Shown here piece by piece: positions 1 to 64,000 of a stretch of DNA of 64,000 bases. The stretch's first letter is position 1; each line of letters starts with the position of its first letter. Position numbers and translations under genes: made by a program. Source of the DNA: Sipunculus nudus (Eukaryota > Annelida > Sipuncula > Golfingiida > Sipunculidae); assembly GCA_026874595.1 (NCBI GenBank), contig CM049309.1, positions 67,252,926-67,316,925 of the forward strand, read 5' to 3'. The notes under the pieces are model-generated. The model saw nothing but the letters and a program-made list of their open reading frames with translations. It was not told where the DNA came from and ran no database searches.

Positions 1-639
1 CAGTGTTTGGGCTCTCCTGCAGATTGAGTAAAACAAGACAGATTCAGTTTAAAATCACCAAAATGACTGAAAGATCTGTCCAGATGTGATATAAATGTTA
101 TTATTAAGCTAAAACATGCTATACTGCCAGTCCTTGAGATAAAGCTTATAATCAGCCGAGCTAACTAAATGAATAGCCCTAACACCATAAGATGCAAGCT
201 TATTTCCTTTAGTGAATCAATCACCTGAGACTGGTCAGCAACTAATTCATCTAAAGCATACAAGGGGGCAAAGTAACTAACTGACTACTTACTCTAGGCC
301 AACTGGTGGTCCTTATACTGTGGTTGCCTTTTTTTTTTTCGCGAGGGTTTTGATTAAATAAGTTACCACTGCTGGAGGTAAGTATAGCAGAAAAAGTTAT
401 CATTTGTTGATCTCTACAGCAGCCTATTGTGTGATTGGGGGAGGGGGGAAGAGAGGCAGTGGGATGGTCTACTATTGTGAGAGAGGGCTGGCTGGGTGTC
501 TTACATGATAATGTTGTAAAAGTTACATTGTTAATAGAGATGTGGCTGGCTGTGTTATATGATAACTTAGTTAAAGTTGGTGTTATTAGAGATCAGTCAT
601 TGGTTTTTAGCTCAGCTGACTTATTAAGTTATCTGAGCT
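1..639. other. non-coding, nothing recognised
   Basis: AT-rich DNA with a poly-T and a poly-G/A patch near 330-450. No gene or element ends seen. Confidence 0.5.
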
Positions 640-1400
640 TTAGTCGTGGTCCATTGTCCATCCGTCTGTCTGTCTGTCCGTAGATATGGCACGTTTTGAA
701 ACTGTAAGACCTAGGAATTCAAAATTTGGTATAATGTTAGTTGTCCCCAACATCTCCTACCAAGCTGAAAACTGGATCCTTGCAACTTTGTTCCTTTGAG
801 AAATTAAGGAAAAACCTCAATTTTTTTATTAAAAACCTATTTTTACACTTCTGAACTGCCTAATATCAATACCACTCATCTATTTTTCCTCATATTTACC
901 ACAAATATTCCTCTATATAGTTCCTTAGTTCATGCCAGAAATTAAGTCTGTTAAGAATAATTACTGTAAGTTATAGGACTGAACATAATGGACATTGTAA
1001 AAAATCAGGAAAAACATTACTCACTCAATATAAATTTTGAAACTAGAGTCTATTTTCCCAAGTATATAACTATGTTTAATTAAGATTCAGTTTTTTACCA
1101 AAAATTAGATCTGAATTTTGTACATTTTGTAAGTTATTAGCATAAAAATAAGATCAATACCTTAAATATTGCCCAACTTTGACCATGGCATGTTTGTTTT
1201 CCTGTAAGTACCATTGATTTAATTTTTCACAGCATGTAAACATAAGTATTTAATTTGTTTAAATCTGAAATTTGAAAATAAAAGCTTGAAAATTACGCTA
1301 GTTATTGATTTTTAGCAAACCTGTGAGCTTATGCAATGGTGTGGCATCGTCTTGCGCCCGTTGTCTGTACATTAACCCAAGAGAGTTGGCAAGAGTTAGC
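640..1400 (+). repeat. decayed dispersed repeat leader
   Basis: It contains the leader CATCCGTCTGTCTGTCTGTC that also opens other repeats here (for example near 13010) and is followed by AT-rich sequence with no clear units. It probably belongs with the tandem array at 1520-2335. No gene seen. Confidence 0.35.
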
Positions 1401-1519
1401 ATCATGAAATTTTATGCAAAAAATTAGTCATCTAAAAAACTCTATCGGATTTTGCTTATTTTTGGGCTCACTGCATTTTCTTAGATTTTATAGGGAAAAA
1501 GCTAAAAAAGCTTTAAAAA

Positions 1520-2335
1520 TCTTCTTCTCTGAAATTGTTCAGCCAAATTGTCCAATGTTTCACAGAAATGATCCCTGGAACAATCTCTCTCAGGTTTGTT
1601 CGAATGGTTCAAGTTCGGAGATTTTTGGCGGAGGTTGAACTTAGTCATCTGTCCAAAAAAGCATACAAAAATTATAATCTTAGAAATGGCTGAAGCTATC
1701 ATCATCAAATTTATGCCAATGTTGGTCACATATGTCATATCTGAAATTGAGGTATTGGTGGCGCCACCTGCATCGGCCTTTTTTATAGGGGGGTCATCAG
1801 TGCCCGTATCATACTGACTGCTACAAAAAACTTCTTCTCTGAAACCATATGGCCAAATTGTTTAATATCGCACAGAAATGATCCTAGGGTAGTGCTTTCT
1901 GAAGTTCAAATGGTCTCAGTTCAGTGACTTTTGGCTGAGTTATGGGAAGCTGAATTTAGTCATATGCCATAACAGCCCATTTTAGCTCAGTGGCTACAAA
2001 GATCTTCTTCTCAAAAACCACCTGGCCAAATTCTTAAATCTCACACATTTATTATCCTTAGATGTTGATGATTCAAGTTTGTTCAAATGGTTTTGGTTCA
2101 ATGATGTTTGGCTGAATTACGGGAAGCTTAACTTAGCCATTTTGCTGTATTTTCCCATATGAGTTATAAACCTGCAAAACGTTTTTTGACTGACACCACT
2201 GAGGCCAATTTGTTTAATATTTTACAAGAATAATCCCTACAATAATTCTTATAATAATTGTCATGAATGGTTCCACATGAATGATTTTTGGCTGAATTAT
2301 GGAGATTGAATTGAGTCATTTTACCATATATGTTA
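1520..2335 (+). repeat. four-copy degenerate tandem repeat, about 165 bp unit
   Basis: Four units begin near 1522, 1828, 2004 and 2180. They share CTTCTTCTCTGAAA, GGCCAAATTGTTTAAT, CACAGAAATGATCC, TTCAAATGGTT and TTTTGGCTGAATTATGG in the same order, with heavy divergence. The first unit is followed by about 150 bp of other sequence. Non-coding. Confidence 0.65.
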
Positions 2336-2879
2336 GCTGTGTGATGCTGTTACATCTAGCCTGGCACCAGTTTCTCAGCATCTATTACATCATGCCACTA
2401 GACATTTAGATTTCAGGTTATCTTTGGTTAATATTGACAAGAAAGTTTTTTAAAAGCTTTTAAAAAAATTGAGATTTATGATTTTTAAATGATTTTTTAA
2501 GTTATTCATCATACCAGGCAATGGGATATTAATGGATATTCAGCTCTCTGTGGCTATATAAATACAACTGTACATGGATTATAAATTATTGGTATCCCTA
2601 CTTAATTCAAGAATTTGCCATCAATGAGATATATCTGTATATTAATTTTGCATTCAGTATGCATATGTAATAATTTTACATGTATTCCTGATTTCTTTTT
2701 TATAAAAAATCAGCTGTAAAGAATTTTGTATTGGGAAAATTAATTTCAAAGTTATTTCAAGTAGGGACCACTTTTGTGTACAGATGGCAGCACTTGGTTT
2801 ACATTGGCAGATAACCAGAGCCTTGATGTTGGCCATTAGCCAAGATGATGTCAGCTTTATAAATAGTTTTGGCACAGTG

Positions 2880-3180
2880 CCTGGATTGGAAGAAGTGCAG
2901 CCAGGTATAGGTCAAGAGTTCACTCAGTGCAGTAGCTGCATTCTATTAACAGCTTTGGCAGACTGCTCACTGCATCAGATTTGGCACCAAAGTTCAGCCT
3001 GGATCTATTTATAGCTTTGTCAGACTGCCAACTGTGTCAGATTATGCAACAGGTTAAGAGTTTTCTCAGTGCAGCCAAGTACAGGTCAAAAGTTCACTTA
3101 GTCTTGCCAGGTGCAGGTCAAGAGTTCACTCAGTGCAGTAGCTTGAGGCTGCAATTTGTCACATTTCACTCGTAGGCAAC
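2880..3180 (+). repeat. short tandem repeat with AGAGTTCACTCAGTGCAG
   Basis: A phrase close to CAGGTCAAGAGTTCACTCAGT recurs at 2911, 3052, 3085 and 3115. The same set occurs again at 7550-7640 as part of the duplication. Confidence 0.6.
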
Positions 3181-3289
3181 TGCCTTACTCACCTAAGCCT
3201 TGTCAGCCAAGTGCATCAAACTGGGAAGTTTGATGTATTGGCCTGATATTTTGACCTGTCTATGCGTCTTTGATGGTATTCTCATTTAA

Positions 3290-3560
3290 AAGACAGGTGG
3301 TACCACCTACATTGACTTTTGCAGTGTATGCGCCTGCTTATTTCTACAGAGGAATTTGGTACATCAGCGTAAAATTGGGCATGTTTATACATACATCTGG
3401 TAGCTTTATAGTGTACAAGACTGGTGGCACAACCTACAGTAATTTTTGCACAGTGAATGGCCCTACTTATTTCACAGGAGAGGTTGAACATATCAGTCTG
3501 ACATTGGGCATATGTATATATCTCTTCATTTTATACAAGACTGGTGGTGCATGCTACAAT
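3290..3560 (+). repeat. diverged repeat units next to HINE copy
   Basis: Two units of about 130 bp share ACAAGACTGGTGG, ACCTACA, TTTTGCA and ACATTGGGCAT, and the first opens with the palindrome GGTGGTACCACC. They look like distant relatives of the family-1 core half-unit. Confidence 0.5.
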
Positions 3561-3562
3561 CG

Positions 3563-5583
3563 TTGGATTCGCCAAGTTTTGTGGATACTATGTTTTCAGT
3601 CGAACGCCGCTGCCGCCGCGACCACCACTGCCGCATAGGTTTCCCGAGAACTCCTCCGTAACCATTGGGAAGAATTTTTTTAAATTCGGAATTATGATCG
3701 GGTCACATGTGAACTGCTGCGCCCTCGTTTTTGGTTGACCTCTGACCTTTCCTCTCTGCCCAGCATTCATTTGTGCATCTGTTTCCAAACATAAACCCAC
3801 ATATCTCGGGAACCGTTTGACCGATCAGGCTAAAAATTTTGTACAAATGTACCCCTTGGATAGCTTTGTAACATACACTAAAAATGGTGGCGCCACCTGC
3901 AACCATTTTGGCCCAGCGTCCATCTGTTCATCTGCCTTGGGATAAAATCACTCATATCTCTGCATTGATTGGACTTATCAACCTGAAATTTTGCATGTGT
4001 ATACATCCTGGACAGCTTTCTTGATTTTATGACAGGTGGCGCCTCCTACATTCACGTTTAAGCTGCAGACATCCAAGCTCATATCTCGGGAACCATTTGA
4101 CTGATTGAGCAAAAATTTTGCTTGTTTATAGATCTCACATAGCTTTTCATCATACGCAAAACTGGTGGTGCCACCTGCAACCATTTTTGCACAGTGTCCG
4201 TCTGTTTGTTTGCCGTGGGATAAAACCACATATCTTGGCAGTGGTTTGACATATCTGCCTAAAATTTTGCAGGTTTATACATCTTGGACAGCTTCCTGGA
4301 TTTTGTGGCAGGTGGCGCCACCTACATTAATGTATATGCTGCAGACATTCAGGCTTATATCTCAGGATTGGTTTAACATATCCCCCTGAAATTTTGCATG
4401 TGTATAGATCTCACATAGCATTTCATTATACGCAAAACTGGTGGCGCCACCTCCAACCATTTTTACACAGCGTTCATTTGTTCATCTGCCTTGAGATAAA
4501 ATTACTCATGTCTTGGCAGTGGTTTGACTTATCCACCTGAAATTTTGCAGGTTTTATACATCCTTGACAGCTTTCTTTATTTTATGACAGGTGGCGCCAC
4601 CTACATTCACATTTACGCTGCAGACATCCAAGCTCATATCTCGGGAACCCTTTGACCGTTTGGGCTAAAATTTTGCATGTTTATAGATCTCACATAGCCC
4701 TTTATCATACACAAACCTGGTAGCACCACCTTCAACCATTTTTGCACTGCATCCATTTGTTCATCTGCCTTGGGATAAAATTACTCATATCTCAGCAGTG
4801 GTTTGACTTACCCACCTGAAATTTTGCAGGTTTATACATCCTTGACAGCTTTCTTGATTTTATGACAGGTGGTGCCACCTATATTCACATTTATGCTGCA
4901 GACATCCAAGCTCATATCTCAGGAACCATTTGACCGATTGGGCAAAAATTTTGCATATTTATAGATCTCGCATAGCTCTTTATCATTCCCAAAACTGGTG
5001 GCGCCACCTGCAATCAATTTTACACAGCATCCGTCTGTTTGTTTGCCATGGGGTAAAATCACTTATATCTCTGCAGTGGTTTGGCATATCTGCCTTTTTG
5101 CCAATTTTGCAGGTTTATACATCTTGGATAGCTTTCTGGATTTTGTTCCAGGTGACGCCACCTACATTTATGTATACGCCGCAGACATTCAGGCTTATAT
5201 CTCAGGACTGGTTTGACATATCCCCCTGAAATTTTGCATGTGTATAGATCTCACATTGCTCTTAATAATACACAAAATTTGTGGCGCCACCTGCCACCAT
5301 TATAGCACAGCGTTCTTCTGTTTGTATGCTGTGGGATTAAATCACTCATATACAAGTAGTGGGTTGAATTATCTGCTTAAAATTTTGCATATGTATACAA
5401 CATGGACAGCTTTCTGGATTTTGTGGTATGTGGCGCAACCTACATACACATTTCAGCTGCAGACATCCAGGCTATTATGAAACACACCTCACTCTATTTC
5501 CCCTTGCCACTCAATCCATGCCTCACTTCATCCGTCCCACTCTGATTTTGGCGTAGTCGCTTGATGACTAATCATATTCTAGT
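3563..5583 (+). mobile_element. HINE/pearl-like element, family 1, older copy
   Basis: This copy shows a decayed 5' hairpin (GTGGATACTATG at its end) and the same GC-rich leader near 3600. The core holds repeated GGTGGCGCCACC half-units from about 3885 to 5440. Its end reads GTAGTCGCTTGATGACTA...ATTCTAGT, where the subterminal inverted repeat is partly deleted. The core has more units than the copy at 15 kb and the units are more diverged, so it is older or has been expanded. There is no coding capacity; short open frames inside it are repeat read-through. Confidence 0.75.
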
Positions 5584-5677
5584 TTTTGTGTTGTGTGCAC
5601 CCATGCCAGAATTTCAGCATTGATGTTTGTTTAATTGTTTCTTGTTCTAAGTGTTTAGTACTTGCATTGTTCATATA

Positions 5678-6777
5678 CAGTCAAGCCCGCTTATTGTCAT
5701 ATCGATGGTGCATGCATAAATTATGATAATAACCGGGATGTGACATTATGTGGGCTTCAACATTGATGTTCTTTTGAGTCATAGAAGAAGCGTTTTGTCT
5801 TAAATAATGTAAAATAAAATCGTCAATTATAAGGAAACTGAAATGTTTATGAATATTTTTATTTCACAATGGCATATCAGATTATGTTTATGCGCACCTG
5901 ACAATTTATTTCCTGTAATATTTGTGCCGCATGCCACAATAATTGACAAAAATCTGACTTGCCAACATAAAGAGATGTAGTGTCTGGGTCATGAGGTCAA
6001 ATGTCTGGAAATATGCAGCACAGTTATAACGTTATGCGTAGGTAAACTATTTTACTAGATAATTATTTTCCCAACTATTGCACCTTATTTTCCATACATC
6101 TTATTAACGACGCAAACTTCCATTATCGTCTTTATGATAGGACTGTTAGGTGAGCGGGCATTGTCATGCCATTGTCATCTTTCTGAAGTTTCGCCGCGAT
6201 TAAGGTTTTGGACCGTGTATCTCCTCCAGTGCTCACAAAACCTCCAGGTAGAGCCTTGAAGGGGATTTCCAGTCGTTAGCAACGTTTAGAGCTCGTGCTT
6301 TGTATCATCTCGGCGAAACCTCACCCAGATGTACCAGGACCTAGCAAAGGCCAGAAGTTCATTATGTATGACATGTGATCGCAAACATCGCCCTTGTTAA
6401 CTTACAAAGACTATCTGGATCACCTTGGTATCTAAAGACGTTAATCAGCTTAGTGACGGGGAGCGACCTGCATGCATCACTGCACGTGCCTGCCACACAC
6501 AGGTGGGAGATGTGATCGTTAGATACGCCTGACCGATTACAGGCCCTTGGCCTTGTTGATCGTAGTGTCAGGGACTGATGTGATATTAATTGCAATCTGG
6601 TATCATTGCCAAGGGTTCCAAGCATGACAATAAACAGGATTATGACAATATTCCATGATATTAAAGGGTCAGATTTACCATTGTTTATATAGGATTTTCA
6701 TGGTTTGGGATTTCAGATTTATGTGACAATAAACAGGATTTTCTATTAACAGATATGACACAAAGTGGGCTCGACTG
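5678..6777. mobile_element. 1.1 kb pogo/Tc1-mariner-type non-autonomous element
   Basis: The ends are imperfect inverted repeats of about 28 bp, CAGTCAAGCCCGC... on the left and ...GTGGGCTCGACTG on the right. TA flanks both sides, as expected of TA target duplication in the Tc1/mariner/pogo group. The interior has no credible transposase frame. It sits between the two halves of the duplicated HINE region. Confidence 0.72.
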
Positions 6778-7467
6778 TACATGTTACACTTGTTCTTGAA
6801 AAGTAATGGTCCAGCATTGAAGCATTATGCCTGGTGTTATCTCTGTGCACAGGTTCGCATTAGGACTGTAGGCCTTGTTCAATGTAGCATTTTTAAAGAA
6901 ATCAATTTTTTTCAATGATTTTCTCAAAATATAATTAAACCCAACAGTATGCTTAAATTTATAAAATATGATGCACATTATGGATAAATAAAGAAATAAT
7001 TCAAATTGTGAAAATTGTGAAATCTAAATCAAGTATTATTTTTATAAATTTATTGTTTTGCAGATTTAAAAGATATATTTTTGTGGTAAAAAATAAATTA
7101 ACATTTGTATGCATGATGTGGTGTTATCTGACAAGACTGAGATTTATGATGATGCAATTGAGAATTATGAATCAACTTTTATATTCAAATATATATGTTA
7201 TATTGGAAATGTATAGAAATATAAACATTTAATTAAAAAATTGATGTGATTAAAAAAATGAGGATCAAATAAAAACATTTGTAAATTATTTTCCTGCATC
7301 AGCAGAATTGGGGATCAGGCTTTGTGTGCCCTGTATGTATGTCGTTAATCAGTTATATTACTGTATACATTTCATAAAATAAAAAAAAATACATATATAT
7401 TTTATAATATATATTATACAAAAAATAGATTCAATTAATTGAACAAATGTGAAAACTACTGAAATGT
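6778..7467. other. AT-rich spacer
   Basis: Very AT-rich non-coding spacer between the pogo-type element and the second duplication copy. It contains at 6849-6878 a short sequence (CAGGTTCGCATTAGG and TGTAGGCCTTGT) that recurs at 8590-8618 inside the HINE core interruption. Confidence 0.5.
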
Positions 7468-7905
7468 CACTGCATCATATTTGGCACCAAAGTTCAGCCT
7501 GAATCTATTTATAGCTTTGGCAGAATGCCAGCTGTGTCAGATTACGCAACAGGTCAAGAGTTCACTCAGTGCAGCCAGGTACAGGTCAAAAGTTCACTCA
7601 GTTTAGCCAGGTGCAGGTCAAGAGTTCGCTCAGTGCAGTAGCTTAAGGCAGAAATTTGTCACAGGTCATTCGGGGGCAACTGCCTTACTCACCTGAGCCT
7701 TGTCAGCCCAGTGAATCAAACTCTGGGGAAGTTTGATGTATTGGACTGATATTTTGACCTGTCTATTTGTCTTTGATGATATTCTCATTTACAAGACAAG
7801 TGGTCCCACCTACATTGACTTTTGCATTGTGTGCGCCTGCTTATTTCTACAGAGGAATTTGATACATCAGCCTAAAATTGGGCATGTTTATACATATCGG
7901 GTAGC
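7468..7905 (+). repeat. second copy of the 2963-3405 segment
   Basis: TCACTGCATCATATTTGGCA onward matches the segment starting at 2963 through the GGGCATGTTTATACAT phrase, with scattered differences. It leads directly into the truncated HINE copy. Confidence 0.75.
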
Positions 7906-9200
7906 CCTCATTTTGGTTGACCTCTGACCTTTCTTCTCTGCCCAGCGTTCATTTATGCGTCTGTTTCCATGCATAAACCCACATATCTAGGAAACCGTTT
8001 GACCAATAAGGCTAAAGAAATGTAGCCCTTGGAAAGCTTTATAACATTCACAAAAAATGGTGGCGCCACCTGCAACCATGTTTGCGCAGCGTCCATCTGT
8101 TCATCTGCCTTGGGATAAAAAAACTCATATCTCTGCATTGGTTGGAATAATCCACCTGAAATCTTGAATGTGTATACATCCTGGACAACTTTCTTGATTT
8201 TATGACAGGTGGCGCCACCTACATTCACGTTTAAGCTGCAGACATCCAAGCTCATATCTCAGGAACCATTTGAGCAGTTGGGCCAAAATTTTGCATGTTC
8301 ATAGATCTCCCATAGCTCTTTATCATACGCAAAACTGGTGGCGCCACCTGCAACCACTTATGCACAGTGTCCATCTGTTCATCTGCCTTTGGATAAAATC
8401 ACTCATATCACAGAAGAGGTTTGACTTATCCACCTGAAATTCTAGTTTTAAAAAGTCCTAGTCTGAAACTTGCAGGTCTGAAACGTCCCTTTTGCTGAAA
8501 TCATAATGACTAAGGTAGATATGCAGGACTTAAGAGGATCAATATTAAATTTTAAAAATAAACCTCCATTCATACTCCCAAAGTTTGTACAGGTTCGCAT
8601 TAGGCCTGTAGGCCTTGTATAATTTCAAGGCAGGTGGTGCCACTTACATTCCATTCAGGATGCAGACATTGAGGCTTATATCTCAGGACTGGTTTGACAT
8701 ATCCTCCTGAAACTTTGCATGTGTATAGATCTCACATAGCTCTTTTATCATAGGCAAAACTGGTGGCGCCACTTGCAACCATTTTTGCACAGCATCCATC
8801 TGTTTGTCTGCCGTGGGATAAAATCACTCATATCTTGGCAGTAGTGTGACTCATCTGCCTAAATTTTGCATATATATACATCTTGGATAGAATTCTGGAT
8901 TTGTGGCAGGTGGCGCCATCCACATTTATGTTTAAGCTGCAGACATCCATGCTAATATCTCAAGACTGGTTTGACGTATCCCCCTGAAATTTTGTATGTG
9001 TATAGATCTCACATAGTTCTTTATCATTCACAAAATTGGTGGCGCCACCTGCAACCATTTTTGCTCAGCATCCTTCTGTTTGTCTGCTGTGGGATAAAAT
9101 CACTCATATACAAGAAGTGGTTTGACTTATCTGCCTACAATTTTGCATATGTATACAACTTGGATAGCTTTCTGGATTTTGTGGCATGTATGTGGTCTCT
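7900..9200 (+). mobile_element. HINE/pearl-like element, family 1, truncated copy
   Basis: This copy begins inside the leader (GGTTGACCTCTGACC, about 7914), so the 5' hairpin is missing, and it ends without the 3' hairpin. The core half-units with GGTGGCGCCACC are clear at 8060, 8210, 8338, 8910 and 9040. About 190 bp of unrelated sequence interrupts the core near 8440-8635. It is the right part of a duplication whose left part matches the flank of the 3.5 kb copy. Confidence 0.7.
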
Positions 9201-9229
9201 TACACTTCTGGATTTGGAAATGTAAGGGC

Positions 9230-10729
9230 AAGTCAAAGATGAAACTTCAGCTACTCACCTCAAAGACTGGCTGTTCTACCTGGCTTTTAAAATGTTTCCA
9301 TTCACATACAAAGAAACCTCAGTGATATTTAGAACTCTTAACAATTCTTCATCATCAATCAAATCTTGTTAACCTTGTTCTTTTTTTTTTAAGATTTTTT
9401 TAAGGAGTTTACCACCAGTATTTTTGTAATGCTGACTTAACTACTCTTAAAGTGTTTACATGCATCTGCAAAATTCTATTTTGTTTGGGAATTATGTGAC
9501 AAGTCAGGTGTCTATTGTACCTGCATGTCCTGGGTTGTAATATCAAGAACCCCCAAAATCAAAGTAACACTTGTTTGTAATTACAGGGCCATGGGGCATA
9601 GCCTTGCCATAAAGGCTGACCATTGAAATTTTACCATCCCTCTGCTTAGATATGAACATATGATCTTCTGAGTCTTAAAATGTGCTCTAAACTTGGACCT
9701 CAGAAGCTTGTTAACTTTTTTTCCTGTTCAGGAGACAGTATGCACCTAAAAGCCATGCAAGGCCTCAGTCCTGAATAAGAAAAATTGATTATAACCTGAC
9801 ATGTTTCCAGATCATTTACCAAATTAGTTTGAAGGCATTTAAGTGGCTTGATGGGGAAGTACTAGAACTTACCATAACTAGTATTTACACTTTACTTCAA
9901 GAGAGAGTAGGTAAAATCAACACTATGGGACAGCTGTGAAGAAGTTGCTGATAAAATAAAAATGCTGCACCAGGTTTCCATGGTAAACCGCAGCTTGAGT
10001 GGTATTTTTTTGTGTCTTGGAGAAAACTCATCAATATATCTCCGGGCGCACTCTGTCTGCCATCTCCATCCAGTACAGTCCATGTATTCCATTTCTCTCA
10101 GAAAATAGGACTTGTCTCATTCTGGCCATATATTCTTCAGGGGTGGTTTCAGAAATTCTGGGGGAAAAATGTACGCTAGTTGTCTCAGAAAAAAAAACTG
10201 TTTTTTAGCTGTCTTAGGTCAGGGGTCAGCTGTAAATTAGTCTAATCATAATAAAAACAAAATGATTTATTATTTGAATTATATAGTTGCTTTTATGTAT
10301 TGAGTAAGTGTGAACTGTATAATCTCGAAAGGAAGTTATTATTGGTGTGTGCGTTATGCAGTTGTGATGCTTTTTATCTCTACTGAAAGTTACCATTGAA
10401 ACAACTGTAATGATAGTTGATACTAGTACCAGTATATTTGTCAGAGATTTATATCTTCAGTACTTGTAGGCAAAACTTTGAAATATCTAATACTTTTTGT
10501 CATCTGTAACAAAAAAACATTTAGTGGAGTCAGTAGATTGTTCTAGTTTAACCAGTGTTTTGGTTTATTTCTTCACAGCTGAAATTATAATTTACTTTTG
10601 AATATGTTGCAGCTTGTCACAGATTACATTAGATTTTAGGTAGGAATGCTAGTGATGCACATGAAAAAGCTAGGTAAACTTTTATCACTCCAAAAAGTAT
10701 GGTAGAATTTTTTGCCCATGGCATGATTC
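9230..10729. other. non-coding, nothing recognised
   Basis: No element ends or convincing coding frame seen. Short open frames here have no recognisable protein character. Confidence 0.45.
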
Positions 10730-10890
10730 AAATTGGGGCCTGGACAGTCAAGGGTTGAAATGCTCAGCTCTCTCCGCTTGTGATCAGGGTTCAATCCCTG
10801 ATGGGGCCATGAGAGTGGGTTGTAGTTTCCCATCCAAGATTTGTGTTTTCTCTGGGTTCTCTGGTTTCCTCCACCCCTACAGACTATTGA
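10730..10890 (+). mobile_element. tRNA-derived SINE fragment
   Basis: A B-box-like AGGGTTCAATCCCTG (about 10786) is preceded by a tRNA-like stretch with GCTCAGCTCTCTCCGC. It is followed by GTTTTCTCTGGGTTC and CTCTGGTTTCCTCC, a tail common in invertebrate tRNA SINEs. Ends not defined. Confidence 0.5.
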
Positions 10891-12989
10891 ACACTATCAT
10901 CTGAGCCTTTGGAGAGTGCCATGATTAGTTTAATAACTATTTGTACAATCCATGTAAAACAAATAAGTTTATATGAAATAGAGAATTGGCAGAGCATGGT
11001 TGAGTAGCAGATTGAGTTAAAAACTCTGTTTTAGTTTGATTAGGAAAGAAAATTTTATCAAATATCTACATGTATAATTTTTTGTAATTTTAATTTAAAA
11101 AATAATTTTATATTATAATAATCATGATATCACTCCAGATGAAACAGACCATGCAATTCTTAAATACTGGTGTGTTTGTTTATTTTTTAATGTCAGGATT
11201 GTCACCTACAAAAGATTCCCTTACAGAAGGGTATACTGTTTAATCTTCCTGCATGTTTGTTGAATTTAGCCGATTGATATGCATGGCTACTGTGGCAATT
11301 GTGACTGGCAGCAGTCATTTAGCAGGCTATTGCAAAACTAAAAATGTAATTAACAGTCACTATAAGAATGGGAAAAAAATATAATTAACAGTCACTATAA
11401 GATTGGGATTTACACATTGGTTTGTAATTTCACGAGTTTTCTATATATTGTGTGGTTTATTCCTCATGCACGGGGTTATACTTGTAATCATAATAATGCT
11501 TTTCTGCAATTCTCAGGCATGCTGGCAAACAGATGCACAGAAAAGTATTTTGTCATTTCACACAAGACCATTGGAAAAGTGAACTCCCAGATATCCTGTA
11601 CACACATCAGTACTAGCATAAAAGACACAAAAATTAAATGAAATAGTTCCACGCATTACAGTAACTTGGAAAACCCGAGCTACACTATTACCCTGCACTA
11701 TTATTGCTTCGCAGTGCCCATGCACTCATAGGGCTCTGTGATTGGCTAAGAGCAGCAGGGCCATAATAAAGCCCAGTATCAGTTTAAACCCTAGTCCAAT
11801 CCAAATGTTGTAAAGAAATGTACTACTGGCCAATTAATATGCTGGACTGTAAAAATGTGTGTTAGAAATTCTGTATAAGTGTCAAAACAGAAGTTTTCAA
11901 CTGATAGTCTTTAGCAGAAAGACAAATTTTCCTGCTGAAAGGCAAAACTAGATTAATGTCTGCCCTGTGGGAAGGATAAAAAGTGTGATGATCCCTGATC
12001 AAAATACAGTATTATGATCACTATGCGTAAAACAACTTTTCAACAAAAGGAAAACAGAGCACTTTGCCACCTGGTAGCTGCACTGTTCAACAAGAATTTT
12101 TCAAGCTTCCAACTGGTCGTCCTCGTGTTAATTTTCCTTTCCTGTTTCTTCTCCTTGTTTGGTGGTTTTCTTATATTTGAAAGGTCAGATCAGTGATCAT
12201 GCAGGTTTGTTATGGTAAATAAACACACACTGACGGTGTTTACTCACACACAGAACCATACAAACATGCAAAACAGGTGATTTAGAGATAGTAACTCCAT
12301 GTGCCAGGAAGGTTTTGCTGGTGAAACTTTTGTATTCAGCCAACACACTAGTAGCATGTGAAAATAAACACATTAAATTGTAAATGTTTATGTGCCTTTA
12401 AATTTAACTGCAAATCTTTAAGTATAAGCCTTAGTCTTGTGGGCTTTAACCTTTGAAGATGGAGACACAAATCAATTGAAACAGGAGACCAGACAACATG
12501 AAATTATAAATAAATGTTAAAAAAACCCAAGGTTATAAATCTATTTGGTTTAGTTCAAAGAAAGCAGCATCACAGTTGACCATCATGGTCACTATTGATT
12601 TTAATCTATGGCGCAGATCTCGGAGTTCATTTTGCCATGAACACAATTTCCTGTGCATGTCTCAGTTGGCCGTTTTTGGGCTTGATTTATTGGCAGCCAA
12701 GCTTGGATGAACAAAGTCCCATCTTGCTTTAGTAAAGGCTGATATATGACCTTCATATAACCATGTATAAGCAGTATATAGAATAACAAGTGAATAAATC
12801 TACACTGAGAGGTCCCCTGAAACAGGGATGGAATTACATCAAATGGGACAGGTATATGAAGTAAAGCAAAAACAGAGCAGTAAAGTAAAAAAAGGAACAT
12901 CACCTAAGAAAAAAAAAGTCCAAAGACAAATCAAATCATTGATAAATTTCAATCTCTGGTGTCATCATTGTTCCTCACTTCTCAGGGAA
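10891..12989. other. non-coding, mostly unrecognised
   Basis: Apart from the small duplication at 11346-11408, nothing is recognised. A 100-codon minus frame at 12903-12601 lacks family features and is treated as chance. Confidence 0.45.
11346..11408 (+). repeat. two-copy tandem duplication, about 33 bp
   Basis: AATTAACAGTCACTATAAGA occurs twice in tandem. Non-coding. Confidence 0.8.
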
Positions 12990-13740
12990 GAAGGAATATT
13001 GATTTTGCCATGTCCATCCGTCTGTCTTTCTGTTTTAAAATCTGTTAAACCTGCGTGCTTTTGTTACTGTAGGATGTATTTCTTAAAAGCCATCTATTCA
13101 CCAACCTGTTCTATTGAATTTGTGTGATTTCTGGCTTATTCTGTGCAAATATTAACGAACTCTAGGTAATTGCTGTTAACAAAAGTTCTTGAACTGCTGC
13201 TGTGATCTACTAAAGTGTCAGTAAACACAGCAATGCAGACAAACAGAAAAACCATGTAACCTATAGGGTTGTTGGTTGCATATTTGTTGAAGTTAAAAGG
13301 TCACTTGTTGCAAAATTCCCATTGCAAAACTCTGGTTCATTTTAATTTCTGCCAGATTTCCTTGTTGAATGTGTTTGAATAATATTGGTGGGCCCCCACA
13401 TGTCATAAACAGGTGGATATAAACAAAAACAAAAGCCTGTGTGCAGTGGCCCGGGATCTGCATTTTCTGGCCTATTTTTATAAAATACTCAAGGGCCGGA
13501 TTATCTTTATTTAATAGATATCAGAATAGGTCCCTTTAAGCATATCTGGACCAGTTAGGATTGGTTTTGGTGGCACCACATATGACCACCCTCTTTCAGA
13601 TTGATCTGTCAGGCTTTCATTTACTGACAGTAACTTTCCTATATATTATGCAATTTCATTCAAATATGGTACATTGTTTTTTGTAGGAATAGTGTAATAG
13701 CCAAACAATAATGGTGTATTGACCAAAATGGTGATTCCAG
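12990..13740 (+). repeat. decayed dispersed repeat
   Basis: It shares GTGATTTCTGGCTTA (13124-13138) and a following GGTAATTxCTGxTAA with 53481-53535. It also holds an isolated GGTGGCACCACA near 13569 that resembles the HINE core palindrome. Probably an old tandem-core element; ends not visible. Confidence 0.4.
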
Positions 13741-14529
13741 TATTTCCCAAATAAGCCAGAATATATAAAATATAAAACTTTTTACTTTAAATTATTTTCA
13801 TCTCATGACTAACTATTCGTTAGAGCCTGGTTCGTTAAATTAGGTAAGAGATGAGTTTACTTCCTTTCAACATGATATCTCCACAGAACTATACATTTTG
13901 CCGGTCATACCTATTGCATGCATTGTATCAATTTACATCAGATCCATTTAGAGTCTTACCAGTGCACCTACATAAGTTGATATTCAGTTAAACCATACCA
14001 GCCCTTTAGATGTAAGTAAAAATGTCAAGGGTATTCTAGTTATGACAGATAAATCCAGGATGCTTCAGATAGAAGGATCAGCAGAGAATCTCATGATAAC
14101 ATATCTCTCCTGAGTCCTGTTGTATCAGTCTGTTCTGGTCTGTTTAAAGCTCTGCCTTTGACACTCTGGGAATAGTAATTGTTTCTGTTTATCATGTTCT
14201 CTCTACACAGGACTCCACTGAGGACTGAGCCAGTGATGCTTTCATATAGGATAATCAGCCCATTTCTGCAAGTTCACTTATTCTCATAGCTGTATGATCA
14301 TTGACTGAGGTCATCCTGGTATAATTTGAGGAATTGGGGCGTTGTCAAATAAAGCATTTTTCCACTCTACTTCTAAACACATTTCCTAGATACACATTCC
14401 CTGTTCGATTTTTCATGTATTAATGCAAATATATGCATATACACACATTGGAACATGTTTCTGTTGCATAGCTGCAGTTTACTAAGAAATATTCTTGACT
14501 CAGACAGTGACAATTCACCAGTTCATCAA

Positions 14530-14722
14530 CAGGGGCAGATCCAAGATTTAGGAAAAGAAGGTCCAACCCAGGAGGACTAATGACAAAGCCTAAAAAAAGT
14601 CACCGGGTCCAGAAAAGGGGGCGTCCAGGCCAAAAAATTGGTCTGAAACACTTAATAAAGCTTGCGGCTGCTGAAAAAGGAGGGGTCCAGACCCCTGGAC
14701 CCTCCCCCTGGATCCGCTTCTG
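14530..14722. mobile_element. MITE-like dispersed repeat, copy 1
   Basis: Termini CAGGGGCAGATCCA and TGGATCCGCTTCTG are imperfect inverted repeats, with ATCAA on both sides as a candidate target duplication. The interior is shared with the copy at 50.8 kb (GGTCCAACC, ACTAATGACAAA, GCTGAAAAAGGAGG). Superfamily not assigned. Confidence 0.65.
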
Positions 14723-15132
14723 ATCAATATGTACATCAAAAAGCCAAACATTTTATTAGTCTCTTCAAACCCAAATCTTGTATCTGTATCATGAGACATC
14801 CCTGTATCAATGTGTTGAAGAAATCTGACCATTCAACATAAAGTCTGACATTTGACCAGCAACCTCTTGCATTAAATAAAAGTCAGCAGCCCACATGTGT
14901 GAGATGAAACATTATTGGTCAGAAATGTTTGATATCTGATTTCCTAACAAGTGCACGATCAAAGCTATTTAAGGAGTTTCAATATTCTTTATTCTTGAAG
15001 AATGGATGTAATTGCATGGTGGACTTCTAATGGGAATTAACTAAAGAATAATTTTGAACAGCAGTAATTGTAATACTACTTGTAAACATATACATGTATT
15101 GTATTTTGAGTGAAGTATTGTCACAGCCCTAA

Positions 15133-16832
15133 TTGTATCCGCCAAAACAGAGTTTTGCGGATACTATGTTTTCAGCTGCACGCCCCCACCGCCGCCGCGG
15201 CGTAGGTGTCCGGAGAACTCCTCCGTAACCGCTGGGCGGAATTTTCCGAAAACCCGGGATTATGTTCGGGTCACATGTGAACTGCTGCGCCCCGATTTTG
15301 TTTTGACCTCTGACCTTTCCTCTGCGCTCTGCGTCCGTTTGTGCGTCTGTTTCCACACATAAACCCACATATCTCGGGAACCGTTTGACCGATCAGGGAA
15401 ATTTTTTAGCACAAATGTAGCCCTCGGAGAGCTTTATAACATACACCAAAAATGGTGGCGCCACCTGCAACCATGTTTGCACAGTGTCCATCTGTTCGTC
15501 TGCCTTAGGTTAAAATCACTCATATCTCTGCAGTGGCTTGACTAATTCACCTGAAATTTGGCATGCGCAAACATCCTGGATAGCTTTTCTGATTTTATGA
15601 CAGGTGGCGCCACCTACATTCACGTTTACACTGCAGACATCCAAGCTCATATCTCGGGAACCGTTTGACCGATCAGGAAAATTCTTTTGCACAAATGTAG
15701 CCCTTGGAGAGCTTTATAACATACACAAAAAATGGTGGCGCCACCTGCAACCATGTTTGCACAGTGTCCATCTGTTCGTCTGCCTTGGGTTAAAATCACT
15801 CATATCTCTGCAGTGACTTGACTAATTCACCTGAAATTTGGCATGCGTATACATCCTGGATAGCTTTTCTGATTTTATGACAGGTGGCGCCAATTACATT
15901 CACGTTTACGCTGCAGACATCCAAGCTCATATCTCAGGAACCGTTTGACCAATCAGGAAAATTTTTTTCACAAATGTAGCCCTTGGAGAGCTTTATAACA
16001 TACACAAAATGGTAGCGCCACCTGCAACCATGTTTGCACAGTGTCCAGCTGTTCGTCTGCCTTTGGTTAAAATCACTCATATCTCTGCAGTGGTTTGACT
16101 TATTCACCTGAAATTCGGCATGCTTATACATCCTGGATAGCTTTTCTGATTTTATGACAGGTGGCGCCACCTACAATCAAGTTTACGCTGCAGACATCCA
16201 AGCTCATATCTAGGGAACCTTTTGACCAATTGGGCAAAAATTTTGCATGTGTAAAAATCTTATATAGCTCTTTATCATACGCAAAACTGGTGGCGCCACC
16301 TGCAGCCATGTTTGCACAGCTCCCGTCTGTTTGTCTGCCATGGGATAAAATCACTCATATCTCGGCAGTGGTATCTGCCTAAAATTTTGCAAGTTTATAC
16401 ATCCCCGACAGCTCTCTTGATTTTATGACAGGTGGCGCCACCTGCATTATAGTTTATGCAGCAGATATCCAAGCTCATATCTTGGGAACCGTTTGACCGA
16501 TTGGGCCAAAGTTTTGCATGTGTATAGTTCTCACAAAGCTCTTTATCATACACTAAACTGGTGGCGCCACCTGCAACCCTTTTCTGCACAGCGTCCATCT
16601 GTTTGTCTGCCAAGGGCAAAAATCACTCATATACAATATAGTGGTTTGACTTATCTGCCTTAAATTTTGCATATGTATACAACTTGGACGGCTTTCTGGA
16701 TTTTTTGGTAGGTAGCGCAACCTACATACACAATTTGGCTGCAGACATCCATGCTAATATGCAACACTTCACCCGTTCCACTCTGATTTAGGCGGATACA
16801 AGTAGTCGCTTGTCGACTACCCATATTCTAGT
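15133..16832 (+). mobile_element. HINE/pearl-like element, family 1, near-complete copy
   Basis: The 5' end begins TTGTATCCGCC and folds into a 13-bp hairpin with one bulged C (15135-15163). Near the 3' end, GGCGGATACAA (16791-16801) is a perfect 11-bp inverted copy of the 5' tip. It is followed by a 7-bp hairpin GTAGTCG-loop-CGACTAC (16802-16820) and the terminus ...ATTCTAGT. Between them lies a tandem core of about 282-bp units. Each unit is made of two diverged half-units of about 150 and 132 bp that carry the palindrome GGTGGCGCCACC. No transposase frame is present, so it is non-autonomous. The layout (asymmetric terminal repeats, 3' hairpin, CTAG end, tandem core) fits helentron-associated elements (HINEs), such as bivalve pearl elements. 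Class assignment is inference from architecture. Confidence 0.8.
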
Positions 16833-17440
16833 TCTGATTAGGTTCTCACCATCCTTGTTGCGATTTAGGGGTGTAAAGTATAAGTCCCATAGAGGACCCA
16901 ACAGAGCTAAGGCAGTGCCACGGATAGGTCCGGGGTGTAAGCCGTAGCGCTGCCGGGATGGTGCGGGATGGTCTGGAACAATCCGGGACGGTCCGGCAGG
17001 GTGAGCCGGCAGTTTTTGACATCCATTCATGGTGACGGAATATAATCTGGGGTGATCCAGGGCTCATCCGTAGCTCTGACGGGGCTTTGCCTTGGGTGTC
17101 TGTGCCACGCAGCCGTGGAAGTCTGGGGAACTGCCATGACAGTCCTTGGAGGTCCAGGACAATGAAAACTACCCCGGCTGAGCGACGGACCAATACGGCA
17201 CAGCCCAGGATTTCCACGGCAATGCGCCATCGGAGCTGCCAATCACCCTGACTAGCGCGGCAAACAAAAAACAGGAATCGGTTGCGCATCCTTGGTGGAC
17301 CATGGATAGATGTAGCTCTGCAGAGATAATCCGGGGCTCTACCGGGATAATTTCTGCTAAAAAACACCCCAGATCGTATCCAGAGGTGATCTGTGGTAAT
17401 CCTTGCCTATCCATAGTACTGCCTGCTTCAGTGGGACTGT
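16833..17440. other. GC-rich patch of unknown nature
   Basis: This block is much richer in G and C than the rest of the window. It is full of GGGATGG, CCGGGAT and CCGGGGT words in both orientations, which suggests an internally repetitive mobile fragment. A 173-codon minus-strand frame spans 17367-16846, but it has proline/arginine-rich low-complexity content, overlaps other open frames and resembles no family known to me. It is therefore treated as fortuitous. It starts right at the end of the family-1 HINE. Confidence 0.4.
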
Positions 17441-17550
17441 AGCTTTACAGTCCATTGAAGAATCAGTGCATTGAATTGCTAGCCCTCAATTAAATTGTAA
17501 TCAGTTATTCACCTCTGAATTGATTCATTTTGATGGTTATTTTATTTTTT

Positions 17551-18838
17551 ATGCCCCCGCCACATAGTGGCGGGGGCATTTAGTTTTACCCATGTCCGTC
17601 ATTCCAAAATAAAACAGTTGTATGGACTTTTTTTTGCAATGCCTGCAGATATTGGCCTGATTTTTGGTGTGTGGGCAGATATTGACCAGTTACAGATCGA
17701 GTTCGTGTTTCGTCCCAGTTGACCTACTTTTGACCGTTTTACGGCTCCTGAACATAGAAAATTTCATGCAAAATATAAATTTTCATGACAAATACACATG
17801 TACTGACTTTTTTTTTGCAATACCTGCAGATATTGACCTGATTTTTGGTGTGTGGGCAGATAATGACCAGTTACAGATCGAGTTCATGTTTTGTTCCAGT
17901 TGACCTACTTTTGACCGTTTGACGGTGCTCTAACATAGAAAATTTAATAAAAAAGTGCACATGTATGGACTTTTTTTCCTCAATGCCTGCAGATACCACC
18001 CTGATTTTTTATGTGTGGGCAGATAATGACAGTTACAGATCGAGTTCGCGTTTCATCCGGGTTGACCTACTTTTGATTGTTTTACGGCTCCTAAACATAG
18101 AAAATTTCATGAAAGACAGAAATTTTTATGGAAAATACACATGTATGGACTTTTTTTCACAGTGCCTGCAGATACTGGCCTGATTTTTGGTGTGTGGGCA
18201 GATAATAACCAGTTACAGATCGAGTTCGCGTTTCGTCCCAGTTGACCTACTTTTGACCATTTTACGGCTCCTTAACTTAGAAAATTTCATGAAAAATATA
18301 AATTTTCATGACAAATACACATGTACGGACTTTTTTCGCAATGCCTGCAGATATTGGCTTGATTTTTGGTGTGTGGGCAGATATTGACCAGTTACAGATT
18401 GAGTTCATGTTTCGTCCCAGTTGACCTATTTTTGACCGTTTTACAGCTCCTGAACATAGAAAATTTCATGAAAAATATAAATTTTCATGACAAATACACA
18501 TGTACTGACTTTTTTTTGCAATACCTGCAGATATTGACCTGATTTTTGGTGTGTGGGCAGATAATGACCAGTTACAGTTCGAGTTCATGTTTTGTTCCAG
18601 TTGACCTACTTTTGAAAATGCACATGTATGGACTTTTTTTCACAGTGCCTGCAGATACTGGCCTGATTTTTGGTGTGTTGCTTGATAATGACCCGTAACA
18701 GGTCCAGTTTGCATTTTGCCCTTGTTGACCTACTTTTGACCATATGACACCTCCTGAACTAAAAAATAATTTCAAAATTTAATAAATGTTTCTAATTTGC
18801 CCCAGGCTGGGGCATTCGTGTTGTTCCGACACATCCAG
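17551..18838 (+). mobile_element. HINE-like element, family 2
   Basis: It begins with a perfect 13-bp hairpin (ATGCCCCCGCCAC, loop ATA, GTGGCGGGGGCAT; 17551-17579). It then has about 6.5 tandem units of roughly 170-180 bp, each with GCCTGCAGATA and GTTGACCTACTTTTGA. At the 3' end, GGCTGGGGCAT (18805-18815) is an inverted copy of the 5' tip with one mismatch, followed by a hairpin GTGTTG/CGACAC and ...ATCCAGT. The order of parts is the same as in family 1, but the sequence is unrelated. There is no transposase frame. Confidence 0.78.
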
Positions 18839-19069
18839 TTTTTTTCATGTTTCATCCAAAAGTCCTCTGTGAGCTCTCAAATTTGATTGAGCAATATGCG
18901 ATATCGAATCTCTTTATCACTTATGTGCCCTAAATCTACTCTAAGGGTTCACTGTTTTACCACTCCACTTGCAAAGAAACATATACAGCGAGGGAGGGAG
19001 AGCTACTTTTTCTTTCATTAGCTATGATAGGATGTATTATGGTATACCCACTGTCCATCCATCGGTTAA

Positions 19070-19400
19070 CTTTTAGCCTCACCACAATACTTACTGGGGC
19101 TTTGATGGATTTTCACAAAACTCACCAATATTACTTCTAATAAATTATCTCATCTGAGTTTGATTATGGGCAAAATCTGCGCATATTTAGTAAGGTCAGA
19201 GGTCACTGGGATACTTTGTGGTGTCGCCATGTTAACTTACGAGGAGTATGATACATTTTGACAAACTTAACAGAAATGTTAATCAATAAATTATCTGACC
19301 TAAGTTTGATTTCCAGCCAATTTCACGCATATTTAGTGAAGTCAGAGGTCACAAAATATGCAACAGGCATATTATGCACCATTTGCGGTGCTCTTCTTAT
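19070..19400 (+). repeat. two-copy degenerate tandem repeat
   Basis: Units share AATAAATTATCT, TAAGTTTGATT, CGCATATTTAGT and GGTCAGAGGTCAC (19135-19210 and 19285-19355). Non-coding, downstream of the SLC10-like gene. Confidence 0.6.
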
Positions 19401-19578
19401 TGATTCTTCTCAGAGTCCAAGCTTTTGATAATAATGTTAGTTCTTTAGCAGAGCCATTGTGATTTTATTGTATTGATTTCTGTTCAATTTATCAATTATT
19501 GTAAGATTCTTCAGCTTGCTCTAAATATTCAGACATATACAAGAAGAGATACAATACTCAGAGATATCAAACAGTTTC

Positions 19579-22484
19579 TTTATTAAGCAATACAAAAGCT
19601 AGCTGACAAAAATACACAAAAGCATACAATAATTTCATAATGACATAATGTTTATCCCAAGTAGTATAGAAAAAGGTTATAGAAAATATATGACGATCCA
19701 GGACGAGACCAGGCATGGTCTCAATCAGTGTTAGTAAATATGGAGATAAATTAAGATGTTTTCACACTACAAGGGTGTCTAATAATTGTTTCCAATACCA
19801 AGTTCATCAAACAAAATCCAATATAGTTTGTGGTGATACTGTTTTAGAAAGAAAGCATATTTAGAATGATCTTCAGTAAGGTGTTTGTTTCACTTCTTGT
19901 CATATGCCCTGCTGCAGTTATAATACATGCGCTAAAATATACATCCTAATTGTGTATGCATTGTGAGAACAGTATTTGACACACATACTTTAAATGTTGC
20001 AGATACCATATCAGTGAATTTGGTATCTGAACTTCTTCCAGTTTTGTTAAACTGATGCAGATCAAAAAGTGGCATTAAAAATATGTATGTGCTTTTAATG
20101 CCTGTTCATACTGTATTGGTGCAAATAGCATATTAATTAATTCAATATTGTAACTTCTCCCAAAGTGGTTTCACTGATGCAGATCAGAAAGTGAACTGAT
20201 ACAAGTGTAGCACATGTATGTAGAACATGGATTTAGAGGCAATTAAAAAATATTCCATATAAAACTCACTCAATATGAGTAGAGTGTGAACTAGGCTTTA
20301 TTTTGGTAGAGTAGTACAATTTTACAAATTAAACTGTCAATGAGAATGATAATATTAAGCATGTATACATTAAATGACAGCCATATAAAGGGTTTTGATA
20401 CCCCAGCTCTAACTAAGCACTGATGATATTACATCATGTAATTGTTTTTGAGGGCTCATTATTTTTATATATTATGTTGACAATAAGTCTTGATTTTAAA
20501 TCCTGCAGATATCAGTATCACTAGATAAAAACTATAGTAACTTGAGATACCAGTAAATGTATCACAGTTATACCAAAATGGTATATATAAAAAATTTTTA
20601 AGCTTTCTGTGTAGGTTATTCACCATACATACAAAACACTGACCAGTACAAATATGATTATGTGGCACTTGTGAAGCATAACAATAAATATAGCTTTTAT
20701 CACTTAGGCAGCACAAGGTACATAGGTGTGATAATGTATTTTTATGTATTCCATGCTTAAAACAAATTTTATGCATGGATATTACTGTGGTTGTCTTTTT
20801 ATTCACCAGAGTTTCAAATTTGCAATTTTCATGAAAGGAAGATTATTACAAAAATAAAACTTGCATCAATTAGAGGCTCCATCTTTAAAGGCAAGTCAAG
20901 ACTGATATCACAAATAATTATTGATTTTGTATGTCACCGGTAAGCAAAGAAAGGTATGATAAATAATCAGATCTCTCAAATTTAATTTCAACAATAAACA
21001 GTGATTTCTGCTCATTCAATATTTTCTTGGGTTCTTATTCAAATTTTATGATTTTTTGCACATATTACTTTGTATAACTAAATAGTAAAATGATGGATAT
21101 ACTCTTGTGTTGGTTATTATATGATGAGATCATGAAAATAGAATCCTCCGTGAATGTGAAATGTGAAAATCACGAAATGTAAACCTTGCGAATATGATGC
21201 CAATCACATTATCTTCCAGCTTGAAACTGTGTGTGATATTTCTAGAAAATTGATAGTTATAAATGTATCATGCAGTACCTAGTGCCAATATAATTATATC
21301 CCTAATGCACTGAAACAGAAAACTGACTAAATGAAATATCTTTAATGGGTAAAATCACAGCAGAGATACTACATATACTAAACTATATATAATATATAAT
21401 ATTTGAGCAAATGACATTTTCAAGATTAACATTTTAAATAAAGCTTTCTATCAATATATGAATTTACTAACAGAACTGGTATTAACAAGTAGTTAATTTA
21501 TACCAGATACAGATATATAAGTATTATATTGCAGTAACACTGACAAGCAATGCTTAAATTCTATACTGACTGTTCATATGCTATGTGTAAAATCAGGTTT
21601 TGTCCCCCCACCCACTACTCTGATCTACTTACTCATGATCTGCAGTATATGTGATTGAGCTTGCATAACATTAATTATTGTTTTGTTCTCTACATTTAAA
21701 GCAAAACCTCAAGCTACATCCAGTTAATCCAGTTAGTCCTTTTTAAAAAATTCATCAGTATTTTTGTGAAAATTAACCAAACAGTATTCATCAAAATTTA
21801 GAATAGTCATTTGATTGTGTTGCCCAGATTTTCTTGACGGTAAATGAAATTTGTTAATTGATATGCTTGAAGAGTCACAAGGTATGTTATACACACATCA
21901 TTATTAATTTTAACATTATAATTATTATTATTATTATTATTGGTATTATTATAATTATTATTAAAAGTGCTTTGTGCATATAACAGTGGAATGTTTGTTT
22001 CAGGTGTGTCAGTTCAGTGATTTTGTTGCAAGTATTGGAGAACTATTATTTTAAGTGTAGAATGTTCTCATATCTGACATTAATACTTTAGCATGTATCA
22101 TGGAGTGATTCTGTAAAAAATCTCTGAACAGTAATATATTCCATTTACAGCTTTATCATTACTTATTCTGTTTCTATAATAATATCTTTTATACGTCCAT
22201 TCACTATTTTTCCTTGACTTTATTATAATGTTTTAACTCTGGTTATTTTTTTTCATTCCTCATTTTTTTCATGATCACTTTTAACATCATAACATAATAA
22301 TATCTGGTATTTTCTTCACTATTTCATTATTGCCTTCACTAGCTGTTTGATTGAAACATCCATTATTTTACTTTTATAATGGTTAATATAAATTTAAAAA
22401 AATGACACTTGGCACAATGTCACATTGACACAATTGTTTGGTTTCAACTCATTTCAGATGGATTTACTTATATATATATTACGG
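19579..22484 (-). other. probable 3' UTR of the SLC10-like gene
   Basis: This stretch directly follows the stop codon. It is AT-rich, has no convincing coding frame and is unusually free of the transposon remnants seen elsewhere. Two AATAAA signals lie on the minus strand: a proximal one at 22224-22219 and a distal one at 19584-19579. Use of the distal site would give a 3' UTR of about 2.9 kb. The extent is inferred from signal position and repeat depletion only. An (ATT)n-rich patch lies near 21915-21965. Confidence 0.4.
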
Positions 22485-23221
22485 TCATAACACTGTTACT
22501 TGATCCATAAACGGTTCACTCTCATCACCCAAGTGTTGCTGTTCATCAGGTGATCCAGTCTGGAGACTCTGGGTAGGAGAGAGGTTTGTCACATTAGTCT
22601 CATTTATCAGACTCGAGGCCACACTGTTTCTGCGTTCCCGCTCCATGTTTTTCATAGACTCGAGATTATTATTGTTATACTTATCACTCAGTAGAGTCTT
22701 GAGCTTGTGTCCGACCATCCAAAGCAGGAACGGAATCGGAGTGAGTAACATAATGTACAGCGGCACAACTGCCGTTAAATCTGCGTCCAAACGGGGAAGA
22801 GTAAACTGGATCATCCCTAGCAGTAGCAGCCCGTTAAAAGTTGAAACTTCACATGAGATAGCACTCCGGCGTTTCCTGTCCTGTTGTACAATATGAGCGG
22901 CGATTTGAGTTAACAGGAACGCAGCACACGGCATGAGTGAGAGTCCAATGATAGAGTGAACTTCCATCAGAGAAAATGCATAGGAATTGATGTACATGCC
23001 TATAGTGATGTACACTAATGTGAACAGTAGTAACGATGGCTTAATTAACCACTCCAGCAAGTAATTAGTGGCATGTTTTAAACTGTTTCTCAGCACCACT
23101 CCCAGCAAGTAAGCTCCCGTTGTAGCCCCCAACCAGATCACAAACCATTCCATTGCAGGCACCAGTTTTTCCTGAGACTCCACTGCTAATCCAAGCAAGT
23201 ACATCCATAACATGAATGAAC
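22485..23221 (-). CDS. SLC10A3-like: SLC10-family (P3/SLC10A3-like) membrane protein, coding exon 3 of 3 with stop
   Basis: The terminal 737-nt exon starts after TTTCAG and completes Gly286, then encodes residues 287-530. Five to six hydrophobic segments are visible (about residues 289-298, 308-329, 345-363, 374-397, 410-427, 433-455), which complete the ten-helix symporter domain. The helix that normally reads E-x-G-x-Q-N reads E410-V-S-T-F414-N415 here, so the glutamate and asparagine are kept but the glutamine, a sodium-site ligand in bacterial and ileal members, is a phenylalanine. Sodium coupling may therefore be altered; that is inference. The tail (about 456-530) is polar, Asn/Ser/Glu-rich and cytosolic by prediction, and it ends in T-V-L, which fits a class I PDZ ligand. 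The length exceeds the human P3 proteins mainly through the tail and ectodomain. Confidence 0.9.
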
Positions 23222-24536
23222 CTGAAACAAAGAAAAAGGAAAATTATGTGGTGCGTGACAGATTTTATTTCCGTTTAAAGGGACTGGTTGGTTGAATTGT
23301 TTATCTGTTACATCCACATACTACCATTAAAGTTAGTGACATGACCATGTATTCACAGACCTTAGTAATGTAGTTCTTTCAAGTACGTTAGATAAGAATG
23401 ATTCTAGCAAAGTACATAGACATGGGTGTTTTTTGTGGTGAGGACTTCATGGAATAAGTAATATATTGTATGCATACACATGTGAAATGTAAACAAATGG
23501 TGTTTCCTTGAAATGTAACAAATTTTTATTTTAAAGTTTGACTGTTGAGACAAGTAGCCAGGCTGTCCCACACTGCCCAACAAGAATACATTTTGTTTTG
23601 AGTAGAAACGACTGTTGGCAGAAGGGTGCATAGAACAGAACATTATGCAGATGTACTCTAAAGAATGAACAACATGTGTGCAGTACATAAAACAATCTGG
23701 TAAACACCACAGCAGAGGCACAGCACCTAGTGACCTTCAGCTCTGGCTGGTGCCACTGGTCTACACCTTACCTCTTAATTGGCATGGACACTGTCAACCA
23801 GCAGGTGATAAGTACACCTGTACCAGCACGGCCTGCACCAGCCCAGCCAGTCTCTTAATTACCTGGAGCTGATCTTTTAGGGTAGTCACACCTCAAAATG
23901 CTCCTGGGAAATAAGCTCAAATGATTTGCTTTTTAGCACATATCCCGACTGGCAGTTTTCTCAGTGTTACAGTTCAGCAATGTTGTAATGAAGCATCAAC
24001 CAGACATGATAAGTTGTCATTTGTGATGCAAATGGTTATTTTCACCTGTTTCGTTGTGACCAAAATGTGTGCTTTTTCTGTCTTTCATACCTTAAAATAA
24101 CCTACCAGGGTATGCTAACTCAAGTAACACCGAGTGCAATACTGCAGTTCTTTTCACAGTTAACTGGTGGAAGCCTCTTGCTAGCATGAACACAATAAAG
24201 TCCATACTCCATAGGCCTTTGGTTAGCTCAAACCCAGTATGTATTGGAGTATATTTCTGCATAACTTAATATTTAGGGGTGTAAAAATGCATCAACAATT
24301 GGTGCATTGAATTGCAACCCTTTAAAAAATTATTATTGCTTTTTAACCTCCCAATAAATTTTGTTTTGATTATTTGTTTTTTGCATATACCACCAAGAAG
24401 GTCTCATACCCAGAGTATGCCACATTGTCAAGGCTATTCTGTATTCATTATGAACATGTGCCCTAGATATAGTTTTAGTACTTACATTTAAACTGTTCCA
24501 GTTGCATAGAAAAACAGATGAACTGAGGGAGAACTA

Positions 24537-24895
24537 CAAAGTAGGATTCAGTGGTAGAGCACATGACTTAAAGCTGGGAGATCGTCAGTTTGAATCTCAG
24601 CCGAGGTGGTGAGATATTTCACAGTCGGCCCCCACCCAGAGTGAGTGCTCTGCAGGCTTAATGGGAAGGCTATGCCCAAATGCCATGTTTCACTCACAAT
24701 CGAGTGCAGCTTTTGGGGGCTCCTCAATAGTATGACCCAGCAGTGGGGACGATAATTAAGGCACCCAGGGCCAGCAGGTGCAGTAGTCACCAAGCCTCGA
24801 TAATGCCATGGATAAAAAATGAGAGGAACCTTGTGATACTGCCCTCTCACATAGTCCATAACTGGAATGGAATTCTGCAGATGTACATATATTTA
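24537..24895 (+). mobile_element. tRNA-derived SINE
   Basis: The head resembles a tRNA: an A-box-like TTCAGTGGTAGAGCACATGA and, 34 nt on, a B-box-like AGTTTGAATCTC, the spacing of a pol III promoter. A body of about 290 bp follows and contains GATAATGCCATGG. It lies in the last intron of the SLC10-like gene, opposite to the gene's direction. It is not a functional tRNA, because no cloverleaf acceptor stem closes. Confidence 0.65.
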
Positions 24896-25928
24896 GTTAA
24901 GTAAGCATTAAAAAATGGAGGCGGTAACCTCCATAAAAAAATTAAATTGAAACAAACAAAAAATCTTTGAGATATATTGTGGCATGATTATTAAAAATTA
25001 AACTGTCTACTTAAAAATCATAGTCACTTTGTCACAGGAATATTCCTCTTTATCAAATAATTGTACCTGCATTGCCTGTGCTTCAGCAAAGCCTTTAGAA
25101 CAAGAACAGTGTTCTTATAGAAATACAGAAGAAATGAATTGATTTATTTCTTGTGATACTTGCCCAATATTTTTTCCATCAGGAAAACATTATGACAAAC
25201 ACATATAGTTCACCATCTCTAATAAATATAACTTTTTTTAGTTCCTGTCTGCAGTTATATTTGGTTGTGCTTCTTATACATTATATGTGTTTAAATGCTT
25301 TGCAAAACTGCCAGTCAGATTCTTTCTCACTGTTTCTTGGCTAAGGTTAATAAGCTGTTTATAGTTTAGGATAACCTTTATTCATGTAAATGGCATTTCT
25401 GCAAAGCAGTAACCCCTTAAGAACATTGTGGCAACACTAACCTTTTGACAGCCAGAAAAAAAGCTATTTTATCAGTAACTGGTTTGGTGACGCAGAGCGT
25501 GAGGCTTATCAATATGTTGTAGGCCCTGGTTAATACACATGCCATGCTTGGCTTGTAAGGTTAAACGACTCATACCTGTGCTCGGCTGCCAGTTCACCAC
25601 TAAGGTTAAAGAGTTGGTACACCACAGATGGCAGTGGAGGGAAAAGTATTGCTAGATCTGTAATTTAAAGCTGCAGGCCACATTGTACTCAAAGAATATA
25701 ACAGACAAAAAACCACTTGATGGGCCATTTATATTAGTTTTAGATTCCAGCTTAAATAGGATTTGCTAATGGTGCAGACCCGACTCAATATGAGACAGGT
25801 GCCAGGTTCCAGTCCTTGCACTTTTGCTCTACACATATAATTTAGGTGAACTCTGCTGGCTGAAGATGGCAAACATGTCAGTTTCAAAGTGCAAATATTG
25901 AAAGAGTACACAATTTGTGAAGAAAATG

Positions 25929-27192
25929 TATATGTCAAGGCCCAGATTGTGATCTGGACGGATCTTAGATCTGTCCAGCCCAAATTGCGATTGCAGTTCA
26001 GGCCGGCCCAAACTGCGATTGCAATCCAGGCTGGCCAGATCTTAGATCTGTCCAGCCTATATTGCGATCGCAGTTTAGTCTGGCCCAGATTGCATATTTG
26101 AATGCAAATATGAATATATGTACTCCATATTTTCATGCATAAAAATAGGAATACAGGTATAAATGAAAGTATTTGAATACAAATGCAAATACTTTCAAAA
26201 TGTAATCATGAATGTATTCATGAATAAATTCTATAATATTATTTTAATAATCATTTATTTCAATTATATTATTAAAAAATCTTTTCATATGATGCTGTTA
26301 TTATTTTTTCATTTAAATTATATTTGACACAATATTTGTTATTAATTTAAATAAATAGTTATATTATTTAAGTTTTATTCTTGGGTAGGAATAACCAGTA
26401 ATTATTGAATAAAAGTTCTCATTTGTAAAAATCAGAATTACCATGACTGATAATGGACAGGTTTTTTTTTTCAAATAATTCTGCTGCAATGTAGATAAAG
26501 TTATATGGCCAAGTCAAAACCTATGTGAAAACAGCACACCATTCCAACTGTATATAATATAAATGACATCAATCCTCTTCCCTATCTCCAAGGATATTAT
26601 CATATTCTTACATAACTTGAGTTAAACACCATCAGCTCATAATGCAGCTTATATTACCACACAAAACCTGCACTTGTCTACCTCCTCTTTCAAATCATAT
26701 TTTGTGAGCATATAAAACCCATGGGTTCCTTGTTACCTTTTTTCAACAACCATGCAATACTAAATGAGTTGGTGATACATCCCATGTTTCACTCCTGTGA
26801 TATGAAGGAGTGAAAATTGCCTTTCTGTATTATAATTGTATTTATAATGGGAAAATGGTACAATGCAATACCAAATGAGTTGGTAAAACAACCAATGTTT
26901 CACTCCTGTGGTCGTAAAAGCATGGATCGCAATATGGGCTGGTCAAGTTTAAGATCGCAATCTCGGCTGGACTGATCTTAGATCTGTCCAGACCAGATTG
27001 CAATCCTGAAGCAAGAAAGACAGGATCGCAGTCTGGGCCGGACTAAACTGCGATCGCAGTCTAGGCTGGACGGATCTAAGATTTGGCCAGCCTGGATTGC
27101 GATTGCAGTTTTGGCCGGCCTGAACTGCGATCGCAATTTGGGCTGGACAGATCTAAGATCCGTCCAGATAGTGATCTGGGCCTTGACATATA
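25929..27192. mobile_element. foldback element with 165-bp inverted arms
   Basis: Arms at 25929-26093 and 27028-27192 are inverted copies that begin TATATGTCAAGGCCCAGA on the outside. Each arm is built of short palindromic modules (GATCTTAGATC, GATCGCAGTTTAG..., CTGGACGGATC). Further arm-like modules at 26926-27000 extend the right side. The roughly 830 bp between is AT-rich and non-coding. The element lies in the last intron of the SLC10-like gene. Superfamily not recognised. Confidence 0.75.
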
Positions 27193-27196
27193 TATA

Positions 27197-27394
27197 CTGT
27201 GAAACCTTGGTTATAAGACCACACGTTGGACATATTGGACCACATGTTGGCTATAGGTTGTCTTAATTCATAGGTGGTCTTATAAGACAGGTCAGTTATG
27301 ACCAGTGAGAATGAATTTGGTTCACTTATGGGTGGCTTCAGTAGACAGATGGTTTTATTAGACAGGTATATAGTCTTTTACACAGGGTCCACTG
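27197..27394. mobile_element. decayed pogo-type MITE
   Basis: Termini CTGTGAAACC and GGGTCCACTG match as inverted repeats at 7 of 10 positions and are flanked by TA. The interior repeats GTTATAAGACCAC and GGTCTTATAAGAC in opposite orientation. It directly abuts the foldback element on its left. Confidence 0.6.
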
Positions 27395-29039
27395 TATATA
27401 AAAATAAGCTGATAGCACCAAGTCTATTTTAAGAAACAGATACTGCAATGAGCCAGTTACTACCTTTATGTAATGAACCAAACTGACTGAGGATGAGCAG
27501 TTTCTCTCTTTTCATGATTATGTTTGCTGCATGGAGTTGACTCAGCACTGTTCTTCAACTATTCATCTGCTGTAACCACTGCCAGGTCCACTTCACATGA
27601 TTAGTTAAGAAGGAAAGACACTGGAATTAACTAAGAAATTGGCAGTTATTGTCTAGGGCCATCAGTTTGTGATTACAGCTCTGGGTTACACTGCTTGGCT
27701 TCATAATTCCAATTATAGTGTTGTGTAAGCTTTACTTAGCTGCAGAAGGCTGCAGTTTCACTGCCAGATAGGGAGCAGTTAACAAAATGACAGCAGTAAT
27801 AATTGCTCTCAGTGGGCACGGGTTTACTTGTCCACAAATGAAGTACTCCTTTTGAGCAGACTGAAGTGCTCTTTGTTCAGAACATCATTTGGTCCCATGG
27901 TTAGCACCAGAGTCACAAGAAACGGGAAGAATCCAGGGCTTCATGAGATTCCAGGAATTTTAGGGAAAAAAAATCTGTCACAGGTTTTTCTTACAGTCTA
28001 GCCAGCCATTAACAAGAGACAGAAAATGTTTTCCTGCAGGCTTTTGATGTCAGATAAAAAGCCATCAGATGTCACATAAAAAGCCCTCTTTAAGACCAGA
28101 TGAAGGCTACTTGTTTTAGTAAAAATACACTGCATTTGTGCATGCTGAACCAACTATAGAATATTAGGATTTAAACTCACTTTTCACTTTTTTTTTAAGC
28201 TTTACATTTAGCTGTAGCCTGTAAGGGTTAATTCATGTTTCTTTAAGTTTGGTATAACAAAGTCTCAAGAATGAGGGTAGGAGTTATATTTTCACCTATG
28301 TCTGTCTTTTTGTCTGTCTGCATGTTTGTTTGCATTAATTGGGCTGGCTGACAGGAGTATTAAATAATTAGACAAGATTGTTGATAAAATCAATATATTT
28401 TTATATTAAAAAAAAATAGAATGTGCTGCCACTGTGTTATCTAGCACAAGCTATTAAATATAACTACTTCTTACAGTCATAGATAGCATAAATAGCTTTT
28501 GTTATAATAAACACCTTAATAAAAAATATGTAAAGCATTAATGGGATGAGAGATGAAATCATTAAATCGATTCTGTTGTTTATGCAAATGGTTGATGTGC
28601 AGTGTTCTAGGGTGAAAATAGGACTTTCGAAGAACTTTGTAATTTAAGTGAGGTAATGAAGGCATTTAATGTCAGGTGTCTTGAGTCGGCATGGGAATTC
28701 CATCAGGTAAATGGATGCGGTGTGTAGCACCTGCTGAGAGGACGGGGTCAGGTCAGAAAGCATGTAAACTGTTACTACAAACGAACCCCACCAAATAAAC
28801 AAGGCAGTAACCCTAGATGTTTAACACATGTATTAGTAACAGCTTGTATGTATGAAAGTAACTCAGGTGATTTTCTGAAGATTTTTAGCACATTTAAGGA
28901 CTGCATACAGCAATACATACGCATGATACAAGGATGGTCAGTCTACTGTAATGGCTACATTAGTTTGTATCATACACCCTATTTTTTTCCAGATATATAG
29001 GTACTTAAATTAATATAAAGTGCCAGCACATTGTTTCAA

Positions 29040-29590
29040 TGTATATGGCTACCTGTTCTCTTGCAGTATGTGTCTTTAATGGTTGGAATATGACATATTT
29101 TGACAAATTCTCATATGTGCCAGTGAATGTGCCAACGTATGTTCCAGTGTGCACAGCATCAAATGTGTCTAAATATGTGGAACATACGTTCTTGGAGTGA
29201 ACTCCATTTTTACATGCTTATGCGATAAGTTTCAAACAAATGGAATAATTAATGGTCCATTTTGCCATATTTACTTTGCAATTTAGTTGCATCAACTGTT
29301 TGAGTTCTAGAGTACTTTGCCTTGGACCATTGGAATGAGAAATAGTTTTTTGTGGACTCAGGGGCCTAAACAGTTGAAATGAAGCACATTTTGCCCTGAA
29401 CTCATGGGCCTTAATGGTTGAAATGAGGTAAATTTTGCCTTGCAATCATGCAACGTTAGTCTATACTTTAGAAGAAGGTACTTTTGTTATGCACTTGTGT
29501 AACATATGCCTGAACAGTTGGAATAAGATATATTTTACCATCTGGCATGTAACATAACTATTCGAACAAGGTACATTTTCCTGCAAGAAT
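29040..29590 (+). repeat. degenerate minisatellite in SLC10 last intron
   Basis: A phrase close to GTTGAAATGAGGTACATTTTG and CTGAACTCATGGGCCTTAA recurs about every 60 bp with much divergence. Non-coding. Confidence 0.5.
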
Positions 29591-30091
29591 GTGCTTATTA
29601 TACATTTTATCAATAAACATTTTATGCTACACACTACCTATCTTACATCATGTGCTTCCATACTTTGCAAAACATCTTCACACTACCAAGTCTATGGCAG
29701 CTACGCTTTTCACAGACCTTGTTTCAGTGACCCACTCTGATGTCTATTTCATGTTTCATGAACAAGGCAATTAAACCAATTAAATGATTAGCTTTAACTT
29801 GTCTTCTGCAGCTGCCAAAGCTTGTCTGATGCTAGTTCCAGACCGAATGTATTAGCATTTTCAGAAAAGCATTGAGAATTTGACCTATCAAATAAAGGCG
29901 TATAAACCCGTCCCTTTCTGGTGCACACTTGTTATCGTTCAGATGGTGTATAAACATTGTATTGTTTAAATTTTGTTGGTTTGATTGGCAGTTTTGACAC
30001 TTGCAGGTTTGTTCATTATTTATGAAATAGTATGAAGATGATTACAAAATGCAAAACAAGCTTTTAGACTACAAAATTAGGGATTTATTAC

Positions 30092-30263
30092 CTGGACTTA
30101 ACACAGCATTAGCGAAGTGGATGGCTAGCACCAGGTCAAGATCACCTTTGAACACACAGGTGAGAAAATAACCGAGGCCCCCACTGGGAATACACGCAGT
30201 GTAGATCAGACCCAAACTATACTCCTTTTTCATGTTGAATGTACGGCTTATCCCCAGGCTGAG
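30092..30263 (-). CDS. SLC10A3-like: SLC10-family (P3/SLC10A3-like) membrane protein, coding exon 2 of 3
   Basis: This 172-nt exon encodes residues 229-285 and the first base of Gly286. It is bounded by acceptor TTACAG|CTC and donor CCAG|GTAATA (phase 1). The residues around 250-260 (YTACIPSGGLGY) match the place where the SLC10 symporter fold carries its conserved proline-glycine crossover helix (usually PGGxxSN). They are followed by the KGDLDLVLAI stretch, which matches the usual GD-x-xLS/A segment of the family. The exon is found only by splicing, because it has no start codon of its own. Flanking introns are 1586 bp (31849-30264) and 6870 bp (30091-23222). Confidence 0.9.
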
Positions 30264-30463
30264 CTGTAATGAAACAAAAACAAATGAATGTGTCTGGTGT
30301 TATAAAGAATGACTTCTGAATCATACATCAGAGATGAGAATTGTAACCCTGTATCTAACAAGAGATAACCTCAGATTATACCAGCCCTTACATATCATCC
30401 AAACTTAGTGTTTCTAAATACATGTATATAATACTAGTATCAGTCTGATAAACTATATTTATA

Positions 30464-30610
30464 CAGTAAAACCTCACCTAAAGACCATCTCAACTTAGCA
30501 ACTACCTCTAAACAACGACTACTTTATATGGTCCCGATTCTTTTTGCTCACTTAGTTGACCGACTCAAAAATGCAACCATTTTATCAAGGTCCTGATGGA
30601 GGTTTAACTG
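30464..30610. mobile_element. pogo/Tigger-type MITE in SLC10 intron 1 region
   Basis: A 147-bp element with termini CAGTAAAACCTCACC and GGAGGTTTAACTG, flanked by TA. It lies in the 1.6 kb intron between coding exons 1 and 2 of the SLC10-like gene. Non-coding. Confidence 0.7.
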
Positions 30611-31634
30611 TATTAAAACCTAATCTAAATACTTTCATATCTGTAGCGAATGTTTCAGTTGTCATACCTTACTCTACATCTAGGTTTGTGATACTTGTTG
30701 ATACTTCATCTTACACTCTTATTTCTCAGTTGTGAGCTAGAGTTGCCTTGTAAACCATCCTTGACTATATAGGGATGCCCAATATTTTACCCTTCCCACT
30801 TTCTGTTCCATCCCCTTAGGCCCTGTGTCTGCCTGTTTTTTTTTTTTTTTGCTATGAACATTTTCAATAGGTACTTTTTAAGGGGATTGAAGAAGGGTAG
30901 GGTAGAAGAAAGGCCTAAATTTCCACAAGTGAAATAACACATACTTTAAACATCATTTAAGAAACATAATTATTTAAAAAATGTGAGAAATAAGTGTACA
31001 TTTTACGACAAATGAACCCCACTTATGGCAGTCAAGGTCATTGGTCACATGCAAAAACAGCCCCAGCTGACAGCTGCTGATTTGGTGATGTCATGTACAC
31101 ATTCGAAAAATTATTTCTTGCTAAAACAAAGGTGGCTACTCATCCAGGAACATATCTGGTCTGTCAGATCATTGGAAAGATTCCAAATACTTATGAAACA
31201 TAAAGTGGAGATTTATTTTAAAATTCTTTATTGCCTCATTAGGCTTATATTTCCATATGCAGCTTTCTTGGAAATTAATGAAAAATATTCAATGCGCTAG
31301 CTATTAGAAAGTTATAGCCCTTCAATTTGTACCTCTTGTTCTCATACATATTTTTTATTTTTGTTTTAACCCTGTTTTTGTTCTCAAAGTTGTATATTTC
31401 TCTTATTATTATCCATTTAATACAGTTCCAGAATTATTTGTCACTGCACCTGAAAACTTGCCCATTTCTGTTGTTTCTTTCCATATTTGTTTGAAAGTCA
31501 AAGTAATGTGCACTAACTGAACTTAAACATCCCTCCCATCATTGGCTTTGCAGGAGATTGCATTTGTATTGTCCATTGATAACTACTTACCTGAAGCACA
31601 TACAGCAATTAATTATACCAAACTTAGTCTAGAC

Positions 31635-31805
31635 AAGCAAGAGAATAATTCAAAACCAACTGGGAATCAGTCAGTTGAAGCATATAATCCTTTGGACAAT
31701 TGAGAGAATAATTCAAAGCTAACAGAATATAATCCCATACAACATTGTGAGAATTAAAAACTAACAGAATATAATCAATTACAAGATTGAGAGAACACTT
31801 CAAAA
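31635..31805 (-). repeat. three-copy tandem repeat near the exon 1 donor
   Basis: Three units of about 55-65 bp share GAGAGAATAATTCAAAAC and AACAGAATATAATC. It ends about 45 bp from the donor of SLC10 coding exon 1. Confidence 0.65.
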
Positions 31806-31849
31806 CTAACATTTATATATTTATAATTCAGTATATGGAATATACTTAC

Positions 31850-32533
31850 AGGGGGAAGAACAAGGATTTTAATAATCATAGCAATGATTGTCCCGACTGG
31901 TTCTTTTAGCTGACCGTAAAGATTTTTCCGATCAGTCAGGCAGCCCACGGTGAAACTTGTAAGAACTCCTGTCACTGCCACGGCCCATTTAAATGCGGTA
32001 TCCACAAGACGATACTTCCTTATAACACTAACATCATAATCAACATGAGTAAAATTTTCCAGTTGTGTAACAGATGCGTTGATTGATATATTATGCATTT
32101 GCTTCCTGGTAAGGACCAGATGGATTGTAGCACGTCCGAGTCCTACTCCCTTGACTCTGAAGTGTTGTGTGCATCGCATGTCCAAGGGTAGCATAATCCA
32201 ATTATTGGAGTTCCCTCTGGTGGTGTCATTCAAGCCAGGCACTGGTACCGCAACTGATGGAGCATCAGAAAATATACTTGCAAAATACCTCCAGTTGTTA
32301 TGATTGGCAAACAATACCAGGGGGATGGAGCAGTTAAAAAACACTGTTTGCTCTGCAGTAGCTGATAAATTGACTAATCTTTTGGGACTAAATGACACCA
32401 CTGGTGATAGAGTCACACTAGAGATTTCAGCCCCCTGTCCAGGTGACTCGTTGACTGCAGCTAATAGAAGGATAACAGAGAGACATCGATGAAGTGAGAG
32501 CTTCCGCATCCACACCCAAGCTGTACCTGTCAT
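31850..32533 (-). CDS. SLC10A3-like: SLC10-family (P3/SLC10A3-like) membrane protein, coding exon 1 of 3
   Basis: First coding exon (684 nt, codons 1-228) of a 530-residue protein; the full CDS is 32533-31850, 30263-30092 and 23221-22485 and stays in frame across both introns. An in-frame TAG lies 12 nt before the ATG, so translation starts at Met1 or Met9. Residues 10-33 are a hydrophobic signal peptide. Residues 34 to about 175 form an ectodomain with six N-glycosylation sequons (N55, N67, N102, N148, N152, N160) and cysteines C68 and C121. The first membrane segments follow from about residue 177. The exon ends after a proline codon (phase 0) at donor CCT|GTAAGT. A long glycosylated N-terminus before a symporter fold is typical of the orphan P3 branch (SLC10A3/A5) rather than the short bile-acid carriers. 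Substrate unknown. The gene is sure; the exact paralogue is not. Confidence 0.9.
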
Positions 32534-35489
32534 CTTCTCGGGCTATCAGTGCAAACGATGGTCAGAAACATGCAGGAATCGGGGTATAGAAGCACCTGAG
32601 TGGAACATGAGCAGATGAAATTGATTCAGGGGGCTCCCCTGCCAGCTAGCCCAATGAGCAGTATTGCGATAGACTCATCAAACCCAGGCAGTCGGTCTTG
32701 CTCAGTTTTTGGAACTCCCATTTCATGCGAGCGTGTGCCCACCCCCCTACTAGCTGATTGCGTATATCATAAACCTCAGGTATTGACCAGTCAGCCAGTG
32801 TTGGGTATGTACCCTGTGCCTGGTCACCCCTGAGTGAGACGTTTTTCATAACAATCAGACCATGACTCCAGTGTGTGCTGCAGCTGGTACATTTGAATCA
32901 GTACATCGGCAGTCCATTGTATGTTGCACCTTTCACAGTTAAAAACATAAAAAAAAATTTTCAATCATACCTCCCTACTTTCATAAAACATTGTTTTGGG
33001 TTCAGTTATCATTAATGTCTTTAATTCTTGTACACCAAATAATTATATAACATATTATATATAAACATAATATGCAAGTCATGTATGAAGTGTATCAGTG
33101 TTTCTGAGCATTTGCATGGAGACTTGTATGAATGTAAAATTGGCAACTGCATGGAGGTTATCAAACTTCCACACCAGCAATCATTGCATTTTAAGAATTA
33201 AACACTGCTAGCTATAGGTAACATAAAATTTCCTCTAGTCATCTAGTTTCAGCTCTAGTGATGCTGTTCCTATTTAAAGTCACATAAGAAGTCCACCTTC
33301 CAGGTGGTGTTATTTTTAAAATTCTACAGGTATAACAGCTCCTTGATGTTTACTGTACGTTTGATGTGTTTTACTTTTTATCTTCTGCAGTCTTATTTTT
33401 AGCTTATCTCCCAATGCGTGTAATCCTAGTACTCCCAACCTTGTGCATATGATCCTATATTTCAAGAAGATTTACAATTTAATTAATAACAAGTTGAACC
33501 AAGTAATGATGTTGATTTCATTTCCATTAAGCAGCCACTGCTGAATTATAGGGACTAAATCCTGGTTTCTCATGAACATGTGATCTTCAATATTGTGATC
33601 CTCATTTAATAGACAATATGCCAAATTTAGACACTCCTAAATTTGTAATAACATGTATATCCATTGCTTTGTGGTAATCCATATTTTACAGACAATTATA
33701 AAAATAGACAGTGTCCCTAATTAATCATCAGTTAAGTAATATCTGGTCCTCACTCAAGACCTTGGCTGTGTTTAGCATTAAATATATCTGTAGATGTTAA
33801 AAAAATCATTGGCAATCAATATGTAACTTTTACAAGTCTTTTACAATATACTGAACAGTACTGAACAGTATTTCAGAGTGTCTTCTGTTTTTATGAGCCT
33901 GCTTTATTTATGCTAAAGGCAACAGAATATAAGCATATCTATATCATTACATAGCAGCAGGCACAGGGATCTATCGACTAGATTGTAGTTCATACATATG
34001 ACAGCAGGGTCACTATGTTCTGACACCTTTAATTATCCCCTTCTCTCTCATCATTGGAAACATCCAGGTATATACTACAGTAACATGCTAACCAGGTGCA
34101 GATAGATCAATATTTCCAGGTGTATGTTGGCTTTTTTATCTTGTTACCTGGTTAGCTATCTCACTTAAAACATTGTACAAGTTTATATGTTCTGTCAGTT
34201 AACATACTGCGACTCACTAATATTTTCTCATTTTTGCTTTTGTACATGTTTATACTCTATGATATATATCATACCTTAGTTATAACTAATAATTACTGTA
34301 TTGTTATATTGTAACTACTAAATACAACTTGGGTTAGGTTTTGGCTTAATATTCTGTATCATTCTTAAATTGTGCTATATCATTACACATAATTTCTGTC
34401 TGAGTCCTTTGGACAAATTTAACATTGTCATGCTCTAATGAATAAGAATTCTCACGGTTGGTTTGCTGTAACTTTAATGGTCTAATTTGGCCATCTCAAA
34501 TCAACAGTGTATTCAAATGGTTATGTATATTGGGCCAATTACTGCCTGAAGTTATCATGCTGTGGGTCTCCACCTTTTACATGTTTTGATTTATATATTG
34601 GTGCACTCAAGTTTGCAAGAGTTTCAAACTTAAGATATTTTCCTTGTTGTCAAAATATTCTCAAATTTGCAAAAAAAAACAAAACATAATACATTTTTAT
34701 TCCTAATTTAGGTTTTAATGAGACTGCACCATATGATAGTTAACCATATTGATTAAAATATGCAATGGATGACAGCTTCCTCTGACATATAAACCATTAC
34801 TGGTAGTTTATTTGGGTAACCTGTATATTATTCCAGACTAAATGAACACCAGATGAGATAATTTAATAGTGAAGCTATGTATATTTATTTCTATGGCTTT
34901 CAGGTTGTCTACATTTGCAAACTCACTGAATTAAAATAATGCAGTTGATTATTCTTATAACAGACTATATACCTGAAGTATTCATGAATAATAGTTTGAC
35001 AAGTACACCTCCAATACTCTTAAATTAGCAAATAATTAATAATGAGATGCATTATTGGAGGAGTTACAAGACTCACAGTCCTATGTTGTAATCTGTTGGC
35101 GTCCTTCTGAGTTTGGTGGTCAGCCTTGGTGGTTTGATTGTTACTCAGTCACTGGTTTTAACAGTGGTAAGATTCCTGTATTGATTTGAAACAAAATACT
35201 ATTACAAATTACTGAGAAAATACAACTGACTAGGTTTTTCTATGCCTTGCTATAATGATTTTGCTGTGTCTGTGCTGATGTTTCCTCAAGTACAAAAGCC
35301 TGCACCCTTTAACATCATTTATTCTTTTTTTTCAGCAAATGTTATATATTTCTTTTTTTCCAAGAGCTGTTTATTTCACTGATTGTCTCCCCTCATTGTA
35401 TTGATGACTTATTTCATTACATAAGACTTTATTTTTGTTGCCAAGTGCTGTATTTAACTTTCACTGCTTATTCACATTAATTCTTTATC
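32534..35489. other. upstream region of the SLC10-like gene
   Basis: This holds the 5' UTR and promoter of the minus-strand gene, but no TATA box or upstream exon can be assigned with confidence. The first 300 bp are less AT-rich than the rest. Beyond that the DNA is AT-rich and non-coding. Confidence 0.4.
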
Positions 35490-35860
35490 ATTTACCAGTT
35501 TTTAGTGCAGTCTTACAGTGGTGTTTAGCTCTATTATTTATCAGTGTTTAGCATTAGTCCTTGTATACCACTGTTATTCACTGGTACTTAGTGTTATGCA
35601 CCATCTTTTACCTTTGTTTAGCACTGTTATTTTCCAGTATTTAGCACTGTTTTACCAGTATTTACTAGCACTGTTATTTACCAGTGTTTTTAGCATTATC
35701 ATTTAAATGCCAGTGTTTAGCATATTTATTTGTCAGAGTTAAGCAAAGTTATTTGCCAATGGGTAACAAAATTATTTACCAGCATTTAGCACTGTTATTT
35801 ACTAGTGTTTAGCACAATTATATACCAATGTTAAATTAGCATTGTTATTTACAATTGTCC
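35490..35860 (+). repeat. minisatellite, unit about 25 bp
   Basis: Units resemble TTATTTACCAGTGTTTAGCA followed by CTG, repeated more than ten times with substitutions and small indels. Open frames through it are repeat read-through. Confidence 0.75.
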
Positions 35861-38655
35861 AAGCTGTTTATCCCCCATAGCTCTGTGACCCTGATGTTTT
35901 TTTCATTGTTTTCATTGCTCAGTAAAATTTTTTTCCAGCCATAATTTCTAGTTCCTTATGCTGGTCATTTTCAGTGCTGTTGTTTTCCAGTTCTGTAAGC
36001 TGTCATAATCACTGCCTGCCAGCAGTGGGGGCTAGACCAGACATAAATGCTTTCCAAGGTCTTTGTCTCTCCTTCACGTTCTGAGGACCTTGTGATTTGT
36101 GTATATTTTGTCTGTTCTGAAGGTCTGATCCTTTGTAGTCTTAGCAGCCGGAAAAGTAGCTTACTGGAGGATGCAGAAACACAAAGTGCTCATTCATCAA
36201 TCAATGATAACCCATCCTCTGTAGCAAAGAGGTATCTTTCCTAAATGAGATGTTTTCTTTGAGTTCTGTCTGCTTTAGTCTTATACACTCTGAAGAAGAA
36301 AAAAGGAAATATAAAGTGATATAATGATATTATGATTAAATTATGACTCAACCTGTAGTGATTATATCAATGTTACCTTCCAAGTTAGGACTGATTTATC
36401 AGTTAATCTACATTTTGAAATATTTCAGTGCAGAATAGCAGAATATATATGTCTTTTTATAACCTTAGCTCTTATTATATCATTAAAAAAGGAATTATAT
36501 TATTATTATATTAATATTATTATTATATTATAGGATATTATTCATATATGAAATATTTATGTAATATATTAGATCTTATAAATATGCGTCAAAGTGAATA
36601 AACAGGTATCGGTTGGCACTACCACTGGTTGTCATTTATATGAAATAATCATATTGTAATGTGTAATTTACATGTTTGAAGACATGATGTGCCCTTACAT
36701 TTTATAGTGTTAACGCTATCACATTATTAATGGGGTAATTATGATTTATTGAATAGTATAAAAATCTTATAATAAAGTGATGAAACAGCAAACTATATTA
36801 TAGTGATATGATGGTGGGTTTCTCCACCATAATGATACAATGATGGGGTTGGAGAGTATACATAGGAAATAAATAGATATTTACTGGTAAGACTAACTAG
36901 TCTACCATATTTCTTATTTTTTATTTGCTTTATAATATTTGAAACACAAGATATGTGTCTTACTTTGATGTTGTAACACCAGATTATTTCTCATTCCATT
37001 ATTCAGAAAGTGATTAATATTTGCAAGCATAAAAATCATAAAATCAATTATTGGAACAGTAAATCATATTATTATGCTGATACACAAAGTGAATAATCAT
37101 ATTAAGTATTTGCACTACTTCTGGTTATAAGTTTATTATTAAATTTATTATGATTTAACTAAATAAATTAAAATAATAATAATTAAATATATTATTATGA
37201 CCTAGATTCAGTATTGCTAGCAATCTATAGTAAACGCCTGACCTGTATGCTGGGGGAAACTGAGGGTTTCCAGCTTCAGGAATGCAAGTGAATACATGAA
37301 AAGGAAAAGTGCATAGACCAATATATAATGCAGGTGTGTTGCGCAATAGAGCAACATTTTTTTTCCAGCATGAATGCATCAGAATGTTACACAACACAGC
37401 CAAGTCTGGATCAAGTTATTCTGGTATAGAACAGGCTTTAGCAGCTACACTGTACCCACATGTATTAGTGGGTACAAGAAAATTCTCCTCCTGACAAAAT
37501 ACCTCCATCCCCCACCCCCCCTTCCTGTTAAACCCCACCCACCTCCTCAGTCGCACTTTTCCCTAATTGGAGTGCTTTTCTCCCTCTGACTTAAGAGAGT
37601 CTGCCAAAATGTCACTCTTAAGCTTTGTATGCTTTATGTCAAAATGTCCACTAAAAATCTGTATAAAGCTATGTTTCCATGTTCATGTATATGCGTGAAA
37701 ATTTGTGCATATATGTTCTGCGTGAACTCAGTGCTTTGGGGTAAAATGACATCACTCCACCATCTTTTTGAGGAAGACCTGTTTGATCCTTTGTAAATGC
37801 AACTGTATTAGTCTGCCAATTCACACATATGCCTATATATGTGCACATGGAAACACAGCTATTTTTTCACACACATATGCATTTACACACACATTGAAAC
37901 ACAGTATAAGGATGGAAATTTTTTTGCCATATTTATTAAAGCCTCGTTACTTAGAAGTATCATGTCATTTCTTAAAAGTATCATGTCACAACTTAAAAGT
38001 ATCATGAATAAACCAGAACAACTGTGGAAAATGTTTGTTCACTTTCTAAGAATACATACCCACCATGTGTGAGATAGATTGAGGTATAACTCAGCTATGG
38101 GTAAATTTCCCTCTATGTTTCTTGAATTTCTAATGGCGCACAAACATATCTTGCACAAGTGATTTGATTGACAGCTCGGTCCTGCCAGGAGCAGGAAATG
38201 ATGGCAGTTGCAATAGACATGGGATTTGCATTCCAGTTTGTTCATTCACTTTACTAAGGATTCTTTGTGTTAGTTCCTCAGTTTTACCCAAATGTTAGAT
38301 GATTACCATCTGTAAAAAGTGAATCATTGCGATAGTGTACACAATTATGACAGTGCAGTTTTTTCATGACCAAAATTAGGCCCAACGTGATACCATTAGA
38401 ATACCTGCTAAGTATTGAGTCATGTTTTTGTGGGTTTTCCACTTCCCTGCCCGGTTAACCTTAATGGTAAAAAAGAAAAAATAATGAAATAAAAATTCTG
38501 ATAAATTATCTCAATAAAGTCATCCATATGAATGTGTGTGGAAGGGTTAATGCAATAGTATACATTTGCATTATAGTGTTCATTGTTTATATTCAGTATT
38601 CATTAATAATAATTGGTTGGTAGATGATGAACACTACCATTACATAAGTTGAAAG

Positions 38656-38668
38656 GGGGGGGGGGGGT
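38656..38668. repeat. poly-G tract
   Basis: Run of about 13 G within otherwise AT-rich sequence. Confidence 0.85.
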
Positions 38669-39068
38669 GATTTACCTGGGGCTTATCTTATTCAGCAAAC
38701 CCTGTGTGTTCCTAGCTATGTACTACAGGAGATCAGCTTACCTCCTGAGTACATCAGGTGTGTCAGGTAGGTATTCTGTCATCTTACAACTAGCGAATCG
38801 ATAGTTGTTATAACAAACTCATGTGTGGATGTATAGTCACTTGTACAGTCAATAAACCAAAACATTAAGGTATTACCTTAAATTTTTACAGTACATGTGC
38901 TTATGTTCCTATATTTTCTCATTTTCATTGGCATTAAGGACATGGATGCAAACATGATATGTTAAAAGTATCATGTGTCTGGAAACAGGTATCCTGTGTT
39001 ATGTAACAGGTGACATGTGTGAAGTCAATTACTTTTCTCGTTATCTGTGACAGTGTAATGATTTATGC

Positions 39069-39092
39069 ATATATATATATATATATATATAT
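39069..39092. repeat. (AT)12 microsatellite
   Basis: Short pure AT run in intergenic or intronic DNA. Confidence 0.9.
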
Positions 39093-39699
39093 TATAGGTT
39101 CCACAGAAAATAACTTCCTAAACTTTCTGCTTTTGTCATTACACACAGACTTTTACTACCCTTATCAGTCTATTTTGTCAAAAAAAAATTTTTAAATGAT
39201 CATTTAACCCAGTAATTTAGTGTTTGTTAAAAGCAACAACATGAAGAAAAGTAAATTAATTGGAGTAAAAATAATATGTTGCCTTTTTTAAGTTCCATGA
39301 ATATATTTAAACAAAATATGAGAAAAGGTGTATTTTTGCAACTTTCACTACCCTTCTTTTATCAAGATCAAGATTATGTTTCATGTTTTACACATCAGTT
39401 TAAAATTTCTAAAGGGTAAATTTGAAATTTCAGTTATACAGAAGTCTTGAATTTGTAGAAAATGTTATTTATTAAATTGTCATAGATTTTCTTCATTGAA
39501 AATGTGTCATCAGTATTGATTCTTCATTGAAAAATCATTTATAAATTGTGCATTCGTAGATTAAATATATTATCTTTTCATGAAAAAATACAAAAGTTTA
39601 AAATGACTTGTAGGAGTCATTTGTTTTCATCATTTGCAAGTACATGTTTATTGTCATGGATGACACTGCAGCATTATTTCTTGAATTGGATCAGAGCAC

Positions 39700-39860
39700 C
39701 AGAGTTATTCAGTATGGCAACCAGTTCAAATGGTCAAAAGGTTAGCACATCTCCAGTTCTGCTGAACTGGTACACTGACAGGAGTGGGTTTAAACCAGAT
39801 GGTAGCAAGTTTCTACCCATACCAGAGATTCACCTGCAAATTAAAATAAATTAGGAGATT
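39700..39860 (+). mobile_element. possible tRNA-SINE remnant
   Basis: ATGGTCAAAAGGTTAGCACA resembles a tRNA A-box region and GTGGGTTTAAACCAG resembles a B box about 50 nt later. Only the head is recognisable, so this is weak. Confidence 0.3.
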
Positions 39861-42369
39861 ATTGATTAGGGGTGTGCTCTTGTATCAGACATGTTCCATC
39901 CTGGTCAGGGACATGGGTATGATGGTCACATGGTTAGGGGACTGGGAATGGCAGGCTGTGTAGCAAGCATTGCTGGTCTCCCTGGAAGGAACCAGTGACA
40001 TACTTAGTGTGTTTCAATGAGTGTTGGTTAGCCCAGAGGAAGAGGCCAGGGATATCTGAATACCACAAAATCTCACAAGAAGTAAGCCAGTATTGTTCAT
40101 CGTGCAAAAGAGCAATATTCTGTCTGAGTAACAACTGTCTATTAAAAAGTTTAGTTAGTTACCTCTATTAAAGTTTATTTTGAAAAATAAAATTTTATGG
40201 TTTATAAAATTCCATAAAAATAATACAGTTTTAATCTTTAGACATGTAAACTCTTATATTCAGCTCAGTCATATTACATATCATAAACAAAGCTGGCTTA
40301 ATGCATCTTAATGTCAGATTATCAAAATATCATGCATTACCTAAAAATAAATAAAAATGTTTAAAAAGAATATACAGATGTTAATAGTTATAATACAAGC
40401 ACAAAATATGTGAAAATACAAAAGGAATTGCAAGAAACAGCAGGACCTCAGCTGCCTCACTGAGGACCATCCTTTAGCCTCAATAGGGAGTGGCAGTTCC
40501 AATTTAGAAGACAACCTAGGGGAGATGAAGAAGAATCAAGGAAATATTCAGGTGTAAAATTAATGGAGACAAGTGTGGTGACTACACTGCTAAAGTGGCC
40601 TGACTGAAATAGATAGATGAACGGGCAAGTGATAGAGCTACTGTTACATGGAGAATAGTTGATGACAGGCTGTAGTGAAGAAACAGTGGGTGCAAGTGCT
40701 GGTAAAAACAGTTACTGACTGGAAGGGAACTGGTGCTCTGTACTCCGGAGTCTGGGGATGAAGGGAGGATTTTGATGCTTTTTGGCAGCAGCATTGTCAC
40801 ATCTCTCTCAGCACTGAAGATGTAAATGATGAAGAGATCGTACTGACTCACTTTCCAGCTCTCTAACTGCACACAGGATGAGTTATCCTGTCACAATTGG
40901 TGTGAAAATAATAAAAAACTAAAATCAATGCAGCCTATACAATAAATCTGCTTGCCTGACATTGGGCATTGGGCTGCAGAAGAATCAGAATTTACTGTCA
41001 GCAGGGGTTGACTTAGAGTTAGAACACAGGGTGTGCACACCTCCTCTCTCTTTTCTACTGGAAAAAATGGGAAAGAGAACAAAAGATGTTTAATACGGAA
41101 AAGTAGCTCCAGATTTTGCATTTGGTACAGTGTTTCTTCCCTGTATATCTATGTGAGCGTTCTGTATAAAGCCTACTAACATTAATTGCCGACTAGGGGT
41201 TTAGCCCCTTCTTCTCTGAGACCCTGTATCAGTCCCTGGTCATCAGTGTTAAATATTTTCATTCCCAATAAAAAAGCTAGTGCACTGGCTAGCTGTTTAT
41301 TACTTGGATTTATTGTTCTTTCTTATATAATTATGAGCACTAACATGTTTTGTTAATTTGCTTGTGATAACACTGAAATATGAATTAACTTGGATCATAA
41401 ATGTAATTATGAAAATACCATTTTCATACATGAACTGTGTAAAACATTTACAATTATTTTCAGTGGATTAACGAGAATATTTTAAGACCTTCTGCTTTGA
41501 TACAGGTGCAGGAGATTGTTAGAAGAGAAAAGTTATATAACCAGTTACAAACTTAGAGTTATTGGATACTGCCAAACAGTACCATCACTCATCAGTGGCC
41601 GGTTGACAGAACCTAATCCTCAGGATATGTTACTATGGCAACCATCGTCCATATTTACACAGATATCACATGTTTACAAAAACAAGTGTGATTTTCCGGA
41701 TAATACACTTTTGGACTCGAGGGGAACAAACATTCCACTCACCGGAGATGGATAGCACCTGATGCAGGCGAGGGAATGGTATCTAACCTTGTTTGAATTT
41801 GAGACGTGCCTGGTGTCATATTCTGTCCTAGGAGATGCATCATTCATATTCAACTGACAGAACCTGAAATGAGGCAGTCTTGGTTCAGCAGCTGAGAAGA
41901 ACTTATGGAACTCAGTCAGGGGCTGTGATCCGCATCACTAAGTTGTGATGATATGATTGATGCTGGCATGAGGTTGAGGAAGGGAATAGGTTCAGCTGCA
42001 GAGTAGAAAACGTTGTAACTCTTCTTTGATGGTAAATCAGTTGTCAAGCCATGTTTATCCAATTATCATCCTCTGAATCAGTTTCAGGTTTACTTTTTAG
42101 GTCTCCGTATACTTAATGAGTGTCAAAATGGTTTTTAATGCTGTATGATTGATGCTGACGGTGGTTATCAGAGTTTATCATACATACTGCACCCTCCCTT
42201 TGATCTGTCACATATACTTGTATCACAGGAATTGATTATGCCTGTGCTTGCTTTCTATGATGGTTGTATAATAAAACAGTACCTGTTAATGTTAGGTGAA
42301 TGATATTTAGTTACTTAAACCATCACCTGTTGATATTTTTCGTCAATGATAGCAGGTAGGGGTGAATTG

Positions 42370-43280
42370 AAGAGAGGCAGACATGGCCTTATGATCTTGC
42401 CATTAACCTTGTGATCTTGGATTTTAACTTTACTCAGGAGAGGTGGACACAGGGCTCGACATTTACTTTTGAAAGTACTAGCCTAGTCAGGCAAGTAACA
42501 TCCAGCTTTTTCTTGCCCTTCATGAATTTTTACTTGCCCTTCAAATATTATTGATTGTATTCAAGAAAACAAAGATCTTTTTTCATCCCTTGGGTAAAAG
42601 TTTTTGTTGGACCCACTTGCCCAGTCGGGCAAGTAGGAGGGGACTTCTAGTTGCACTACCACTATTTTTCTGGAACTTTCACTTGCTCCGGGCAAGGGGT
42701 TAACTGTTAATGTCGAGCCCTGTGGACATTGCTTTAGGATCTAGACATTTATTTAGGAGAATCAGGGCATAATCTTATGGTCATAGGACTTACCTTATGG
42801 TTTAGGCATTAACCATACTTTATTTAAGAGAGGTAAGGTCATAGATTTATTGTCTTGGCATTTGACTCTTTTAAGAAAAAAATATGACTTAGCCTTATGA
42901 TCTTGCCAATGACCTTGTGATCTAGGCTTTAAACTTTACTCAGGAGAGGTGGACATAGCTTGAGGATCTAGGTGTTTATTTAGGCCATAGTTTTATGGTC
43001 TTAGCATTGACCTTTTGGTTTTGGTATTGTTCAGACTTTATTCAAGATGGTTAGGACATAGCTTTATGGTCTAGGCATTTGACTTTTTTAAGAAGTAGGA
43101 CATAGCAATATGGTCTTGGCATTGACTTTATTCAGGAGAGGTGGACATAATTGAATGGCTTAGCCATATGGCCATATGACATAATTTTATGATTAAATCA
43201 TTAAACTGTATTCAGGTAAAGTAGAGCATTATTTAATGGTCTTGGCAGTGAACTTTATGTAAGAGAGGAAGGGCATTTCT
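42370..43280 (+). repeat. degenerate minisatellite interrupted by a hAT MITE
   Basis: Imperfect units combine GGACATAGC, TTATGGTCTTGGCATTGAC and TTTATTCAGGAGAGGT, spaced roughly 65-75 bp apart. The array continues on both sides of the MITE at 42450-42722. Confidence 0.65.
42450..42722. mobile_element. hAT-like MITE
   Basis: A 273-bp element with inverted termini CAGGGCTCGACATTTAC and GTTAATGTCGAGCCCTG. TGGACA stands directly on both sides, a probable target duplication. The terminus is of the type found in hAT-group MITEs of invertebrates. It interrupts a minisatellite. Confidence 0.72.
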
Positions 43281-43572
43281 GTATGATAAATGCACATAAC
43301 TTCAGCCTTTTGATGCCTTGTTCAAAATCTGCTCCACTTTACAATGTGAAAATGGCATAATTTCAGGAACTTCTCAGACATTAGCTGTTATTTTAAAATT
43401 GCATGATATGTGTTGAATTTCTCCTACATACTCTAGAATATAGAATATAGAAAATCTGAATTCAAGAGAGCTTAATAATTACATATTTTTTTCACATATG
43501 AATTAAGTTAAGAAAACTGTTACATACAGATATATACATATTAAATGTATTTATTCTTTAATATTATATATA

Positions 43573-43754
43573 CAGTGAAACCACATTTTGAACTCCCTAT
43601 AGTCTAATACCCCGCATATGTCAAAGTTACAGACTCAATATTCCGGACAACTCTAGTTAAATTTAAACCAAAATTAATCCTGCTTGCGTCGATCCTCGGA
43701 TGTGTCGAAGTTTTCTGAGGGTCCTTTTGACTTCGACACAATGAGGTTTCACTG
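43573..43754. mobile_element. pogo/Tigger-type MITE
   Basis: A 182-bp element with termini CAGTGAAACCACATTTTG and CACAATGAGGTTTCACTG, flanked by TA on both sides. Inverted termini and TA flanks fit a Tc1/mariner-superfamily MITE. Non-coding. Confidence 0.75.
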
Positions 43755-45953
43755 TATATACATTTATAAAGGCTCTGATGTCCTAGCTGTCTTCTTCAGC
43801 TTCCTTGGACATATAAGACAAGCCCCCCACCAGGCAGATACCCGGGTCTGAGTCACAAAAAGAAAAAGATAAATCCATCATAGGTGTACTGGTAAAAGCA
43901 TATATAAAAAATTCTCAAGGCTGGCCCCGATATTGATCTGTGTACTTGCTTTTATATGTGGCTTTGAATAGCTTTGAATGACTGCTGTCAGATGGGTATA
44001 CAGATTCTGTTGACATTCTGGACTGTAAGACTGACTGCAACAGGGTATTGATTGTAATCAACCCCGTTGTGCTCTGTTTCTTGTCCTGTGCACAGCTGTT
44101 AAGGAGTGGGAGAGAAAAGTTGTGATGGCCCCAGTGCGATGCCATACAAATGCTGGAACTGCAGCCAGGCCACCCAGTTTTGCTGCATCCTCCAGCTTAG
44201 TGATCTATTTTCAGTCTGTCGTGGCCAAATATAGCTGCCTGCGGTTTAATTCTGGTCTGCTCCCCGGGGGATGATCTATAATACATATGGGTCATTTCTT
44301 GCCTGGATGATATTCGTTCATCCCTGGTCCTTTTTTTATGCGTCCAAATCAGAGTACAAATGGTTTCAACAGAACAAAGGGTTTTTCTCCCATGAACCTT
44401 TATGATTCATATCTGCCGTAAAGCACCGAGGCCAGATAACATTCCAAAAAAGGAAACTCTAAAAGTACTGCCCCTTTTTTTTCGTTTGATCATTCCATAT
44501 TGGCAGCCTTCTTTAACAATATTTTTCTCTGACTATGAAATTCAGAGTTGTGTTTTCCAATACCTGTTTCATGGTACTGAGTGTTTACTGTAGTGTTTAT
44601 AGTATATTCTAGCAAAAATTTAAATAATATAGTATGGACAGATCATTTATATATGGAAACTATATAATGTATGTTCTCTCTACCACCAGAATCAATTTAT
44701 ACCTAGGTGCAGCTATTAATCATAGTAAGTTATTTTAAATAATGTTTTTATAATTTTGTTGATTGACTGATACAATAATAGCATTGCACTTCTCATATAT
44801 AAAATCCAGGAACTTATAGATTTCTTTCCTTCACACTTTCAAATGCCTCCTGTCGGGTAAATCAAGGCTGTGCAGTCTTGTCTGTTCCTTAGAAAACATT
44901 AATATCTTGAACAAATAGGGGAAACCAGAAAAATAATACTGAAAAAATATTACTACTGTAAAGCTTAAAAATATTACCTAATTAATTACCTCAGGCACTC
45001 TCTGCATCTGAAGGGTTTATGGAGTTCTAGCACTGAAAAAAAAAAAAAATCAGTCAAAGTTAGTAGCATGGATGAACCCAAGTCAGCACTCCTTTAATCC
45101 TTTAGATTTTCAGTGTTTCAGTGGAGCAGTTGAGAAAAACAATCCCCATGCTAGGTTAAGGCACATTTTTTTTGCAGAGAACTCTGTTAGATTACCTCCC
45201 ATTTGAAGACAGCTTGTTGAGGCTAATGTAAGTTTTAAAGGCAGCCCTGAGGGAAAAGGATGACAGTTTCAAGGCTCCAGACTGAAGATGGCATCGTTTT
45301 TCACTCAGCAACTCAGCATCATGTCAGTTAAGCATATAACAAAGTCTTTTTTTTTTCAACTTTTGAAGGCAGCTTATTTGTATTAAGACAGAGCCAGTAC
45401 TGAAGAAATAAAGAGCACAATACGAGGCCAGAAAAGCCTTTCATGGAGGGATGATTGGTTGTTATATATGAATGGCATATCAGTCTTCTCCCTGAAGACA
45501 AGCAGCATAGAACAGTATTCTGCTTAAAAAGATAAAGCCAGAAAACAAATAAACTTCCAGTTTTAGGACAGTTTTGACAATAGAGAGGTGCCATTGCAGT
45601 TAACAGAGAGTAAATGTAAAGTAATAAAACTGGTTGACAAGACTACCTTATGTATACAGATATCTAAGAATAAATGTATCAGTAAATGTCAAGTGTCAAA
45701 ACACGGTGAATTATCAAGGTCCTTACCTGGAAAATGCACATGATCCAGGGGTTTTATACAGGTAAATTTTTTACATGTACTGTACTTAAGTTGAAGACCT
45801 GGTCTTGTTTCATGATTCCACAAAACTCACTTTCACGTATTATTTTTAGCTAAATGTAAATTATAACAGTCATTCATTATGCTTGGTGAAATCATACATA
45901 GTTTATTACTTACCCATATGCTACGCTGGACTGAAATAAATTTTGATACCCTA
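43755..45953. other. non-coding, nothing recognised
   Basis: No element ends or conserved coding segment seen. Short open frames have no family character. Confidence 0.4.
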
Positions 45954-45968
45954 ATATATATATATATA

Positions 45969-46122
45969 TATAACTCTGAAGAAAAACAACACTGTAAATT
46001 CACTACAGTCTGTTTCACGGGATGCGACCCGATCATTCTACCAACATTCACCTGATGATCGGCTCGCGTCCCGTGAAACAGACTGTAGTGAATTTACAGT
46101 GTTGTTTTTCTTCAGAGTTATA
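45969..46122. repeat. 68-bp inverted repeat flanked by (TA)n
   Basis: Arms 45969-46036 and 46055-46122 are inverted copies with two mismatches and an 18-nt spacer. The right arm plus spacer carries the hammerhead motif. The left arm, read on the minus strand, lacks the CTGATGA box and stem I. (TA)n tracts flank it at 45954-45972 and 46187-46264. Near-identical arms imply a recent origin; a head-to-head pair of Penelope-like element ends is one explanation. Confidence 0.7.
46043..46098 (+). ncRNA. type I hammerhead ribozyme motif
   Basis: The conserved core is present in order: stem I strand ATTCAC (46046-46051), CTGATGA (46052-46058), a short stem II CGG/CCG (46060-46062 with 46071-46073), and GAAA (46075-46078). 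A two-base-pair stem III, AC/GT, follows with a 5-nt loop, then the cleavage triplet GTA ending at 46087, then GTGAAT (46088-46093) pairing perfectly with the first strand. Very short stem III is typical of ribozymes carried by Penelope-like elements, which act as dimers. Positions flanking stem II (T46059 and T46074) are unpaired, so activity may be weak. Confidence 0.6.
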
Positions 46123-46180
46123 CTGCTCTGGCCTAGTCTGTTGGCCATAGAGCACTTTACATCGGAGGGTAACTCTACCT

Positions 46181-46186
<6 letters not shown>

Positions 46187-46264
<78 letters not shown>
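46187..46264. repeat. (TA)39 microsatellite
   Basis: Uninterrupted TA dinucleotide run, 70 bp downstream of the hammerhead-bearing inverted repeat. Confidence 0.97.
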
Positions 46265-46265
<1 letters not shown>

Positions 46266-48030
46266 TACACAACTTTAACTGAATTGAATACGGTGGCACC
46301 ATATGCACTATTTTTGAGCCACTACATACACAGTATATAAATGTACCAATTAATGAATTATTACATGACCTTTAGAAAAAAAACTTTTCAGGAAAAAATA
46401 GTGTATGATTAAATGCAGGATATGTTCAATTCCAAACTTTACAGTAAGATGATCTGGTGTACTGGACTATCTTGCATGCAAGATAATATCATTATGTTGG
46501 CCTTGGAACCAAGGTAAAATTTTTAAAACTTTAATGGTATCCTAGGCATTAACATATCTGATCATCAGGCCTATTAATATTTTCAGAGAGTAAACCTTAG
46601 CCTTACTTGAAAATTAAAGAGTATCTAGTAAAACAAAAAATAGGCATCCTGAAAACAATGGGAATCTTAGGTAATTCACTTTTATTCTCCAAACCAGCAA
46701 AAGAAATGCGATATCTCAGGCATGACAGCTCAGGCTGGTATTATATTGCCATATACAAAGGTTTATATTTCATTTAGAATATAATGTCATTTATTAAGTC
46801 AGTAATTGATTTTAATTACATAATAAGCAAATCTGTTTTCCATTGTGATCTATGTTGAAATCTTTCATTAAATTTGTATAATGAATAATTGCATCCATTC
46901 ATCTTTGCATGAAAGTGCAATGCATATTCTAGTTATTGTCACATTTTATTATATCTATACAAAAAACAACATTTAAATCTAACTTTCCTTCATGAAACTA
47001 GTATTTGCAGCTCATATTCATTTATTTATTATTATTTTAAGACAATTCATTAAACAAGAAAGAAACAGCATACGGGTTATTCATTCTCTTGCTGTATAAC
47101 AATAATCTGGTCAACAGGTAGTTGCAACCAGTAATAAACACTATAATTAACATTACCGGTAATCCCAGAGTTCATTTAAACATGATTTTTTGACTTGTTA
47201 ATATTCTTTGGTAGCTAGAGCTAACAAAGTTCAGAGGTCAGCGATTAATCTTATTCAGTGTCACAGGCAACTTAAAGCAATACAGATTAGAAAAATCAAA
47301 TGAAAACTTTATTGATTAAATTTGAGTTTCATGTTCTGTTCACATGTCCAAATTCAGTTTCTGGATTTATATATAGAAACCAGGTTGATTTATGACACTA
47401 AGTCCCAGCAACTCATCTCCACTAAAGGGTTGGTGTCTCTTTCATATTGCTTTATTTTGCTTTATCAATATCTGTAATTTTATCCTATCAGTTTGCTGCA
47501 GAGGGATACAGCTTTCAGATATGCTGCATAAGGCCTATCATTTGGCCCGGGTACGTCCTATCAGTGTTTTACTGTTTCTGTGCCCTTGGCATAGAGAATG
47601 ATTGATAAGACATAATATAAGATTGTAAATTAGTTTTTAAAAAAAAAAATTGTGAAGGGCTCTGATGAATAAAATATTTTCTTTGCACAGTTTGGATTCT
47701 TCTTTGCAGCATAAGTGTGATTTTAATAGTCATAAATATCCCACAAAACAGTGATAACAGTAATTTATTTCCATGTAATAATTATTTTAATACGTTACAA
47801 GGAAATATGGAATTTTCAAACAAAAACTACTAGTTTGTCAAATTACTACATGCAATATGTGGCAGTAAGATAAATCTGTCATTAATTGTAAGTTTCTTTG
47901 GTTTCTTTTTCTCTATTTCGGATTATACACTGAACATACATTTTACTGTCTCATGTATTCTAGAAAATATTAAAGACCACAAATTATAATTTCTCGTATA
48001 AGACTGATGAAGATTAAAACAAAAAAGAAA
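46265..48030. other. non-coding, nothing recognised
   Basis: AT-rich sequence between the (TA)n tract and the minus-strand HINE. No exon or element ends seen. Confidence 0.4.
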
Positions 48031-48938
48031 CTAGAATACGGGTAGTCGACAAGCAACTACGTGTATCCGCCTAAATCAGAGTGGAACGGGTGAAGTGAGG
48101 CATGGATTGAGTGGCAAGGGAAATAGAGTGAAGTGTTGCATATTAGCATGGATGTCTGCAGCCAAATTGTGCATGTAGGTTGCGCCACCTACCACAAAAT
48201 CCAGAAAGCCGTCCAAGTTGTATACATATGCAAAATTTAAGGCAGTTAAGTCAAACCACTTCATGTATATGAGTGATTTTTGCCCTTGGCAGACAAACAG
48301 ATGGACACTGTGCAAAAATGGTCGCAGGTGGCGCCACCAGTTTTGCGTATGATAAAGAGCTATGTGAGAACTATACACATGCAAAATTTTGGCCCAATCA
48401 GTCAAACGGTTCCCGAGATATGAGCTTGGATGTCTGCAGCGTAAACATGAATGTAGGTGGCGCCACCTGTCATAAAATCAGAAAAGCTATCCAGGATGTA
48501 TACGCATGCCGAATTTCAGGTGAATCAGTCAATCCACTGCAGAGATGTGAGTGATTTTAACCCAAGGCAGACAAACAGATGGACACTGTGCAAACATGGT
48601 TGCAGGTGGCGCCACCATTTTTTGTGTATGTTATAAAGCTCTCCAAGGGCTACATTTGTGCAAAAAAATTTTCCTGATTGGTCAAAAGGTTCCCGAGATA
48701 TGTGGGTTTATGTGTGGAAACAGACGCACAAACGGACACAGAGCGCAGAGGAAAGGTCAGAGGTCAAAACAAAATCGGGGCGAGCAGTTCACATGTGACC
48801 CGAACATAATCCCGGGTTTCGTAAAATTCCGCCCAGCGGTTACGGAAGAGTTCACCGGACACCTACGCGGCGGCGGCGGTGGGCTGAAACATAGTAATAA
48901 GTAATAGTATCTGCAAAACTCTGTTTTGGCGGATACAA
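48031..48938 (-). mobile_element. HINE/pearl-like element, family 1, short complete copy on the minus strand
   Basis: Read on the minus strand it starts TTGTATCCGCC at 48938 with the 5' hairpin and continues through the GC-rich leader and the tandem core. It then reaches GGCGGATAC, the 3' hairpin (decayed to GTAGTTGCTTGTCGACTAC) and the end CTAG at 48034-48031. At 908 bp it has only about three to four half-units, against more than ten in the copy at 3.5 kb. Family length is therefore set by core copy number. Confidence 0.8.
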
Positions 48939-50394
48939 TTAACAAAAAAATTGTTTACAGGGATTCAAAGTATGGCTATACTGTTGTTGGCTGTTGGACA
49001 TTATTTCCTGCTAGCATCCACTTGGCCAACCATATGACCATGCCATATACCCCAGATTTCATGTACATTTATATTAATTTAGTATTAATATTAGGCCTTG
49101 GAATTGTGAGGGGCTTTTGAATCAATTCAGTAGGTTGATTCTTATCCTTTGATTTGATTCTCGATTCAGTTTTTACCAGAAAATTTCAGACTTGCTTTTA
49201 AGTAGAAATAAATAATTTACCACAACTGATATTGTTAATTTTAGCAAATAAAGTAAAAATATAGCTTGCCCTCTGTTTATCACTGCCATTTTTGTTTCTA
49301 GATTAGTGGAATGCTTTACTGGCGAGTGTTTAAACTATATCTTGAGCACATAGGCAATTAATAGCCGAAAGAATCAACATTGCTGTGTGCCCCATCAAAG
49401 TTGACAGCTCAATCACAGAGGGTTTTGGGGTTGTGCATGGATAAATTATAGTTTAAATGAGTTCAGAGGTTATGAATCAATAAAAATTTAATTGAGGGGT
49501 TGCAATTCATTAAATCAATGCATTGTTATACTAATAAATATGGATCATAAATAATAACATTAGGGGATACAACTAGTTTTGCAGTGATAAAAATGTCCAT
49601 CAATATCATCATTTTCCCAATTTCATTCATCACAACATGTTTTAAGAAAAAACTTCTAAATAGGCTTTGAGTAATTTGTTAAAAGAAGTAATACAACCAG
49701 TGAAATAAACACAGAAAAAAAACATCTTGTTTAGAGTAAACCGCTGCCAAAGTAAAACAGAACAACTAGATTCATCAGGATCTACAGCAAAACTCAATGT
49801 AGTCTTTCCTGGCCCAGGGAATGACAAAATGATACAAACAAAAATGCCACAAACAAAATGCAACTGACTAAAATGGCACAGATGAAAATGGCAGACACTG
49901 ATTGAAACATATTCCTCCTTAGTAACATTCGGTAATGATTACTGTAGGAGTGTTACCATAATTTGGTTAAATGCTGTCAGACTCTGTGTACAGCCAATAC
50001 AACTGGGATGATCAGATGAGGAAATGATGCTGAAGTCCTTGCTGAGCCTTTCCTGTATATCGAGTCCCTAAGTAACCCGGCCAATCAGTGTCACTGCAGT
50101 GCTTAATATGACAAGAAACCACAGAGACAGTAAAAGCAGCCTGGGGAACTATTGATCACCAGGGTCTGGCTTGCCTCACTAAACTTCATAGAAAAGGAGC
50201 TGATGTGATTGGCATTGAAGTCACTATAAAAGAAAGGTACTTCACCACTCCTGGGTAAATTCTGTCTGTTAATCAGTTTGGTTTTAGTTTGTGAACATAA
50301 TCACTCCTATTTGCAAAACTGTAAATATGTTACTATTGGCATTTACCAAGCCCAGAGATTATTGCGTTTTATGGCAAACCCAGAAAGACCATGC
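48939..50394. other. non-coding with weak repeat traces
   Basis: Around 49095-49530 phrases such as GGAATTGTGAGGGGCTTTTG and AATTGAGGGGTTGCAATTC appear inverted. Similar words occur near 17450-17530 and 24270-24325, which suggests an old dispersed element. No gene seen. Confidence 0.35.
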
Positions 50395-51460
50395 AGAGAC
50401 ATGCATCTGCAATTCAGTATAACCAGACATTTTAACAAATTTGATTTGAAGCAGATATTTTAACAAAACAACAAAATCCCCAGACATTTTAACAAAACTG
50501 GAATATTAATTTTCATTATATGAAAATTTGACAAACTAATAATTAGATATTTCATCAGCCCCTATATTTTAACAAATTAATAAACCTGCGTAGATGCACA
50601 TATTTTAACACACCAAGACAGTTACCTGACTTTTAAAAATTCTGAATATAAGCAGAAATTGTAGTAAACCAAAATTACCAGACATTATAAAAGACCTGAA
50701 TATAAGCAGATCTTTTAACACACCAAGGTAATAACTAGACATTTAACAAGCCTGAGTAAAAACAGACATTTTAATAAACCATGCAACCCAGGCAGTGTGA
50801 GCAGACATGTTTATACACTGGTGAATGACAGAGGCAGATCCAGGTTTTAATGCAAAAAAGAAGGGTCCAACCAGGGAAGACTAATGACAAAACCTAATTA
50901 AAAAGTTCCCAGGTCCAGAAATAGGTGTAGGGTGCAGGCTGCAAGTGCAACAGTTGGTCAGAAACCCCTGAACAAGGTAGCAGTGGCTGAAAAAGGAGGT
51001 TGGATAGATGGAGGTCTGAACTCCCTGGACAAATCTGAACCCCCGAACCCCCCCCCCCCCCCCTTACGAGATCTGCTTCTAATTGCCAGACACGTTTACT
51101 GCCTAGGTTATAACCAGACATATTAACCAACCAAAAAATTTACCAAACGTAATAACCAACAAGGAAAATTACTTTTTTTTTTTTTAACATATTTCAAGAA
51201 ACTGGTACTAACCAGACATTTTATCAAACTGGAATAAATGCAGGCATGAAAATTTGACATTGACATAAAACCATGTGGATGTGGAAATTATTATCAGACA
51301 TTTTAACAAACATGGATATAAAAGAACACTTGACTGAACTATGAAAAACACCACTCAGTTAAAAATGAAGCTGGAAAGAAAAGGGCCTTTCACAAACCTT
51401 GGTATAACCAAATATTTGAATTAACTAACTTAAGAAATTATCAGACATTTTGACATATAC
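50395..51460 (+). repeat. degenerate minisatellite with AGACATTTTAACAAAC
   Basis: The phrase CCAGACATTTTAACAAACC recurs more than fifteen times at irregular spacing of about 30-70 bp. It is interrupted by the dispersed repeat at 50829-51081. Non-coding. Confidence 0.7.
50829..51081. mobile_element. MITE-like dispersed repeat, copy 2
   Basis: Same family as the element at 14.5 kb: termini CAGAGGCAGATCCAGG and GAGATCTGCTTCT, shared interior ACTAATGACAAAACC and GCTGAAAAAGGAGG. It has gained a poly-C tract (about 51050-51063). It sits inside the AGACATTTTAAC minisatellite. Confidence 0.6.
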
Positions 51461-52294
51461 GGATCAAGATGAGATTTAGGCACACTGAGATTTTGTATGT
51501 AATAATGATAATATTCAGACACGCACACACATCTCAAGGACATTTGTACACCCTAAACTTTGTGACCCTTTGTAAAATTTTATCATTCAGTTTTACTATC
51601 AGAGCATTTAAAAAACAATTTCTCTGCACTGTTTTGATAATGGTTGTTTTCTTATAGTTAATCTATTTGATTTTAGTAACACCAGAATATGAGATCTTTC
51701 GTCAAATTTACTATCTTTGTCTGAAAATCAATTAGTCATACCTGCAGAAATGCTGATGGTATTTTGCAGATTTTAATTGGTATTAACGCAGGTAAACCTT
51801 ACCTGTGTGCTGTATGCAGCGCTTCTAACGACAAAGGAACAGAAATGTTTGCACCTCATTAAATGGAACCTAGAGAAAGATAGTGACAGTGCCTTGCCTG
51901 AGCTCTGTGTCCCAGGGCAGAGTATTACCCAGAAATAATCATATCAGGCCGAGATGTCAGGTTGTATTCGGGGCTTTTATTGCTTTCCCGCCAGGTAATA
52001 ACACGCTCACAGAATAGTACATTTTACCAAACAGATATCCAGACTACCACCTGCGAAGATCTGCAGCCAACATGTAAATTTGATCTGTACCAGTCAAAAA
52101 TTCCAATCTGAGGCCTGCATTGAGTTCAGCTCACTGGAAAGTAAAATGCTGGGATTAAGATTATAATGTTCCTGGTTCAGTGAAAATTTAATGCAGCGAA
52201 AATCCATAGACTGTTTATACCTTTGGGGCTGTAGGTGGCATTGTAGTCTATTGAATGATGATGAAGATATGCATATGATGAGAATCATATGTTA

Positions 52295-53300
52295 TTGTAT
52301 CCCCGGCAAAGTCAGGATACTATGGTTTAAGCAAGGTCATGCCGAGATTTTTTGGACGCGATGACTCAAAAATAATTTTCATTGATCTTTACCAAACTTG
52401 ATATGTGCATAGATATGGGTGAGAGGACGAAGCCTATATAGAATTAGGTCTTTAGTGACCTTGACCTTTTAATAGGTTCATTTTGGGGGAAAATCACACA
52501 AATTCTTAAATATCTCAAGAAATTTTGCATTGATTGGTCCAAAAATAAAATTGACTGAAGATCTTGGATAGCTTTGTCTTCTGTGGAATACAGGTGGTGC
52601 CACCTTCTGTCCTTTTCTTGTTTTTGCACCTTTTAATACCCCATCATTGCAACTTGATATTACTGTGAGCATTATAAGTCAAAAACTAATGGACAGATTG
52701 GGCTTCAATTTTGCATGTCCATTGATCTTGGGCACCAACAGTGGTGGTGCCATCTGCATTGTTTTTGTGTGGCGGCCATCCATACATATGCTGTCAGTGA
52801 AAATTGGTGATATATCAGGAGTGGTTCAATGTATTGATCAGAAATTTGGCATGTACATCCATCCTGGAGAGTTTCTCGTAAAGCAGACAGGTGGTGCCAC
52901 CTACCTCACTGTTTTCATTGCATAAATGAATGCCCTTTTCTCAAGAATGATTTGCCATATTGGCCTGAAATTATGCTTGTCCATAGATCCTGGATACCTC
53001 CAACTCGTATTCAAGACTGGATGCAACGTATTCAAGACTGGATGCAACATCTGCAATAGTTTTCATGTATTTCAATCCATACATTTGCTGAACTTTGGCA
53101 TATACATTCATCTTGGAGAGTTTTCTCATCAACTAGACAGATGGCGCCACCTACCTTACCATTTTTATGGTATACATTAATCCCCTTTTCTCAAGAGTGA
53201 TTCACCCTATTGGCCCTAATAATTGGTGAAAAATATTGTTTCTCAAGTTGATATATGGAAGAAACCGTGGTCGCTTGCCAAGTGTAAGTATATGCTAAGT
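52295..53300 (+). mobile_element. degenerate HINE-like element related to family 1
   Basis: The 5' end TTGTATCC...GGATACTATG mirrors family 1, although the loop differs. The core has about 150-bp units marked by variants of GGTGGTGCCACC (52590, 52742, 52892, 53142). The 3' part contains GTGGTCGCTTG (53267-53277), which matches 10 of 11 bases of the family-1 hairpin start, and it ends near GCTAAGT. It was probably derived from the same lineage but is strongly diverged. The exact ends are uncertain. Confidence 0.55.
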
Positions 53301-53329
53301 ATAGGGGGGGATAAATTGTCTTGGAACAC

Positions 53330-53620
53330 TATGGCACCAGCAGTACCAAGAAATGTCTAGTTAATTATTGGTATTAGAGGATCTTTACACCCAGAAACCC
53401 TCTAGGTAAAATCTCAAAAAGTACTTGTAATTCATGAAATTTAAAGCCACCTATTTACTTGCCTTATCGGAAGAATTTATGTGATTTCTGGCTTACTGTG
53501 GGTACATACTGATAAACTGCTGGTAATTCCTGCTAAGAAAGGATCTTATAACACCTCGGTTAACATATCATTCAGCGAATATGTGTCACATCCTCTTTCA
53601 ATAGATAATGCTGCTACAGA
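53330..53620 (+). repeat. decayed dispersed repeat, partner of 13.1 kb copy
   Basis: GTGATTTCTGGCTTA at 53481-53495 and the downstream GGTAATTCCTGCTAA match the 13.1 kb region. It lies just downstream of the degenerate HINE at 52.3 kb. Confidence 0.4.
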
Positions 53621-55488
53621 CCATGGACCAATCTCAAGATAAAAGAATATATGTTATAAATGACGGGCTGATTAAACATGGTCATATTGATTGTCGAATA
53701 TTTATATCCAGGTATTATTTATTGGGCTGGTTTTAGAAACTCCTGGTTGTCTACATGGTCCATTGGAGGTCAAGCATAGAAAAATATAGGTTTATATGTG
53801 GGTTGTGATTTGAATGTTCCTGGTGTGTTTTACTGGTCTATCTGCAAATGAACTGCTGTCTTCTTACTTCCAGCCAAGCCTGAAGATAACGTAGTTTGCT
53901 ATGAAGGATGTTGTAACATTTCTTCATTGACATAACTTACAGGTTTATAAGTATGTTAAGGTGATTGCTCAGTGCTTAGTAAAGACTGAATTATAGTCAT
54001 TTAAACTGGGATATGATGGATCTGGCTACATTAAGTTGTCACCTGGGGGTGCTGTGAACAAATTCTCAATGGTGATTTAAAAATGCTTTAGCTCCATGCA
54101 TGGTGTCACGCAGGTTGCCTGGATATCTCCTTTCATTCTGAAAGTTCATAGTGATAAGTCATGTTTTAACCTGATAAAATTTAAGGTTTCTTCCTGTTTC
54201 ATCGAAATGCTGAATGAATCATGCCATATAAGGTGTGACTCGTGCATCAGCCAATCATGCTTGTCAAAATCCTGTGAGCATCACATGTCCCATAAGGCCT
54301 CAGCTCTGTTTTAAAAAATAATGATGTCATTATTCTAAAGACTGTTTTAACCTGCCAGGTATAAGGCAAAGCTTACATATAAGCTGTTCAGTATAACAGA
54401 ATTTTTTAATATAAATTAAAGAATAAATGATGAAAACCTGAAAACTTTATTCAGATTGTTACCAGTAAAGAAATTTAAATTGATGTTGCTTGGTATAAAA
54501 TATTTTAGCAACATGATAAATATTACAATTTACAAGTCTACTGTACAGCCTCATTTTATGGAAACTGATAATTGTATAAGATAATGGTACTTATTTTCTG
54601 GAAACAAAAATATTTACACAAATTTGAAAGTTTAATTATCATGCAGTAGGTTTTTATTATTAATTGAAGCAACTTTTTTAACCTTAATGTCACAGAGACT
54701 TGCTTATGTTTGTAGCTTTAAATCTATTTAAATTGATTATATTTTTATCATAAATTAAATATACTTGTATATTTATAGAATATATCTATGTATTTAATGT
54801 CTTGATATATACTGTTCTTTAATCTATTATGTATATTCACCCACACTAAAGACATCAAAAGATAAACTGACATCAGGGGAAGTTTTCCCAGTCTTTAAAA
54901 TTTCAACACCCCTGTCCACCAATTTTTTGTGATATTTCTTTTAAATTTATTATGTTAGCCTCTACATAGCAGCTGTTATCATGGATGGTAATGTGGTAAT
55001 TTTATGATATTTTAAATAAGTATTAAATAAATATATTTACTTTGCAGCAGTGGGACAGCATTAGAAAGTGCTGCAAAAACTATGGCATTATCAGTTTATC
55101 CATGTAATGTAGGACAGATATATGTGTGACATAAACAGAAATGTGTAGTACAAATACTGTTGTGACATCATCTCTATGAATCATGAAATTTATGTACTTT
55201 AAGATAAACCATCAATGATATGTCTCAATACTGTATATCTGTGCAGTCATATTTCATATGGATTAATCATATGTAATCCAAACATGCGAGAGTATTAATT
55301 TCTCCATAAGATAATTGGCAGGTTTGTCTAATTGACCTCTGAGGTAAATTAAGGTAAGGCATTTTACTCAAATTATCCCTAAAAACCAGGTGGACAGGGG
55401 TCATGGAATGGAGTATAGATTGCCCAACAATGGAGGTCTTGTCACATGATCAGTCACTCATTCTTTATATAGTTGTTCTTTGTTTCAG
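53621..55488. other. upstream of the first visible TRAPPC13 exon
   Basis: AT-rich and non-coding. It ends in the TTTGTTTCAG acceptor of the first visible exon, so at least its right part is intron. No start-codon exon could be recognised. Confidence 0.45.
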
Positions 55489-55657
55489 TTATGCGGCTGA
55501 CGAAGCCGTCGTTACTGACAGCCCATCCAGTAACCTGTGACAGCCGTGACCTTCCAGGAGATACATTGCTAAAATCTGTCAGCACCGATTTAGCACATAC
55601 AGAAAACTTGCCTCACTTTGGCCTCAGTCAATTGCTAACACTGCCACAGAATTTTGG
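55489..55657 (+). CDS. TRAPPC13: TRAPPC13, internal/5' coding exon
   Basis: This exon encodes the conserved N-terminus of TRAPP complex subunit 13. The translated segment starts V-M-R-L-T-K-P and ends LTLPQNFG, both recognisable in animal TRAPPC13. It is preceded by TTTGTTTCAG and ends at donor TTTGG|GTATGT (phase 2). The two bases before the ATG at 55491 would finish a valine codon started in an upstream exon. In vertebrates about 15 residues precede this point, so the ATG is probably internal Met rather than the start. TRAPPC13 belongs to the TRAPP complex (TRAPPIII type in animals), which tethers vesicles and activates Rab GTPases at the ER-Golgi and in autophagy. Segment 55491-55657 gives 55 codons plus 2 bases. 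Confidence 0.92.
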
Positions 55658-56386
55658 GTATGTACCACAGACCTGTGTACTTCAACAGTCATTAAACTTA
55701 AGCAGATTTATATGTTCATCACTTTACATGATGGTTCAGAAGGGGTGCTAGACAAATATCAACCTAATTTTAACTTTCAACTATGAAGACAACCACTGTA
55801 TTTTCTAAAACTGACAGTCTTTTCTTTATATTTAAATAAGATAGTATTCCAGGTTTTGATAAATTATTATAATTTCTATTTATAGCAGATATTGAAAAAT
55901 CAATTTAACAGCTGATGCAACTCTTATGAATAAAACTTTTAAGGCAGGAGATATTGCCATTGTTTGAACACTAACACTAATTTATTTAATTGTCTGGTTT
56001 ACTGAAAGAACCTGCTTTTTGTACATCTGCTTAACTGCTATTTTCCATGAACTTTCTACTGGGAACCTATTGATTAGCTATTGATTTGTCACCTTTCATA
56101 GGGGGAGGCTGGGAACATTTCAAAAAGCAAGCTGCTGATTGGTCAGTTGTTTGCTGGAAATCCACTAATTGGTCCCAGTCACAAAGGCAGGTTACACTGT
56201 ACTGATTGGCCAATTCCAGCATTGAGCATTGCTTTCAAAACCTGGTTATTATTCATCCTCCCCTAGTGGAAAATTAGCCCAGTTTCTATGAACCTTGCAA
56301 GTTGGTCCTTGATTTAAATTATTATATTGGAATTTTTGGAATATTTTAAAATACAAATATTGTTATTACAAAATTTAAATTTTCAG

Positions 56387-56471
56387 GAACATTTTCCTAG
56401 GGGAAACTTTTTCCAGCTACATCAGTGTACACAACGACAGCTCTGTGAATTGTCGGGACATCAGTGTGAAG
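56387..56471 (+). CDS. TRAPPC13: TRAPPC13, second visible coding exon
   Basis: This 85-nt exon, after acceptor TTTTCAG, completes the split glycine codon and encodes [19 protein letters not shown] and then VNCRDISVK, ending at AAG|GTCAGT (phase 0). The [14 protein letters not shown] stretch is one of the most conserved parts of the family and settles the identification. The upstream intron is 729 bp. The downstream intron (56472-63242) is 6.8 kb and carries a large family-2 HINE element. Confidence 0.93.
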
Positions 56472-57042
56472 GTCAGTGGCACAAAGAAAGAGAACAACAA
56501 TTGTTTCTTTAAAATAAGCTATTTACATTATCTAGTTTTTGGTGAATGGTAATATAGTACTGATGGATATGAGTACTAATGTAAGCTTAATATTAAGAAA
56601 TGTATTTAACCTGTTAAATTCCATTGGTATACGATCACCACATCACAAGACACGCCATTATCTTTTTGGGATGCCATGGAAATGCACAGAACTTTGACAC
56701 CAAGAACTCCCTCTTTAAGCTCTGTTTTGGAGGTCAAATTTACTTTGAATACACTTAATTATGGTTCCAAGACACCCCTGCCATATGGTTGGTATATTTT
56801 CATTTCTTTACGTGGGAATTTTCTCATGAATGTTAGTAGCATTCTAAATTAGACTCTGTTGGCAAGCCGATTAGTTGAATGGAGTATGCAAAGGGACACC
56901 TTGGATGCAAACATGTGATACCAATAACTGACCATGATTATGATAATAACTCATACAAAACTTTGACAAACAATTTGAATCTATCTAATTATTATCATTT
57001 TGTACTTAAATGTGAATATTCATCATTTATAAAGACATTTTT

Positions 57043-59191
57043 ATGCCCCCACCACAAAGTGGCCGGGGCATATAGTTTTACCCATGTCCGTCATTCCGTC
57101 CTTCCGTCCTTCCGAAATCAAACAGTTGTACGGACTTTTTTACGCAATGCCTGCAGATATTGGCCTGATTTTTGGTGTGTGGGCAGATATAGACCAGTTA
57201 CAGATGGAGTTCGCGTTTCGTCCCGGTTGACCTACTTTTGACCGTTTTACGGCTCCTAAACTTAGAAAATTTCATGAAAAATAGAAATATTCATGACAGA
57301 TACACATGTACGGACTTTTTTTCGCAGTGCCTGCAGATATTGGCCTGATTTTTAGTGTGTGAGCAGATATGGACCAGTTACAGATCGAGTTCGTGTTTCG
57401 TCCTGGTTGACCTACTTTTGACCGTTTTACGTCTCCTGAACATAGAAAATTTCATGAAAAATATGAAATTTCATGACAAATACACATGTACTGACTTTTT
57501 TTCGCAGTGCCTGCAGATATTGACCTGATTTTTGGTGTGTGGACAGATATAGACCAGTTACAGATCGAGTTCGCGTTTCGTCCCGGTTGACCTACTTTTG
57601 ACCGTTTTACGGCTCCTAAACTTAGAAAATTTCATGAAAAATAGAAATATTCATGACAGATACACATGTACGGACTTTTTTTTGCAATGCCTGCAGATAT
57701 TGGCCTGATTTTTGGTGTGTGAGCAGATATAGACCAGTTACAGATCAAGTTTGTGATTCATCCTGGTTGACCTACTTTTGACCGTTTTACGGCTCCTGAA
57801 CATAGAAAATTTCATGAAAAATATGAAATTTCATGACAAATACACATGTACAGATTTTTTTTCACAGTGCCTGCAGATATTGGCCTGATTTTTGGTGTGT
57901 GGACAGATATAGACCAGTTACAGATCGAGTTCGCATTTCGTCCCGGTTGACCTAATTTTGACCGTTTTACAGCTCCTAAACTTGGAAATTTTCATGAAAA
58001 ATAGAAATATTCATGACAGATACACATGTACGGACTTTTTTTCGCAATGCCTGCAGATATTGGCCTGATTTTTGGGGTGTTGGCAGATATAGACCAGTTT
58101 TTAGATTGAGTTCACGTTTCGTCCCGTTTGACCTATTTTTGACCGTTTTACGGCTCCTAAACTTAGAAAATTTCATGAAAAATAGAAATATTCATGACAG
58201 ATACACATGTACAGACTTTTTTTCGCAATGCCTGCAGATATTGGCCTATTTTTTGGTGTGTGGGCAGATATAGACCAGTTACAGATGGAGTTCGCGTTTC
58301 GTCCCGGTTGACCTACTTTTGACCGTTTTACGGCTACTGAACATAGAAAATTTCATGTAAAATATATATTTTCATGACAAATACACTTGTACAGACTTTT
58401 CTTCACAATACCTTTTCTTCACAATATTTTTAGAAATATTCATGACAGATACACATGTACAGACTTTTTTTCGCAATGCCTGCAGATATTGGCCTGATTT
58501 TTGGTGTGTGGGCAGATATAGACCAGTTACAGATCAAGTTCACGTTTTGTCCCAGTTGACTTATTTTTGACCGTTTGACGGTGCTCTAACATAGAAAATT
58601 TCATAAAAAGGTGCACATGTATTGACTTTTTTTCGCAGTGCCTGCAGATACGGGCCTGATTTTTGGTGTGTAGGCAGATAATGACCAGTTACAGATCGAG
58701 TTCTTGTTTTGTCCCAGTTGACCTACTTTTGACCATTTGACTGCTCCTGAACATAGAAAGTTTCATGAAAAATATAAATTTTCATAACAAATGCATATGT
58801 ACTGACTTTTTTTCCTCAATGCCTGCAGATACCACCCTGATTTTTTTGTGTGGGCAGATAATGACAGTTACAGATCGAGTTTGGGTTTCATCCCGGTTGA
58901 CCTACTTTTGATTGTTTTACGGCTCCTAAACATAGAAAATTTCATGAAAGACAGAACTTTTTATGGAAAATGCACATGTATGGACTTTTTTTTCACAATG
59001 CCTGCATATACTGGCATGATTTTTGGTGTGTTGCTTGATAATGACCCGTTACAGATCGAGTTTGCATTTTGCCCTTGTTGACCTACTTTTAACCATACAA
59101 CACCTCCTGAACTTAAAAAATTTTCCAAATTTTACAAATGTTTCTAATTTGCCCTAGGCGGGCGCATTCGTGTCGTTCCGACACATCTAGT
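57043..59191 (+). mobile_element. HINE-like element, family 2, in a TRAPPC13 intron
   Basis: The 5' end ATGCCCCC...GGGGCAT is a slightly decayed hairpin. About 11 tandem units follow with a regular spacing close to 180 bp (for example ACATGTAC at about 57306, 57485, 57665, 57845, 58025). The 3' end has GGCGGGCGCAT (one mismatch to the inverted 5' tip), the perfect hairpin GTGTCG-TTC-CGACAC (59170-59184) and ATCTAGT. One interior unit is damaged by a short local duplication near 58400. It lies wholly inside the 6.8 kb intron in the sense orientation of the gene. Confidence 0.82.
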
Positions 59192-61916
59192 CTATGTTTA
59201 TGATGCATGTTTTTAAGGTTGAGCAAAGCTACCAGTTTTCATTATGGCGGCTGTGGGACTTGTCCATCGATAGCCATTGTGCTTTTATAACTTTCAGAAT
59301 ATATTTTGAACAAAAATATGACAAAGTGTTCAGTTAGTTTAATTACTTAAATTCAATAATGTTTTACTCATGTCTTAAGAAAAAAAGTTTGATCTTCATG
59401 CAATTCCATGGGGAATCCCTGGATCTTCTGTCACCAGCAACAAAAATGGAAACACACTTTTACTGAGTACCAAAACATTCTAAGTAAACATTACATATGA
59501 AAATTTGTAAAAAAATGTTAGATTTTATACCATTTTGTCAGACTTCCGGAGATTTTCTATTATGTTTTACAAATATTTGATTAGAAATTTGTGAAAGTTG
59601 TAATTTTTTTTTGGTCATCTATATTTGAAGTTCACCTGGACTTAATTAGTTTTTTCATATGTGGGCATGTAGGAAATCACAGTTTGATCCATATTGTAAA
59701 GTAAGATAATATTTCATGTTAAATACCTACTACAGGTCCTATTTAATCTAATGAAGTTCCTGAAAAAAATTATAAATGACTTTATGTCTTATCTATTTCA
59801 GAACTCTCTACTCATTTACTTAAATTTAATGGTAATCATATTTCATTGACGTGTTCTTCCTGGATCTTCCAAGACCATGCTTTAGGTACCGCCAGATTTT
59901 AATTCCCTCATTGTTCCTAAATTCTACAATGTCTTCACAGGGATACACTGTAGACTTTCATTTACAAATGTGCTAAACAAAACACAGGTACTATACTTAC
60001 CTGAATTTACCTGATTTACCCGACTTTATTAATAGATAAAGGTGAAAATTATGGATGACTAAGTCATAATCCTCTTGCTTGGCATCTCTGTATAACCTGT
60101 TTCAGATTTTGTAAAGGTCCAACAAAAACTGATCAGGTTGTTGGCCTTAATGTTAATGTACAGATTGCCAAATTTAAATGTGTGAAAAACTAAAAATTAA
60201 TCTTAACAGTAAGGGGGAGGGGGGTTGTGACAGCCTAATATAAACAGGAAAGGGTAAATAGGTCTGTAAATCTGTTTTTAACCTTTACAAATAATGTGCT
60301 TAAAGGGTACTACTGAATTCTTTTTCATATCTTAAGTCATAATTACCTTCCTATTCAAGGACAGATTATTAATCATTTTATCAAAAGTATCATTTATTCC
60401 ATCAGTGTAATTTTTGTTGTTGTTGAATATTTCTTCACAATGTTTTGTCAATAACAGGTACTCAAGTTAGAGTCAGCCTGAGGTATTACCTATTGGGTAT
60501 ATAATGCCAAATTGGCTACCTGTACCCATTTCAGGCCTTGTACTTACATGATATCCAGTTAATTATCTGATAAGGCTTATTCATACCTAGTTTATGTCAA
60601 CTAAACGGTCTTACCACATCAGGGGTAGATCCAGCATCTTGGTAAGGGAGGGTTTAAAGTGTACCCTCAGATATTAATACCCTAAAAAGGATTAGACAAT
60701 TTCAAGGTATGATTAAGGGGAGGGGATAGGATTGGAATAAAATTCACCAGCAAACAGCAAAAAGGTAATTTCTCTCAGCAATACGAGGGATGTTTAACCC
60801 TCTAACCTAGTCTGGATCAGCCCCAGCCTGTTCTTCAGGAAACCAGCTGTGTAAGTTTGAACCAGATCCTTTTACAACAAAACATCTTAAGCAGCCAGGA
60901 GTGAACCAGAGGACTATATACACCAACAGTGAACTATCCCAAGGACCAAGCTGAATTGTCTTCTCAAAATCTCTTGGGAGACAGGCCCATAATCAGGCAC
61001 CAAATGGTCTGACCACCGTCTATCTTCTGGGGACCAGGGAAGAAATTCAGTTGCGTTGAGTTCCCTTAGGAAGTTCCTCACTCTTCTGCGTGCCATTATC
61101 ATTATTACAGCGGTGGTGACTAATAGATACAACTTGAGGAATGGGATTTTTACCCTGGTTACAGCTGTTTATTGACTGTTATGTCCCGGCAGAACAGAAA
61201 TAATAAGACCCTGTGTCAGGACATCCCAGAATCCCTCATCACTGCAGCGATAGGACAAATGATTTACACCACTGGGGGAAATTGTTTCTGTACATTTTTT
61301 CATGAATCACATGCTACACTGCACCTGAAGACCGCTCGGGCGTGGACGAGATCAAGTCGTTCCTGATCAGACACCCTGCTTGTATCTCCCGAAGCCGGAC
61401 ATTTACGGCCTCCAGCTTTTGTTTATGTAGAACGGCCAGTATGCTTGAAAGCATTTTTCCTGCCTAGCTGACCTACGGGTAGTTTTATTTGGGTGTTAAG
61501 GTTGATGTTTTAGTGCCGGGACCATTAAATAAGCATCCTGTCCCTTGATGCTATCATTCTTGGTGAACCATTGTCGTAAATAATGTAAGAGCCGCTCGGA
61601 CTCAGGCTCTGATAATCACATCAAATCTGTGCTACCACACATTATTATATTCTACATTCCTTTCAAACTTCCATAAAGATCTTGTTCAAGAAATATTTGA
61701 TCTTGATCTTACTGTTGAATCTATGACTATTTGAAAGCTTTGACCAAGTAACTCAGTTTCCTTTGATTTTTCACTGGTCTTTTTGTATTGAAACTAGCAT
61801 AATTTTTTTGCACTGATCAAAATATTTATTGTTATTGATAATAAACAATAATAGAGGAAGAATAGAAAGATGCACCAATAATAAGGTTTTTATACTGTCT
61901 CTCTTTCTTTCTTTCT
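59192..61916. other. TRAPPC13 intron, mostly unrecognised
   Basis: Intronic sequence after the family-2 HINE, with one partial dispersed-repeat copy at 60620. A stretch near 61180-61430 is somewhat richer in G and C, but no exon junctions are supported. Confidence 0.5.
60620..60850. mobile_element. possible third copy of the CAGRGGCAGATCCA repeat
   Basis: The left end CAGGGGTAGATCCAGCATCTTGG matches the other two copies; it is written here only as a terminus, since the interior diverges and no matching right end is found. Located in the TRAPPC13 intron. Confidence 0.3.
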
Positions 61917-62246
61917 GTGCACATTTTCTCAAGACCTGTTCTGGCAATTGACCTCACCACCACAGCCCGTATATGCCGCCCTTTTCACCTAATTATGATA
62001 ATAAGACCCGAAATGCTCCTTCACAGAAGGGTTTCCATGCCCATGGTTGCAAGAGCTCTTTACAGCACAATAGTGAAGTCACAAAGGTCAATGACGTATT
62101 ATGTTGCATTGATGACGTTATCAACTGGAATCGCAATATCTCTGTTCTCAAGTGTTGAGTATATTGCAGTCATTGTGAACTTTTTTGCTATATTTTGGAT
62201 TATTTGTCTAATACAAATTACACGCCAGGTAAGACATTATCATTAA
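61917..62246 (+). other. unassigned 109-codon open frame in TRAPPC13 intron
   Basis: The frame starts at an ATG and ends HYH-stop. It is moderately hydrophobic in its second half (two possible membrane stretches, about residues 64-80 and 82-100). I recognise no family, there is no neighbouring signal for a gene, and it lies in the sense intron of TRAPPC13. Most likely chance or an old element; listed because the frame is longer than its surroundings. Confidence 0.15.
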
Positions 62247-62838
62247 CTCCGTAGTCGGAGGATTGACTCTTGCAACCTTTGGCCAAGAACATTTTAAACT
62301 GTCTCCTTTGTCAAAAAAAAAAATTATCCAGGAAAACATGCCGACTAGAGAGTAGGGTACTGGTACAGACTACTCATGTTCTGTTTGGGAGAGATCTTAC
62401 TGATAAAGCAAATTTTGTAATTGTAAGGCAACTGATGGTTTACAATAATATCAGCGACCTGATTGGCTGCATGGAACACGCTCATGATTATTCAATAAAT
62501 GAATATGCTATTTAGGTCCTGTAAAGTTCATGGTGAGGTCAATTGCTACCAGGCAGCCATCTCAAAATTTGAGAATAGCTTGGTGTTATTATTACTGTTA
62601 ATACAAAGTTAATCTTAAACCTCAGTGTGAAAAGCAAATTACAGTTTCTAGTCATATACATTTTCTTGCTCTCCATAACTTTGGGAAAGTTGTATGACAT
62701 TAAGACAAAAAAAGATGCATTCAAGTAAAATTTATATAGCAGTAAAGTAAAGCAAGCAAAGATAATGTAATTGTTGATAATAACAAAACATAAGGATAAC
62801 CCACTGTAAAATACCTGTACATCATCATCGTTTCATGA

Positions 62839-62841
<3 letters not shown>

Positions 62842-62898
<57 letters not shown>
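62842..62898. repeat. (TA)n microsatellite
   Basis: Uninterrupted TA run of about 28 units in the TRAPPC13 intron. No hammerhead core seen nearby. Confidence 0.97.
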
Positions 62899-62900
<2 letters not shown>

Positions 62901-63242
62901 TCTCCAAACATTGGAAAGAGAATGGATGCCCTATATAGGCAACCTTCAAAATATTTTCAACACAAGCTTCTATGCCATGAAGCAGTAAGTATGAGTAGAT
63001 TTAGGTACTCTAAAGGGAATATTGCCTTTGATCTAGATAAAAAATAAATATCAATACTTCCTCATGATTCCAGATGAGTCAAACATTCAAAATTTGTGTA
63101 GATAATGTATGTTTACAAACACAGGTGAAACCATATCCCTCCTTACCAGAAATGAAGATATTACCAACTCTTGCCTTTCAAACTTTAATATCACTTGCAT
63201 ATTTTCAGAAATTAAATTTGATGTATTATATTGTATCCAAAG

Positions 63243-63376
63243 GCTGACCTGCAGACCAGCTCACAGAGAATATCACTGTCAGGTAATAACTGTACCCAGT
63301 CCGTGAGCGAACTTGTCCCAGAGCAAAGCATTGATGATGTCATCCACCATGAGGTCAAGGAACTTGGCACACACAT
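63243..63376 (+). CDS. TRAPPC13: TRAPPC13, third visible coding exon
   Basis: This 134-nt exon gives 44 codons plus two bases. It begins [14 protein letters not shown], which follows directly on ...ISVK of the previous exon as in other animals, and ends [16 protein letters not shown] plus the first two bases of an isoleucine or methionine codon. The donor is CACAT|GTGAGT (phase 2). The acceptor is CCAAAG|GCT with a poor pyrimidine tract. A stronger-looking TTTTCAG 34 nt upstream would put the frame into a TGA. A second good donor (CAG|GTAATA) sits inside the exon at 63282/63283. Confidence 0.92.
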
Positions 63377-63992
63377 GTGAGTATGATGAATAGTTAAGAA
63401 TCAGCATATGTGGACCCTTATTTATAGTAATCCCTCTGCCAAGAGTTATGTTTTTGTTTTGCTTGGTTGGTTGGTTGCTTGGTTTGTGTGTTAACAACTT
63501 TACTCACTTTGTAGTGTAAGGGTAATGCACAAGGAAGAGTCCAAGGAAGTCAAATTTTGGAGGTGATCTGGATCACCATGATATATGTTTGCTACAGGAT
63601 TCTTCATCAGATTTTTCTAGATAATCAATACCATCATTATTCACCAGTATATGGCAGAGAAGTTTGTGAGAAGTTCTGAATTAGATGAATGAGCAGAGGT
63701 GTCACTTACACGGTCTCCAGCCATCCTGGAAATCAGGGAAAACAGCAAAAATTTTACATCTTTCCACTCCGGGAAATGTCTTAGTATTTCAAGAAAATTC
63801 CTCAGTTCAGGGATATGTTACAGAATTTGTTTGCCCCTAAAGAGACTTGTATCCTACATCATTTTCATATTTAAGGAAAGATACCATTTCCTGAAAATAA
63901 AAAAATGAGTAAATGGGGGGATAAGATGTCGTTGCCTATACATTTTGGTCCGCTGATTAAAATAACCTTAATTGCTTCCTTCTTTGTTTCAG

Positions 63993-64000
63993 TTTGGTGT
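63993..64000 (+). CDS. TRAPPC13: TRAPPC13, start of fourth visible exon, cut by window edge
   Basis: After TTTGTTTCAG the last 8 bases of the window (TTTGGTGT) join the previous phase-2 end (AT) to read Ile-Leu-Val plus one base. This matches the GTHILV continuation of the family. The rest of the gene lies beyond the window. Confidence 0.85.

What the first reader, a model, noticed from the sequence alone, without database searches (positions are those of the whole stretch)
45969..46264. Hammerhead ribozyme core inside a 68-bp inverted repeat next to (TA)n
Seen: all core boxes of a type I hammerhead (CTGATGA, GAAA, GTA cleavage triplet) with a perfect 6-bp stem I, a short stem II and a 2-bp stem III. 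They sit in a near-perfect inverted repeat (2 mismatches in 68) between TA microsatellites. Known: Penelope-like elements and retrozymes carry such minimal hammerheads, and Penelope-like terminal repeats can be inverted. Inference: a truncated head-to-head pair of element ends that may still self-cleave as a dimer.
Basis: partly seen in the sequence, partly recalled or inferred. Interest (0 to 1): 0.8.

Follow-up and report, generated by a model that had tools for sequence, protein, structure and literature searches.

The report
Head-to-head Penelope element insertion
The hairpin is a tiny inserted copy of an abundant Penelope-type jumping gene with a hammerhead-ribozyme-like end, and comparison with its sister copies suggests that both ends of the cut DNA prime copying of one RNA, each from its own fixed start site.

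Summary
In detail: a 68-nt inverted repeat (97% complementary, 18-nt loop) whose right arm carries a hammerhead-like core, between (TA)n runs. The arm is the 5' region of a Penelope-like element (PLE) found thousands of times in this genome, including tandem arrays of about 2,925-bp units with a 713-codon frame. The hammerhead lies just upstream of two positions, about 62 nt apart, at which insertions end. They resemble the two internal reverse-transcription start sites and the "tail" of an anole PLE.

Sampled pairs: 67 of 68. Genome-wide exact patterns: 79 mixed, 0 site1-site1, 0 site2-site2. Arms of a copy mostly share subfamily bases, while junctions vary. Best reading: twin priming, both DNA ends priming cDNA on one RNA, each from its own site; this argues against self-priming. 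The window copy is such a product. Its own ribozyme is probably dead or masked: damaged stem II, U·U mismatch, a 68-bp hairpin, no Rfam hammerhead match. Evidence of cleavage in the family is weak.

The parts
45954..45971 (.). left (TA)n run, presumed target site
   Evidence: read; sister copies are commonly flanked by (TA)n
45971..46036 (-). left arm: inverted element end, coordinates about -65 to 0, ending at site 1 without tail
   Evidence: matches reference unit L037 at 95.6% as 2..-65
46035..46120 (+). right arm: element coordinates -85 (A of an Inr-like TCATTC in L037) to 0 (site 1)
   Evidence: window 46033-46183 matches the reference unit -87..63 at 92%; coordinates
46046..46093 (+). 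hammerhead-like core: stem I ATTCAC/GTGAAT, CTGATGA, reduced stem II, GAAA, stem III CA/TG; predicted cut after 46087
   Evidence: read; descriptor hit at 46052; no Rfam hammerhead match
46121..46183 (+). tail, between site 1 and site 2, with two predicted stem-loops in the array unit; present beside the right arm only
   Evidence: fold
46187..46264 (.). right (TA)39 run, presumed target site

Best explanation
Positions 45971-46183 are a short insertion of a hammerhead-bearing Penelope-like retrotransposon. The element's enzyme cut a (TA)n target and both 3' DNA ends primed reverse transcription on one element RNA: one end started at site 1 (after ..CAGAGTTA), the other about 62 nt downstream at site 2 (after the tail). 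Both cDNAs ran towards the RNA 5' end (here to about -65 and -85) and were joined there, giving a head-to-head inverted pair with exactly one tail. Shown from sequence: the family, two discrete end sites, the one-tail rule, matching template bases within a copy, copy-specific junctions. Inferred: that the two cDNAs share one RNA molecule, that -85 is the transcription start, and that the cut target is the primer. The inverted repeat and the masking of the hammerhead are then by-products of the event, not a selected structure.
For: Family and sites. One-tail rule: 67 of 68 sampled pairs, and 20 of 21 in the two sets chosen blind to the tail; genome-wide exact patterns 0 / 79 / 0 for site1-site1 / mixed / site2-site2. 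Unpaired ends in the same blind sets are 60 site 1 and 23 site 2, so independent choice would give many pure pairs. Same template: of 36 pairs with long arms, at -33 the arms are TT 27, AA 7, A/T mixed 0, other 2; at -25 AA 20, TT 13, mixed 2, gapped 1; at -8 TT 24, CC 11, mixed 1; within-copy difference 3.3% against 6.3% between copies, 0 of 2,000 permutations as low. New junctions: 56 distinct of 67. The arms' 5' extents differ: site-1 arm longer by over 8 nt in 25, shorter in 13, about equal in 29 of 67. Site-2 ends pile up at -19..0, i.e. where the site-1 cDNA begins: 21 of 163 ends in L079-L214. An anole PLE protein cuts and extends both strands in vitro from two adjacent internal RNA sites (PMC11167929).
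Against: One genome only. No RNA, protein or target-duplication data; duplications cannot be read inside (TA)n. Matching arms could come from gene conversion between arms, and two RNAs from one source bound by an asymmetric dimer would also fit. One pair of 68 has two tails (L066, very short arms). Three copies, the window's among them, share one junction (-65/-87), so some pairs may be copies of each other; L182 and L183 may be one event. The patterns ask for unmutated ends, one gap range and only the C variant of the tail start. Site-1 ends short of about -20 could hardly be sampled, so the pile-up of site-2 ends near 0 has no site-1 counterpart to compare with. Profile libraries do not confirm the RT and endonuclease domains.
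Confidence: 0.75

Rival explanations
1. Self-priming: one cDNA (or an antisense RNA) folds back at its end and copies itself, making the inverted pair.
For: Proposed for inverted-repeat Penelope copies of a rotifer, on an antisense template (PMC3846280, Discussion read); it would explain matching arms.
Against: Folding back copies the tail into both arms or neither, but pairs carry exactly one. A copy started on the tail-bearing strand and stopping at site 1 would leave the tailed arm the longer, yet the untailed arm is longer by over 8 nt in 25 of 67 pairs. Untailed single copies also exist (60 unpaired site-1 ends), so site 1 is an end in its own right.
Confidence: 0.1
2. The hairpin is a unit that moves or is copied as a whole (a MITE-like fold-back element), so arms match by descent.
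For: Many copies of similar size; arms match; some copies share a junction (L001-L003).
Against: 56 distinct junctions in 67 pairs; the parent is a coding retroelement with the same ends; ends are unequal, one with tail.
Confidence: 0.07
3. The hammerhead-like core is a chance or dead relic with no role in the element.
For: No Rfam hammerhead match; U.U at 10.1/11.1 in both units of L037, where a G-C pair is usual (recalled); the -85..+66 RNA does not fold into it as predicted MFE, and the 48-nt piece prefers another fold (-11.3 against -6.9 kcal/mol); nearly all sampled pairs with long arms span the predicted cut uncut.
Against: A descriptor met by the sister-copy arm gave 0 hits in 17 Mb simulated; the anole PLE has its hammerhead at the same kind of place, beside the RT start sites, and it cleaves only with protein (PMC11167929); 5' ends are enriched at the predicted cut, 9 of 37 between -69 and -20 against 2.96 expected, binomial tail 0.002. 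That count is weak: L136 and L148 share a junction form that recurs in six loci of the listing, and L175 gives two of the nine.
Confidence: 0.35
4. A microRNA-type or other selected RNA hairpin.
For: Sub-threshold Rfam microRNA matches (up to 50 bits, gathering 88-100).
Against: All lie below gathering, on both strands, as any long hairpin would give; the structure follows from the insertion mechanism.
Confidence: 0.03

Closest known systems
Poseidon_Ac (PAc), Penelope-like element of Anolis carolinensis (PMC11167929; abstract, main text and start of Methods read)
   Same: Tandem copies, hammerhead beside the RT start region, two internal start sites that bound an optional tail, AT-rich targets; both target strands cut and extended in vitro
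   Different: There the hammerhead cut lies 26 bp into the frame and RT starts 111-118 bp into it; here both sites and the hammerhead lie upstream of the first ATG. Tail about 62 nt here, 30-40 bp there. The text read gives no one-tail rule for inverted copies
Penelope families of the rotifer Adineta vaga (PMC3846280; abstract, Discussion and passages read)
   Same: Inverted pseudo-LTRs, head to head, with a tail optionally at one of them
   Different: Low copy number there, thousands here; the authors favour self-priming on an antisense template, the counts here favour twin priming
LINE-1 twin priming (recalled; only a search listing seen)
   Same: Two target ends prime on one RNA and give a head-to-head product
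   Different: Second site variable in LINE-1, here two fixed adjacent sites, so that the arms overlap and form an inverted repeat
Animal retrozymes (PMC7229834; passages read)
   Same: Short non-autonomous elements with type I hammerheads in invertebrate genomes
   Different: Retrozymes are direct repeats giving circular RNAs; these short copies are single or inverted and derive from a coding element

Membership tests
Penelope-like element (PLE) | reverse transcriptase and C-terminal GIY-YIG endonuclease in one frame | tested here: inconclusive
   713-codon frame with LYRDDGLG and a C-terminal HYIG..R..H..E..N-like stretch read by eye (motif meaning recalled); Pfam, NCBIfam and PDB sequence searches gave no relevant match
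Penelope-like element (PLE) | tandem or partial-tandem copies, giving pseudo-LTRs | tested here: met
   C17 array: 45 of the 135 listed matches, about 2,925 bp apart or multiples; two units read
Penelope-like element (PLE) | optional tail between two discrete end positions | tested here: met
   ends at about 0..+2 or +61..+66
Penelope-like element (PLE) | inverted pseudo-LTRs and AT-rich targets | tested here: met
   68 head-to-head pairs; (TA)n flanks in most copies printed
Hammerhead ribozyme | CUGANGA, GAAA and NUH boxes joined by three helices | tested here: met
   sister-copy arm: stem I 6 bp, stem II 4 bp after a U.U, stem III 3 bp; window copy: stem II 3 bp
Hammerhead ribozyme | match to an Rfam hammerhead model | tested here: not met
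Hammerhead ribozyme | Watson-Crick pair at 10.1/11.1 (recalled) | tested here: not met
   U.U in the window copy and in both units of L037
Hammerhead ribozyme | self-cleavage | not testable with these tools
   only an indirect and weak excess of 5' ends at the cut
Retrozyme | short direct repeats each with a hammerhead | tested here: not met
   sampled short copies are single or inverted; direct repeats seen are 2.9-kb coding units
TIR / MITE DNA transposon | equal terminal inverted repeats with fixed ends | tested here: not met
   one arm has an extra tail; junctions and inner ends vary

The most novel reading that the evidence does not exclude
Penelope-like elements integrate by fixed-site twin priming: the two ends of a target break prime on one RNA, one at site 1 and one at site 2, so that every head-to-head insertion carries exactly one tail. 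This single rule would explain why PLEs of many animals have inverted pseudo-LTRs with a tail on one side only.
Probability: 0.5. Interest if true: 0.75.

Novelty: new member of a known kind. Interest (0 to 1): 0.6.

Why it matters
PLE integration is poorly understood, and their inverted ends have been put down to self-priming (PMC3846280). This genome holds a large set of small, readable products of the reaction. The counts (79 mixed pairs, none of either pure type, by exact patterns) turn the mechanism into a testable statement. Sampled insertions mostly copy RNA across the predicted cut site, so the hammerhead's cleavage is not needed for them.

Tried and rejected
MITE, microRNA hairpin, retrozyme and self-priming readings: see rivals and membership. 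The signal at the hammerhead cut was pursued and left as weak: 9 of 37 ends, after dropping four rows that were palindromic alignment artefacts (L131 both arms, L087 site-2 arm, L096 site-1 arm); two of the nine (L136, L148) share a junction form that recurs in six loci of the listing, and L175 gives two. Single copies joined to (TA)n show recurrent junctions; those listings show only the first 100 rows, many of them one locus counted at several TA offsets. L013, first taken for direct pseudo-LTRs, looks like a local duplication (both copies have the same right flank) and is not used. The hammerhead energy printed for the window copy (7.5) comes from a one-base misplacement of my structure and is not used. 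Protein profile searches gave nothing useful. RF00163 genome search: uninformative. Paper searches.

Full report
What is there. The window holds a 68-nt inverted repeat (arms 45969-46036 and 46055-46122, 97% complementary, 18 nt apart), followed by a (TA)39 run. The right arm has the boxes of a type I hammerhead. The motif is unlikely by chance: 12 hits in 1.4 Gb of simulated sequence for a descriptor loose enough to take this copy. A stricter one is met by the arm of sister copies but not by the window copy, and gave no hit in 17 Mb simulated. Both were written after seeing the motif. Rfam does not recognise it as a hammerhead.

Family. The window lies in a 1.43-Gb genome in 153 contigs. The 34-nt core has 3,388 matches with up to three mismatches, a 25-nt stretch at site 1 has 3,466 with up to two, and the start of the tail 1,611 with up to three; the reversed-pattern controls gave none. 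Some copies run into a retrotransposon. L012 has an inverted arm, frames with LYRDDGLG and a GIY-YIG-like end, and a second arm with a tail. On C17 a tandem array spans about 153 kb; 45 of the 135 matches listed fall in it. Two units read in L037 have cores 2,925 bp apart and a 713-codon frame. I call this a Penelope-like element on architecture and motifs; no profile library confirmed the domains. Elsewhere in the window nothing else matched the unit.

Anatomy. With 0 as the last A of TTCAGAGTTA (site 1), an array unit has an Inr-like TCATTC with its A at -85, the hammerhead from -74 to -27 with the predicted cut between -33 and -32, site 1 at 0, a tail with two predicted stem-loops, site 2 at about +63, and the first ATG of the frame near +147. 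Anchored insertion ends lie at 0 to +2 or at +61 to +66. The protein of an anole PLE starts reverse transcription in vitro at two adjacent internal sites that bound its tail, and cuts and extends both strands (PMC11167929). Its hammerhead cleaves only with protein present, and hammerhead mutants still insert.

Head-to-head pairs. I examined five sets: the 10 best matches, 56 C1 loci with an unmutated core (from the listing), 52 C1 loci from the site-1 pattern (from the listing; loci already held and most array members left out), and 18 and 66 loci chosen by the tail (from the listings). They hold 68 adjacent head-to-head pairs in which both arms end at a site; 67 have one of each kind and one has two tails (L066). 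In the two sets chosen blind to the tail it is 20 of 21 (12 of 13 and 8 of 8), while unpaired ends there are 60 site 1 and 23 site 2. Genome-wide exact patterns with a 123-153-nt gap gave 0 for site1-site1, 79 for site1-site2 and 0 for site2-site2 (only the C variant of the tail start was asked for). Adjacent inverted segments of which one does not end at a site were left out of the count; one search lists them.

Same template, new junction. For 36 pairs with both arms reaching -66, the two arms of a copy mostly agree at polymorphic sites (at -25 two mixed pairs, at -8 one) and differ by 3.3% on average, against 6.3% between copies (0 of 2,000 permutations as low). L182 and L183 may be one event and were both kept. 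Junctions are mostly copy-specific: 56 distinct of 67; three copies, the window's among them, share -65/-87. The site-1 arm is the longer by more than 8 nt in 25 of 67 pairs, the shorter in 13. Of 163 5' ends in L079-L214 (four artefact rows and ends at locus edges dropped), 45 lie at -89..-82 and 21, all of site-2 arms, at -19..0. Site-1 arms that short could hardly have been sampled.

Mechanism. These facts fit twin priming on one RNA. The two ends of the cut target prime at the two sites; the cDNAs run to the RNA 5' end (putatively -85) or stop earlier, and are joined. The enzyme that starts at site 2 sometimes stops where the first cDNA begins. Self-priming, proposed for rotifer elements (PMC3846280), would give two tails or none. 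Gene conversion between arms, or an asymmetric dimer on two RNAs from one source, is not excluded.

Ribozyme. Most sampled pairs span the predicted cut, so uncut RNA was the template. A small excess of ends at -34..-31 (9 of 37 ends between -69 and -20, 2.96 expected, binomial tail 0.002) hints at some cut templates, and one listed copy joins site 1 directly to the base after the cut (C8:19179572-19179631). This is weak, for the reasons given under tried and rejected. The window copy has 3 bp in stem II and sits in a hairpin of predicted -115.9 kcal/mol; I expect no cleavage from it.

Novelty. The element is a new family of a known kind. In the parts of the two papers read, the tail is described as optional at one of the inverted repeats, but I saw no count, no one-tail rule and no twin-priming account. 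The searches were made, in an open-licence library only, so prior print elsewhere is possible.

Noticed in passing
G000 C17:42718675-42871596: Tandem array of the PLE: 45 listed matches over about 153 kb, spaced about 2,925 bp or multiples, many with a 713-codon open frame.
   Followed up: partly
G000 C12:49443089-49514142 and C1:55954892-55966164: Arrays that switch from minus to plus strand, i.e. head-to-head at the scale of whole units.
   Followed up: no
G000 C1:68281320, C1:110652366, C2:59772320, C6:17043623, C8:12888385, C8:29488932: The same junction, (TA)n-TTATATGAATTAAC, in six loci of a truncated listing: recurrent microhomology or copies of one event.
   Followed up: no
window 3872-5473, 8661-9186, 15368-16760 and about 48140-48941 (minus): Tandem arrays of 277-280-bp units (first three) alike at about 74-88% across places up to 45 kb apart.
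   Followed up: no
window 17619-18615, 57127-58413 and 58431-59123: Tandem arrays of about 180-bp units shared between places 40 kb apart.
   Followed up: no
window 22485-23243 (-) and 31775-32542 (-): Long open stretches that look by eye like exons of a membrane protein gene.
   Followed up: no
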